From the NCBI GenBank assembly GCA_016218975.1, contig JACRCO010000036.1, positions 1 through 43,115 on the forward strand: a stretch of DNA of 43,115 nt, read 5' to 3'. Under the pieces are notes generated by a model. It did no database searches and was not told the DNA's origin. It saw only the letters and a list, made by a program, of their open reading frames with translations. The position numbers and the translations under genes are program-made. Below are positions 1-43,115 of the stretch, piece by piece (positions within the stretch are counted from its first letter, which is position 1; each line of letters opens with the position of its first letter). The stretch is from Deltaproteobacteria bacterium. Lineage in GTDB: Bacteria > Desulfobacterota > Deferrimicrobia > Deferrimicrobiales > Deferrimicrobiaceae.

Positions 1-1634
1 AGGGATTCCGTGAGTTCCGTCCTGGAAAGCGCGTTGAGCCCCGCCTGGCGTGCCTTCTCCGTGATCGCGCGCGCCAGGGGGGATGAAAGCTCCACCGACC
101 GGGGACGCTTTGCGGGGAGGTAGTAGAAGTCGCCGGTTTTTCCCGCCTCGGCGGCCCCGGCAAGCGAAAGAGCGACCAGCCCCGGGTCGGGACCACCGGG
201 TAGCAGAGTCGAGATCTCGTCTCGCGGGAACCCTTCCCTGTCGGGGAACCGTTTGTGCAGGACGGAAAGGGCCTCGATCGCATTCCGTCCGACGTCTTCC
301 ACTGCGGATCGATGCCATACCCGGGTATTTCCTTCGACTCGCCGTAGCTGCCCGGATTCAACGCCTTTTGCGATCTCCCTGACGGAGGATTCCGGTCCGG
401 AGCCGGTTATGGCCGCGGCCTCGCGGTCCTCCAGCCCCTGCCATCCGGAATCCTCGATCGCCGCCATGATCCGGGTGCCGATTTCCGCCGAATCGAGCAT
501 CGGGAGCGCCGCAGGCACCGCCCTGGCCGCTCCCTTCCTGCGGGGAGGAAGGGGGTGCAGGACACGCCCTCCGCCGACCGTGTAGCCGAAGTTTTCCAGG
601 GGGGAGAATCCGCGCAGTATGAACCGGTCCCCTCCGAGGAGGACCATCTCATCCGCCAGGTGGATCCGCGCGTATCCTGAGCCCCCGGGCGGGATTTCCA
701 CGGTTCCGTAGAGAAGGACCCTCGCCAGCGTGGAAGAGGTAAAGGCGTGAAAGGAAACCTGGGCGCGGTTTTTCAATGGGCGGGGGGCCAGGGGAAGATA
801 TTCGATATATGTCTCCACTATGCGAGTGGGGAACAGCGTTCCCGGACTGCACAGGACGGATCCCCTCGGGGCGCTCTCCTTTTCCACCCCCTGGAGGTTG
901 ACGGCCGTGCGCGTCCCCGCCGTCGAGAACTCCGCCGGTCCTCCATGGACCTGAAGACCCCGGACCCGTGCGACCGGTCCGGCAGGGAGGATCCGGACTT
1001 CATCCCCCGCGCGGATCGTTCCTCCCACCAGCGTTCCGGTAACGACCGTTCCAAATCCCTTCATCGAAAAGGAGCGGTCGACCGGGAGACGGAAGAAAAG
1101 CGAGGGATCTTTCCCGGTAACTCCGGCGGCGATCCTGTCCAGCTCTCCGATCAACCCGGTAAGTCCTTCCCCGGTCGCCGCGGAGACGCGAACCACCGGA
1201 GCCCCCTCAAGGAAAGTTCCGCTGACGAATTTCCCGATATCTTCCTCCAGGAGCGCAAGCCATTCCTCGTCGGCCTTGTCGCACTTGTTGAGGACTACCA
1301 GCCCGTGCCGGATGGAGAGGAGCCTGCAGATGTCCAGGTGTTCCCTTGTTTGCGGCATGACCCCTTCGTCGGCTGCGATCACGAGCATGAGGATGTCCAC
1401 GCCCGCTGCGCCGGCGACCATCGTGCGAACGAATTTCTCGTGTCCGGGCACGTCGATGATCCCCGCCAGTGTCCCCGAAGGCAGCGCGAGGTGCGCGAAC
1501 CCGAGCTCGATCGTGATCCCCCGCTCCTTTTCTTCCTTGAGCCGGTCGGGATCGATCCCCGTCAAGGCTTTGACCAGCGCGCTTTTTCCGTGGTCGATGT
1601 GGCCCGCGGTGCCGATGATCACCCTTTTGGACAT
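1..1634 (-). CDS. selB: Selenocysteine-specific elongation factor SelB (C-terminus outside window)
   Basis: SelB is a GTPase that carries Sec-tRNA to the ribosome at UGA codons followed by a SECIS hairpin. Reading the minus strand from ATG at 1634 gives [20 protein letters not shown], with the P-loop GHIDHGKS, the G3 motif DVPGHEKF and the G4 motif NKCDKAD, followed by EF-Tu-like beta-barrel domains and the start of the winged-helix region. The frame stays open for about 545 codons to the window edge. SelB is usually about 630 residues, so the last winged-helix domains lie outside. It is divergent from the Smr gene with a 46-bp gap. Its presence fits the two in-frame-UGA genes in this window (fdnG and the DsbA-like gene). 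No selA, selD or tRNA-Sec gene is visible here. Confidence 0.95.
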
Positions 1635-1680
1635 GATGCCTATCTTACCGGTTTTTTAAAGGATACGGTAACATGGGGCG

Positions 1681-1956
1681 ATGGACGAGCCCCGCAGAAT
1701 GCCGATCGAGGACATGATCGACCTTCACACCTTCTCGCCGAAGGAAATTCCATCGCTCGTCGAGGATTACCTGGAGGAAGCATCTCTTGCGGGGTACAGG
1801 CAGGTAAGGATAATCCACGGGCGGGGTACCGGAACGCAACGGCAGCGTGTGCGCAGCGTGCTCTCGCGGCATCCGCTGGTGGAAAGCTACTCCGATGCGC
1901 CGCCCGAAGCGGGCGGCTGGGGGGCGACGGTTGCGGTGTTGCGGCCGCGGGGCTGA
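1681..1956 (+). CDS. Stand-alone Smr-domain protein
   Basis: A 91-residue protein that is almost entirely one Smr (small MutS-related) domain, the module found at the C-terminus of MutS2 and as free proteins with nuclease or nucleic-acid-binding activity. The signature is IDLHTFSPKE near residue 13 and VRIIHGRGTG near residue 42, followed by a GGWGATVAVL strand at the end. These match the LDLHG and IHGkGtG motifs of the family, except that LDLHG appears as IDLHT. It starts 46 bp from the divergent selB start, so the two may share a promoter region. It is shorter than typical YdaL/SmrA proteins because it lacks an N-terminal extension. The substrate cannot be told from sequence. Confidence 0.85.
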   Translation: MDEPRRMPIEDMIDLHTFSPKEIPSLVEDYLEEASLAGYRQVRIIHGRGTGTQRQRVRSVLSRHPLVESYSDAPPEAGGWGATVAVLRPRG

Positions 1957-1979
1957 TCCGCATCCACGGGCGGGTCATG

Positions 1980-2333
1980 TTACCGGCGGCAGGTAATCTC
2001 CAGCCTGTTCACGTTCGCAACGATCAGGCGATCCTTGTGGAAGGTTTCGTCCGCAGGCAGCGATTTGCGGACCAGCGCGAGCGCGGCCGCATGAAGGGAC
2101 GATTCGGGCTTCTCCGCCAACCGGTAGGAAATCCACAGCCCGTCCTTCTTCGACTCGACGAGTCCGGCTTCGTGGAGAGTCTTCAGGTGATGCGACACGT
2201 TAGGTTGGGAACCTTTAAGGACGTACTGGATTTCGCAAACGCAAAGCGGCCGGTTTTCCAGCATTTTCAGGATCCGGATGCGCGTTTCGTCGGATAATGC
2301 CTTGAATACCTTCGAAATGCTCTTCAACGACAT
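1980..2333 (-). CDS. arsR: ArsR/SmtB-family metalloregulator
   Basis: A 117-residue winged-helix repressor. Residues 5-25 (SISKVFKALSDETRIRILKM) are the typical ArsR N-terminal helices, and SQPNVSHHLKTLHEAGLVE near 42-60 is the recognition helix and turn. C31-V-C33 in the following helix corresponds to the As(III)-binding CVC motif of ArsR; the third cysteine seen in some ArsR proteins is absent. It is transcribed divergently from arsC. A perfect 6-bp inverted repeat lies between the two starts and is the likely operator. The expected behaviour is repression of itself and arsC, relieved by arsenite or antimonite. Metal specificity is inferred from the CVC motif and the neighbour. Confidence 0.88.
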   Translation of the reverse strand: MSLKSISKVFKALSDETRIRILKMLENRPLCVCEIQYVLKGSQPNVSHHLKTLHEAGLVESKKDGLWISYRLAEKPESSLHAAALALVRKSLPADETFHKDRLIVANVNRLEITCRR

Positions 2334-2346
2334 TCCCCCCCGAAAA

Positions 2347-2362
2347 ATTAGTATAAACTAAT
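2347..2362. promoter_or_regulatory. Candidate ArsR operator between arsR and arsC
   Basis: ATTAGT-ATAA-ACTAAT is a perfect 6-bp inverted repeat with a 4-bp spacer. It lies 14 bp upstream of the arsR start and 45 bp upstream of arsC. It is the only AT-rich patch in the divergent intergenic region and overlaps TATAAA, so binding here would block transcription. Assignment to ArsR is by position and symmetry only. Confidence 0.6.
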
Positions 2363-2406
2363 CTATCCGCCTTTGGGGGGTCAAGCCGAAAGGAAGGAGC
2401 CGGGTC

Positions 2407-2847
2407 TTGAGGAAGAATGCCGTCGAAGGCCGCCGGTTGAAGGTGCTCTTCCTGTGCACCGGGAACGCCTGCCGAAGCCAGATGGCGGAGGGGTGGGCAC
2501 ATGCGTTGAAATCCGATCGGATCGATGCGCATTCCGCGGGAGTTTCCCCCTGCTTCGTCCACCCGCTGGCCATACGTGTCATGAAGGAGGCCGGCGCCGA
2601 CATTTCCGGCCAGTACTCGAAGCACGTAGATGAGCTTGAAGGGCTCGAGTTCGATTACGTCGTTTCCCTTTGTGATTACGCCGACAGCAGGTGCCCCGTT
2701 TGGCCCGGCCAGGGGAAGCGTGTTCACCGTCCGTTCGAGGACCCGATCCATGCGCGGGGGACCGAAGCCGAGGTGTTGGCCAAATTCCGCTCCGTACGCA
2801 ACCGGATCCGCGCCTTCGTGGATGGGATGCCGGAGAACCTGGAATGA
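2407..2847 (+). CDS. arsC: Arsenate reductase, thioredoxin-coupled low-molecular-weight phosphatase type
   Basis: This 146-residue protein reduces arsenate to arsenite in the cytoplasm using a low-molecular-weight phosphatase fold. The phosphate-binding loop CTGNACRS (CX5R) is at residues 17-24, and the pair in SLCDYADSRCP supplies the two further redox cysteines spaced as in the Staphylococcus ArsC group. This points to thioredoxin rather than glutaredoxin coupling. The DPI motif near FEDPIHARG is the phosphatase acid loop. The start is TTG at 2407, supported by AAGGAAGGAG six bases upstream; no in-frame ATG precedes the P-loop. It is divergent from arsR. No arsenite pump is visible nearby, so efflux must be encoded elsewhere. 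Confidence 0.93.
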   Translation: MRKNAVEGRRLKVLFLCTGNACRSQMAEGWAHALKSDRIDAHSAGVSPCFVHPLAIRVMKEAGADISGQYSKHVDELEGLEFDYVVSLCDYADSRCPVWPGQGKRVHRPFEDPIHARGTEAEVLAKFRSVRNRIRAFVDGMPENLE

Positions 2848-2879
2848 ATATTCAGATCACGTTCCGGTAAGGAGATACG

Positions 2880-4322
2880 ATGGCGTTCCGCGACTTGCGG
2901 GAATTTCTGTCCGCCCTGGAGGCGCGCGGGGAACTGAAACGCATATCCGCGACGGTGTCCGCCGAGCTGGAGGCTGCGCAGATCGCCGACCGCGCGGTCA
3001 AGTCCGGCGGTCCCGCGATCCTGTTCGAAAACGTCGAGGGGAAATCGGTGCCGCTGGCCATGAACCTGTTCGGCACGATCGGCCGGATGTGCCTCGCGCT
3101 CGGCGTATCCGGCTTCGACGAGATCGCAGGGCGCGTCAGGGAAGTGATCGAGCCGGAGATACCCACTAATTTCGTCGAAAAACTGAAGATGCTGCCGAAG
3201 CTTGCGCGTCTTGCCGACTTCGTTCCGAAGACGGTCTCCGCCGCGCCGTGCCAGGAAGTCGTCGAGAAGGATCGTCCCTCCCTTTCCTTCCTGCCGGTCG
3301 TGAAAACATGGCCGGGTGACGGCGGCCCGTTCATCACGTTGCCGCTGGTGTTCACGAAGGACCCCGAAACCGGGCGGCGCAACGCCGGCATGTACAGGAT
3401 GCACGTATACGACGAAACGACGACGGGAATGCATTGGCACGTCCACAAGGGAGGCGCCCAGCATCACCGGGGTTTCCGAAAGAAGAAGGAGCGGATGCCG
3501 GTGGCGGTGGCACTGGGAGGAGATCCGGCGACGATCTACTCCGCCACGGCCCCTCTGCCCGAGGACGTGGACGAAATGATGTTCGCCGGATTCCTGCGCA
3601 AGGAGCCGGTGGAACTGGTCCGCTGCAGGACCTGCGATATCGAGGTGCCGGCGAACGCCGAGATCATCCTGGAAGGATACGTGGATCCCGAGGAGCTTCG
3701 CACGGAGGGGCCGTTCGGGGACCACACCGGCTACTACTCCCTCGCCGACCGCTATCCCGTTTTCCACCTGACCTGCGTCACGCGGCGAAGGAACCCGATC
3801 TATCCGGCGACGATCGTCGGCAGGCCGCCGATGGAAGACGTTTTCCTCGGGAAGGCGACGGAGAGGATCTTCCTGCCGCTCCTACAGAAGATCGTGCCCG
3901 AAGTGGCCGACATGAACCTGCCGATCGAGGGGATCTTCCACAACTTCGCCTTCGTCGCCATCGACAAGCGGTATCCGGGCCACGCGCGGAAGGTGATGAG
4001 CGCCGTTTGGGGGCTCGGTCTTCTCATGTTTTCGAAATTCGTCGTCGTTTTCGATTCCGACGTGAATGTCCAGGACCTGTCCGAGGTGCTCTGGCGCATC
4101 GGGAACAACGTCGATCCCCGGCGCGACGTGATGGTCGTCGAGGGGCCGGTGGATGCCCTTGAACATGCCTCCCCGATCCCGCACTACGGCTCCAAGATGG
4201 GGATCGACGCCACGAGGAAATGGGCATCCGAAGGATTCGGGCGGGAGTGGCCGGAAGATATCCGCATGCCGGACGAGATCGTCGACCTCGTCGACCGGCG
4301 GTGGAAGGAATACGGTTTTTAG
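2880..4322 (+). CDS. mqnL: UbiD-family prenylated-FMN decarboxylase, probable menaquinone branch (MqnL-like)
   Basis: A 480-residue UbiD-family decarboxylase, full length for the short UbiD type. The family uses prenylated FMN made by a UbiX protein to remove carboxylate from aromatic rings. Recognisable stretches are MAFRDLREFLSALEARGEL at the start, PATIVGRPPMEDVFLGKA near residue 306, and the C-terminal DPRRDVMVVEGPVD region. A UbiA-like prenyltransferase starts 18 bp downstream and a UbiX-like gene follows, which is the mqnL-mqnP-mqnM arrangement associated with the late futalosine menaquinone pathway. That pathway placement is inferred from the trio; a ubiquinone role is less likely because no other ubi genes are present. 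Confidence 0.85.
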   Translation: MAFRDLREFLSALEARGELKRISATVSAELEAAQIADRAVKSGGPAILFENVEGKSVPLAMNLFGTIGRMCLALGVSGFDEIAGRVREVIEPEIPTNFVEKLKMLPKLARLADFVPKTVSAAPCQEVVEKDRPSLSFLPVVKTWPGDGGPFITLPLVFTKDPETGRRNAGMYRMHVYDETTTGMHWHVHKGGAQHHRGFRKKKERMPVAVALGGDPATIYSATAPLPEDVDEMMFAGFLRKEPVELVRCRTCDIEVPANAEIILEGYVDPEELRTEGPFGDHTGYYSLADRYPVFHLTCVTRRRNPIYPATIVGRPPMEDVFLGKATERIFLPLLQKIVPEVADMNLPIEGIFHNFAFVAIDKRYPGHARKVMSAVWGLGLLMFSKFVVVFDSDVNVQDLSEVLWRIGNNVDPRRDVMVVEGPVDALEHASPIPHYGSKMGIDATRKWASEGFGREWPEDIRMPDEIVDLVDRRWKEYGF

Positions 4323-4339
4323 TGGGGTCGGGCCTGTAA

Positions 4340-5191
4340 ATGTTGGGGCGGGTCGGCGTTTATCTTGAAATGATCAAGGTGGCGCACAGCGTCTTTGCGC
4401 TGCCGTTCGCATTGATGGGGGCGTTTCTCGCGGCGGGGGGATCGCCGTCCGGGAAGACGATCTTTTACATAGTGCTGGCGATGGTGGGGGGCAGAAGCGC
4501 GGCGATGGGGTTCAACCGCGTTGTCGACGCGGAGATCGACGCGAGGAATCCGCGCACCCGGAACCGCGCCATTCCTGCCGGGCAGGTCAGCAAGGGGATG
4601 GCGGGAGTCATGATCTTCCTGTCGGTGCTGCTGCTTACCTTGTCGGCGGCGAAACTTAACCCCTTGTGCCTCAAGCTCTCTCCGGTCCTCCTTCTGCTGC
4701 TTTTTTCCTACTCTTATACTAAAAGGTTTACCTGGGCATCCCACGTCGTACTGGGGATCTGCCTGGGCGCTGCGCCGCTGGCGGCATGGATCGCGGTCAC
4801 CGGCGGATTCGACCCCCGCATCCTCGTCATATCCTTCGCCGTTGTTTTCTGGGTGGCGGGATTTGACGTCCTCTATGCCCTTCAGGACATGGAGTTCGAC
4901 CGCAGCGAGGGGCTGCATTCGATTCCGCGGTATCTTGGAGTGGGGAAGTCGCTGTGGGTGGCGCGCGCGTTTCACTTGGTCATGGCGGGCCTGCTGCTGC
5001 TGGGATATCATGTTTTCAGGCTGGGAGGGTGGTACCTGGCCGGGTGGCTGCTTTGCGCCGCGGTGCTCGTTTACGAGCACTCGATACTGAAGGGAAACGA
5101 CTTGTCGAGGCTGAATGTCGCCTTCTTCAACCTGAACGGCGTCGTAAGCATCGCGCTTTGCCTTTTCACATACCTGGACCTGGCGCTCTGA
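4340..5191 (+). CDS. mqnP: UbiA-family polyprenyltransferase, probable menaquinone branch (MqnP-like)
   Basis: A 283-residue integral membrane prenyltransferase of the UbiA family with about eight or nine hydrophobic segments. The two Asp-rich motifs that bind Mg-pyrophosphate are visible: [18 protein letters not shown] (near 55-72) and [16 protein letters not shown] (near 175-190). The family attaches a polyprenyl chain to an aromatic acid at the inner membrane. It sits between UbiD- and UbiX-like genes, so the substrate is probably the 1,4-dihydroxy-6-naphthoate-type intermediate of the futalosine route. The start ATG at 4340 lies 18 bp after the upstream stop, consistent with one operon. 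Confidence 0.88.
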
Positions 5192-5228
5192 TACTCGCCG
5201 GGCCGGGCCGGACGGTTCGAGGAACTCC

Positions 5229-5840
5229 ATGAAGGTTCTCCTCGGGATTTCTGGGGCCAGCGGCGCCGTCTACGGGATGCGCACCGGGGCAGCCCTCCTT
5301 GCCGCCGGGGCCGAGCTGCACCTTCTTGTGACGAAAACGGCGTGGGGCATCATGGCCGGGGAACTCCCGGGGCCGCCGCCGCCACCGGGCCTTCCGGCCA
5401 GGAAGCGGTGGCTCGCGAAACGTATGCCCGCCGAGCCGGGCATGTGCCGTCTGTACGCGGAGGACGATTTCGGCATCCCGTTCGCGTCCGGTTCCAACCC
5501 GCCGGATGCGGTTGTCATCGCTCCGTGCTCGATGGGCATGCTCGGGCGTATCGCAGGCGGCATCTCGTCGTCCGTGCTCGAGCGATGCGCGGATGTGGCG
5601 CTAAAAGAGAGAAAGCCCCTGGTGCTTGTCCCCCGTGAGACTCCGCTGTCATGCATTCACCTGGAGAACATGCTGGCGTTGTCCCGGGCGGGCGCGGAAA
5701 TTCTTCCCGCCTGCCCGGGTTTCTACCACAAGCCCTCCTCCGTGGAGGAGGTCGTGGACTTCGTCGTGTGGCGCATCCTTTCCCGGCTCGGGATGGATGC
5801 CGCGCCGCATCCCCGCTGGGGGGAGGAGGTTACCCGATGA
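5229..5840 (+). CDS. ubiX: UbiX-family flavin prenyltransferase (MqnM/UbiX-like)
   Basis: A 203-residue flavoprotein of the UbiX/Pad1 family that makes prenylated FMN, the cofactor of the UbiD-like enzyme encoded two genes upstream. The N-terminal GISGASGAVYG binds the flavin phosphate, PCSMGMLGRIAGG is the conserved Ser/Cys region, and RETPLSCIHLENML is the family signature. A Pro-rich insertion (PGPPPPPGLPARK, residues 47-59) between strand 2 and the next helix is slightly unusual. Its stop overlaps the start of the response regulator gene (ATGA), so menaquinone and signalling genes may be translationally coupled. Confidence 0.9.
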   Translation: MKVLLGISGASGAVYGMRTGAALLAAGAELHLLVTKTAWGIMAGELPGPPPPPGLPARKRWLAKRMPAEPGMCRLYAEDDFGIPFASGSNPPDAVVIAPCSMGMLGRIAGGISSSVLERCADVALKERKPLVLVPRETPLSCIHLENMLALSRAGAEILPACPGFYHKPSSVEEVVDFVVWRILSRLGMDAAPHPRWGEEVTR

Positions 5841-6193
5841 AAAAGATCCTGGTGGTGGACGATGAGGAAAATATCCGGGAGTTGTACCGGGACGAACTGT
5901 CGGAGGAAGGGTATAGCGTGGAGCTGGCGGAGAACGGGCAGGCGGCGCTTTCGAAGTTCGAAAAGTTCCAGCCCGACCTGGTGACGCTCGACGTGATGAT
6001 GCCAGGCATGAACGGGATCGAGGTGCTCCGGCGGATCCGCGAGAAGAACCCTTCCGTTCCGGTCCTTCTGCTGACGGCATTCGGGGAGTTCCGGCAGGAT
6101 TTCAACACGTGGGCGTCCGACGCGTACATAGTCAAATCGGCGAACGTATCGGAGCTCAAGCAGACGATCCGCAAATTGCTGGGGTTGAAATGA
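5837..6193 (+). CDS. Single-domain response regulator (receiver only)
   Basis: A 118-residue CheY-like receiver domain with no output domain. D8-D9 form the acidic pocket, D52 is the phospho-acceptor (VTLDVMMPGMNG), T80 and K100 are the conserved switch residues (LLLTAFGEF, YIVKSA). The start ATG at 5837 overlaps the ubiX stop, with GGAGGAGGT just upstream. Its own stop overlaps the next start by ATGA. It probably works by protein-protein contact; the partner kinase is not in the immediate cluster. The start is fixed by the ATGA overlap and the ribosome site, which exclude an extension into ubiX. Confidence 0.93.
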   Translation: MKKILVVDDEENIRELYRDELSEEGYSVELAENGQAALSKFEKFQPDLVTLDVMMPGMNGIEVLRRIREKNPSVPVLLLTAFGEFRQDFNTWASDAYIVKSANVSELKQTIRKLLGLK

Positions 6194-7272
6194 CGGTTCT
6201 CTCGGTGCTGTACGAGGCGTTGCGCGGCAAGAAGCGGCACGTCACCGCGCCGCGCGAACTATCCCTCGCCGCAGCGCTCACCGCCGGCCTTTACGAAGTG
6301 TCCCAGGCGATGGCCACGCCCGCGGGGGAGGTGCAACGCAGCCTCGACCTGATCGTCTCCGCATCGACTTCCATACTGCGCGTCGAGCGCAGCGTCCTGC
6401 TGCTGAGGGAGCCGGGACAGGAGTACCTGGTTCCGCGGTCGATCGCGGGAATACCTCGGGGGAGGCAGTTCGACAAGTACCGGCAGGAGGTCCACGACAA
6501 CGTCTTTTCCCAGATACTGTCGAGCGGGGAGGGCATGATCGTCTCCGAGAGCCGTCTCGGCGCGGAGCGAAAACTTCTTCGGCTGATGCGCCGCCTCGAC
6601 ATTCGCGGTTTCCTTGCCGCCCCCGTGAGGGGCCGCGAGGGAGTCGTGGGTGTATTGGCCGCGGCCACCCCGCTGGACGGCCGGGAGCTGTCCGACGCCG
6701 ATCTCAAGCTCCTGTCGGTGATGGCCAACTTCGCCGCGGTGGCGCTCGAGAATGCCCACCTCGTGTCCCGCCTCGACAGGAAGGCGAAGAAGATCGCGGC
6801 GATCCTGGAGATCAGCAGGGCGTTGAACGAGGAACACCACCCGTCCGTCCTTTTCCAGCTCATCGTCGATCGCGCGGTGGATCTGATGGGGGCTTCCAGC
6901 GGTTCCGTGATCCTTGTGGACAAAGCTTCCGGCACCCTGCGGATCGAGGCGGAACGCGGATTGGGCGAGGGCGTCAAGGAATCGGTGCGGCTTCCGGTCG
7001 GACAGGGTATCACCGGGTGGGTGGCGAAAGAGGGTAAATCCGTACTGGTCCCGGACGTAAGCAGGGATGCGAGATACGTCGTGGCGAATCCGCTCGTGCG
7101 GTCCGAAATGGCGGTGCCGATCAAATGGGGGAGCGATACCGTGGGGGTTCTTAACCTCGATCATCACCGGCAGTCCGCTTTCGCGGAAGAAGACCTGGAA
7201 CTCCTTGAATCTTTCGGAAACGCCGCCGCGGTCGCCTTGAAAAACGCGAAAGTGCTGGGCGATGGAGGATAA
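6190..7272 (+). CDS. Tandem GAF-domain sensory protein
   Basis: A 360-residue soluble protein with two GAF domains, roughly residues 38-175 and 195-345. GAF1 ends in ANFAAVALENAHLVSRL and GAF2 ends in GNAAAVALKNAKVL, the usual terminal helices that lead to an effector. A short helical linker joins the two. There is no kinase, GGDEF or HTH output in the chain. It overlaps the receiver gene by ATGA and lies 11 bp before the diguanylate cyclase gene, so it may regulate either by contact. The ligand is unknown; typical GAF ligands include cyclic nucleotides, haem or small metabolites. Confidence 0.85.
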   Translation: MTVLSVLYEALRGKKRHVTAPRELSLAAALTAGLYEVSQAMATPAGEVQRSLDLIVSASTSILRVERSVLLLREPGQEYLVPRSIAGIPRGRQFDKYRQEVHDNVFSQILSSGEGMIVSESRLGAERKLLRLMRRLDIRGFLAAPVRGREGVVGVLAAATPLDGRELSDADLKLLSVMANFAAVALENAHLVSRLDRKAKKIAAILEISRALNEEHHPSVLFQLIVDRAVDLMGASSGSVILVDKASGTLRIEAERGLGEGVKESVRLPVGQGITGWVAKEGKSVLVPDVSRDARYVVANPLVRSEMAVPIKWGSDTVGVLNLDHHRQSAFAEEDLELLESFGNAAAVALKNAKVLGDGG

Positions 7273-7283
7273 AGCGTAAACAG

Positions 7284-8288
7284 ATGGAAAAAACCGTTTC
7301 CGGTGCGGAACCGCGGAATATGCCGGGAGCCGCCGGTTCCATCCTGATCATTCGTCCCTTGTGGCCGGTCCTGCGGCGCGTGGCGGGGTTCCTTTCCGCG
7401 GAAGGGTACCGTATCGAGGAGGCGTACTCCTGGTCGAGACTCCTCGAAGCGGAGCTTTCCTGCGGGGATCTGGCCGGGATCTTCCTGGGAGAGCATGGCC
7501 CCGCCGGCGAGGAGGCGGATATCGTCCGCAGATTCCGCGAGCGCGAGGGAGCGGCGGGAGTCCCCGTCGTGCTGGTCGGGGGAATGAACGCCTTGATGCG
7601 CGTCTCGTTGTTCCGGACGGCGGGGGTGGATCTCGTGGTTCCCGCCGACACTTCCCCGGAGTTGCTTATGGAGAAGGTCTCCCCGCTCCTCCATTACGGC
7701 ACCCTCTACCGGTCGCTGCGGGATTCCAACCGGTCGCTGCGCGAGCAGGCGATGCTGGATCCGCTTACGGGGCTCCCCAACCGCCGGCGGTTCTCGCTGG
7801 ATGCCGCAAGGCACGTCGAAATGGCCCGGCGCATCGGCCGTCCCCTGTCCTGCATCATTGTAGATATCGACGATTTCCGGACGTTGAACGATCGTTATGG
7901 GCAGGAAGCAGGCGACTGCGTGATCCGCGATGTAGGTGCGTTGCTGAACGGGGTAAGGAGAGTGTACGATTCGATCGCCCGGCTGGGAGGAGACGAATTC
8001 GCGTGGCTCCTGGTGAATGCCGACCCGGCGCAGGCGGTTCGCGCGGCGGAAAGGGCCCAGGGCGTAATACGGGAGCGGTCCTTCGATCTCTCGCCGGAAC
8101 CGGTTCGGCTGACCGCTACGTTCGGGGTTTCCACCGTTTCTCCCGGGGTGGATCTTACGGTCGAGAACCTTGTGGGCAACGCCGACAGGGCATTATACTG
8201 GGGGAAGGAAAGCGGAAAGGACGTCGTGCGTTACTATCCGTTAAAAAAGGCGAATTCAATTGCTGCGGCCGATACTTACCTTTCCTGA
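7284..8288 (+). CDS. Diguanylate cyclase with degenerate receiver-like N-terminus
   Basis: A 334-residue protein. Residues about 18-140 look like a receiver fold but lack the usual acidic pocket and phospho-Asp (LIIRPLWPVLRRVAGFL instead of VDDD; LAGIFLGEHGP at the Asp position). Residues 158-325 form a GGDEF domain with DPLTGLPNRRRF, the Mg-binding DIDDF, and an intact active-site GGDEF at 235-239. RVYD at 226-229 sits five residues before GGDEF, the exact spacing of the c-di-GMP inhibitory I-site. It should make c-di-GMP under product feedback. It follows the GAF-GAF gene by 11 bp, and its 3' end overlaps def by 29 bp. Confidence 0.9.
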   Translation: MEKTVSGAEPRNMPGAAGSILIIRPLWPVLRRVAGFLSAEGYRIEEAYSWSRLLEAELSCGDLAGIFLGEHGPAGEEADIVRRFREREGAAGVPVVLVGGMNALMRVSLFRTAGVDLVVPADTSPELLMEKVSPLLHYGTLYRSLRDSNRSLREQAMLDPLTGLPNRRRFSLDAARHVEMARRIGRPLSCIIVDIDDFRTLNDRYGQEAGDCVIRDVGALLNGVRRVYDSIARLGGDEFAWLLVNADPAQAVRAAERAQGVIRERSFDLSPEPVRLTATFGVSTVSPGVDLTVENLVGNADRALYWGKESGKDVVRYYPLKKANSIAAADTYLS

Positions 8289-8733
8289 CTCCTTCCTGCT
8301 CAGGAAGGCTTCTCCCGTTACAGGGGTGGACGACAGGACCCGGGAGCTGGTCCGGGACATGTTCGAGACCATGTACGCCGCGAAGGGCATAGGGCTGGCG
8401 GCGCCGCAGATAGGGGTTGGGAAGCGCGTCATCGTCGTGGACGTATCCCCCGTGGAGAATGAGACCGCCCCGCTGGCGTTGGTAAATCCGGTGATCGTGG
8501 AACGTAAGGGCAAGGTCGAAGGGACCGAAGGATGCCTGAGCATTCCGGGCGTCGAGGGAGTAGTGATGCGCGCCGAAACAGTCCTCGTTCGGGGGCTGGA
8601 TACGCAGGGAGAGCCGGTCCAGGTCCGGGCTGAAGGGTTGCTGTCGCGGGCGTTGCAGCATGAGATCGACCACCTCGACGGGATCCTGTTCATCGACCGG
8701 ATCTCCGCCGCCGCGGCCGCCCCGTCGAGGTGA
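8260..8733 (+). CDS. def: Peptide deformylase
   Basis: A 157-residue deformylase that removes the formyl group from nascent N-terminal methionine. All three metal motifs are present: GIGLAAPQIG (about 41-50), EGCLSIPG with the metal Cys (about 89-96), and QHEIDHLDG (about 131-139). The start is TTG at 8260, inside the end of the diguanylate cyclase gene; the residues after it (LRPILTFPDSFLL) match the usual deformylase N-terminus, which supports this start over any internal one. The stop overlaps fmt by GTGA. Def and Fmt act at opposite ends of the same formylation cycle, so coupling is expected. Confidence 0.95.
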   Translation: MLRPILTFPDSFLLRKASPVTGVDDRTRELVRDMFETMYAAKGIGLAAPQIGVGKRVIVVDVSPVENETAPLALVNPVIVERKGKVEGTEGCLSIPGVEGVVMRAETVLVRGLDTQGEPVQVRAEGLLSRALQHEIDHLDGILFIDRISAAAAAPSR

Positions 8734-9677
8734 GCTCTCCCTTCCGGACAATCTTCATGGGTACGCCGGCGTTCGCCGTCCCTTCCCTTTCCGCGCTGGC
8801 TACGTCCGAGAACGTGGTGCTTGTTGTGACCAACCCGGATCGTCCTTCCGGGCGCGGGCAGACGCTTGCCCCGCCGCCCGTGAAGGTGGAAGCCGAGAGA
8901 TTGGGACTGCCGGTATTCCAGCCGGAGAAGGCCAAACACCCCGACTCGGTGGCGAGGATCGCGGGAGAGCATCCGGATCTTATCGTTGTGGTGGCGTACG
9001 GCCACATCCTTCCGAAATCCATCCTGGACATTCCGAAGCTCGGCTGCATCAACGTGCATGCATCCCTGCTTCCGAAATACCGGGGGGCCGCTCCGATCAA
9101 CTGGGCGGTCGTCCGCGGCGAGGAAACGACCGGCGTGACCATCATGAAAATGGACGTCGGGATGGATACCGGTCCGATGCTCCATGTCCGGGAGATCCCG
9201 ATCGGCCATTACGACACGGCGGAAACCCTCTTCCCCAAGTTGTCCCTCCTCGGCGCCGATGCGCTGATGGAGGCATTGCGCAATCTCCATGCTGGAACGC
9301 TCGTTGAAATCCGGCAGGAGGATTCGCAGGCTTCCTATGCGCCGATGCTGAAAAAAGAGCACGGGATGATCGACTGGACGAAATCCGCACGTGAAATCCG
9401 GAACCTGATACGGGGCATGGCGCCGTGGCCGTCGGCCTACGCGTTCCATGGAGGAAAGGCGCTCAAGATCCTTTCGGCTGCGGTTCGCGAGGATCATGAT
9501 GTTCCGGGCGGAACGCCGGGCGAAATCGTCGCGGTCGGAAAGGACGGGATCGTCGTCGCCTGCGGCGAGGGGTCTCTGGCGCTCGTGCAGGTGCAGCCCG
9601 AGGGTGGCCGCCCGATGGCCTCCTGGGCGTATGCGCAGGGGCGCCGCGTGCAAAAGGGGGATCGGCTATCACAGTAA
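8730..9677 (+). CDS. fmt: Methionyl-tRNA formyltransferase
   Basis: A 315-residue enzyme, the normal length, that formylates initiator Met-tRNA with 10-formyl-tetrahydrofolate. The N-terminal Rossmann domain begins FRTIFMGTPAFAVPSL. The catalytic region INVHASLLPKYRGAAPINWA carries the Asn, His and the SLLP-RG-AP signature, and GVTIMKMDVGMDTGPML provides the catalytic Asp. A C-terminal OB-like domain starts near residue 205. The start is GTG at 8730 overlapping the def stop. The 3' end overlaps the probable start of rsmB. Confidence 0.95.
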   Translation: MSSPFRTIFMGTPAFAVPSLSALATSENVVLVVTNPDRPSGRGQTLAPPPVKVEAERLGLPVFQPEKAKHPDSVARIAGEHPDLIVVVAYGHILPKSILDIPKLGCINVHASLLPKYRGAAPINWAVVRGEETTGVTIMKMDVGMDTGPMLHVREIPIGHYDTAETLFPKLSLLGADALMEALRNLHAGTLVEIRQEDSQASYAPMLKKEHGMIDWTKSAREIRNLIRGMAPWPSAYAFHGGKALKILSAAVREDHDVPGGTPGEIVAVGKDGIVVACGEGSLALVQVQPEGGRPMASWAYAQGRRVQKGDRLSQ

Positions 9678-11002
9678 GGGAGAAGGCGCTTGCGATCCTT
9701 TCCCGCGTCGATCGGGGGGGAGCGTATGCCGACATCCTCCTGGATCGGGCGCTGGGCGGCAAGGACTTTCCCGACCCGCGCGACCGCGGGCTTCTCACCG
9801 AGCTCGTGATGGGAACTCTCCGCAGGCGCGGCACGCTCGACCTTTCATTCTCACCGTTTCTTTCGCGGCCAATCGAAAAAACCGACGCGGTGGTGCGCAA
9901 CGCGCTGCGGCTTGGCGCCTACCAGCTTATCTTTACACGGATACCCGAGAGGGTGGCCCTGTTCGAGACGGTCGCCTGCGTGAAACGGGTGCGCGGAGAG
10001 AAACCCGCCGGCCTAGTGAACGCGGTGCTTCGGGCGGTTGTCCGTGCGGGGAAGTCGCCGATATTGCCGCAGGACGGCCTCCCGAGGAAGGCCGCGGAGC
10101 TTTCGGTCCCGCTTCACCTTCTCACTGCGCTCATTCGCTCGCTGGGAGAGGAGGAGGCATTCGCCTTCCTGGCGTCTTCCCTTGAAAAACCTCCGTTCGT
10201 AGTGAGAGCCAACCGGTTCCGCAGCTCGCGGGAAGCTCTCCTTTCCCGGCTCTCCGCAGCGGGGATGGAGCCGAGGCCGTGCAGATACGCGGAGGACGGG
10301 ATAATCATCGGAAAACCCGGCCTCGTACACGCCGACCGCGGTTTCCGTTCGGGGGATTACCTGGTGATGGACGAAGGAGCCCAGCTGATCGCCCCGCTGC
10401 TTTCCCCCCGCGAGGGAGAGTCGGTGCTCGACGCCTGCGCGGCGCCCGGCGGAAAGGCGACCCACCTTGCGGCGCTCTGCATGGGGAAGGCCGGCATCGT
10501 GGCCGCGGACGCATCCGCCGCGAGGGAGAAGACGCTGCGGGATACGGCGTCGCGGCTCGGCGCGACCGGGATGACGACCGCGGTGCACGATTTTTCCAAG
10601 GGCCCCTTGCCGGGATTCGAGGAGAAATTCGACAGGGTCCTCGTGGACGCCCCCTGCACGGGGATGGGGGTGATCCGGCGGAATCCCGACGCCAAGTGGA
10701 GGTTCCGTCCCGATGACCCGGAGCGGATGGCCGGCTTGCAGCGGTCCATTCTTCGGGGAGCCTTCGCATCGCTTGCGCCGGGGGGGATCCTTCTATACAG
10801 CACGTGCTCGCCGTTGCGGCAGGAGAACGAGGAAGTGGTGAAGGCGTTCCGCGAGGAGACCGGCGCGGCGATCCTCGGCCGGGAAGCCGCGGGGAATTGG
10901 CCGGGACCGCCGGACGCATGGACGCCGGAAGGATTCGTGCGGCTCGTTCCCCACCGGCACGGGACCGACGGCTTCTTCGCCGCGCTGCTGCGGAAGGGTT
11001 AG
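9668..11002 (+). CDS. rsmB: 16S rRNA m5C967 methyltransferase RsmB, start codon unusual
   Basis: RsmB methylates C967 of 16S rRNA using SAM. The C-terminal catalytic domain has DACAAPGGKATHLAAL (SAM loop), DAPCTGMGVIRRNPDAKWR with the catalytic PC motif, and YSTCSPLRQENEEVV with the second cysteine. The N-terminal NusB-like RNA-binding domain clearly reads back to about 9674 (VREKALAILSRVDRGGAYAD). However, the first ordinary start codon in this frame is GTG at 9806, which would remove about 45 residues of that domain. The start given here is ATC at 9668, preceded by AAAAGGGGG seven bases upstream; it is a guess. With it the length is 444 residues, the normal size. The gene overlaps the fmt end by 10 bp. 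Confidence 0.85.
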   Translation: MTVREKALAILSRVDRGGAYADILLDRALGGKDFPDPRDRGLLTELVMGTLRRRGTLDLSFSPFLSRPIEKTDAVVRNALRLGAYQLIFTRIPERVALFETVACVKRVRGEKPAGLVNAVLRAVVRAGKSPILPQDGLPRKAAELSVPLHLLTALIRSLGEEEAFAFLASSLEKPPFVVRANRFRSSREALLSRLSAAGMEPRPCRYAEDGIIIGKPGLVHADRGFRSGDYLVMDEGAQLIAPLLSPREGESVLDACAAPGGKATHLAALCMGKAGIVAADASAAREKTLRDTASRLGATGMTTAVHDFSKGPLPGFEEKFDRVLVDAPCTGMGVIRRNPDAKWRFRPDDPERMAGLQRSILRGAFASLAPGGILLYSTCSPLRQENEEVVKAFREETGAAILGREAAGNWPGPPDAWTPEGFVRLVPHRHGTDGFFAALLRKG

Positions 11003-11003
11003 C

Positions 11004-11031
11004 CCTCACTACGAACCATGGTGGGAAATGC
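11004..11031. repeat. Partial copy of the 22.6-kb palindromic repeat end
   Basis: CTACGAACCATGGTG at 11009-11023, followed by GGAAATGC, matches the right end of the palindromic element at 22639-22822 (CTACGAACCATGGTG followed by AAAAATGC). Only about 28 bp is recognisable, immediately after the rsmB stop. No matching left arm is seen, so this is a decayed or truncated copy. Confidence 0.55.
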
Positions 11032-11089
11032 ATGATAGTGACATGATAGAATCGACCGCGATCTACAAGGGCTGAACATGGAGGATTCC

Positions 11090-11782
11090 ATGGATTATTA
11101 CGTGGCGCCGTCGCTCCTTTCCGCCGATTTCGGCAGGCTTGCGGAGGAGGTCCGGGCCGTCGAGGCCGCGGGCGCCGACCTGCTCCACGTGGACGTCATG
11201 GACGGCCGGTTCGTCCCGAACATCACGATCGGACCCCCGGTGGTCGCAGCGATAAAGCGTTGCGCGACGGTTCCGCTCGACGTCCACCTGATGATCGTCG
11301 AGCCGCAGGAATATATCGAGGCTTTCGCGAATGCAGGCGCCGACGTCATCACGATCCATGCGGAGGCCACCCCCCACCTTCAGCGCGCGGTGGCGCGGAT
11401 CCGCGAACTGGGGAAAAAGCCCGGCGTCGCGCTGAATCCCTCCACGTCCCTGTCCGCCGTAGAGTGGGTCCTCACCGACGTCGACATGGTGCTGCTCATG
11501 ACGGTGAACCCGGGGTTCGGCGGGCAGGCGTACCTGCCGGGGATGACGGGGAAGATCGAACTGCTGCGGTCGCAGCTTGCGCGGACCGGGCTGCAGGTGG
11601 ACATCGAGGTGGACGGAGGGATCAAGGCCGACAACGTCTCCGAGGTCGTCAGGGCAGGCGCGAACGTGATCGTTTCGGGATCGGGGATTTTCGGGACGAA
11701 GGATTACGGCAGGACGATCTCCCGGATGAAGGAAAGCATCCGCCAGGCGGCATCGGCGGCGGCGGGAGGGGGGAAGCGATGA
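11090..11782 (+). CDS. rpe: Ribulose-phosphate 3-epimerase
   Basis: A 230-residue TIM-barrel enzyme interconverting ribulose 5-phosphate and xylulose 5-phosphate. Signature stretches are APSLLSADFGRL at the start, HVDVMDGRFVPNITIGP with the metal-binding His and Asp, DVHLMI, MTVNPGFGGQ for the phosphate loop, and IEVDGGIK with the second catalytic Asp. ATG at 11090 is chosen because GGAGG lies five bases upstream and the protein then begins MDYYVAPSLLSADF; an ATG at 11078 would add four residues. The stop overlaps the LUD gene start (ATGA). Confidence 0.95.
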   Translation: MDYYVAPSLLSADFGRLAEEVRAVEAAGADLLHVDVMDGRFVPNITIGPPVVAAIKRCATVPLDVHLMIVEPQEYIEAFANAGADVITIHAEATPHLQRAVARIRELGKKPGVALNPSTSLSAVEWVLTDVDMVLLMTVNPGFGGQAYLPGMTGKIELLRSQLARTGLQVDIEVDGGIKADNVSEVVRAGANVIVSGSGIFGTKDYGRTISRMKESIRQAASAAAGGGKR

Positions 11783-12420
11783 ACCGCGTCGATCTCGGAC
11801 TGTGGCAGCTCGAGTTGAGGGGGAAGAAGTGCGTCGAGGCCCTCCGAAAGAACGGCTTCGACGCCGAATACCACTCCGGCAGGGAAGGAGCGCGCGAGCG
11901 CGTGCTGAAGGAGTGCGAAAAGGCCGGATCCATCGGCTTCGGCGGGTCGATGACGATAGCGGAGTTGGGGATCTACGACACCCTCAAGGAGAGCGGAAAG
12001 AAACTTTTCGATCACGGGCGGGTTCCGCAGGCCGAAAAGGCGGCGGCGAGGCTCGGGCAGCTCACCTGCGACCTGTTCCTCACCGGCACGAATGCGGTGA
12101 CGCTCGGCGGCGTTCTTGTCAACCTTGACATGAACGGTAACCGGACGAATGCCATGACCTTCGGCCCGAAAAAGATCGTCGTCGTGGCGGGCTGCCAGAA
12201 AGTGGTGGCGAACGTGGACGACGGTATACGCAGGATAAAAACCCACGTCGCGCCCCGAAACACCAAGCGTCTGAAGCTGGCCACACCCTGCGCTACGACC
12301 GGATTCTGCGAGGATTGCAATTCCCCCCAGCGGATCTGCCGGGTCTACTCGATGATCGAGAGACGGCCGCCGCACTCCGACATCACCGTGCTCCTATGCG
12401 GCGAGCCTATGGGGTTATAA
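11779..12420 (+). CDS. LUD-domain protein (LutC/DUF162-like)
   Basis: A 213-residue protein of the LUD family, named after the lactate-utilisation proteins LutB and LutC. The conserved core is visible as IGFGGSMTIAELGIYDTLKE (about 53-72), DLFLTGTNAVTLGGVLVNLDMNGNR (about 98-122) and GPKKIVVVAGCQKVV (about 130-144). A C-terminal Cys-rich end (CATTGFCEDCNSPQRICRVY) could hold a metal or cluster, which is common in stand-alone members. No lutA or lutB partner is adjacent, so lactate oxidation cannot be claimed. It overlaps rpe by ATGA and ends the long plus-strand operon. Confidence 0.85.
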   Translation: MNRVDLGLWQLELRGKKCVEALRKNGFDAEYHSGREGARERVLKECEKAGSIGFGGSMTIAELGIYDTLKESGKKLFDHGRVPQAEKAAARLGQLTCDLFLTGTNAVTLGGVLVNLDMNGNRTNAMTFGPKKIVVVAGCQKVVANVDDGIRRIKTHVAPRNTKRLKLATPCATTGFCEDCNSPQRICRVYSMIERRPPHSDITVLLCGEPMGL

Positions 12421-12654
12421 GCGATCGAACGACGTGCGAGCGCCTCGCGGGGTACCCCTCGCGGGGGACGCCTTGCCCGGCCGTCCATGGCCGGGCTGCG
12501 GCTCGCGAGCTCCAAAGCACGCTGCCATGGACGGCAGCGTGCCGCGGGCGCATGGATGCGCAAGAGCGGCCCGCCCTCCCTGGCTCCCGCTTCGTCGCTC
12601 GACGCCCCCGCGAGGGGCACCCCGTTTCGGCGGCTCGCACGTAAGTTTGATCGC
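12421..12654. repeat. 234-bp imperfect palindromic repeat element
   Basis: The left end begins GCGATCGAACGACGTGCGAG and the reverse complement of the right end begins GCGATCAAACTTACGTGCGAG; both continue with CGGGG-CCCCTCGCGGGGG. The element is therefore one large imperfect inverted repeat with arms of about 50 bp. Inside are two perfect hairpins: GCCCGGCC-GTCCAT-GGCCGGGC (12475-12496) and CACGCTGCC-ATGGAC-GGCAGCGTG (12518-12541). Bases 12520-12562 are identical to 42842-42884. Reading frames through it are GC-rich artefacts. It starts one base after the LUD stop codon. Confidence 0.85.
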
Positions 12655-12691
12655 GTCATGCATTATCCGGGTTGAAAGGAGGTACGCTCTA

Positions 12692-13060
12692 TTGCCGCTG
12701 ATATATATGGGGTTTCTGGTCATAGGGGTGTTCACCGGGGCGGTGTCGGGGATGTTCGGGATAGGCGGCGGAGTGTTCGTCATCCCGGCGATGGTGTATA
12801 TCTTCGGGTTCACGCAGAAGACGGCGACGGGGACGTCGCTGGCGATGCTCCTTCCGCCCATAGGCATCCTTGCCTTCCTCCAGTTCTACCGGGCAGGGCA
12901 GGTAAACGTCGCCGCTGCGATCCTCCTTATCGCGGGTTTCCTCGCGGGATCCTGGCTCTCCGCCGGATACGCGGTCGCCCTTCCCGACCTGCTCCTGAAG
13001 CGTCTTTTCGGCGGCGTGTTGATCGTGATGGGGGCGATATACATATTGACGGCCCGTTAA
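12692..13060 (+). CDS. Half-size TSUP (TauE/SafE) family membrane protein
   Basis: A 122-residue membrane protein with four hydrophobic segments, corresponding to one repeat of the TSUP/TauE family, which exports sulfite, sulfonates or other anions. The motif GAVSGMFGIGGGVFVIPAMV (about 13-32) is the family's Gly-rich signature. Normal members have two such repeats in about 250 residues, so this one probably acts as a dimer. The start is TTG at 12692, placed eight bases after AAAGGAGGT; the longer open frame upstream runs through the palindromic repeat and is not believed. The last codons lie in the 26-bp direct repeat, where the stop TAA follows directly. Confidence 0.8.
   Translation: MPLIYMGFLVIGVFTGAVSGMFGIGGGVFVIPAMVYIFGFTQKTATGTSLAMLLPPIGILAFLQFYRAGQVNVAAAILLIAGFLAGSWLSAGYAVALPDLLLKRLFGGVLIVMGAIYILTAR
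13032..13057. repeat. 26-bp direct repeat, copy 1 (left boundary of the envelope island)
   Basis: Begins GGGCGATATACATATTGACG and is identical over 26 bp to 20740-20765. It encodes the last residues of the TSUP protein, with its stop TAA immediately after. Flanking bases differ on both sides of the two copies. Confidence 0.9.
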
Positions 13061-13308
13061 TGGATAGTAACAATCACGCGGAAACTTGTCCGGCCGATTT
13101 TCCGATCAGCACTTTCCTCCGATAATACTCATCCTGCAAAAAATTATTAAAGGTACTGCCCGACCGCTTCGATATATATATTGTGGCGGGCATCCTTGAA
13201 ACATCTCCTGGAACAGCCATTCGTTACCGACCAAACCGGTTGCACTGTCGACATGAATGAAATTCACTCAAATATGGAATTTCAAAACCCGTCCTTGAGG
13301 TGAAGAGG
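13061..13308 (+). promoter_or_regulatory. AT-richer leader region of the envelope operon
   Basis: About 250 bp without a convincing gene, clearly richer in A+T than the surrounding genes (for example AAAAAATTATTAAAGG near 13139 and GATATATATATTG near 13171). This is the expected place for the promoter of the seven-gene operon that follows. No sigma-70 or sigma-54 element is good enough to name, and no riboswitch fold is apparent. Confidence 0.4.
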
Positions 13309-14526
13309 ATGAAAAGGATCATTCTTGCGATTTTCGTTCTTGTCTTCACCGGTTGCGCGACGTCACCGGAAATCACCGCATGGAACATGGTGCGGGAGGT
13401 GAACACCCCCGCAGCCTACAAAGACTTCGCTCAGCGTTATCCGCAAAGCGGCCACGCGGACGAGGCTCGCGAACTGATCGGGAAATCGGAAAAGGAGCGG
13501 ATCATGAAGGCGGGATCGGTGGCCGAGTGCGTCGGGATAATGAAGACAAACCCCGACCCGAAGACCGCCGCCATGGTGGGAGACCTCGCCTTCAAGGCTG
13601 CGCAGAAGGAAACCTCCGTGGATGCCCTTTACGAGTTTCTCGCCTATTTCAAGGGACACGGCGGAGCGCAGGAGGTACGGAACCGGCTCGAGGAGCTCGA
13701 GTTCGAAAGTGCCCGCAAGGACCCCTCCCCCATGCCCAAGGAGTATTTCCTGTACCGGTACCCGGGTTCGCGGTTCGAGGCGGAAGGGAGAAAGCTCCTG
13801 CAGGAGACGACCTTCCGTCAGGTGAAGCAGTGGGGGAACCAGTACGGATACAAGGCGTTTCTCGCGAAGTTCCCCGATGCCCCCCAAGCTGCGGAGGTTG
13901 GGGGATGGATACGTTCCGCCCCACAGCGGCCCGGATTGCCGGACCTGGCCGGGGCGATCTCGGAAGCGGTTTCCAGGAGCCCTTTGCTCCGTAAGCACTC
14001 CTGTGCTCTCGCGCTGTCCTCCGCCATTAAAGAAAACGCCGGGGACCCGGATGTTCTCAGGCGCCGGCTGTACGAACTCGAGAAGGGAGCGGATTCCGGA
14101 GCGCTTCCCGACATGTGCGCTTCCGCCGGCCTCAAGGCCAGGCCCGACTCCGAGGGAAACCTCTCGGAGGCCCTCCAGGCGCTGGCGATCCTTGAGACGC
14201 AGAGGAAAGAATTGGCCGGGAAGTGGGAGGTCTACAGGGAGCGGGACGAGATGGTCAAAGCCGCCATCGCCGCGAGCACTAACGTCTCCAACGAGCTTGA
14301 GACCGCCGAACTGTCCGAGGAGGTCCTGGGCAGCGGCCCCCTCGGCAGGGTGGACACCGGGGCGGAAAAGGGATCGCAGTCGGCGAATAGGGCCCTCGAG
14401 CGGTTCCAGTCGGTGCAGAACGTGATCCGCAGGGACAAGGAGGACATTCAGCGGATGCTGCTCGAGACCGAATCGTACTACAAGCCGCTTAAACTGTACG
14501 TAACCGGCTGCGTCGTTGCGAAATAG
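13309..14526 (+). CDS. Lipoprotein with repeated helical segments, function unknown
   Basis: A 405-residue predicted lipoprotein. MKRIILAIFVLVFTGC is a short signal peptide ending in a lipobox (FTGC), so the mature protein should be anchored by Cys16. The mature part is largely helical. Segments such as AYKDFAQRYPQSGHADEARELI, YKAFLAKFPDAPQAAEV and EYFLYRYPGSRFEAEGRKLL have the look of TPR-like repeats (F..YP.S..A.EA). The second half (about 200-400) is charged helix. ATG at 13309 is preferred over GTG at 13300 because it gives a compact signal peptide. It is the first gene of a seven-gene same-strand run. No family was recognised. Confidence 0.75.
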   Translation: MKRIILAIFVLVFTGCATSPEITAWNMVREVNTPAAYKDFAQRYPQSGHADEARELIGKSEKERIMKAGSVAECVGIMKTNPDPKTAAMVGDLAFKAAQKETSVDALYEFLAYFKGHGGAQEVRNRLEELEFESARKDPSPMPKEYFLYRYPGSRFEAEGRKLLQETTFRQVKQWGNQYGYKAFLAKFPDAPQAAEVGGWIRSAPQRPGLPDLAGAISEAVSRSPLLRKHSCALALSSAIKENAGDPDVLRRRLYELEKGADSGALPDMCASAGLKARPDSEGNLSEALQALAILETQRKELAGKWEVYRERDEMVKAAIAASTNVSNELETAELSEEVLGSGPLGRVDTGAEKGSQSANRALERFQSVQNVIRRDKEDIQRMLLETESYYKPLKLYVTGCVVAK

Positions 14527-14545
14527 TCCTGCAGGGAGGCGAACG

Positions 14546-15262
14546 ATGAAATACGCGATTCCGACTGCGGTTGTTTTCGCGGGATTCCTGATTTTCGGCC
14601 GGGGCGCGGCGGTCGCCGAAAGCCCGCTGTTCCTGCCGAAGGCCGAAAAAGCCCCCTCTCTCATGACAGCGGCCGAGGCGGGCAGCCTGCGGAAGGAGGC
14701 GGAGGGGCTCAAACGCAAGGGGGAACTCCTTAAGGAAGCCGCGAACAAGAAGTACGCGGCTGCCGGGGAGCTCCGGAAAAAGGCAGGCGGGTTCCGTTCG
14801 GAGTCCTCGAAGAAGGGGGAGGCGTTACGGAGCAAGGCGGAGGAAACCGCCGCCATATCAAGCATGCTCGGCGACATGTTCAGCATAATGTCGAGCGTGG
14901 GCGGAATGGGCGGAGGAGGGTTCTCCTCCAATGCCGCGCTTGCCTCGTCCCTGACGGGCAAGATGATCCAGGGGCAGCAAGCGAGCGACGCGAAAGGGAT
15001 CATGAGCGCCCAGGCCAGGTCGGGACAGATCGCGATGGAGGCCGAAAAGAAAGCCGGCCCGCTGGAACTGCGCGCCGATGAGCTCGAAAACGAGGGGAAC
15101 CGCCTCATGGAAGCCCACAACCGCCTGATGGGCATCGCGAACGCGAAGTTCCTGCTCGTCGCAGCCGACGAGCTGTCGAGGAAGGTCGACGCGGACACCC
15201 GCCACCTGGAACGGCTCAAGGAGAGCAACCGGGGACTCCTCATGTCGATGTCGGCTCGCTGA
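14546..15262 (+). CDS. Secreted helical protein, function unknown
   Basis: A 238-residue protein with a signal peptide (about residues 1-25, cleavage after AAVAE or thereabouts). It is followed by a Lys/Glu/Ala-rich helical region (about 40-110), a Gly/Met-rich linker (SSVGGMGGGGFSSNAALASS), and a second helical region to the C-terminus. The helical parts have heptad-like spacing and may form coiled coils. There is no lipobox. ATG at 14546 follows GGGAGGC by five bases and lies 19 bp after the upstream stop. The protein has no recognised domain. The next gene starts 8 bp after its stop. Confidence 0.7.
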   Translation: MKYAIPTAVVFAGFLIFGRGAAVAESPLFLPKAEKAPSLMTAAEAGSLRKEAEGLKRKGELLKEAANKKYAAAGELRKKAGGFRSESSKKGEALRSKAEETAAISSMLGDMFSIMSSVGGMGGGGFSSNAALASSLTGKMIQGQQASDAKGIMSAQARSGQIAMEAEKKAGPLELRADELENEGNRLMEAHNRLMGIANAKFLLVAADELSRKVDADTRHLERLKESNRGLLMSMSAR

Positions 15263-15270
15263 TTGCGCAG

Positions 15271-16782
15271 ATGCGCGGATGCGGCGACAGAACGGATGGC
15301 TGGCGCTGCGCCCTGTTCCTTGCGCTTCTATTGATTCCAACGCAGGCATGGTCGGACACCGGGAAGGACAAGGCCGACCGCCTCTGCGAACGGGCGGATT
15401 CGGCGGAACGGGAAGCGCGGGATTACGAAAGAAAATCCGCGGAGCGCCGGCGGTTCCTGAAAGGGACGGGTAAGCTCGATCTGCCGGGATCCGCCGCACC
15501 GGCCGTAGGCGTCAACACGGCCGCGCTCAGGCAATCCATCAAGGCGCAGGTCGCACAGGCAAGGGCGATGCTGCCGCAGTTGCGGCAGGGTGCGGCCGCC
15601 GCGAGCCAGGACCGTGGAGCCGTTCCCGGGCTCAGTCAATACTTCAGCCGGATGGAGGGCAGCATCGGCACTGCGCTCCAGGGGATCGAGGCGTGCCTCG
15701 ACTCGCCGGAGCGCTGCAATCCCCCCTCGTTCTTCTGTCCCTCTCCGCCGAACATAACGTCATATGCCGGAAAAGGCTCGTCCGCCGACTTCGTTCGCCA
15801 GGTACAGGAGTCCTACCGCAAGGCGGCGAATTCGGCAAACCAGGCATGCCGGGACCTGCAGGGCGAGGCGGCGCGCGCAGTGGAACGCCTCCGGCAGGAG
15901 CACCGGGCCGCAGGGATGAATCCTGAATCGCCGGGAAGCGGCGGGTCGCAGCGGTTCGGGGATGCCGACCTCTATATCAGGCGTTCGGAATCGCTGAAAA
16001 GAGATGCCGCCAGCCACCGGCTTGAGGCCGATAAAGCCTCGGGTGTCGGGGGATATTGTGGCACCCGTTCGAGCTCCGCCTCCCATGCGGGCAGGACCCG
16101 CAATCTCGTGGAAGGTCTCAAGGCTGCCGGGAAGGGAGGAAGGACGCCCGGGGAGGGGTTTCGGTACGATGCGAAAGTGATCGACCTGAAGGCGGAATGG
16201 GAAAAGAAGTGGAACAAGGGTAACAGGCTCGAAGCATCCGTCGTCCCCCCCTTGCCTAAATTGTCCGCAGGACGGCAGGACGGCGGGACGGCCGCCGAAA
16301 AGGTCAAGGAACAGGTCTTGGCGCAAGGGCTGGGGCTCATCGATCCCCTGGGTGTCGCGGCTCATGTACAGGATTACTTCGATGATTACATCGATCGGGG
16401 GGGGCCGGATTGGTGGTGCAATCTCAAGTCCTCGTATCGGGAGGCCGACGAGCGGATGGGGCTTACCGAGTTCATCAAGGACCGCCCGAAGGAATTGGTG
16501 AAGGACGTCATCACCGGGTACGTGGAGAAGAACTGCCCTTACGGGAAGTCCCTCACGACTGGGTACAAGATCCTGTCCGCGGTAAAAACGACCGCCGACG
16601 ACGTTGGAGGGATCATCGTGGATGCCCCCCGCGTGATCGCCTACGGCAGCGAGGCCGAGGCGAAGGCGCTGTCCAGGAGCGCGGACCTGGTTCCCGTCTA
16701 CTTCCTGAACAATCTTTTCGACGATGTTACCGGGAAATTCCCCATGCCGAAGTTGAGGCAGGCCGGGCACGCGCATGAGTAG
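15271..16782 (+). CDS. Large secreted protein, function unknown
   Basis: A 503-residue protein with an N-terminal signal peptide (CALFLALLLIPTQAWSD, residues 13-29). The mature N-terminal half is highly charged and helical. The middle contains several cysteines (CEAR-type spacing in LQGIEACLDSPERCNPPSFFC), which could form disulfides in the periplasm. The C-terminal 150 residues are more globular (AAHVQDYFDDYIDRGGPDWW and onward). No known domain was recognised. It overlaps the next gene by eight bases, so the two are probably co-translated. The start ATG at 15271 places the signal peptide behind a charged n-region. Confidence 0.7.
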   Translation: MRGCGDRTDGWRCALFLALLLIPTQAWSDTGKDKADRLCERADSAEREARDYERKSAERRRFLKGTGKLDLPGSAAPAVGVNTAALRQSIKAQVAQARAMLPQLRQGAAAASQDRGAVPGLSQYFSRMEGSIGTALQGIEACLDSPERCNPPSFFCPSPPNITSYAGKGSSADFVRQVQESYRKAANSANQACRDLQGEAARAVERLRQEHRAAGMNPESPGSGGSQRFGDADLYIRRSESLKRDAASHRLEADKASGVGGYCGTRSSSASHAGRTRNLVEGLKAAGKGGRTPGEGFRYDAKVIDLKAEWEKKWNKGNRLEASVVPPLPKLSAGRQDGGTAAEKVKEQVLAQGLGLIDPLGVAAHVQDYFDDYIDRGGPDWWCNLKSSYREADERMGLTEFIKDRPKELVKDVITGYVEKNCPYGKSLTTGYKILSAVKTTADDVGGIIVDAPRVIAYGSEAEAKALSRSADLVPVYFLNNLFDDVTGKFPMPKLRQAGHAHE

Positions 16783-18307
16783 GGGTGGCGCATGCCGCTG
16801 CTCTTTCGCGTGCGCGCTGCTGGCGTTGGCGGCGATCCTTGCGGCGCCGGCCGCGGCGGTTTCCCAAAGGGTGGAAGTCCGCAAGGTGCTCGACACGGCT
16901 CCCCTCGGCAACCCTTTCGTGTTCGATGTCGGTCCCGATGGAGCCGTGCTCGTTCTCACCCGGGACAACATATTCGACGCAGGCGCGGAAGGACCACTTT
17001 TCGGGGAGCCTCTCAAGGATCCGGCATGGCTCGGCTTCGCCGGCCGGAACCTGCAATTTCTCGTGGACGACGTCCTCTACGTCGTGGACGGACGCGTGCC
17101 GAGGAAACTATTGGATGTTCCATTGAAGAGCCGGATCTTCGCATCGGACGGTGAGCGGACTTTCCTCGCCGGGATCTCCCCGGACGGGAAGCCGCTGCTG
17201 TTCATTTTCAAGGAGCGCGCCGGGTACAAGGCGCTGCTCGAGCTGGACGCGCCGATAGACGCAATGGCCCTCGCGCGCGGGGAGCTGTTTTTCTCGGTCG
17301 GGCCGGGAATCTACGCCCTGCGGGAGGGCGGCCCGGTCCGGCCGTTCGCTTTTCTTCCCGGCATTTCCCGCATACCGTCGCTTGCGGTAGATGACGCGCG
17401 CGGGCTGCTTTACTTCTCCGACGGCGACGAGGTCTACGCATTGCGCGGGAACAGTTTCGTCGTCGTACGGAGAGGCCTGGGGGGAATGCTCCGTTGCCGC
17501 GCGGGCGAACTCTTCGTCCTGTCGTGGAAGGAGCGCGCGCTGTTCCGGATGAGCGGCATTTCCGAGGCCCTCCTCTCGGACGGGACGCTTACTCCATGGA
17601 AAGATCCCTGCAAGGATCCGGTAATCGGCCTCTACTGCCGGGCGGAGCGGGAGCGGGCGATCCTCAAGGCCGCCCTGGAGCTTTCCGGATCAGGCGGTCA
17701 GGCGAGCCGCGCGGAAGATTCGGGCGAGATGGGCGCTTATGCAGCCGACCGTAAAAAGGAGCTCGGCGGGATAGAAACGGCCCTTGCGAAGGAAGCGGCG
17801 TCCGGAGCGGAAGGAATTCTCTGGGGCAGCGATGCCGGGACGAAGGCGATCGGTTCGAACGAACCGGTCGTGACCTCGAAACGGGGAGCGGCGGTAGCCC
17901 TATGGGACGGTAGCGATTTGCGCATCGGCCCGGACTCGAAAGCGACGCTCGGGGAGTGCAGGCCATCCGGGACTTGCAGGCTGTCTCTGGAGGCAGGTCT
18001 TCTTTATTTCGAATCGTACCGGCCGCCCGTCGGGGGGATCGAAAGCCGGAGACCCGGCGGATTCGAAATATCCGCCGGGGCGCTGGCATTCGACTTCGAG
18101 TCCGCCCGGGTGGCAGTGTTCGCTTCCGGGGACACGACGGCCGTCGTGGTGCTCGACGGCAGGGTACGCGCCGCCTCGCGGGGTGGAGGCGGAGCCGTGA
18201 CCCTTGCGCCCGGAGAGACGCTCGAGGCGCGGCGCGGAGAGCCCCTCGGGACGCCGAAGGTTGCCGACACGGGAAGGATCAACAGATGGTGGGAGAAGAT
18301 CCGATGA
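16775..18307 (+). CDS. Exported beta-propeller-like protein with C-terminal FecR-type domain
   Basis: A 510-residue exported protein. Residues 1-29 form a signal peptide (LLALAAILAAPAAAVS). Residues about 35-290 are a run of short beta-strand repeats with phrases such as DGAVLVLTRDNIF, DDVLYVVDGRVP and ARGLLYFSDGDEVYAL, typical of a six- or seven-bladed propeller. After a helical linker, residues about 355-495 resemble the FecR domain: VTSKRGAAVALWDGSDLRIGPDSKATL, then VVVLDGRVRAASRGGGGAVTLAPGETLEA. FecR domains outside iron signalling occur in cell-surface and secretion-associated proteins. The start ATG overlaps the upstream stop by eight bases. Confidence 0.75.
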   Translation: MSRGGACRCSFACALLALAAILAAPAAAVSQRVEVRKVLDTAPLGNPFVFDVGPDGAVLVLTRDNIFDAGAEGPLFGEPLKDPAWLGFAGRNLQFLVDDVLYVVDGRVPRKLLDVPLKSRIFASDGERTFLAGISPDGKPLLFIFKERAGYKALLELDAPIDAMALARGELFFSVGPGIYALREGGPVRPFAFLPGISRIPSLAVDDARGLLYFSDGDEVYALRGNSFVVVRRGLGGMLRCRAGELFVLSWKERALFRMSGISEALLSDGTLTPWKDPCKDPVIGLYCRAERERAILKAALELSGSGGQASRAEDSGEMGAYAADRKKELGGIETALAKEAASGAEGILWGSDAGTKAIGSNEPVVTSKRGAAVALWDGSDLRIGPDSKATLGECRPSGTCRLSLEAGLLYFESYRPPVGGIESRRPGGFEISAGALAFDFESARVAVFASGDTTAVVVLDGRVRAASRGGGGAVTLAPGETLEARRGEPLGTPKVADTGRINRWWEKIR

Positions 18308-18363
18308 GATGCTCGACGGAAATGCGGGCCAGGCCATGGAATAAATTCTGCGGAGAAAGAGGG

Positions 18364-19131
18364 ATGGGGATGCGTAAAACTGTCCTGATCGGGATGCTTG
18401 TACTGGCCGCGGGGTGCGGGGTCAACTCGCAGTTCATCTACAAGGCGGGCGCGCCTGCGGCCGAAGGGGTGAAGCATCAGGTAAAGGTCGCGGTCCTTCC
18501 GTTCAAGGACGGCACGGAGGATTTCACAAAACGGGGGAGCGTATTCGATCCGAAAAGTCTTATGTACAATCTTGCGAAGTCGGGCATCAGCGGCTCGATC
18601 ACGGCGCTGACGCCGGAGCTGTGGGCGAAGTCCCTCGCCGATGAGATGGCGGCCTCCGGCGCCTTCCGATCGGTCCGTTTCATCTACAGCCCGTCGGAGC
18701 TTGCGGACGAGGAGTTCTTCATCGAGGGGACTGTGGAGAAGGCGTATGCCTCCGGTGCATGGACCACTCCGAATGAATTCGCCCTTGCCCTCCGGGCGCT
18801 GCGAAAGGCGGACAAGCGTCTCATCTGGGAGAAGACGGTCACACGGGTATGGAAGAACCAGCCGAGCCTCTACGACGGATGCGGGATTGGGATCCAGTGC
18901 ATGGTGGACCGCTCCCACGCGTACACGAACCAGGTGATGCAGGGGATGTTTGCGGAGGCAGTGGCGGACTTCGCAGCCTCGGTCGGCGCCCTTTCGCGAG
19001 TCGGGATTGAAGGGGGAGGCCAACGAGGCGTCCCGGCTGCTGCCGGGGAATCGACAAGGCCGGAGACATCCCGGCCCGCGGCCCGGGATTCGGTGGAGCA
19101 GACGATACGAAGCATCCTCGAGGGGAAATGA
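18364..19131 (+). CDS. Lipoprotein, paralogue A of a tandem pair
   Basis: A 255-residue lipoprotein. MGMRKTVLIGMLVLAAGC has a good lipobox (LAAGC). The mature core reads KVAVLPFKDGTEDF, then WAKSLADEMAASGAFRSVRF, then EEFFIEGTVEKA. This has the alpha/beta pattern of TolB-N/CsgG/LpoB-like lipoproteins (a V-A-V-L-P-F strand, then a helix, then an output strand), though family membership is not certain. ATG at 18364 is chosen because GGAG lies eight bases upstream and it starts at the signal peptide; an ATG at 18304 overlapping the previous stop would add 20 charged residues. The next gene is clearly homologous. Confidence 0.75.
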   Translation: MGMRKTVLIGMLVLAAGCGVNSQFIYKAGAPAAEGVKHQVKVAVLPFKDGTEDFTKRGSVFDPKSLMYNLAKSGISGSITALTPELWAKSLADEMAASGAFRSVRFIYSPSELADEEFFIEGTVEKAYASGAWTTPNEFALALRALRKADKRLIWEKTVTRVWKNQPSLYDGCGIGIQCMVDRSHAYTNQVMQGMFAEAVADFAASVGALSRVGIEGGGQRGVPAAAGESTRPETSRPAARDSVEQTIRSILEGK

Positions 19132-19159
19132 ACCGGCGACCGGATGAGGAGGGACCCTT

Positions 19160-19879
19160 ATGAAAAGGATGCTGATGGCGTTTTTGGCCGCCTGCTTCCT
19201 TGCCGGATGCAGTTCCGGGTTCGTGTACCAGCGGAAGGCTAACCCGTCGGGGGATGTCCCGAAGCTGCCGGTTAAGGTCGCCGTGGTGGCGTTCCGGAAC
19301 GGCACGGTAGATAACACCAGCGCCGGCAACATAGTCACCGGGCACGTCTTCAACCTTGCCAGGACGGATATCAACGGCTTGTGGCTCAATACGGGAGCCG
19401 CGTTCAGCGTATCGTCGCTGCCCCCCGAAAAGTGGGCCAAGTCCCTGGCGGAGGACATGGCCGCCTCCGGGGCGTTCCGGTCGGTGAAATTCCTGTACAG
19501 TCTCTCCGAAGTGACCGACGAGGACATCGTTGTGGAGGGTGCGTTGACCAAGTCCGACTTCACCACGATCAAGGACAAGCCCGACGAATTCGCCCTCCAC
19601 CTGAAGGTGCTCCGGATGCCCGGCAATGCCGTCGTCAGGGAGGCGGATGTCGGAAGAAGCGGCATACGTCCGCGCAATCTTACAAGCGGTTGCTTTTCGT
19701 ACGGAGGCTGCGTCGTCGACCGCATCCACGGGTACCTGAACGGTGTCATGCAGGCTATCTTCACCGACATCCGGCTCGATCTCGTCCGGGTCCTTTCCCC
19801 ACCGCCGGAGAAAAAGCCCGGCCCGCCGGCGAAGGAATCCCCGGAAGAGGTGGTAAAGCGCATCCTCGGCAAGCAGTGA
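19160..19879 (+). CDS. Lipoprotein, paralogue B of a tandem pair
   Basis: A 239-residue lipoprotein with signal MKRMLMAFLAACFLAGC (lipobox LAGC). It aligns with the preceding gene: KVAVVAFRNGTVDN against KVAVLPFKDGTEDF, WAKSLAEDMAASGAFRSVKF against WAKSLADEMAASGAFRSVRF, and EDIVVEGALTKSDF against EEFFIEGTVEKAYA. Both end with a similar tail (EEVVKRILGKQ and EQTIRSILEGK). They therefore arose by duplication and probably form a hetero-complex in the same membrane. The function is unknown. Its stop overlaps the metalloprotease start by GTGA. Confidence 0.75.
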   Translation: MKRMLMAFLAACFLAGCSSGFVYQRKANPSGDVPKLPVKVAVVAFRNGTVDNTSAGNIVTGHVFNLARTDINGLWLNTGAAFSVSSLPPEKWAKSLAEDMAASGAFRSVKFLYSLSEVTDEDIVVEGALTKSDFTTIKDKPDEFALHLKVLRMPGNAVVREADVGRSGIRPRNLTSGCFSYGGCVVDRIHGYLNGVMQAIFTDIRLDLVRVLSPPPEKKPGPPAKESPEEVVKRILGKQ

Positions 19880-20736
19880 CCCGGTCCCTTGGCAGCGTGT
19901 GGTGGATCTTGTTCGCCGGATTCATCGCCGCCTGCGCGGCGGCGCCCTATACCCAACGGAATCAGCTGATCGCCATCGGGGAAGCGGAGGAACTCCGGCT
20001 CGGCGAGGAGGCCTTTCTGGAGATAAAGGGCAGGGAACCGCTGATAGACGATTACCGGGCGCGCATGATCAAACGGGTGGGCTCAAGGATCGCCGCCGTG
20101 GCAGGGAAAGACCGCTACCGCTGGGAATTCATCCTGATCGACAGCGACGAGGCGAACGCGTTCGCGCTTCCGGGGGGGAAGGTCGGCTTCTACAGGGGGA
20201 TCCTCCCGTATTGCGAGGACGAGGCGGGAATCGCCGCCGTCATGTCGCACGAAGTGGCGCATGCGCTTGCCAGGCACGGAGCGGAGCGGCTTTCCCAGGC
20301 GCGGCTCTTCGAATTCGGCGGCGCGGCGATCTCCGCGGTCTTCTCTGGGGGATCTCCTGCTTTGCAGAAAGGGGTACTCGGCGCCTACGGCACGGGAGGG
20401 AAGCTCGGGGTGCTGCTTCCGTTCAGCCGGCTGCATGAATCGGAGGCAGACGAGATCGGCCTCATTTTGATGGCAAAGGCCGGGTACGACCCGGGGAGAG
20501 CCGTCGGTTTCTGGAAAAAGCTGCTTGCGGTGGGCCGGGAAGGAAAGACATCGGCGATCCTGTCGACTCATCCGAGCGGCGAAGAGCGTATCCGCAGGCT
20601 CGAGGAGCTGATGCCCTTGGCGCTGGAATTTTACCGGAAGGCCGCCGCGGGACGGCAGTTGCCGGAGGATGAACGCGGGAATGCCCCCGACGCTTCTCCT
20701 GAGGATATCTTAAGGAGGCTTCGGGAGTCCCGGTAG
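19876..20736 (+). CDS. M48-family metalloprotease, predicted lipoprotein
   Basis: A 286-residue zinc protease of family M48 (LoiP/BepA/YcaL type). The catalytic motif SHEVAHALARHGAER (HEXXH) is complete, and HESEADEIGLILMAKAGYDP supplies the third metal ligand. THPSGEERIRRLEEL is the conserved C-terminal element. The N-terminus (VWWILFAGFIAACAAAP) ends in a lipobox IAAC, so it is probably anchored in the envelope. The start is GTG at 19876, overlapping the previous stop. Such proteases degrade or mature misassembled outer-membrane proteins. As the last gene of the envelope operon it may process the other products, which is inference. Confidence 0.9.
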   Translation: MTRSLGSVWWILFAGFIAACAAAPYTQRNQLIAIGEAEELRLGEEAFLEIKGREPLIDDYRARMIKRVGSRIAAVAGKDRYRWEFILIDSDEANAFALPGGKVGFYRGILPYCEDEAGIAAVMSHEVAHALARHGAERLSQARLFEFGGAAISAVFSGGSPALQKGVLGAYGTGGKLGVLLPFSRLHESEADEIGLILMAKAGYDPGRAVGFWKKLLAVGREGKTSAILSTHPSGEERIRRLEELMPLALEFYRKAAAGRQLPEDERGNAPDASPEDILRRLRESR

Positions 20737-20739
20737 GAA

Positions 20740-20765
20740 GGGCGATATACATATTGACGGCCCGT
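20740..20765. repeat. 26-bp direct repeat, copy 2 (right boundary of the envelope island)
   Basis: Identical over 26 bp to 13032-13057 and 7,708 bp away from it. It starts four bases after the protease stop and 55 bp before the tRNA-Pro gene body. Read in the TSUP frame, this copy continues CAG GGC AGT TGA, an alternative TSUP C-terminus (Q-G-S-stop). That suggests the DNA right of this copy originally followed the TSUP gene. Confidence 0.9.
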
Positions 20766-20783
20766 CAGGGCAGTTGATAGCAT
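20754..20783 (+). promoter_or_regulatory. Candidate promoter of tRNA-Pro overlapping the direct repeat
   Basis: TTGACG (20754-20759, five of six to the -35 consensus) and TAGCAT (20778-20783, four of six to the -10 consensus) are 18 bp apart and point at the tRNA gene starting at 20796. The -35 box is inside the 26-bp repeat. The -10 box is weak, so the call is tentative. Confidence 0.45.
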
Positions 20784-20795
20784 TATTTCTTCCGT

Positions 20796-20872
20796 CGGGA
20801 TGTGGCTCAGCCTGGTAGAGCACCTGGTTCGGGACCAGGGGGTCGCTGGTTCAAATCCAGTCATCCCGACCA
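20796..20872 (+). tRNA. tRNA-Pro, anticodon CGG
   Basis: A 77-base tRNA with encoded CCA. The acceptor stem is CGGGATG / CATCCCG with the C1-G72 pair typical of bacterial tRNA-Pro; the D-arm is GCTC..GAGC, the anticodon stem CCTGG/CCAGG with loop TTCGGGA, and the T-arm CTGG-TTCAAAT-CCAG. The loop gives anticodon CGG, reading CCG codons, which suits this GC-rich genome. A rho-independent terminator follows 11 bp downstream. Confidence 0.97.
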
Positions 20873-20883
20873 TGTAAATCAAG

Positions 20884-20918
20884 GGGTTGCGGCGCGGCTG
20901 CCGCAGCCCTTTTTTTTC
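20884..20918 (+). terminator. Rho-independent terminator after tRNA-Pro
   Basis: GGGTTGCGGC (20884-20893) pairs with GCCGCAGCCC (20900-20909) over ten base pairs including one G-T, around a six-base loop. A run of nine T follows directly. It ends the tRNA transcript. Confidence 0.92.
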
Positions 20919-20983
20919 TGCGGCGGGTTTGATAACATTCAAGTCCTCTGGACAGCCGGAACGCGGACGGGGTGGCAGGACCC

Positions 20984-21319
20984 ATGATGCGAAATGTTTC
21001 ATGCCGCAGGGCCATGAGCGTTGTCGCCATGGCGCTTGTGAGCTTGCTCGCGGCGCCGTTGGCGTGCGCCGACGACTATGCCTTCCTTGGCCGAACCGAT
21101 AATCTGTTCGACGAACGTAGCGGTGCCCCCGTAGTAATGGCGGACGACGGCTCCGAATCCGACGACGTCTGTTCCTGTCAGCTTTGCACGGAAGCGATCG
21201 GTGAATCGGTTGCTCCCCGGATAGGCCCGCCGAATGCATATGACAGGTTCGGCTCCGCATCGGCGTATCCCATATCGTCTCTTTATTGTCCCGAAGTTTT
21301 CCGTCCCCCGACATCCTGA
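20984..21319 (+). CDS. Small predicted secreted protein, unknown
   Basis: A 111-residue open frame from ATG at 20984 (a second ATG at 20987 is better spaced from AGGA). Residues about 10-33 (AMSVVAMALVSLLAAPLACA) form a credible signal peptide ending in ACA-DD. The mature part is short, acidic in the middle and has a CSCQLC cluster. No relative was recognised. Support is the signal peptide and a plausible ribosome site. It could be a spurious frame because codon bias is not strong and the gene stands alone. Confidence 0.45.
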   Translation: MMRNVSCRRAMSVVAMALVSLLAAPLACADDYAFLGRTDNLFDERSGAPVVMADDGSESDDVCSCQLCTEAIGESVAPRIGPPNAYDRFGSASAYPISSLYCPEVFRPPTS

Positions 21320-21469
21320 TTCTACGATAGGCTTTCCGTCCGGTCGTCGTCAATAAACGTTGCCCGTCCGGCGTTGCGGGTTCAGCCATGGTTCCGGAAA
21401 GTCCTTCCTGCCTCCTCTTCCGTCGATTTTCATCGGGAAGGATAAGGAAGGGCAGAGGGGAGGAGAAAA

Positions 21470-21673
21470 ATGAAGAGGTACACCTACACCGTTCTGTTGG
21501 GGCCGAAAGACGACGGCGGTTATCGCGCGCATTGCCCCGCGTTGCCGGGATGCCGCGCCTACGGAAGCACCAGGAAGGAGACGATCCGGAACATCAAGCT
21601 CTCCATCAGCCACAAACTCGATCAACTGGAGAACAGCGGGAGGCCGATTCCGAAGGACCGCGACCTGGCGTAA
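21470..21673 (+). CDS. Solitary HicB-like (UPF0150) protein
   Basis: A 67-residue protein with the HicB N-terminal fold: YTVLLGPKDDGGYRAHCPALPGCRAYG, then a helix ETIRNIKLSISHKLDQL. In type II toxin-antitoxin pairs HicB neutralises the RNase HicA. Here no HicA-like frame lies upstream or downstream, and the C-terminal DNA-binding part of HicB is missing, so it is an orphan domain. GGGGAGGAG just upstream supports ATG at 21470. The upstream 150 bp hold only a short imperfect hairpin near 21417-21437. Confidence 0.75.
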   Translation: MKRYTYTVLLGPKDDGGYRAHCPALPGCRAYGSTRKETIRNIKLSISHKLDQLENSGRPIPKDRDLA

Positions 21674-21784
21674 CGCTCGCTCGCCCGTAAGGCAAACGAT
21701 CTCCGGCGTCCCAGCCCGTCCTGATGGAGACACCGCCGATACGTTGCTTTATCATGAAGTATCGATAGCGGGGAGGGGGGGCGC

Positions 21785-22642
21785 ATGAAAGGAGATGATC
21801 CGGAAGAGAGTTCGAGAATCGTCGAAGAAGTCGTGGAGAAAGTGCTCTCGGGGATCAAGCTGGGGGTGAACTGGTCCGAGCTGAAGATCCTGGAAGATGA
21901 AAATTCCAGCAAGGCGAAGATCCAGGAATTGGGGGCGAAGATCGCGACCAAAAATCCCGAGACGAGCGCAACGATCCTTGCGATCGCGCATTCCATATAC
22001 TTCGATCATTCCCGTGGAGGGAGCGCCCCTGATTTTTTCGACGCTTACCTGCGGCTGGGAGCGGAACGGATAAAGATCCTTTTTTTCTTCCTTGCGTTGT
22101 CTTCCCTCGGTAAAGGCCCGGACGGCCGGCGTCGGGCGGCAAAAAGCGCCGGTATATCGATCCTCGGAAGGATCATCGCCCAGCAGATGGGACTCAAGGA
22201 TGAACTGGTCCGGAAAGTGGAGGCCGGCGGTTTGCTTTGCCAGATCGGGAGAAACGTCTTCATGAAGGCCCGGGAATTGGGCATGGAGATAGACGACGAA
22301 TTCATCGATGCTCACGAAGTCGACCTCGCAACAAGGGTCGTGAAGAAGCTGGGGCTGGATTCCTTCCTCCTTAAAGCCGTGGACATGTCATACGTGGATT
22401 TCGACGAGGATTCGTTTTCCCTTGGAGGAATCGTAAAACTGGCGGAGTCCTTGACGGAGAACAGCTTCGACCGATACGGCAAGCTGGTTCTGCAATCCCC
22501 GATGCCGGATCGATACGACGTGGTGACGAAATCGCCGGGCGACGTCGTTCAGAGGCATTTTTCCATCCTCGGTGTGGGTGAATACCTCGAAGTCAGGGAA
22601 GTTCCCACTCCCCGCCAGCTCGAAGCTATCCGCAAGCACTAG
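21785..22642 (+). CDS. Degenerate HDOD-like signalling protein
   Basis: A 285-residue protein resembling HDOD domains. IQELGAKIATKNPETSATILAIAHS (about 47-71) matches the helical start of HDOD. LRLGAERIKILFFFLALSSL (about 88-107) matches the A..LG...l..l.l segment. GGLLCQIGRNVFMKARELG (about 145-163) is the position of AGLLHDIGK in typical members. Here the HD pair is replaced by C-Q, so no metal-dependent phosphohydrolase activity is expected. HDOD proteins usually act as scaffolds in signalling. The start ATG at 21785 follows a purine-rich ribosome site. The TAG stop is inside the left arm of a palindromic repeat. Confidence 0.65.
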   Translation: MKGDDPEESSRIVEEVVEKVLSGIKLGVNWSELKILEDENSSKAKIQELGAKIATKNPETSATILAIAHSIYFDHSRGGSAPDFFDAYLRLGAERIKILFFFLALSSLGKGPDGRRRAAKSAGISILGRIIAQQMGLKDELVRKVEAGGLLCQIGRNVFMKARELGMEIDDEFIDAHEVDLATRVVKKLGLDSFLLKAVDMSYVDFDEDSFSLGGIVKLAESLTENSFDRYGKLVLQSPMPDRYDVVTKSPGDVVQRHFSILGVGEYLEVREVPTPRQLEAIRKH

Positions 22643-22822
22643 CCCGCATTTTTCACCATGCTTCTGCTGCGGCGGCGGAAACAGGCATGTCTACTGCGTT
22701 GCGCTCGGTCGGGCTCCTCGACGTAGTGTAAACTACGCCTGCGTCGCCCTCGGTCGCGACGCCTTGTAGCCATACCCGTCTCCACCGCCTCGCTACGAAC
22801 CATGGTGAAAAATGCGGGCTAG
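22639..22822. repeat. 184-bp palindromic repeat with perfect 22-bp terminal inverted repeats
   Basis: The left end (22639-22660) begins CTAGCCCGCATTTTTCACC and is the exact reverse complement of 22801-22822 over 22 bp. Further inward the arms remain imperfectly complementary (GGCGGCGGAAAC against GGCGGTGGAGAC). The centre holds GACGTAGTGTAAACTACGCC-like dyads and the related strings TGCGTTGCGCTCGGTCG and TGCGTCGCCCTCGGTCG. It encodes nothing. It supplies the TAG stop of the HDOD-like gene. A truncated relative is at 11004-11031, and the short hairpin at 41045-41066 resembles its end. Confidence 0.88.
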
Positions 22823-22887
22823 AGGAACGGCCCCTCCCCGAAACGCGGCTAAAGAGATCGTTCAACGCGGGAAACGATTCCTGCACC

Positions 22888-22914
22888 GGGCGAATCGAAT
22901 CTGTAAATTCGCCC
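22888..22914 (+). promoter_or_regulatory. Hairpin upstream of the TVP38-family gene
   Basis: GGGCGAAT (22888-22895) and ATTCGCCC (22907-22914) form a perfect 8-bp stem around an 11-base loop, ending 15 bp before the start codon. There is no T-run, so it is more likely an operator or 5' leader structure than a terminator. Confidence 0.4.
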
Positions 22915-22929
22915 TCCGAAGAGGAATCG

Positions 22930-23622
22930 ATGGAGACAGTCCAGCCGCATCCGATCAAGGGGAAGAAGCCGCTTGCCAAGGCGGTTTTTCTCCTGGTTTT
23001 TATCGCGGGGGCCGTCGCGGTAGTCCGGTTCACACCTGTTAAAGCCTACCTCACCGCGAACGAACTGGGGCATTTCCTGGAGATGGCCGGCCCGTGGGCT
23101 CCGGCGCTGTTCATCCTGACTTATGCCGTCGGGGTCTGCCTTTTCGTTCCCGGCACGCTTCTCACGACCCTGGGAGGGGCGATCTTCGGCGCCTTGTACG
23201 GATTCGTTTATGTTTGGGTCGGAGCGATGCTGGGGGCGAGCGCCGCCTTCTGGATCGGGCGCACCCTCGGCAGGGACCTTGCCTCCTCGCTCATCGGCGA
23301 CCGCCTCCGCAAATACGACGATGCGATCGAACGGAACGGGTTCGCCGCAGTGTTGTACCTGCGGCTGGTCTACTTCCCCTTCACGCCCATGAATTTCGGG
23401 ATGGGGTTGACCAGCGTGCGTTTTTGGGATTACTTCTTCGGCACGGGCCTCGGAATCGTCGTGGGCGTCTTCATCTTCACGTTTTTCGTCGGCACGGTGC
23501 GGGACGTCTGGGTGAGCGGGAATTGGAGCGGGCTGCTCTCCGGGAAGACGCTCTTCTCGGTCGCCCTGTTCGTTTTTTCCTTTTTCATTCCCCGAATCAT
23601 AAAGAAGATCAAGGGAGAATAG
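22930..23622 (+). CDS. TVP38/TMEM64 (SNARE-associated/DedA-like) membrane protein
   Basis: A 230-residue integral membrane protein of the TVP38/DedA superfamily with five or six membrane segments. The family core is visible in CLFVPGTLLTTLGGAIFGALYG (about 71-92), SAAFWIGRTLGRDL (about 105-118), and RLVYFPFTPMNFGMGLTSVRFWDYFFGT (about 142-169). Related proteins move phospholipids or carrier lipids across the membrane. The next gene, a MerA-like flavoprotein, starts four bases after its stop; the same two families are found adjacent or fused in other bacteria. The biochemical link is unknown. Confidence 0.88.
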   Translation: METVQPHPIKGKKPLAKAVFLLVFIAGAVAVVRFTPVKAYLTANELGHFLEMAGPWAPALFILTYAVGVCLFVPGTLLTTLGGAIFGALYGFVYVWVGAMLGASAAFWIGRTLGRDLASSLIGDRLRKYDDAIERNGFAAVLYLRLVYFPFTPMNFGMGLTSVRFWDYFFGTGLGIVVGVFIFTFFVGTVRDVWVSGNWSGLLSGKTLFSVALFVFSFFIPRIIKKIKGE

Positions 23623-23626
23623 CGAG

Positions 23627-25171
23627 ATGGAAGCGATCCGAAAGCCCGTTCCCGCCGCAGGCAGGGTATTTCCGCAAGATAGGCACAATCTGGAACTCGT
23701 CGCCAACGTCCGTCCGCACGGATGGGAAAACCCGGACCCCGCCCCGCGCTACAACATGGTCGTTCTCGGAGCCGGGACCGCGGGGCTTGTTACCGCCGCA
23801 GGATCCGCGGGCCTGGGTGCCAGGGTCGCGCTTGTGGAGCGGCACCTAATGGGAGGGGATTGCCTGAACGTGGGATGCGTGCCGTCGAAAAGCCTCATAC
23901 GCTCTTCCCGCGTCTCCTTCGACATCCGGTCGGCGGACCGTTACGGAGTGCGTTCCGGCGGGAACGGCGCCGTCGATTTTCCGGCGGTGATGGAGCGGAT
24001 GCGGCGGCTTCGGGCGGGAATCAGCGGGCACGACTCCGCCGAACGATTCAGATCGCTGGGAGTGGACGTTTTTTTCGGCGATGGACGGTTCGCAGGCCCA
24101 GACACCATAGAGGTGGAAGGAAAAGCACTCCGCTTTTCGAAAGCGGTGATAGCGACGGGAGCGCGGGCCGCCGTGCCTTCCGTCCACGGGCTCGCCGATG
24201 CGGGGTTCGTGACGAACGAGACGGTATTTTCCCTTACCGAACTTCCGCCCCGCCTCCTGGTCTTCGGCGCCGGACCGCTCGGATGCGAGTTGGCGCAGGC
24301 TTTCCGCCGGTTCGGTTCGGAGGTCACTCTTATCGAGCGGGGACCGCAGTTCCTTGCACGGGAGGACCCGGATGCCGCGGCGCTTCTGCATGCTGCGTTC
24401 CTGGCGGAGGGTATCGAAGTAAGGTTGAATACGGCCGTCACGAGCGTAAGCGTCGCGGGAGGAGAGAAGCGCGTCCATCTTCGGGACAATGAGGGGAGTG
24501 AGGACACGGTACCCGTGGACGAAATACTTATCGGAGCCGGCCGGGTCCCGAACGTGGAAGGGCTGGGTCTCGAAACCGCGGGGGTCCGGTACGATGCCGC
24601 GGGCGGGATCGCTGTGGACGATTTCCTGCGGTCCACCAATCCCCGCGTATACGCGGCGGGGGATGTCTGCCTGCGCCATAAATTCACGCACACGGCCGAT
24701 GCCGCGGCTCGCATCGCGATTCAGAACGCCCTCTTCCTCGGGCAGAAGAAGGTGAGCGCGCTCACGGTTCCATGGTGCACCTATACTGACCCTGAAATCG
24801 CCCACGTCGGCATGTACGAACGCGAAGCGCGGGAGCGGGGAATCGCCGTCGATACTTTCGAGAAGAAGATGAGCGGTGTGGACCGGGCCGTAGTGGACGG
24901 GGAGGAGGAAGGGTTCGTCAAAATCCATGTAAGGAAGGGAGGCGATAAGATCCTCGGCGCGACGATCGTCGCCCGTCACGCAGGCGAGATGATCAACGAA
25001 ATCTCCCTGGCGATCGTTGGCGGGATCGGGCTGGGGGCGTTGGCTAACGTCATTCATTCCTATCCGACCCAGGCCGAAGCGATCCGGCAGGCGGCCGAAG
25101 CATACAACCGAACGAGGCTAACTCCTTTCGTCAAAAAGATTTTGGGCGGATGGCTCGAATTGACAAAATAG
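23627..25171 (+). CDS. MerA-like FAD/NAD(P) disulfide oxidoreductase
   Basis: A 514-residue class I pyridine nucleotide-disulfide oxidoreductase. It has the FAD motif VVLGAGTAGLVTA (about 45-57), the redox-active GGDCLNVGCVPSK (Cys pair about 81-86), the NAD(P)-binding VFGAGPLGCELAQ (about 210-222), the second FAD motif VYAAGDV and a C-terminal dimer domain with HSYPTQAE (His and Glu of the active site). The extra C-terminal cysteine pair of true mercuric reductase is absent (the chain ends ILGGWLELTK), as is the N-terminal HMA domain. Mercury reduction is therefore unlikely. An N-terminal 40-residue extension precedes the FAD domain. Its substrate is unknown. Confidence 0.88.
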   Translation: MEAIRKPVPAAGRVFPQDRHNLELVANVRPHGWENPDPAPRYNMVVLGAGTAGLVTAAGSAGLGARVALVERHLMGGDCLNVGCVPSKSLIRSSRVSFDIRSADRYGVRSGGNGAVDFPAVMERMRRLRAGISGHDSAERFRSLGVDVFFGDGRFAGPDTIEVEGKALRFSKAVIATGARAAVPSVHGLADAGFVTNETVFSLTELPPRLLVFGAGPLGCELAQAFRRFGSEVTLIERGPQFLAREDPDAAALLHAAFLAEGIEVRLNTAVTSVSVAGGEKRVHLRDNEGSEDTVPVDEILIGAGRVPNVEGLGLETAGVRYDAAGGIAVDDFLRSTNPRVYAAGDVCLRHKFTHTADAAARIAIQNALFLGQKKVSALTVPWCTYTDPEIAHVGMYEREARERGIAVDTFEKKMSGVDRAVVDGEEEGFVKIHVRKGGDKILGATIVARHAGEMINEISLAIVGGIGLGALANVIHSYPTQAEAIRQAAEAYNRTRLTPFVKKILGGWLELTK

Positions 25172-25323
25172 AACCTCGTTCTCTACTTAAGATTTCCGAG
25201 TAAAATCCGATAAATACATACGGGGTGGGGTTCCGGGAAACTAAAAAAATTACAGCAAAGAACCGACGATAACAATTCCTGTTTTCCCCTCCAGCCGGGA
25301 AGAACGCGTCTTCGTTGGACAGG

Positions 25324-27366
25324 ATGAACGGGAAAAAACGGAAACCCAGCCGGCGTATCGTACTCCTCGGGCTCCTGTGCATTGCCCTGCCCGCCGGGTT
25401 TAATTCCCCGGCCATCGCGGCACACCCCGCCGCCCGATCCGATGAAGAGACGATGATTTTCGGGGAAATTCCCTCCGTGGTCGGAGCCTCCAAGTACGAA
25501 CAGAAGGTGACGGAGGCGCCGTCGTCGGTGAGCATCGTCACATCCGCCGAAATCAAAAAATACGGATACCGGACGCTGGCGGATATCCTGCGACGCCTGC
25601 GCGGGTTTTACGTGACGGACGACAGAAACTATTCGTACGTCGGCGTCCGGGGATTCAATCGCCCGGGGGACTACAACACCCGGGTCCTGCTTCTCGTCGA
25701 CGGGCACCGGATCAACGACGCTCTTTACGAACAGGCTTACATCGGGACGGACTTCATTCTCGACGTCGACCTGATCGACCGGGTGGAGGTCATCCGCGGC
25801 CCGAGTTCCTCCCTTTACGGGAGCAGCGCCTTTTTCGCCGTGGTCAACGTCATTACGCGCCGGGCGCGCAACCTGGACGGCCTGGAAATCTCCGGGGAAG
25901 CGGCGAGCTTCGATACCACCCGTTGGCGCGCGAGCTACGGCAACCGGTTTGGCGGCGGGCTGGAAGCGGTCCTGTCCGGAACGCATTACGAAAGCAAGGG
26001 GCAAAACCTCTTCTTCCCCGAATTCGACGATCCGGCCACCAATAACGGGGTTGCGGAGAAGAAGGACGGCGACAGGTTCAAAAGCCTTTTCTCCAATGTT
26101 TCCTTCGGCGATTTCAACCTCCAGGCGGCATATTCAACCCGCGAAAAAGGGATACCCACGGGGTCGTACGGCACGGCGTTCAACGATCCGCGGACAAGGA
26201 CGACGGACGAACGGTACTATGCCGACCTCAAATACGAGCGGGTTATCGATGCGCGGACGAGCTTCATGGGGAGGATCTTCTACGACTGGTACCGGTACGA
26301 CGGGGATTACGCCTACCGGGACGATACGGTGAATCCGGTCCCGCCGTTTTTCTACCTGAACAGGGACGGAGGCAAGGCGGAATGGGCCGGCGGGGAGTTC
26401 AAGCTCTCCCGAAGGATGCGGGACAGGCACCGGTTGACCGTCGGAGCGGAATACCGTTACGCGTTACACCTGGACCAGTTCAATTTCAATCCGGACCCTT
26501 TCACCCAGGCGCTCGACGACAAACGGAGGGATGATAATTGGGGGATCTACTTTCAGGATGAGGTCGTGCTCGCTAAAACCCTCGTGCTGAACGCCGGCGC
26601 GCGGCACGACCGCTACGGCAGGTTCGGCGGTACCTTCAATCCCAGGGTCGCATTGATCTATAACCCCTCGGGAAACTGGTTTCTCAAGTTTCTTTACGGC
26701 AGGGCGTTCCGCGCTCCCAACGCATATGAACTTTATTATTCCGACGGCGGAGTCACTCAGAAATCGAACCCTGGCCTGCGCCCCGAGGTAATCCGGACCT
26801 ATGAGATCGTCTTCGAGAATTACACGGCCGATCATTATCGCGTGGTCGCAGCCGGCTATTTTTACAGGATCGACAACCTTGTTTCCCAGCAGGAGGATCC
26901 GGCGGACGGCCTCACGGTATTTCGGAACGCGGGCGAGGTCAGGGCGAAGGGGATCGAGTTCGCGCTGGAACGAAAATGGGGGAGCGGGCTGGAAGGCCGG
27001 GTAAATTACGCGCTCCAGAAGACCAGGACGTCCGACACGGGGACGGACCTTTCCAATTCCCCCCGGCATCTCGCGAAACTCAATCTGCTCGTTCCGCTGG
27101 CGGGAGAAAAACTGTCCGCGGGGATGGAAGTCCGGTACATGAGCAAGCGCAGCCCCACCCCTCCCCACACGACTCCCGCGGGCGCGGTAACGGTCGCCAA
27201 CGTGACGCTGTTTTCGGCCCGATTGGTGAAAGGGCTCGCCGTATCGGGGAGCGTCTACAACCTTTTCGACAAGGAATATGGGGATCCGGCAGCTGTGGAG
27301 CATCCCGAAGCCCTGATCCCGCAGGACGGAAGGAATTACAGGTTGAAGTTCACGTACAAATATTGA
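25324..27366 (+). CDS. TonB-dependent outer-membrane receptor
   Basis: A receptor of about 680 residues. Residues 1-34 form a signal peptide (RRIVLLGLLCIALPAGFNSPAIAA). The plug domain follows (about 55-165), with APSSVSIVTSAEIKKYGYRTLADILRRLRG, NTRVLLLVDGHRIND and DRVEVIRGPSSSLYGSSAFFAVVNVITR. The rest is a 22-strand-type barrel ending in the aromatic YRLKFTYKY. The ligand is not identifiable; the plug resembles that of the cobalamin/iron-siderophore class. It is followed closely by a periplasmic binding protein and a hybrid kinase, suggesting a sensed substrate. ATG at 25324 is used, with TTG at 25315 as an alternative. The 152 bp upstream hold no recognised riboswitch. Confidence 0.9.
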   Translation: MNGKKRKPSRRIVLLGLLCIALPAGFNSPAIAAHPAARSDEETMIFGEIPSVVGASKYEQKVTEAPSSVSIVTSAEIKKYGYRTLADILRRLRGFYVTDDRNYSYVGVRGFNRPGDYNTRVLLLVDGHRINDALYEQAYIGTDFILDVDLIDRVEVIRGPSSSLYGSSAFFAVVNVITRRARNLDGLEISGEAASFDTTRWRASYGNRFGGGLEAVLSGTHYESKGQNLFFPEFDDPATNNGVAEKKDGDRFKSLFSNVSFGDFNLQAAYSTREKGIPTGSYGTAFNDPRTRTTDERYYADLKYERVIDARTSFMGRIFYDWYRYDGDYAYRDDTVNPVPPFFYLNRDGGKAEWAGGEFKLSRRMRDRHRLTVGAEYRYALHLDQFNFNPDPFTQALDDKRRDDNWGIYFQDEVVLAKTLVLNAGARHDRYGRFGGTFNPRVALIYNPSGNWFLKFLYGRAFRAPNAYELYYSDGGVTQKSNPGLRPEVIRTYEIVFENYTADHYRVVAAGYFYRIDNLVSQQEDPADGLTVFRNAGEVRAKGIEFALERKWGSGLEGRVNYALQKTRTSDTGTDLSNSPRHLAKLNLLVPLAGEKLSAGMEVRYMSKRSPTPPHTTPAGAVTVANVTLFSARLVKGLAVSGSVYNLFDKEYGDPAAVEHPEALIPQDGRNYRLKFTYKY

Positions 27367-27385
27367 CCGGGGTGGAAATCGCTCC

Positions 27386-28363
27386 TTGAGATCGCGAACA
27401 AATGCATTCGGATCACGATGGATCAGCCTCGTGACGGCTGCCGCTTCGCTGGTCCTGTTTCTCGGGGTCGGCGCGTGCATCGCGGCGGAAACCGGTGAGG
27501 TGCGCATAGCGGTGCTCTTCGGCGGCAATGGCGCACCCTTCAAGGAAACTCTCGCCGGCTTCCAGCAGGTCTTGCGGACCAGGGGGATGCGGGCGCGGTA
27601 TATCGTCCGGAATCTTGCCGGAAACGGAGAGAAGGCGGCACGGGCGGTCCGGGAAATCAAATCGGAAAAGCCGGATCTTCTGTTCACCGTGGGGACCCGG
27701 GCGACGGAAGCGGCGTTGAAGAAAATCGCGGATATTCCCATAATCGCCGGGCTTCTGCTGCGGCCCGATCTTCTGGATGAAAAGGACAATGCCACCGGCG
27801 TCTATCTCGAACATCCCGTGGAGACGCAATTGAAGTGGCTGCGCCGCATTCTCCCGGAAGCGAGGAACGTCGGCATTCTCTTCAACCCCGGAGAGAACTG
27901 GGAAGGTGTGAAGTGCGCGGCACGTATCGCGGCGGACCTGGGGTTACGCCTGGAGGCCCGCGAAGTCGAAAGCCCCGGGGACATCCCGCAGGCGCTTGAG
28001 AGTCTCGGAAGGAGGGCGGACGTCCTGTGGGGAATGTCCGACTCCGTGGCGTCGGCTCCCGAGACGGCTCGTTACGTGCTGCTGTCCTCCTTCCGACATC
28101 GCATTCCGTTCGTCGGCCTTTCCTCATCCTGGGTCAAGGCCGGCGCACTCTACTCCCTCGAATGGGACTATGGCGATATCGGGTCGCAGTGCGGCGAAAT
28201 GGCCTTGAAAGTGCTGGGCGGGGAACCGGTTGATTCGATCCCGCCGGCGCCGCCGCGGCGAACGGTCTACGCGTTGAACATGAATACGGCGAAACAGTTG
28301 AATATCCGGCTCCCGGAATCGATCGTGCGGGGAGCTGTTCGCGTGTTCCAGGGAGGGGATTGA
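27386..28363 (+). CDS. ABC_sub_bind-family periplasmic binding protein
   Basis: A 325-residue exported protein of the ABC_sub_bind (PF04392) family. It has a signal peptide (ISLVTAAASLVLFLGVGACIAAE), then two lobes. EVRIAVLFGGNGAPFKETLAGF begins lobe 1, KPDLLFTVGTRATEAALK and IPIIAGLLLRPDLL are typical for the family, and RNVGILFNPGENWEG starts lobe 2. There are no permease or ATPase genes beside it. Instead it lies between a TonB receptor and a histidine kinase, so it more likely presents a ligand to the kinase. The start is TTG at 27386, with GGGGTGG ten bases upstream. Confidence 0.85.
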   Translation: MRSRTNAFGSRWISLVTAAASLVLFLGVGACIAAETGEVRIAVLFGGNGAPFKETLAGFQQVLRTRGMRARYIVRNLAGNGEKAARAVREIKSEKPDLLFTVGTRATEAALKKIADIPIIAGLLLRPDLLDEKDNATGVYLEHPVETQLKWLRRILPEARNVGILFNPGENWEGVKCAARIAADLGLRLEAREVESPGDIPQALESLGRRADVLWGMSDSVASAPETARYVLLSSFRHRIPFVGLSSSWVKAGALYSLEWDYGDIGSQCGEMALKVLGGEPVDSIPPAPPRRTVYALNMNTAKQLNIRLPESIVRGAVRVFQGGD

Positions 28364-28370
28364 AGCGGCC

Positions 28371-30767
28371 ATGGATATGAAGAAACGGTTCGGACTTGCC
28401 GCCCGGTTCAATCTGCTGGCGATCTCGCTGATCCTTGCCACCGCGGCGGGGATCACTTCCTACCTCATTTGGGAGGAGGCGAAGTACAGCCGGGAGGAAA
28501 TCGACAACTTCGGCCGGACCACCGCGTCCATGATGGCGCAGAACGGCGAATTCGGAGTTTTCACGAGAGACCGGGAAGCGTTGCAGGCGATACTGGAAGG
28601 GATCGAGACAAATCCCGACCTGGGCTACGCGGCGTTTCTCGACGACGGAAAGCGGCTTCTTCGGAGCTACAGCAAGCCCCGGTTCGACACGATTCCCGGC
28701 CCCCCCTCCGGTATGGACCAGGCAGCGGGAGGAAACATCTCCCGCCGAAGATTCAGGAATTCCCGTGACGGGGTGGAATTCACGGATTATCTCGTTCCGG
28801 TGATCATTCAACCGGGGAAAGAATTCGCCGGGATCACCGACGCCGCAAAGCATCGTCCGAGAGTCATCGGCTATCTCCAGCTGGGATTGTCGATGGAGAA
28901 CCGTGACCGCAAGCTGCGGCAGTTCATTCTGTCGGCGGCCATGGTCACGTCCGTATTGGTTCTCGCCGGGACGTTGGCGACGCTGCTGATCACCCGCAGG
29001 ATCACGTCCCCGATAAGGAAACTCGTCGATTTTACCCATGCGGTATCGGAAGAGAAGATGGGGGAGCAGGCGCCCGTCGGAGGAAGCGCCGAGATCGCCG
29101 ACCTGTCTCATTCATTCAACCTGATGCTTACCCGGTTGAAGTCCTACAGGGACCAGCTGGAAGTCCGGAACATGGCGCTTGCGGAGGCCAACCGTCAGGA
29201 AGCGGATGTCCGGAGGCGGGCAGAGGAGGATAGGGAGCTGCTGAACATGGCCGTCGAACAGGCCGCCGAGACCATCGTGATCACCGATATCGGGGGGAAG
29301 GTCCAGTACGTGAACCCTGCCTTCGAGCAGACCACCGGATACAAAGCCGCGGAAGTGATCGGAAGGAACCTCCGCATGCTCAAGAGCGGCCGGCACGATT
29401 CCGATTACTACCGGGACATGTGGGACACGCTTGCAAGCGGGCAGGTGTGGTCAGGGCACTTCATCAACCGCCGCAAGGACGGGACGATGTTCGAGGAGAT
29501 GGCGGTGATCTCCCCCGTTCGAGACGCCTCAGGCAACATCGTGAATTACGTCGCCGTGAAACGCGACGTCACGCGCGAAGTCCAGCTGGAAGAGCAGCTC
29601 CGCCAGTCGCAGAAAATGGAAGCAGTGGGAAAACTGGCGGGAGGGATCGCCCACGACTTCAACAATCTGTTGACGGCCATCCTGGGTTACAGCGACCTGC
29701 TGTTGGGGAGCCTCGACCGGCATAACCCGATGCGGATGGAGGTCGAGGAGATAAAGAAGGCCGGGGAACGCGCCGCCGTCCTTACCCGCCAGATACTGGC
29801 GTTCAGCCGGAAGCAGATGCTCCAGCCGAGGATGCTCGACATGAACCGCGTGATCTCCAATATGGACATAATGCTCCGGCGCATGATCCGGGAAAGCATA
29901 GAGCTGATCGCGAGACCGGAACCGGAGATCTGGAAGGTGCGGGTCGATCCCGGCCAGATCGAGCAGGTTCTCATGAATCTCGCCGTCAACGCCCGCGACG
30001 CCATGCCCCATGGCGGGAAACTCATAATAGAGACGATGAACGTCGAATTCGACGAGAACTTCATCCGGGACCACCCGTACGTCCTGCCCGGCCCGTACGT
30101 GATGATGGCGGTGACGGACACAGGGTGCGGAATGGAGAGAGATACGATCTCCCGGATCTTCGAGCCTTTCTTCACGACGAAGCCGCAGGGGAAGGGGACC
30201 GGATTGGGGCTCTCCACCGTCTACGGGATAGTTAAGCAGAGCAAGGGCTACATCCTGGTGGACAGCGAGGTGGGAAAAGGGAGCACGTTCCGCGTGTACC
30301 TGCCGCGGGCGGAGGGGGAGGCGGAGCGTGCAGGGGCGGTTGCCGAGGAAGCGTCCGTCAAATGGATGGGAACGGAAACGATACTCCTGGCCGAAGACGA
30401 AGACCTGGTCCGGGATTTCGTACTGAACGTACTGCGAAGCCGCGGTTACACGGTCCTGGATGCGCGGGACGGCGCAGGAGCCCTGGAAACCGGCCGCTTG
30501 CACGATGGGCCGATACACCTTCTCCTGACCGACGTCGTCATGCCCCAGATGGGCGGGCATGAACTGTCGATGCGCCTTGGGCCCTCCCACCCCGGGATGC
30601 GCGTTCTTTACATGTCGGGCTACACGGAGGCGATCCTGCGTCAAGGGGAACTGGAGGCCGGAGTGCCGTTCCTTCAGAAGCCCTTCCGGCCCGAGGCCCT
30701 GCTGGGCAAGGTCCGCGAAGTGCTGGACGCCCCATCGAGGCCGCTGGAGGGATGCCCGGGAGTGTGA
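28371..30767 (+). CDS. Hybrid sensor histidine kinase (HAMP-PAS-HisKA-HATPase-receiver)
   Basis: A 798-residue membrane kinase. Membrane helices at about 11-33 and 187-208 enclose a 150-residue periplasmic sensor. HAMP follows (about 209-262), then PAS (about 290-405, [21 protein letters not shown]). The HisKA domain has the phospho-acceptor His428 in GGIAHDFNN. The ATPase domain has N540 in [16 protein letters not shown] (583-588) and GKGTGLGL (608-615). A C-terminal receiver has D721 ([12 protein letters not shown]) and K770. It starts 7 bp after the binding-protein stop. The ligand is likely delivered by that protein. The downstream effector of the receiver is not apparent here. Confidence 0.93.
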
Positions 30768-30773
30768 TCGACA

Positions 30774-31859
30774 CTATCGGGGGATTTCCGGGACCTTGAC
30801 GGCGATCGGGTCGCCGGTGAGGGCCTCGACGAGGAAGGTTTTCAGGGCCTGCTTTTCCTTGACGGTCAGCCCCAGCGGGGATAGTTCCCTGTTCCCCGGA
30901 CCGCCGCCCCGGTCGTAGAATTCGATGACGTCCTCCAGGGTTTTCAGCGTCCCGTTATGCATATAGGGAGCGGTTTTCGCGATTTCCCTGAGGGTGGGAG
31001 TCCGGAATGCCTTCCAGTCCTTCTTCTCTTTCGTAATTAAATAACGCCCGGGATCCTCTTCGAGGCTCCGGTAATCCTCGTAGCCGTAGACCTTTGCGAC
31101 GAAACGCCTCGTGGCCGTGATGCGGGGATCTTTAAGATGTTCCGTCTTCTCCGGGACGCCAAGCGCGTGGAACCGCTCGTCCGACAGGAGGGGACCGGAA
31201 TGGCAGTCGGCGCATTTTCCCTTCCCGGTGAAGATTCCGTAACCTTGCCGCGCCTCCGGAGAAAGAGCGTCCTGCGTTCCGGCAAGGTACCGGTCGATCG
31301 GGGCGTTCGCGGAGACCAGCGTCCGCTCGAATGCCGAGATCGCCATCGCAACCCGCATCCTCGTAGGCTCTCCGCCGAACACCTTCCGGAAAGCGCCGTC
31401 GTATTCGGGAACGGCACGGATCTTCTCTTCGAGAAAGTCGAGGTTCAGGTTCATCTCGAATGGTGACATTATCGGAAAAAGCGCCTGCTCTTCGAGCGAC
31501 GCGGCGCGGCCGTCATGGAACAGATGCCTGAAATAGGCCGCGTTGATGAGAGTCGGCGCGTTCCGCCAGTTCCGGGTAGTGGGGTAGCTCAGGGAAAGCT
31601 CCTGGCCGTCCGTGAACGCCTTGTCCGGGATATGGCAGGAGGCGCAGTTCATCGTCCCGTCGCCGGAGAGACGCCGGTCGAAAAAGAGCTTCTTTCCAAG
31701 CTCTATCTTTTCCGGTGTCTGAAGGTTCTCCTTCGGGACAGGCGGCGGGGGAAGCGGGGAAAGGATCCCCGCCGTTGCGGGCGGCGCAAAGAGGAGAAAA
31801 GCCGCTGTCAGGACGGAGGCCGGCGAGAGGCTGTACGCTGAATCACTTCGCCGCCGCAA
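30774..31859 (-). CDS. Di-haem cytochrome c peroxidase / MauG-family protein
   Basis: A 361-residue periplasmic protein with a signal peptide (residues 11-31) and two haem c sites, C72ASCH76 and C216ADCH220. RTPTLREIAKTAPYMHNGTLKTLEDVIEFYDRGGG is the characteristic C-terminal peroxidase region. The family reduces hydrogen peroxide with electrons from small c-type cytochromes. Some members, such as MauG, oxidise proteins instead. The start is TTG at 31859, overlapping the end of the DsbA-like gene by 17 bp, with GGAGGAAGAG upstream. It is the last gene of the formate dehydrogenase operon and ends 6 bp from the convergent kinase gene. Confidence 0.92.
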   Translation of the reverse strand: MRRRSDSAYSLSPASVLTAAFLLFAPPATAGILSPLPPPPVPKENLQTPEKIELGKKLFFDRRLSGDGTMNCASCHIPDKAFTDGQELSLSYPTTRNWRNAPTLINAAYFRHLFHDGRAASLEEQALFPIMSPFEMNLNLDFLEEKIRAVPEYDGAFRKVFGGEPTRMRVAMAISAFERTLVSANAPIDRYLAGTQDALSPEARQGYGIFTGKGKCADCHSGPLLSDERFHALGVPEKTEHLKDPRITATRRFVAKVYGYEDYRSLEEDPGRYLITKEKKDWKAFRTPTLREIAKTAPYMHNGTLKTLEDVIEFYDRGGGPGNRELSPLGLTVKEKQALKTFLVEALTGDPIAVKVPEIPR

Positions 31860-32451
31860 GCTCTTCCTCCACGATCTCCCTGAGATATTCGTAGTCGCGG
31901 TCGCCTACGACTTTCCGTCCGTTTATGAAATACGTCGGCGTGCTGTAGAGGTCAAGCGATTCGGCGAGCTTCCGATCGCGTTCGATGACATAGGCGTGTT
32001 TCGCACCGTCGAGGGAATTCGTGAATTTTCCCAGGTCCAGTCCGATCTCCCTTGCGCAACGAAGGAGATTCCCGCGATCCAGGTCGGGAGAATTCAGGAG
32101 AAGAAGATGATGCATCTCCCAGAACTTACCCTGTTCTCCCGCAGCAAGCGCCGCTTCGGAGGCGATGATGGAAAAGTCCCGGTAGCGGTAGGGGTACTGC
32201 TTTACGACCATCCGTATTTTTCCCGGGAAGTTTTTCAGGAGTTTCTCGACGGTCGGACCGGCCGCCTTGCAGTGCGGTCACTGGTAATCGACGAACTCGA
32301 TCAGCGTGACGGGGGCGTTCGCGGGACCTACCGCCTGCGAATCGCCCACGGGAACGTCGAAACGAGTTTCCGCGGCGGACGGGGACGCAACGGCGTGAAG
32401 AATGACGGCCGCTGAGAGGATCGCGAGGAATGGGAACCGGCACCGACGCAA
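31843..32451 (-). CDS. DsbA-like thiol oxidoreductase, predicted selenoprotein (UGA at 32280-32278)
   Basis: Two open pieces in the same frame are separated only by one TGA. The joined protein reads ...PVTLIEFVDYQ-U-PHCKAAGPTVEKLL..., where DsbA-family proteins have C-P-x-C. The UGA therefore sits at the catalytic nucleophile, giving UPHC. After it the thioredoxin fold continues with the helical insert and the cis-Pro loop LYSTPTYFING. A signal peptide (FPFLAILSAAVILHAVASPSAAE) places it in the periplasm. The start TTG at 32451 follows AGGAGG by five bases; ATG at 32472 is an alternative with no ribosome site. A small hairpin (32260-32250) starts 17 bases after UGA and could be part of a SECIS. 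It lies 48 bp after fdhD-mobA. Confidence 0.85.
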
Positions 32452-32499
32452 ATAGTCCTCCTGCTTCCTCATTTCGATGGGAGGCGCAGGCCCCGGGGT

Positions 32500-33948
32500 T
32501 CAACCTCCGTCTTTCCCCGTGTGCGGCTTCCCGTGTTCCGCGGATTGCGCCGGCTTCCCCTCTTCGCGGAAACGGAAGTACTCCTCCGGGGTATTGATGT
32601 TCCGGAAGGAACGGAAGTCGGGGTCGAGCCTGGAAACCTCCCCTGCGGAGACCTTCCGGACTTTCACCTTGTCGAAAAAGGAAACGACCCTTCCTTTTCC
32701 CGCGTGGAGGGCATCCTCGATGGCCGGAAGCGCGCTTTTCCCGTACACGGCGTGCAGCGGCTCGAGCCCTTTCGTCCCCTCGGGGACGACCACGTCGTTT
32801 TCATCCGCAAGAGAGGCCAGGTGGCGGATCAGGCCGGGGTTGAGGTTCGGCATGTCGCAGGCGGCGACGAATACGCGCGGGTCCTGGCTGTGGAAGAGTC
32901 CCGAGTGGATCCCCGACAACGCTCCCATCCCCGGGATCAGGTCCTTCACTTTCGGGCAGGGAAGGAAATCGAAGAGCTGCGGAGTGTTGGTGACGATCAG
33001 GACGTTACGGAAGAGGGAGGCCATCTGCCGGTGGATCGCCTCGACGAACCTTCCTCCCTGGTAGGGAAGGAGAGCCTTGTTGCTCCCCATGCGGCTGGAT
33101 GCGCCTCCGGCAAGTATGACGCCGGTGACGCCGTCGATCCGCACTTCCTCGGGCGGAAAGGCGAGCCGTTCCGGGCCGGCATAAAGGTTGAACTTTCCCC
33201 CCCGCGCGTAACCGATAAGGGCGATCCCGTGCTCCCGTGCCAACCGGACCGCGAGGTCGGTCGGGGAGGTGCGCGAGGCGATAAGGACGATTCCCAGGGA
33301 GACCGCCTTCGATACCAGTTCGGACGAGATCCTGCCGGAGGTCACGAGGATCATCCCGGACAGATCGATGTTCTTCAGCAGCGCCTCGCCTGCGATCCGG
33401 TCCAGCGTGTTGTGGCGTCCTATGTCCTCCGCGTGCAAAAGGACGGTACGGCCGTCCCCGACTGCGGCGGAGTGGATCCCTCCATGGCTCCTGTAGTTCT
33501 CCGCGCGCCTGGCGAGTTCGTTCATCATGGTGAAGACGTCGGCCGGGGAATAGATCCGCTCTTCTTTTGCGGCAGCGCGGTCATTTCGCGGCAGCGGTTG
33601 CTGGAGTTTGAACGAGATCCCCGCGCCGCAGCCGGAAGTGAGCGTCGGGGTGAGCCTCGAGGGCACCTCGCCGCGAATCCGGACTGTGGCCGCGCCGAAG
33701 TCCCCGCATACGCTGAGCGCGAGCAGGTCGTCGGCCCTTTTCACCAGCCCCTGCATACGCAGGAACCCTGCCACAAGGTAAACAAGATCGTGTGGAGAAG
33801 CGATGAGCGTGGCGAGTTCGATTCCGTTGACGGTAAGCGCGATAGGGAATTCCCTGACGGGAAAGTGGTCGGTTCCGGAAAGCCGCCGCCCGTCGTATCG
33901 CAGTACGGGAAGAGGCGTTTCCGTTTCTTCCTTTTCCTTTTCGCTCAT
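32500..33948 (-). CDS. fdhD: FdhD-MobA fusion protein
   Basis: A 482-residue fusion. Residues about 20-262 are FdhD, the sulfurtransferase that passes sulfur from a cysteine desulfurase to the Mo/W-bis-pterin cofactor of formate dehydrogenase. It is recognised by EFPIALTVNG, HDLVYLVAGFL, ILVTSGRISSELVSKAV and GFNLYAG-type ends. Residues about 274-482 are MobA, which adds GMP to molybdopterin, with GVILAGGASSRMGSNKALL and GMGALSGIHSGL. The FdhD cysteine loop is SGC107GAG; the second cysteine of the classical CxxC is missing. The start overlaps the fdhE stop by ATGA. Fusing two steps of cofactor maturation is sensible because both act before insertion. Confidence 0.9.
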   Translation of the reverse strand: MSEKEKEETETPLPVLRYDGRRLSGTDHFPVREFPIALTVNGIELATLIASPHDLVYLVAGFLRMQGLVKRADDLLALSVCGDFGAATVRIRGEVPSRLTPTLTSGCGAGISFKLQQPLPRNDRAAAKEERIYSPADVFTMMNELARRAENYRSHGGIHSAAVGDGRTVLLHAEDIGRHNTLDRIAGEALLKNIDLSGMILVTSGRISSELVSKAVSLGIVLIASRTSPTDLAVRLAREHGIALIGYARGGKFNLYAGPERLAFPPEEVRIDGVTGVILAGGASSRMGSNKALLPYQGGRFVEAIHRQMASLFRNVLIVTNTPQLFDFLPCPKVKDLIPGMGALSGIHSGLFHSQDPRVFVAACDMPNLNPGLIRHLASLADENDVVVPEGTKGLEPLHAVYGKSALPAIEDALHAGKGRVVSFFDKVKVRKVSAGEVSRLDPDFRSFRNINTPEEYFRFREEGKPAQSAEHGKPHTGKDGG

Positions 33949-34793
33949 CGGCCCTTCTCGAAGCCTTCCTTGCCCGCCAGCAGATCCAGGTGAAGCGTAG
34001 AAAGATCTTCCGCTTCCAGCGGTACGTCTCCGTTTCCCTTGCGGGAATCCCTTGTCTTTATATACCGGGTGCACTTGCGGCAGACGCCCACGCGGACAGG
34101 CTCGTCTCCGGCGACGAAGTAGGACAGGCTCTCCGGATCCTGGTTCCCGCAAAAGGGGCATTTAAGCCTTGGAAAGGCCCACCGGAAGGAGCAGGCGGAG
34201 CAGGAGAGAAGCCGCTTTCCTTCTTCCCCTGCCAGTTCGTCCATACCCGCCCGCGATCCGCAGACCGGGCAATATCCTTCCTTCCAGCCTTCCACAGCCT
34301 TCGGATCGACCGATTCCGCGGCCACCGAAAGCGCGGTTTTAAGGGAAACTTCCAGTATGAACGTCAAAAGCGGCGGGCGGACGGAAATCGCGGCGGAGGC
34401 CTCCTCTACGCATTTCCTTTCCCGTTGAAGACAGGCGGAAAGGAGGGGCGCGAGGTCAAGGGAGTTTTCCTTGAGCGCCTGCCCGATCCGGTCGAGCTCT
34501 TCACCTCCGAGGGGATCGCGATTCACCCCGCGCATGACTCCCACGATGCCGTCGAGGAACGACGCCGCCCTTTCCCGATCGATGGAAAGGCTCTCCGGGG
34601 CGAGAAGGGGGAGGCCGCCTTCGATTCTCTCGGCTTCGAAACGATCGGGGAGGGAAAAGGAGATGCCGGTCTCCCCTTCCCTCCCGTCTATGTATGCGAA
34701 AAGGCCCTGGAACAGAGAAAGGATCTCACGGTACTCCGGCTTTTCCCGTACCGTGCGATCGAGGTGTTCGCGTTTTCTGGCGGTCTGCGGCAT
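33945..34793 (-). CDS. fdhE: Formate dehydrogenase accessory protein FdhE
   Basis: A 282-residue cytoplasmic maturation factor for respiratory formate dehydrogenase. The C-terminal rubredoxin-like region has four Cys-pair knuckles in order: YCPVCGS (about 173-179), LSCSACSFRW, LKCPFCGNQD and GVCRKCTRY. These bind iron or zinc in the family. The N-terminal part is helical. The gene is directly downstream of the cytochrome b subunit by 22 bp and overlaps fdhD-mobA by ATGA. FdhE acts on the catalytic subunit before Tat export, which fits the Tat signal on FdnG. Confidence 0.92.
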   Translation of the reverse strand: MPQTARKREHLDRTVREKPEYREILSLFQGLFAYIDGREGETGISFSLPDRFEAERIEGGLPLLAPESLSIDRERAASFLDGIVGVMRGVNRDPLGGEELDRIGQALKENSLDLAPLLSACLQRERKCVEEASAAISVRPPLLTFILEVSLKTALSVAAESVDPKAVEGWKEGYCPVCGSRAGMDELAGEEGKRLLSCSACSFRWAFPRLKCPFCGNQDPESLSYFVAGDEPVRVGVCRKCTRYIKTRDSRKGNGDVPLEAEDLSTLHLDLLAGKEGFEKGR

Positions 34794-34815
34794 TCTTTCG
34801 TGTCGGTTCGAATTT

Positions 34816-35427
34816 TTACTGGCCCGATATCTCCTTATACCATTTCGGATGGTGGGTTTTCGCCCAGATTTTTCGGACGTTCCCGTAGATCATGCTTTCG
34901 AGCGTGCCCGGGTTTCCGATGGTGGTCAGGTAGGCATGGACGATCACGAACATGATGAAGAGGATGAAAAGAAGTCCGTGTATCAATAGTGAGATCTGGA
35001 CGATGCCGATCGGGAACGACCCGGGGAACCAGTTGATGAATCCGGTGACGCCGAGAATGATCGTCGCTATCCCCATGAACAGCCCGTAAGCTTTTTGCCC
35101 GGCGTTGAACTTGCCGCTGTTTATGTGTTCCGGGTCCCGGTCGAGGTATCCTCCCAGCAGTTTGAACCATCGCCGGTCGTCCTCGTCGAAAAAATTCATT
35201 TCCTTGAAATGGTTGAAGAAGAGCAGGACGGAACTTACGAAGAAGACGACCCCCGTGTATTTATGGACGAAGATGGCGGCTTCCCCCCCGCCGAAGAGGT
35301 CGAAATATCCGTGAAAAATCCTGGAGTAAAGTCCCAGTCCCGAAAACACCAGCATGAAGAACGACACCATCACGAACCAGTGGAGGATCCTTTCCCTCGC
35401 GTTGAACCTTTCTATGGATTTACCCAT
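34816..35427 (-). CDS. fdnI: Formate dehydrogenase cytochrome b556 subunit
   Basis: A 203-residue membrane subunit with four helices, the usual size for FdnI/FdoI. It starts with FNARERILHWFVMVSFFMLVFSGL, whose His is a haem ligand, and has VHKYTGVVFFVSSVLLFFNHF and LIHGLLFILFIMFVIVHAYL with further haem-type histidines. It passes electrons from the iron-sulfur subunit to menaquinone, which the window's mqn-like genes would help make. It overlaps fdnH by eight bases, so the two are co-translated. Confidence 0.93.
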   Translation of the reverse strand: MGKSIERFNARERILHWFVMVSFFMLVFSGLGLYSRIFHGYFDLFGGGEAAIFVHKYTGVVFFVSSVLLFFNHFKEMNFFDEDDRRWFKLLGGYLDRDPEHINSGKFNAGQKAYGLFMGIATIILGVTGFINWFPGSFPIGIVQISLLIHGLLFILFIMFVIVHAYLTTIGNPGTLESMIYGNVRKIWAKTHHPKWYKEISGQ

Positions 35428-36199
35428 TGGCGCCTCCTCCCTTCTCCGAATTCTCCTCCTCCAGTTTTCTGGGTCCGAAGGTGACGTAGTGCGTCAGCAC
35501 GCCGATGATGCTGCCCCAGAATCCGATGAGCCCAAGGGGTTTGAGTACGTCCTTCCACAGGAAGACGGCCGTGGGAATGGAGGGGTTGGCCGCAAGGCCG
35601 TAGCTTTCAGGCTTGTCGTCCAGCAGGTAAAGCACGCCCAGGCCGGAGAGGTCCGCCTCTCCGTAAACGGTCTTCTTCGACGCCTTCGCCTTGGCGACGA
35701 GCCCGCTTCTCGGGCCGTACTGAAGCGCCTGCGTCGGGCATGCCTTCGCGCAGGCGGGGAACATCCCCGCCCCGATCCGGTCGGAGCAGAGGTGGCACTT
35801 GGAGACCTTCTCGCCGGTGCCGTAGCGCGGAGCCCCGAAGGGGCAGGCCGAAACGCAATACTTGCAGGAAATGCACTTCTCCGCATTGAAGGCGACGAAC
35901 CCTTCCCGGGTGCGGTAGAGGGCGCCCGGCGAAGGACAAACCTTCAGGCACCCGGCGTCTCCGCAGTGCATGCACCTTTCGTTCAGGAAGAGCCATTTCA
36001 CGTTTCCGCCGTCGGACTTCTCGACGAACCGGATCCGGTTATAAAGGTTGGGTGTCAGGTCGCGGGGGTTCTCGTAGGTCCCCTGGTTCACGGTTTTGTC
36101 GGGATCGAGCTTGTTCCACTGCTTGCAAGCCACCTGGCAGGAGCGGCAGCCTATGCAGCGCGACGTATCGACCAGAAATCCCATTCTCGATTCGGCCAT
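35420..36199 (-). CDS. fdnH: Formate dehydrogenase iron-sulfur subunit
   Basis: A 259-residue electron-transfer subunit with four [4Fe-4S] cysteine groups: CIGCRSCQVACKQWN (about 15-29), CMHCGDAGCLKVCPSPGALY (about 76-95), CISCKYCVSACPFGAPRY (about 109-126) and CHLCSDRIGAGMFPACAKACP (about 135-155). A hydrophobic C-terminal segment (LGLIGFWGSIIGVLTHYV) can anchor it in the membrane as in FdnH. It has no own signal and is probably exported with FdnG. The gene lies 7 bp after fdnG and overlaps fdnI by 8 bp. Confidence 0.94.
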   Translation of the reverse strand: MAESRMGFLVDTSRCIGCRSCQVACKQWNKLDPDKTVNQGTYENPRDLTPNLYNRIRFVEKSDGGNVKWLFLNERCMHCGDAGCLKVCPSPGALYRTREGFVAFNAEKCISCKYCVSACPFGAPRYGTGEKVSKCHLCSDRIGAGMFPACAKACPTQALQYGPRSGLVAKAKASKKTVYGEADLSGLGVLYLLDDKPESYGLAANPSIPTAVFLWKDVLKPLGLIGFWGSIIGVLTHYVTFGPRKLEEENSEKGGGANG

Positions 36200-36206
36200 G
36201 GCTATC

Positions 36207-39200
36207 TCACCCCTTGCTCTTGATATTGACCATGAACGCCTTCGTTTCCGGGATCATGGTGTTGGCGTCCCCGACCGTCGGGGTAAGCAGGTTCGCCGAG
36301 TCCCCTACGGCCGGCGTGCACCACCCGAAGCACCAGGGCATGCCGACCTGGTGGACGATGGAATTTGCCACCTTGAACGGCTTGAAGCGCGGGGTGACCA
36401 CGGCGACGGCATCGATCTTCCCCCTCACGGAGGAAACCTCCAGCAGATCGCCGTTCCTGATGTTCTTCTCCTTGGCCAGTTCCTGGGAGAGCTCGACGAA
36501 CTGCCTGGGCTGAAGCTCGAGCAGCCATGGGACGTTCCGGGACAGGACCCCGGTCTGCCAATGTTCCGTGACCCTGTAGGTAGTGGCCACGTACGGGAAA
36601 CGCTTGTCGTTCGAGGCGTATGCGTCTTCGGGCATCCCGTCGCTCGAGAATATCTTCGCGGCGGGATTCACCCGCTGTTTGGAAAGCGGGTTTTCCGCGA
36701 CCGGGCATTCCAGCGGCTCGTAATGCTCTGGGAAGGGGCCGTCCTTCAGGCCCGGCCCGAAGAGCGCAGCGACGCCGTCGGCCCGCATGATGTACGGCTT
36801 CTTCCCTTCCTTCTCGTTGCCCATCGGGGGCCACGGCCCGTCCGGAACGTCCCCCGCCCATGCGCCGAACTTGCCGTCCGGCAGCGGTGCGGCCGGGTTC
36901 CAGTAGATGACCGCCTTCTTCGGGTTGAACGGCTTGCCGTCGAGGTCGACGGAAGCGCGGTTGTATATGATCCGGCGGTTGACCGGCCAAGCCCACGCCC
37001 ACTCGTTGAAAAGTCCCAGGCCTGTGGGGTCCTTCTTCCCCCGCCGCGCCATCATGTTTCCCTTCTCGTTGTAGCTCTGGCAGTAGATCCAGGAGCCGCA
37101 GGAGGTGGTGCCGTCGGGCTGGAGCGCGGCGAAACCGGGCACCAGTTCCCCCTTCTTTCCGAGGAGCTTCTCCTTGGGCGGCTTCTGCCCCGGCTTCGGC
37201 TTGTTCGGCACGTCGGCTACAAAGTACCCGTTGATCTCCTTTGCCACGGCGTGAATGTCCACCGTCTTGACGGTTCCGTCGGCCCGCTTGAAGCCGTATC
37301 CCCAGGCAAGGTTCATCAGCGGATCGGGGAATGCCCCTTTCTCCTTGGCGTAGAGCCCCTTGATCCGGTAGAAGAGGTCGTTCATGATCTCGGCATCGGG
37401 TCGGGACTGCCCGAGCGGCTTCACCGCAGGGACTCGCCACTGCGCCATTCGTGAAGAATTCGTGATGCTCCCTTCCTTCTCGAACGACGCGGCGGCCGGC
37501 AGGAAGAAAACTTCCGTTTTGATCTTCGACGGGTCGACGCCCGGCCCCTTCCAGAACGACGCCGTCTCGTTGTCGAAGAGGTTGACGGCCACCATCCACT
37601 CGAGATTTCCGAGCGCCTTACGAACCTTCCCCGCGTTGGTGCCGGAGCAGGCTGGGTTCTGGCCCCATGCGAAGAACCCCTTGAATTTCCCGCGGGCCAT
37701 GTTGTCGAAGAGCATGATCCACGACAGGTTCATTCCGGGGTCGGTCTTCGGCAGCCAGTGGTATCCGAAGTCGTTCTGCTTCGTCGCCTTCGCCCCGTAT
37801 ATCGCCTTGAGGTAGGAGACGATGTACTTGTTCCGGTTCCCCCACCAGTTGGCGCTCATCGGGTCTTTCGTTTTCGGAGTGTATTTCTCGATGTATGCGT
37901 TCAGGTCCTTGATGTCCGCGGACGGCACCGGCATGTAGCCGGGGAGGATGTGGAAGAGAACGCCGTGGTCGGTGGAGCCCTGGACGTTGGACTCCCCGCG
38001 CATGGCGTTCACGCCGCCGCCGGCAACGCCCATGTTGCCCAGCAGGAGCTGGATGATCGACATCGCGCGGATATTCTGCGTCCCCACGGTGTGCTGGGTC
38101 CATCCCATCGCGTACAGGGAAGTCCCGGCCCGGTCCGGCTTGCCGGTTGAGGCGTATGCTTCGTAGACCTTGAGGAGCGTTTCCTTCGGCGTACCGGTTA
38201 TGTTCGAAACCATATCCGGCGTGTACCGGGAGTAGTGCTTCTTCATGAGCTGGAACACGCAACGGGGATTCGTCAGGGATTCGTCCTTTACGATCTTGTC
38301 GTCCTTGTCCTTGAGGAAACCCCACTTCTTGTTGTCGTAGGCCCGCTTCTTTGTGTCGTAACCCGAGAAGAGGCCGGCGAGCTCCCCGGGGCCCTTGAAA
38401 TCCGTGCCGACCACGTAGCTCGCGTTGGTGTACTTCTTGACGGGAAGCTCCATGTAGAGCTTGTTCTGAAGGATGTAGTTGATCATCCCGCCGAGGAAGG
38501 CTATGTCGGTCCCAGAGCGGAGTGGCGCGTATATGTCGGCCTTCGATGCACTCCGGGTGAAGCGGGGGTCAACGACGATGATCTTGCCGCCCGCATCCTT
38601 GGCCTTCATGATCCACCGGAAGGCGACCGGGTGGTTCTCCGCGGGGTTGGCCCCCATGATGAGCACTACGTCAGCGTTCTTTACGTCTACCCAGTGATTC
38701 GTCATCGCGCCGCGTCCGAACGACTCTGCCAGAGCCGCTACAGTGGCGCTGTGTCATATTCGCGCCTGGTGTTCTATGGCGACCAGGCCCAACCCCCTCA
38801 TCATCTTCTGGAGGAGATAGCACTCCTCGTTGTCCAGGGCGGCGCTGCCGACGTGGGCGATCCCCATCGTCCGGTTCACGACCGCCTCGATTTCCTTCTC
38901 CACTTCCTTGTCGCCCACCTTCTCCTTGACCTTGATCCTGGATTTGGCCTGGAAGGTGGCGTCCCGGGTTTTTTTCGTGCGCTTGGCTATCTCGTCGAGC
39001 GCCCAGTCCCAGTCGACCTCTTTCCATTCCTTCTCGCCCGGGGCCCGGTAACGCGGCTTCGTCACCCGGGTGGCGTTGTCGCGCAGCTGGATTACGGCGG
39101 AACCCTTCGGGCAGAGCGACCCCTCGTTGATGGGGTGGTCGGGGTCCCCCTCCACGTTGATCAAGTTTCCGTTCAGGGTGTGCAGGATCATCCCGCAGCC

Positions 39201-39356
39201 GACGGAGCAGTAGGGGCAGATGCTCGTCGACTCCTTCGCGTACCGGATCTGAAGGTCCTGGGCCTTCGCTTCGACCGGCTCGAGGGACAGGCCGAACACC
39301 CCGGCGGCCAGCCCGGCTCCGGAGAGCTTGAACAATTCCCTCCTGGAAATCGCCAT
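36207..39356 (-). CDS. fdnG: Formate dehydrogenase catalytic subunit, selenocysteine-containing, Tat-exported
   Basis: A 1,049-residue molybdo- or tungsto-enzyme interrupted by one in-frame TGA at 38756-38754. Reading it as Sec201 gives HQARI-U-HSATVAALAESFGRGAMTNHW, which matches the FdnG active site (E. coli Sec196). The N-terminus has the Tat motif SRRELFKLSGAG, then the [4Fe-4S] ligands CPYCSVGCGM and SLCPKG. Downstream are typical pterin-binding regions such as IMGANPAENHPV and GQNPACSGTNAGKV. The start is ATG at 39356, with AGGAGG eight bases upstream. It oxidises formate in the periplasm and passes electrons to FdnH and FdnI. It heads a seven-gene operon. Confidence 0.96.
38721..38737 (-). 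promoter_or_regulatory. Candidate bacterial SECIS hairpin in fdnG
   Basis: In the mRNA, CGGCUCU and AGAGUCG pair over seven base pairs (one G-U) around a GGC loop. The hairpin begins 16 bases after the UGA, within the distance used by SelB. Loop guanines are also a feature of known bacterial SECIS elements. The exact fold was judged by eye. Confidence 0.65.
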
Positions 39357-39499
39357 GCGTTGCACCTCCTTGGTTCTTGCGGCGTGTTTATCGGTAATAA
39401 AACCGTCGTGAGAACGTAAAAATGCTTCGGTTCTGTTGTCAGGGCACCTGCCTGGAGATTGAATATCGCGGGGTGTGGAATCGAAGGTGCGAAGAGATA

Positions 39500-39518
39500 T
39501 TATAAAATCGTTTTATAA
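39500..39518. promoter_or_regulatory. 19-bp AT-rich palindrome upstream of the formate dehydrogenase operon
   Basis: TTATAAAA-TCG-TTTTATAA is a perfect inverted repeat with 8-bp arms, centred about 150 bp upstream of the fdnG start. A second dyad, AATAAAAC (39608-39615) with GTTTTATT (39629-39636), lies further out. The first is a candidate operator for an unidentified regulator of the fdn operon. Apart from these dyads and the ModE site, the 39357-39777 region holds no gene. Confidence 0.5.
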
Positions 39519-39643
39519 ATTTCAATAAAAAAAACTCCAACAAATAATAGGGGTTATTGGTTGAGCCATATTTAGCTGCATTTTCCGCATATTATGATCG
39601 AATAGCAAATAAAACTTAAAAAACATGCGTTTTATTCTCGTTC

Positions 39644-39678
39644 TTGACTATATCGTTATATAACATACTATATAACGA
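39644..39678 (+). promoter_or_regulatory. Promoter overlapped by a ModE operator, upstream of porin-modE-tupA
   Basis: TCGTTATATA (39653-39662) and TATATAACGA (39669-39678) form a perfect 10-bp inverted repeat with a six-base spacer. This is the architecture and sequence of the E. coli ModE box (half-site CGxTATATA). TTGACT (39644-39649) is a good -35 box, and TACTAT/ACTATA about 16-17 bp later can serve as the -10, so the operator covers the promoter core. Molybdate- or tungstate-loaded ModE should repress this transcript. modE itself is the second gene downstream. Confidence 0.85.
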
Positions 39679-39783
39679 ATCCGCCCTATATCCTGCACGG
39701 GATTGCCGCGGGCCCGCATCCTTCGCCGAAGCGTGGGCCCTGCGGGATTGCGGGTAAATCGCCGAATCGAAGGAGGGATGGAA

Positions 39784-41031
39784 TTGGTCCGGAGAATCGT
39801 CGCCGCAATCGCTTTTGCCGTATTGTTTGCCGCCGGGACGGCGGGTGCAAGGACTATCGAGGAGATCCTTAAAGAGAAGGGAGTGATCACGGAGGCCGAT
39901 TACAAGGAGGCGACACGTTCGAAGCCCGTGGACTACAAGCTCGGGAAAGGGTTTACGTTTACTTCTCCGGATGAGAAATTCCAGTTGTCCGTCGGCGGCC
40001 GCATACAGCCCCGTTATTCATATACCGACGCGGAGGCGGTGAGCGGTTCGGCTCAAGACGCGAGCGAATGGAAAATACGCTGGGCGAAATTGTCGGTGGG
40101 AGGGTACGCCTACAGCAAGGATTTAACGTACAAGATCCAGATCGCGCTCGAAAACAGCGGGAACGCGAAGCTTCTCGATTACGCCTACCTTAAATACGGG
40201 TTCTCGGACGCTTTTGCGCTCCAGGCCGGGCAGTTCAAGGTCCCGTTTTCACGGCAGGCGCTCAATTCGGCTTCGGCGCTCCAGTTCGTCGACCGGTCCA
40301 ATGCCGTGGATGCGTTCAAGCCGAACTACGATATAGGCGCGATGGCCTCGGGAAAGATCGGCCGGGGGATGTTCGCATACAACGCGGGTATCTTCGGGGG
40401 GGCGGGACAGAGCGCAACCCGAACGACGAACAACAACGCCTTCGCGGCGCGACTGGTTGCCAGCCCGCTGGGGGAAGCGCCTTACAGCGAAACGGATGTC
40501 GGGCATCACGAAAAACCGCTCCTTTCGGTCGGAGCGAACTATTTCCGCAACACGCTTAAAAGGTCGGCAACGACTGTCTTCGAGAGCGTCACGCCGAACT
40601 ACGCTGCGGCGGCAGGCTGGCTCGGAAATGGAGCCTCGACTTTCGACAACACCGAGAAAGTCGACATCGATCAATTCGGCGGAGATGCGGCTTTCTTATG
40701 GAACGGTTTTTCGTTCCAGGCGGAGTACCTCGAAGGACGCGCGGAGGGGAAGACGTCGGGAAAAACTCTCCGCGCCCGTGGGATGTATGCGCAGGCGGGG
40801 TACTTCCTGATTCCGAAACGGCTTGAGGCGGCGGCGAGGTATTCGTACGTGGATCCCAACCGCTCCAGATCGAACGACATCCAGGCGGAGACCCAGGGAG
40901 CTGTCTCCTATTATTTCTTCGGACATAACCTGAAGCTGCAGGCGGATTATAGTAACATCCACAAGCAGGTTTCCTTGAACACGAGCACCGACAATAAGCA
41001 GGTCCGCGTGCAGGCACAGGTCGTTTTCTAA
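39784..41031 (+). CDS. Porin O/P-family outer-membrane porin, probably for oxyanions
   Basis: A porin of about 415 residues of the phosphate-selective Porin_O_P type. The signal peptide is VRRIVAAIAFAVLFAAGTAGA. A short helical segment follows (TIEEILKEKGVITEADYKE), as in OprO/OprP relatives. Then comes the barrel with FQLSVGGRIQPRYSY, LLDYAYLKYGFSDAFALQAGQFKVPFSR and the terminal strand VRVQAQVVF ending in Phe. TTG at 39784 is chosen because AGGAGG lies seven bases upstream; ATG at 39778 is only one base from it. The gene is under a ModE operator and is followed by modE and tupA. This suggests molybdate or tungstate as the passing anion, which is inference. Confidence 0.88.
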   Translation: MVRRIVAAIAFAVLFAAGTAGARTIEEILKEKGVITEADYKEATRSKPVDYKLGKGFTFTSPDEKFQLSVGGRIQPRYSYTDAEAVSGSAQDASEWKIRWAKLSVGGYAYSKDLTYKIQIALENSGNAKLLDYAYLKYGFSDAFALQAGQFKVPFSRQALNSASALQFVDRSNAVDAFKPNYDIGAMASGKIGRGMFAYNAGIFGGAGQSATRTTNNNAFAARLVASPLGEAPYSETDVGHHEKPLLSVGANYFRNTLKRSATTVFESVTPNYAAAAGWLGNGASTFDNTEKVDIDQFGGDAAFLWNGFSFQAEYLEGRAEGKTSGKTLRARGMYAQAGYFLIPKRLEAAARYSYVDPNRSRSNDIQAETQGAVSYYFFGHNLKLQADYSNIHKQVSLNTSTDNKQVRVQAQVVF

Positions 41032-41044
41032 AAAGGAGGATAGT

Positions 41045-41066
41045 CCGCATTTCTCACCGAATGCGG
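41045..41066 (+). other. Intercistronic hairpin between porin and modE
   Basis: CCGCATT and AATGCGG form a perfect 7-bp stem with an eight-base loop. There is no T-run, so it is not a strong terminator. It may stabilise the porin message or lower expression of modE relative to porin. Its sequence resembles the ends of the repeat at 22639-22822 (CCGCATTTTTCACC against CCGCATTTCTCACC). Confidence 0.5.
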
Positions 41067-41079
41067 GCCAAGGCAACCG

Positions 41080-41892
41080 GTGAGCCGTACAAAATATCCG
41101 CTGGAAGTATCCGGGACGGTCTGGCTCGGAAAGGGGGACGACGTCCTCCTGGGCAGCGACCGTATAGGGCTGCTGGAAAAAATCGGGGAATGCGGTTCGA
41201 TCACGAAGGCGGCCCGGGCGGCGGGGATAAGCTATAAAACCGCATGGGATATCGTAAGCGCCGTCAACAACCTCTCGGAAAAACCGCTCGTCCGGCGGAT
41301 GACGGGAGGCAAGGGAGGGGGAGGCACGGTCCTCACGGAGGAGGGCAAGGACGTCGTCCGAAGATACCGTGTCCTTCAAAAGGAACACGAGAGGTTTCTG
41401 GGTGGGCTTTCGGAGAAGATCGGGGATGTGGAAACCTTTTACCGGTTTTTACGGAGGATCGCCGTGAGAGTGAGCGCGAGGAACACTTTTTTGGGAAAGG
41501 TAGCCGGCATAAAAAAAGGTGCTGTAAGCACGGAGGTGACGCTGTCGCTCAAGGGAGGCGACACGGTAGTCGCGGTCATCACGAAGGAGAGCGCGGAAAG
41601 CCTGGGGCTCCGGAAGGGGGCGGATGCGTACGGCATCATCAAGGCGAGTTCGGTCCTGCTGGGAAAAGATCTCCACGAAGCGAAGATCAGCGCCCGGAAC
41701 CTGCTGTGCGGCACCGTGGAGACGCTCGCGGAAGGGCCGGTGAACGAGGAAGTGACCGTAAAACTTTCGGGAGGAAATATTCTGACCTCTATCATAACCC
41801 GGGAAAGCGCGAAGAAACTTGCACTGAAACACGGCGACCACGTATGCGCCGTCGTCAAGGCGTCAAGCGTCATCCTGGGGGTGAGCGGATGA
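41080..41892 (+). CDS. modE: ModE-type molybdate/tungstate-responsive regulator
   Basis: A 270-residue regulator with the complete ModE layout. An N-terminal LysR-like winged helix (about 20-110: LLEKIGECGSITKAARAAGISYKTAWDIVSAVNN) is followed by two TOBE/Mop oxyanion-binding domains. These are ARNTFLGKVAGIKKGAVSTEV..IIKASSVLL (about 131-193) and SARNLLCGTVETLAEGPVNEEV..VVKASSVIL (about 203-266). The start is GTG at 41080. It is preceded by the porin, and its stop overlaps tupA by ATGA. It probably binds the palindrome at 39653-39678 and controls its own operon. Confidence 0.93.
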   Translation: MSRTKYPLEVSGTVWLGKGDDVLLGSDRIGLLEKIGECGSITKAARAAGISYKTAWDIVSAVNNLSEKPLVRRMTGGKGGGGTVLTEEGKDVVRRYRVLQKEHERFLGGLSEKIGDVETFYRFLRRIAVRVSARNTFLGKVAGIKKGAVSTEVTLSLKGGDTVVAVITKESAESLGLRKGADAYGIIKASSVLLGKDLHEAKISARNLLCGTVETLAEGPVNEEVTVKLSGGNILTSIITRESAKKLALKHGDHVCAVVKASSVILGVSG

Positions 41893-42746
41893 CCAGGCCG
41901 GGGGCGGAGAGGTTCCGCTGCCCGATGTCGTTTCTTTTTTCGTTCGCTTTCCTTTTAATACTTGCGGCGGATGTGAATCATCCCGCTCCGGCATTCGCGC
42001 AGGATCGGCTGCGCATGTCCACAACCACTTCCACGGAGAACTCCGGGCTCCTCGCGGTACTCCTTCCCCCCTTCGAGAAAAAATACGGGTGCAAGATCGA
42101 TGTGATCGCGGTGGGGACGGGCAAATCGCTCAAGCTGGGGGAGACCGGGGACGTGGATGTGGTATTCGTTCATGCGAGGAAGCTCGAGGACAAGTTCGTC
42201 GCCGACGGGTTCGGGGTGAACCGGAGGGACGTCATGTACAACGATTTCGTGATACTGGGCCCGGCGGATGATCCTGCGGGAACACGGAAAACGGGTACCG
42301 CGGTCGAGGCGTTCTCCCGGATCGCCGCGGCGCAGGCCCGCTTTGTATCGAGGGGCGACGAGTCCGGAACGCATCAGAAGGAGAAGGAGATCTGGCAGTC
42401 CGCCGGTATCGTGCCGAAAGGGAAATGGTACATGGCCGCGGGCCAGGGTATGGGCGAGGTGATCCAGATTGCCGGCCAGGTGCGCGGCTACACCCTTGCC
42501 GACCGCGGGACCTACATAGCGTACAAGAAGAAAACCGACCTCGTCGTCGTGCGGGAGGGAGACAAGGGGCTTTGGAATCCGTACGGCATAATCGCCGTGA
42601 ACCCCGCCCGGCACAAGCACGCGAAGTATGACCTGTCGATGAAGCTCATCGAGTACGTGACCGGCGAGGAGGGGCGGCGGATCATCGCCGGCTTCAAGAT
42701 CGACGGCGAGCCCCTCTTCTTCGTCCACGGCGCCAAGGGACACTAA
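41889..42746 (+). CDS. tupA: Tungstate-type ABC transporter periplasmic binding protein (TupA-like)
   Basis: A 285-residue exported binding protein. After a signal peptide (FLFSFAFLLILAADVNHPAPAFAQ) it has the TupA signature STTTSTENSGLLAVLLPPFE, then VIAVGTGKSLKLGETGDVDVVFVHAR, VMYNDFVILGP and RGDESGTHQKEKEIW. These fit tungstate-binding TupA better than molybdate-binding ModA. The start overlaps modE by ATGA. The permease and ATPase genes (tupB, tupC) are not adjacent: the 369 bp after it are repeats with no gene. They may lie beyond the window or be displaced. Confidence 0.9.
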   Translation: MTRPGAERFRCPMSFLFSFAFLLILAADVNHPAPAFAQDRLRMSTTTSTENSGLLAVLLPPFEKKYGCKIDVIAVGTGKSLKLGETGDVDVVFVHARKLEDKFVADGFGVNRRDVMYNDFVILGPADDPAGTRKTGTAVEAFSRIAAAQARFVSRGDESGTHQKEKEIWQSAGIVPKGKWYMAAGQGMGEVIQIAGQVRGYTLADRGTYIAYKKKTDLVVVREGDKGLWNPYGIIAVNPARHKHAKYDLSMKLIEYVTGEEGRRIIAGFKIDGEPLFFVHGAKGH

Positions 42747-43115
42747 ATGCCGCGCTTCTTAATTAAGGCAACGAGCTTTCAGCGCACGATGGGGCCGGGT
42801 CCCTGCCGGAGTTGGATGTTCTCCCCGCGGCTACGGCTCGTCGCTGCCATGGACGGCAGCGTGCCGCGGGCGCATGGATGCGCAGGAGCGGCCGTCCGTC
42901 CATGGACTCCTCGCCTGCGACTCAGCTTGCTCTCGCCATCCCTGGCAGCGAGCGAGGAGCGTAAAGCCGCAGCACGGCCATGGAGCGAGAACCAACGTGT
43001 GGAATACATACTGTGGTTCGAGCTCCGAGGCAAGCGCCGAGCGATAAGCGAGGAAAAGGCGCCAGGGACGGCGCCGACAGCTTGCCGAGGCGGACCGATT
43101 CCGACCGGACAGGAA
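42747..43115. repeat. Gene-free, repeat-rich stretch at the right edge
   Basis: No credible gene. Bases 42842-42884 are identical to 12520-12562 (51 of 52 over the longer stretch). It holds several dyads: GCTGCC-ATGGAC-GGCAGC (42844-42861), GGAGCGAGAACCA (42982-42994) against TGGTTCGAGCTCC (43014-43026; 11 of 13 paired), and GGCGCC-AGGGAC-GGCGCC (43058-43075). It belongs to the same repeat family as the 12.4-kb element. The element may continue past the window. Confidence 0.75.

Follow-up and report, generated by a model that had tools for sequence, protein, structure and literature searches.

The window that we analyzed, a stretch of 43,115 nucleotides from a Deltaproteobacteria bacterium, almost certainly encodes a DsbA-like protein with selenocysteine (Sec) at its active site. 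Gene order across the orthologous loci indicates that this gene and its neighbor, which encodes a di-haem protein of the CCP/MauG family, are the constant unit and that a formate dehydrogenase (FDH) is the usual company of this unit. What is new here is the genomic context of the clade to which the protein belongs; proteins of this kind have been known since 2005. The best overall explanation, to which we give an even chance of being right, is that the DsbA with its Sec nucleophile and the di-haem protein form a unit that acts as a periplasmic oxidative-protection pair.

The gene for the Sec protein lies on the minus strand at 31843..32451, with its stop codon (TGA) at 31845-31843. When TGA is read as Sec, 209 codons stay open on this strand and a single internal TGA is found, at codon 65 (32278..32280), where it specifies the first position of a UPHC motif. 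The translation around this site is GPANAPVTLIEFVDYQ-U-PHCKAAGPTVEKLLKN, which gives the local context FVDYQ-U-PHC. The frame is intact on both sides of the TGA, as the earlier note on this DNA had stated, and the span given there (31843-32472) has to be changed only at the start: the ATG at 32472 is an alternative, but the TTG at 32451 is probably the start that is used. An AGGAGG ribosome-binding site for this TTG can be read directly from the sequence at 32457..32462 (minus strand), at a spacing of 5 nt, and a start at the TTG keeps the hydrophobic signal-like N-terminus, which ends in ASPSAA-ET. Mechanical ORF calling breaks the gene at the UGA and keeps the part after it alone (31843..32211, 122 aa), which is the kind of mishandling by automatic annotation that had been anticipated.

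The product is predicted to have the DsbA-like thioredoxin fold that the earlier note had proposed for it. Pfam searches returned Thioredoxin_4 (9.7e-25) and DSBA (1.6e-19), the AlphaFold2 model calculated from the alignment had a mean pLDDT of 92.7, and the best matches among solved structures were Wolbachia alpha-DsbA2, a Silicibacter DsbA-like protein, BdbD, C. diphtheriae DsbA and ScsC. The T-P motif (T178-P179), position 65 (Sec or Cys) and C68 are invariant in the alignment. DsbA-like selenoproteins with a UxxC motif were reported from Sargasso Sea data in 2005 and from several genomes in 2006, and they appear as a family in a 2026 review (PMC1088965, PMC1794560, PMC13188914), according to which their functions are largely uncharacterized (PMC13188914). 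By its domain and its UxxC motif the window protein is a further member of this family. It shares with the DsbA-like selenoproteins of 'form 1' (PF01323) the DsbA/thioredoxin-like domain, Sec as the first residue of the CxxC motif and a putative SECIS element after the UGA, and Cys homologs are widespread for both the window clade and the known family; it differs from the published members in that its clade is all-Sec, mostly UPHC, tied to the di-haem gene and usually part of an FDH operon. The best NCBIfam match was NF041057, the Rcas_1661 family of thioredoxin-like (seleno)lipoproteins, which has been entered as DsbG-like (PMC13188914); the fold and the site are the same, but the score of 87.7 bits is below the cut-off of 190 and membership in that family was rejected. 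The fold and the T-P motif are also common to classical DsbA, BdbD, ScsC and Wolbachia alpha-DsbA2, and the PH dipeptide is that of classical DsbA, from which the window protein differs in having Sec for Cys, in its operon context and in that the usual oxidant, DsbB, was not found in the window genome.

The reading of the UGA as Sec was examined by comparison with homologs, a search that the earlier note had suggested. Across 130 aligned loci the residue at the UGA site was Cys in 242 cases, UGA in 31 (the window counted) and Ala, Ser or Thr in 7, the last of these being divergent domains; the TGA does stand in place of the first catalytic Cys, as had been claimed. Close relatives recovered from genome searches (44-75% identity) have exactly one in-frame TGA each, and the UGA is found at the same codon in 22 of 22 close orthologs, which come from separate assemblies. 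Comparison of these orthologs revealed many synonymous changes with conserved amino acids on both flanks of the UGA. The Gly codon at position 7 after the UGA is GGT in all 22, whereas GGT makes up just 9% of Gly codons at the remaining sites of these genes; a probability calculated for this contrast disregards how closely the orthologs are related and is not to be read literally. The window genome contains SelA, SelB, SelD and tRNA-Sec, each scoring over its cut-off, and SelB is encoded in the window itself, as had been noted (534..1622, minus strand; 304 bits, over the cut-off; profile positions 1-342), in an open frame that runs on toward the contig end. SelB would insert Sec at the UGA using a bacterial SECIS directly after the codon.

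A putative SECIS upper stem-loop was located on comparative evidence at 32249..32265 (minus strand), that is, at nucleotides 16-32 counted from the U of the UGA. The GGT Gly codon and the codon that follows it give an invariant GGUC at 32259-32256 (nt 22-25), a spacing identical to that in E. coli fdhF; we confirmed the sequence of the fdhF element in E. coli genomes. In the ortholog alignment 90.5% of the cells of the stem (nt 16-22 with 26-32) are paired, far above most slid versions (22-61%). The covariation of the stem is modest and near that of shuffles on two measures; our case leans on the fixed GGT codon and the spacing, and covariation alone was set aside. Folding of the RNA after the UGA, also suggested in the earlier note, gave a divided outcome: the window copy folded alone, which carries a C-A mismatch inside the stem (nt 20/28), did no better than shuffles (z 0.24), whereas the ortholog comparison, through the GGUC, the GGT and the pairing, revealed a stem-loop with an apical G just after the UGA. 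An Rfam scan of the window returned tRNA as the sole match. The Cys/Sec equivalence, the fixed GGT, the GGUC at the fdhF position, the stem pairing and the Sec machinery together argue strongly for Sec insertion. That the gene is a pseudogene, or the UGA a sequencing error or a true stop that is left untranslated, would agree with the insignificant single-sequence fold of the window copy, but is extremely improbable for a codon that one clade of orthologs from separate assemblies shares without exception, with synonymous changes and a conserved protein on both sides, a GGT fixed in every copy and a complete Sec machinery in the genome.

Other UGA-containing genes were seen in the course of these searches. 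Five UGA DsbA homologs outside the module (L014, L019, L026, L027 and L049) have a different hairpin-like element further downstream of the UGA, for example CTCGAGCAGGTGCTCGAG, and the element of L026 carries CCAGC/GCTGG; this suggests that the SECIS elements of the non-module Sec DsbA lineages arose separately. A Myxococcales bin from Lake Baikal (L084) encodes several DsbA-like domains, among them two UGA and two Cys versions, and the same GGTCGGTCCGACC core recurs in the UGA versions. The window genome's own SelD (contig C3:20088-20882, minus strand) also has an in-frame TGA.

In a tree of 84 homologs the 22 paired Sec orthologs form one clade (support 100/98), which includes records named as Nitrospirota, Thermodesulfobacteriota and Myxococcota; most of these records are metagenome bins. 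Over the tree as a whole 8 Cys/Sec changes are required. On this tree Sec has been gained or lost repeatedly elsewhere and is constant in the paired clade (22/22). Because the clade is all-Sec while Cys and Sec alternate in the rest of the tree, the pattern suggests that the paired clade needs Sec for its function.

The gene order on the minus strand of the window is fdnG, encoding the FDH-N alpha subunit (36207..39365), fdnH, encoding the beta subunit with 4Fe-4S clusters (35420..36199), fdnI, encoding the gamma subunit, a cytochrome b (34816..35427), fdhE (33945..34793), an fdhD-mobA fusion (32500..34161, where the ORF start probably precedes the true one), the Sec DsbA gene and the di-haem CCP/MauG gene (30774..31859). 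The Sec protein had been described as lying inside the FDH operon; it is a gene of that operon, and its exact place is near the 3' end, with the fdhD-mobA fusion on one side and the di-haem gene on the other. Two further statements about its surroundings agree with our results: the main enzyme of the operon is itself a selenoprotein (FDH-N alpha, Sec codon TGA at 38756-38754), and the neighbor belongs to the di-haem peroxidases by family (PF03150, 5.7e-52; two CxxCH motifs), its open frame overlapping the stop of the DsbA gene. FdhD and MobA in one open frame were also seen in relatives such as L131-L134. Elsewhere in the window, a 500-aa frame (41244-42746) has a TupA-like tungstate-binding domain in its second half only (252-494), and a fused piece of a transporter may make up the first half.

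The di-haem gene directly follows the Sec DsbA gene in 21 of the 21 orthologous loci that could be judged; one more (L004) was left out of this count because its contig ends there. Beside other DsbA homologs no relative of the di-haem gene was found in any of 95 loci with enough downstream flank, and none was found near FDH in loci without the Sec DsbA (41 FDH C-terminal sequences). FdnG is on the same stretch as the pair in most orthologous loci, and the membrane module of these FDH loci varies, being FdnI or, in L056, a protein of the NrfD/HmcC type. In one locus (L055) the pair lies beside signaling genes, and no FDH turned up over a distance of about 7-8 kb. FDH was accordingly rejected as an obligate partner, the di-haem gene being the constant one. 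We regard the pair as the unit because the di-haem gene is present in 21 of 21 loci, because the pair occurs once without FDH and because FDH loci that lack the DsbA gene also lack the di-haem gene. A pairing with the di-haem gene plus the usual FDH operon was not found described in the open-licence literature that we searched.

The neighbor protein has PF03150 and two CxxCH motifs in common with the di-haem enzymes CCP, MauG and MbnH. In this protein and its relatives the two CxxCH motifs are retained and supply all of the conserved Cys, and a FEMN motif is invariant. It is unlike CCP at the site that corresponds to Met275 of the P. aeruginosa enzyme, a residue that we take to be the axial ligand of the high-potential haem: the window protein has Tyr315 there and the relatives have mostly Phe or Leu, never Met in the readable copies. 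Its scores against the NCBIfam models of MauG (237 bits, cut-off 443.85) and MbnH (208.7 bits, cut-off 362.85) are below the cut-offs. Because the equivalent of Met275 is absent, the protein may not be a classical peroxidase. With its relatives in L131-L145 and L051-L056, the protein at 30774-31859 is possibly an undescribed subfamily.

The thiol redox partners available to the Sec protein were sought in the genomes. A profile search of the window genome (97.6% complete) gave neither DsbB nor VKOR at E 0.001, which are the components looked for in a classical DsbA system, and did find two DsbD_TM proteins. Of the 22 genomes that carry the pair, 4 had DsbB and 1 had VKOR over the respective cut-off, and 17 had neither. 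From the two DsbD_TM proteins, the failure to detect DsbB or VKOR in the window genome and their scarcity in the module genomes, we lean toward a role of the Sec DsbA in reduction over one in oxidation.

The frame, the Cys/Sec equivalence, the constraint at the RNA level, the Sec machinery, the predicted fold and the pairing are all read from sequence, and the role that we propose is built upon them. The Sec DsbA would be a thiol-disulfide oxidoreductase with a selenocysteine nucleophile (UPHC), exported by means of its signal-like N-terminus, and would form a fixed two-gene unit with the di-haem protein that is usually made together with a Sec-containing FDH-N. Going by the family name of the neighbor, the di-haem protein would remove peroxide near the formate respiratory chain, while the Sec protein would reduce oxidized thiols of periplasmic proteins and would itself probably be maintained in the reduced state by a transporter of the DsbD/CcdA type. 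The earlier note had suggested peroxide defense or the maturation of cytochromes and FDH as possible roles. The strict pairing (21/21) favors a role tied to the di-haem protein, and protection of FDH can be at most a part of what the pair does, because L055 has the pair without FDH. We put forward this role, that of a periplasmic oxidative-protection pair usually found with a Sec-FDH, as a tentative one that falls somewhat short of an even chance.

The strict pairing would equally agree with dedicated thiol handling, in which the Sec protein, in the manner of CcmG or ResA, would reduce (or oxidize) the cysteines of the CxxCH motifs before the haem is attached to the apo-cytochrome, and the four CxxCH cysteines are indeed the sole conserved cysteines of the di-haem proteins. 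However, the general machinery of cytochrome c maturation ought to suffice for the di-haem protein, and no precedent for a factor that matures just one cytochrome of this kind was found in the open-licence literature searched, so that we consider this role unlikely. The two proteins could also be direct redox partners, either with the selenol as donor for peroxide reduction or with the haem driving DsbA oxidation without DsbB. Besides the pairing, this would fit the loss of the CCP axial Met, which suggests unusual electron transfer, and the 17 module genomes with neither DsbB nor VKOR over the cut-off, as well as the failure to find either in the window genome. Against it, haem chemistry proceeds by one electron and thiol chemistry by two, and we know of no thioredoxin-fold donor of a CCP/MauG protein; direct partnership is improbable to us, and we hold just as lightly the broader picture of a selenol-dependent haem-peroxidase couple, a thiol-fed peroxidase or a DsbB-replacing disulfide former, that would usually be wired to formate respiration. 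A general periplasmic disulfide oxidase, the classical DsbA role, with Sec by happenstance, would be in keeping with UPHC, which we take to correspond to the CPHC of classical DsbA, and with BdbD and alpha-DsbA2 among the best fold matches, but its chance is small given the fixed operon context and a window genome in which no DsbB or VKOR was found. That the Sec protein acts on the allosteric disulfide of the FDH enzyme (C845-C872 in D. vulgaris FdhA) and so toggles FDH between an active state and one protected from O2 is very doubtful: this disulfide controls the activity of D. vulgaris FdhAB (PMC11323313, PMC13397495) and both cysteines occur in 16 of 17 FDHs beside a Sec DsbA, but FDHs from loci that lack the DsbA gene have the Cys pair almost as often (33 of 41; Fisher p 0.26), and the window FDH alpha subunit (36207-39365), which retains the first Cys (887), has Asn at residue 919 for the second. 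Being not specific across these 58 FDH sequences, and with the second Cys missing from the window FDH, the switch was rejected as the shared reason for the module.

Annotation of the truncated ORF in place of the whole gene would conceal both the gene and its pairing with the di-haem gene. The fixed partner and the usual operon give a concrete, testable context to this clade, which belongs to a family that has been listed for some two decades with no function assigned.
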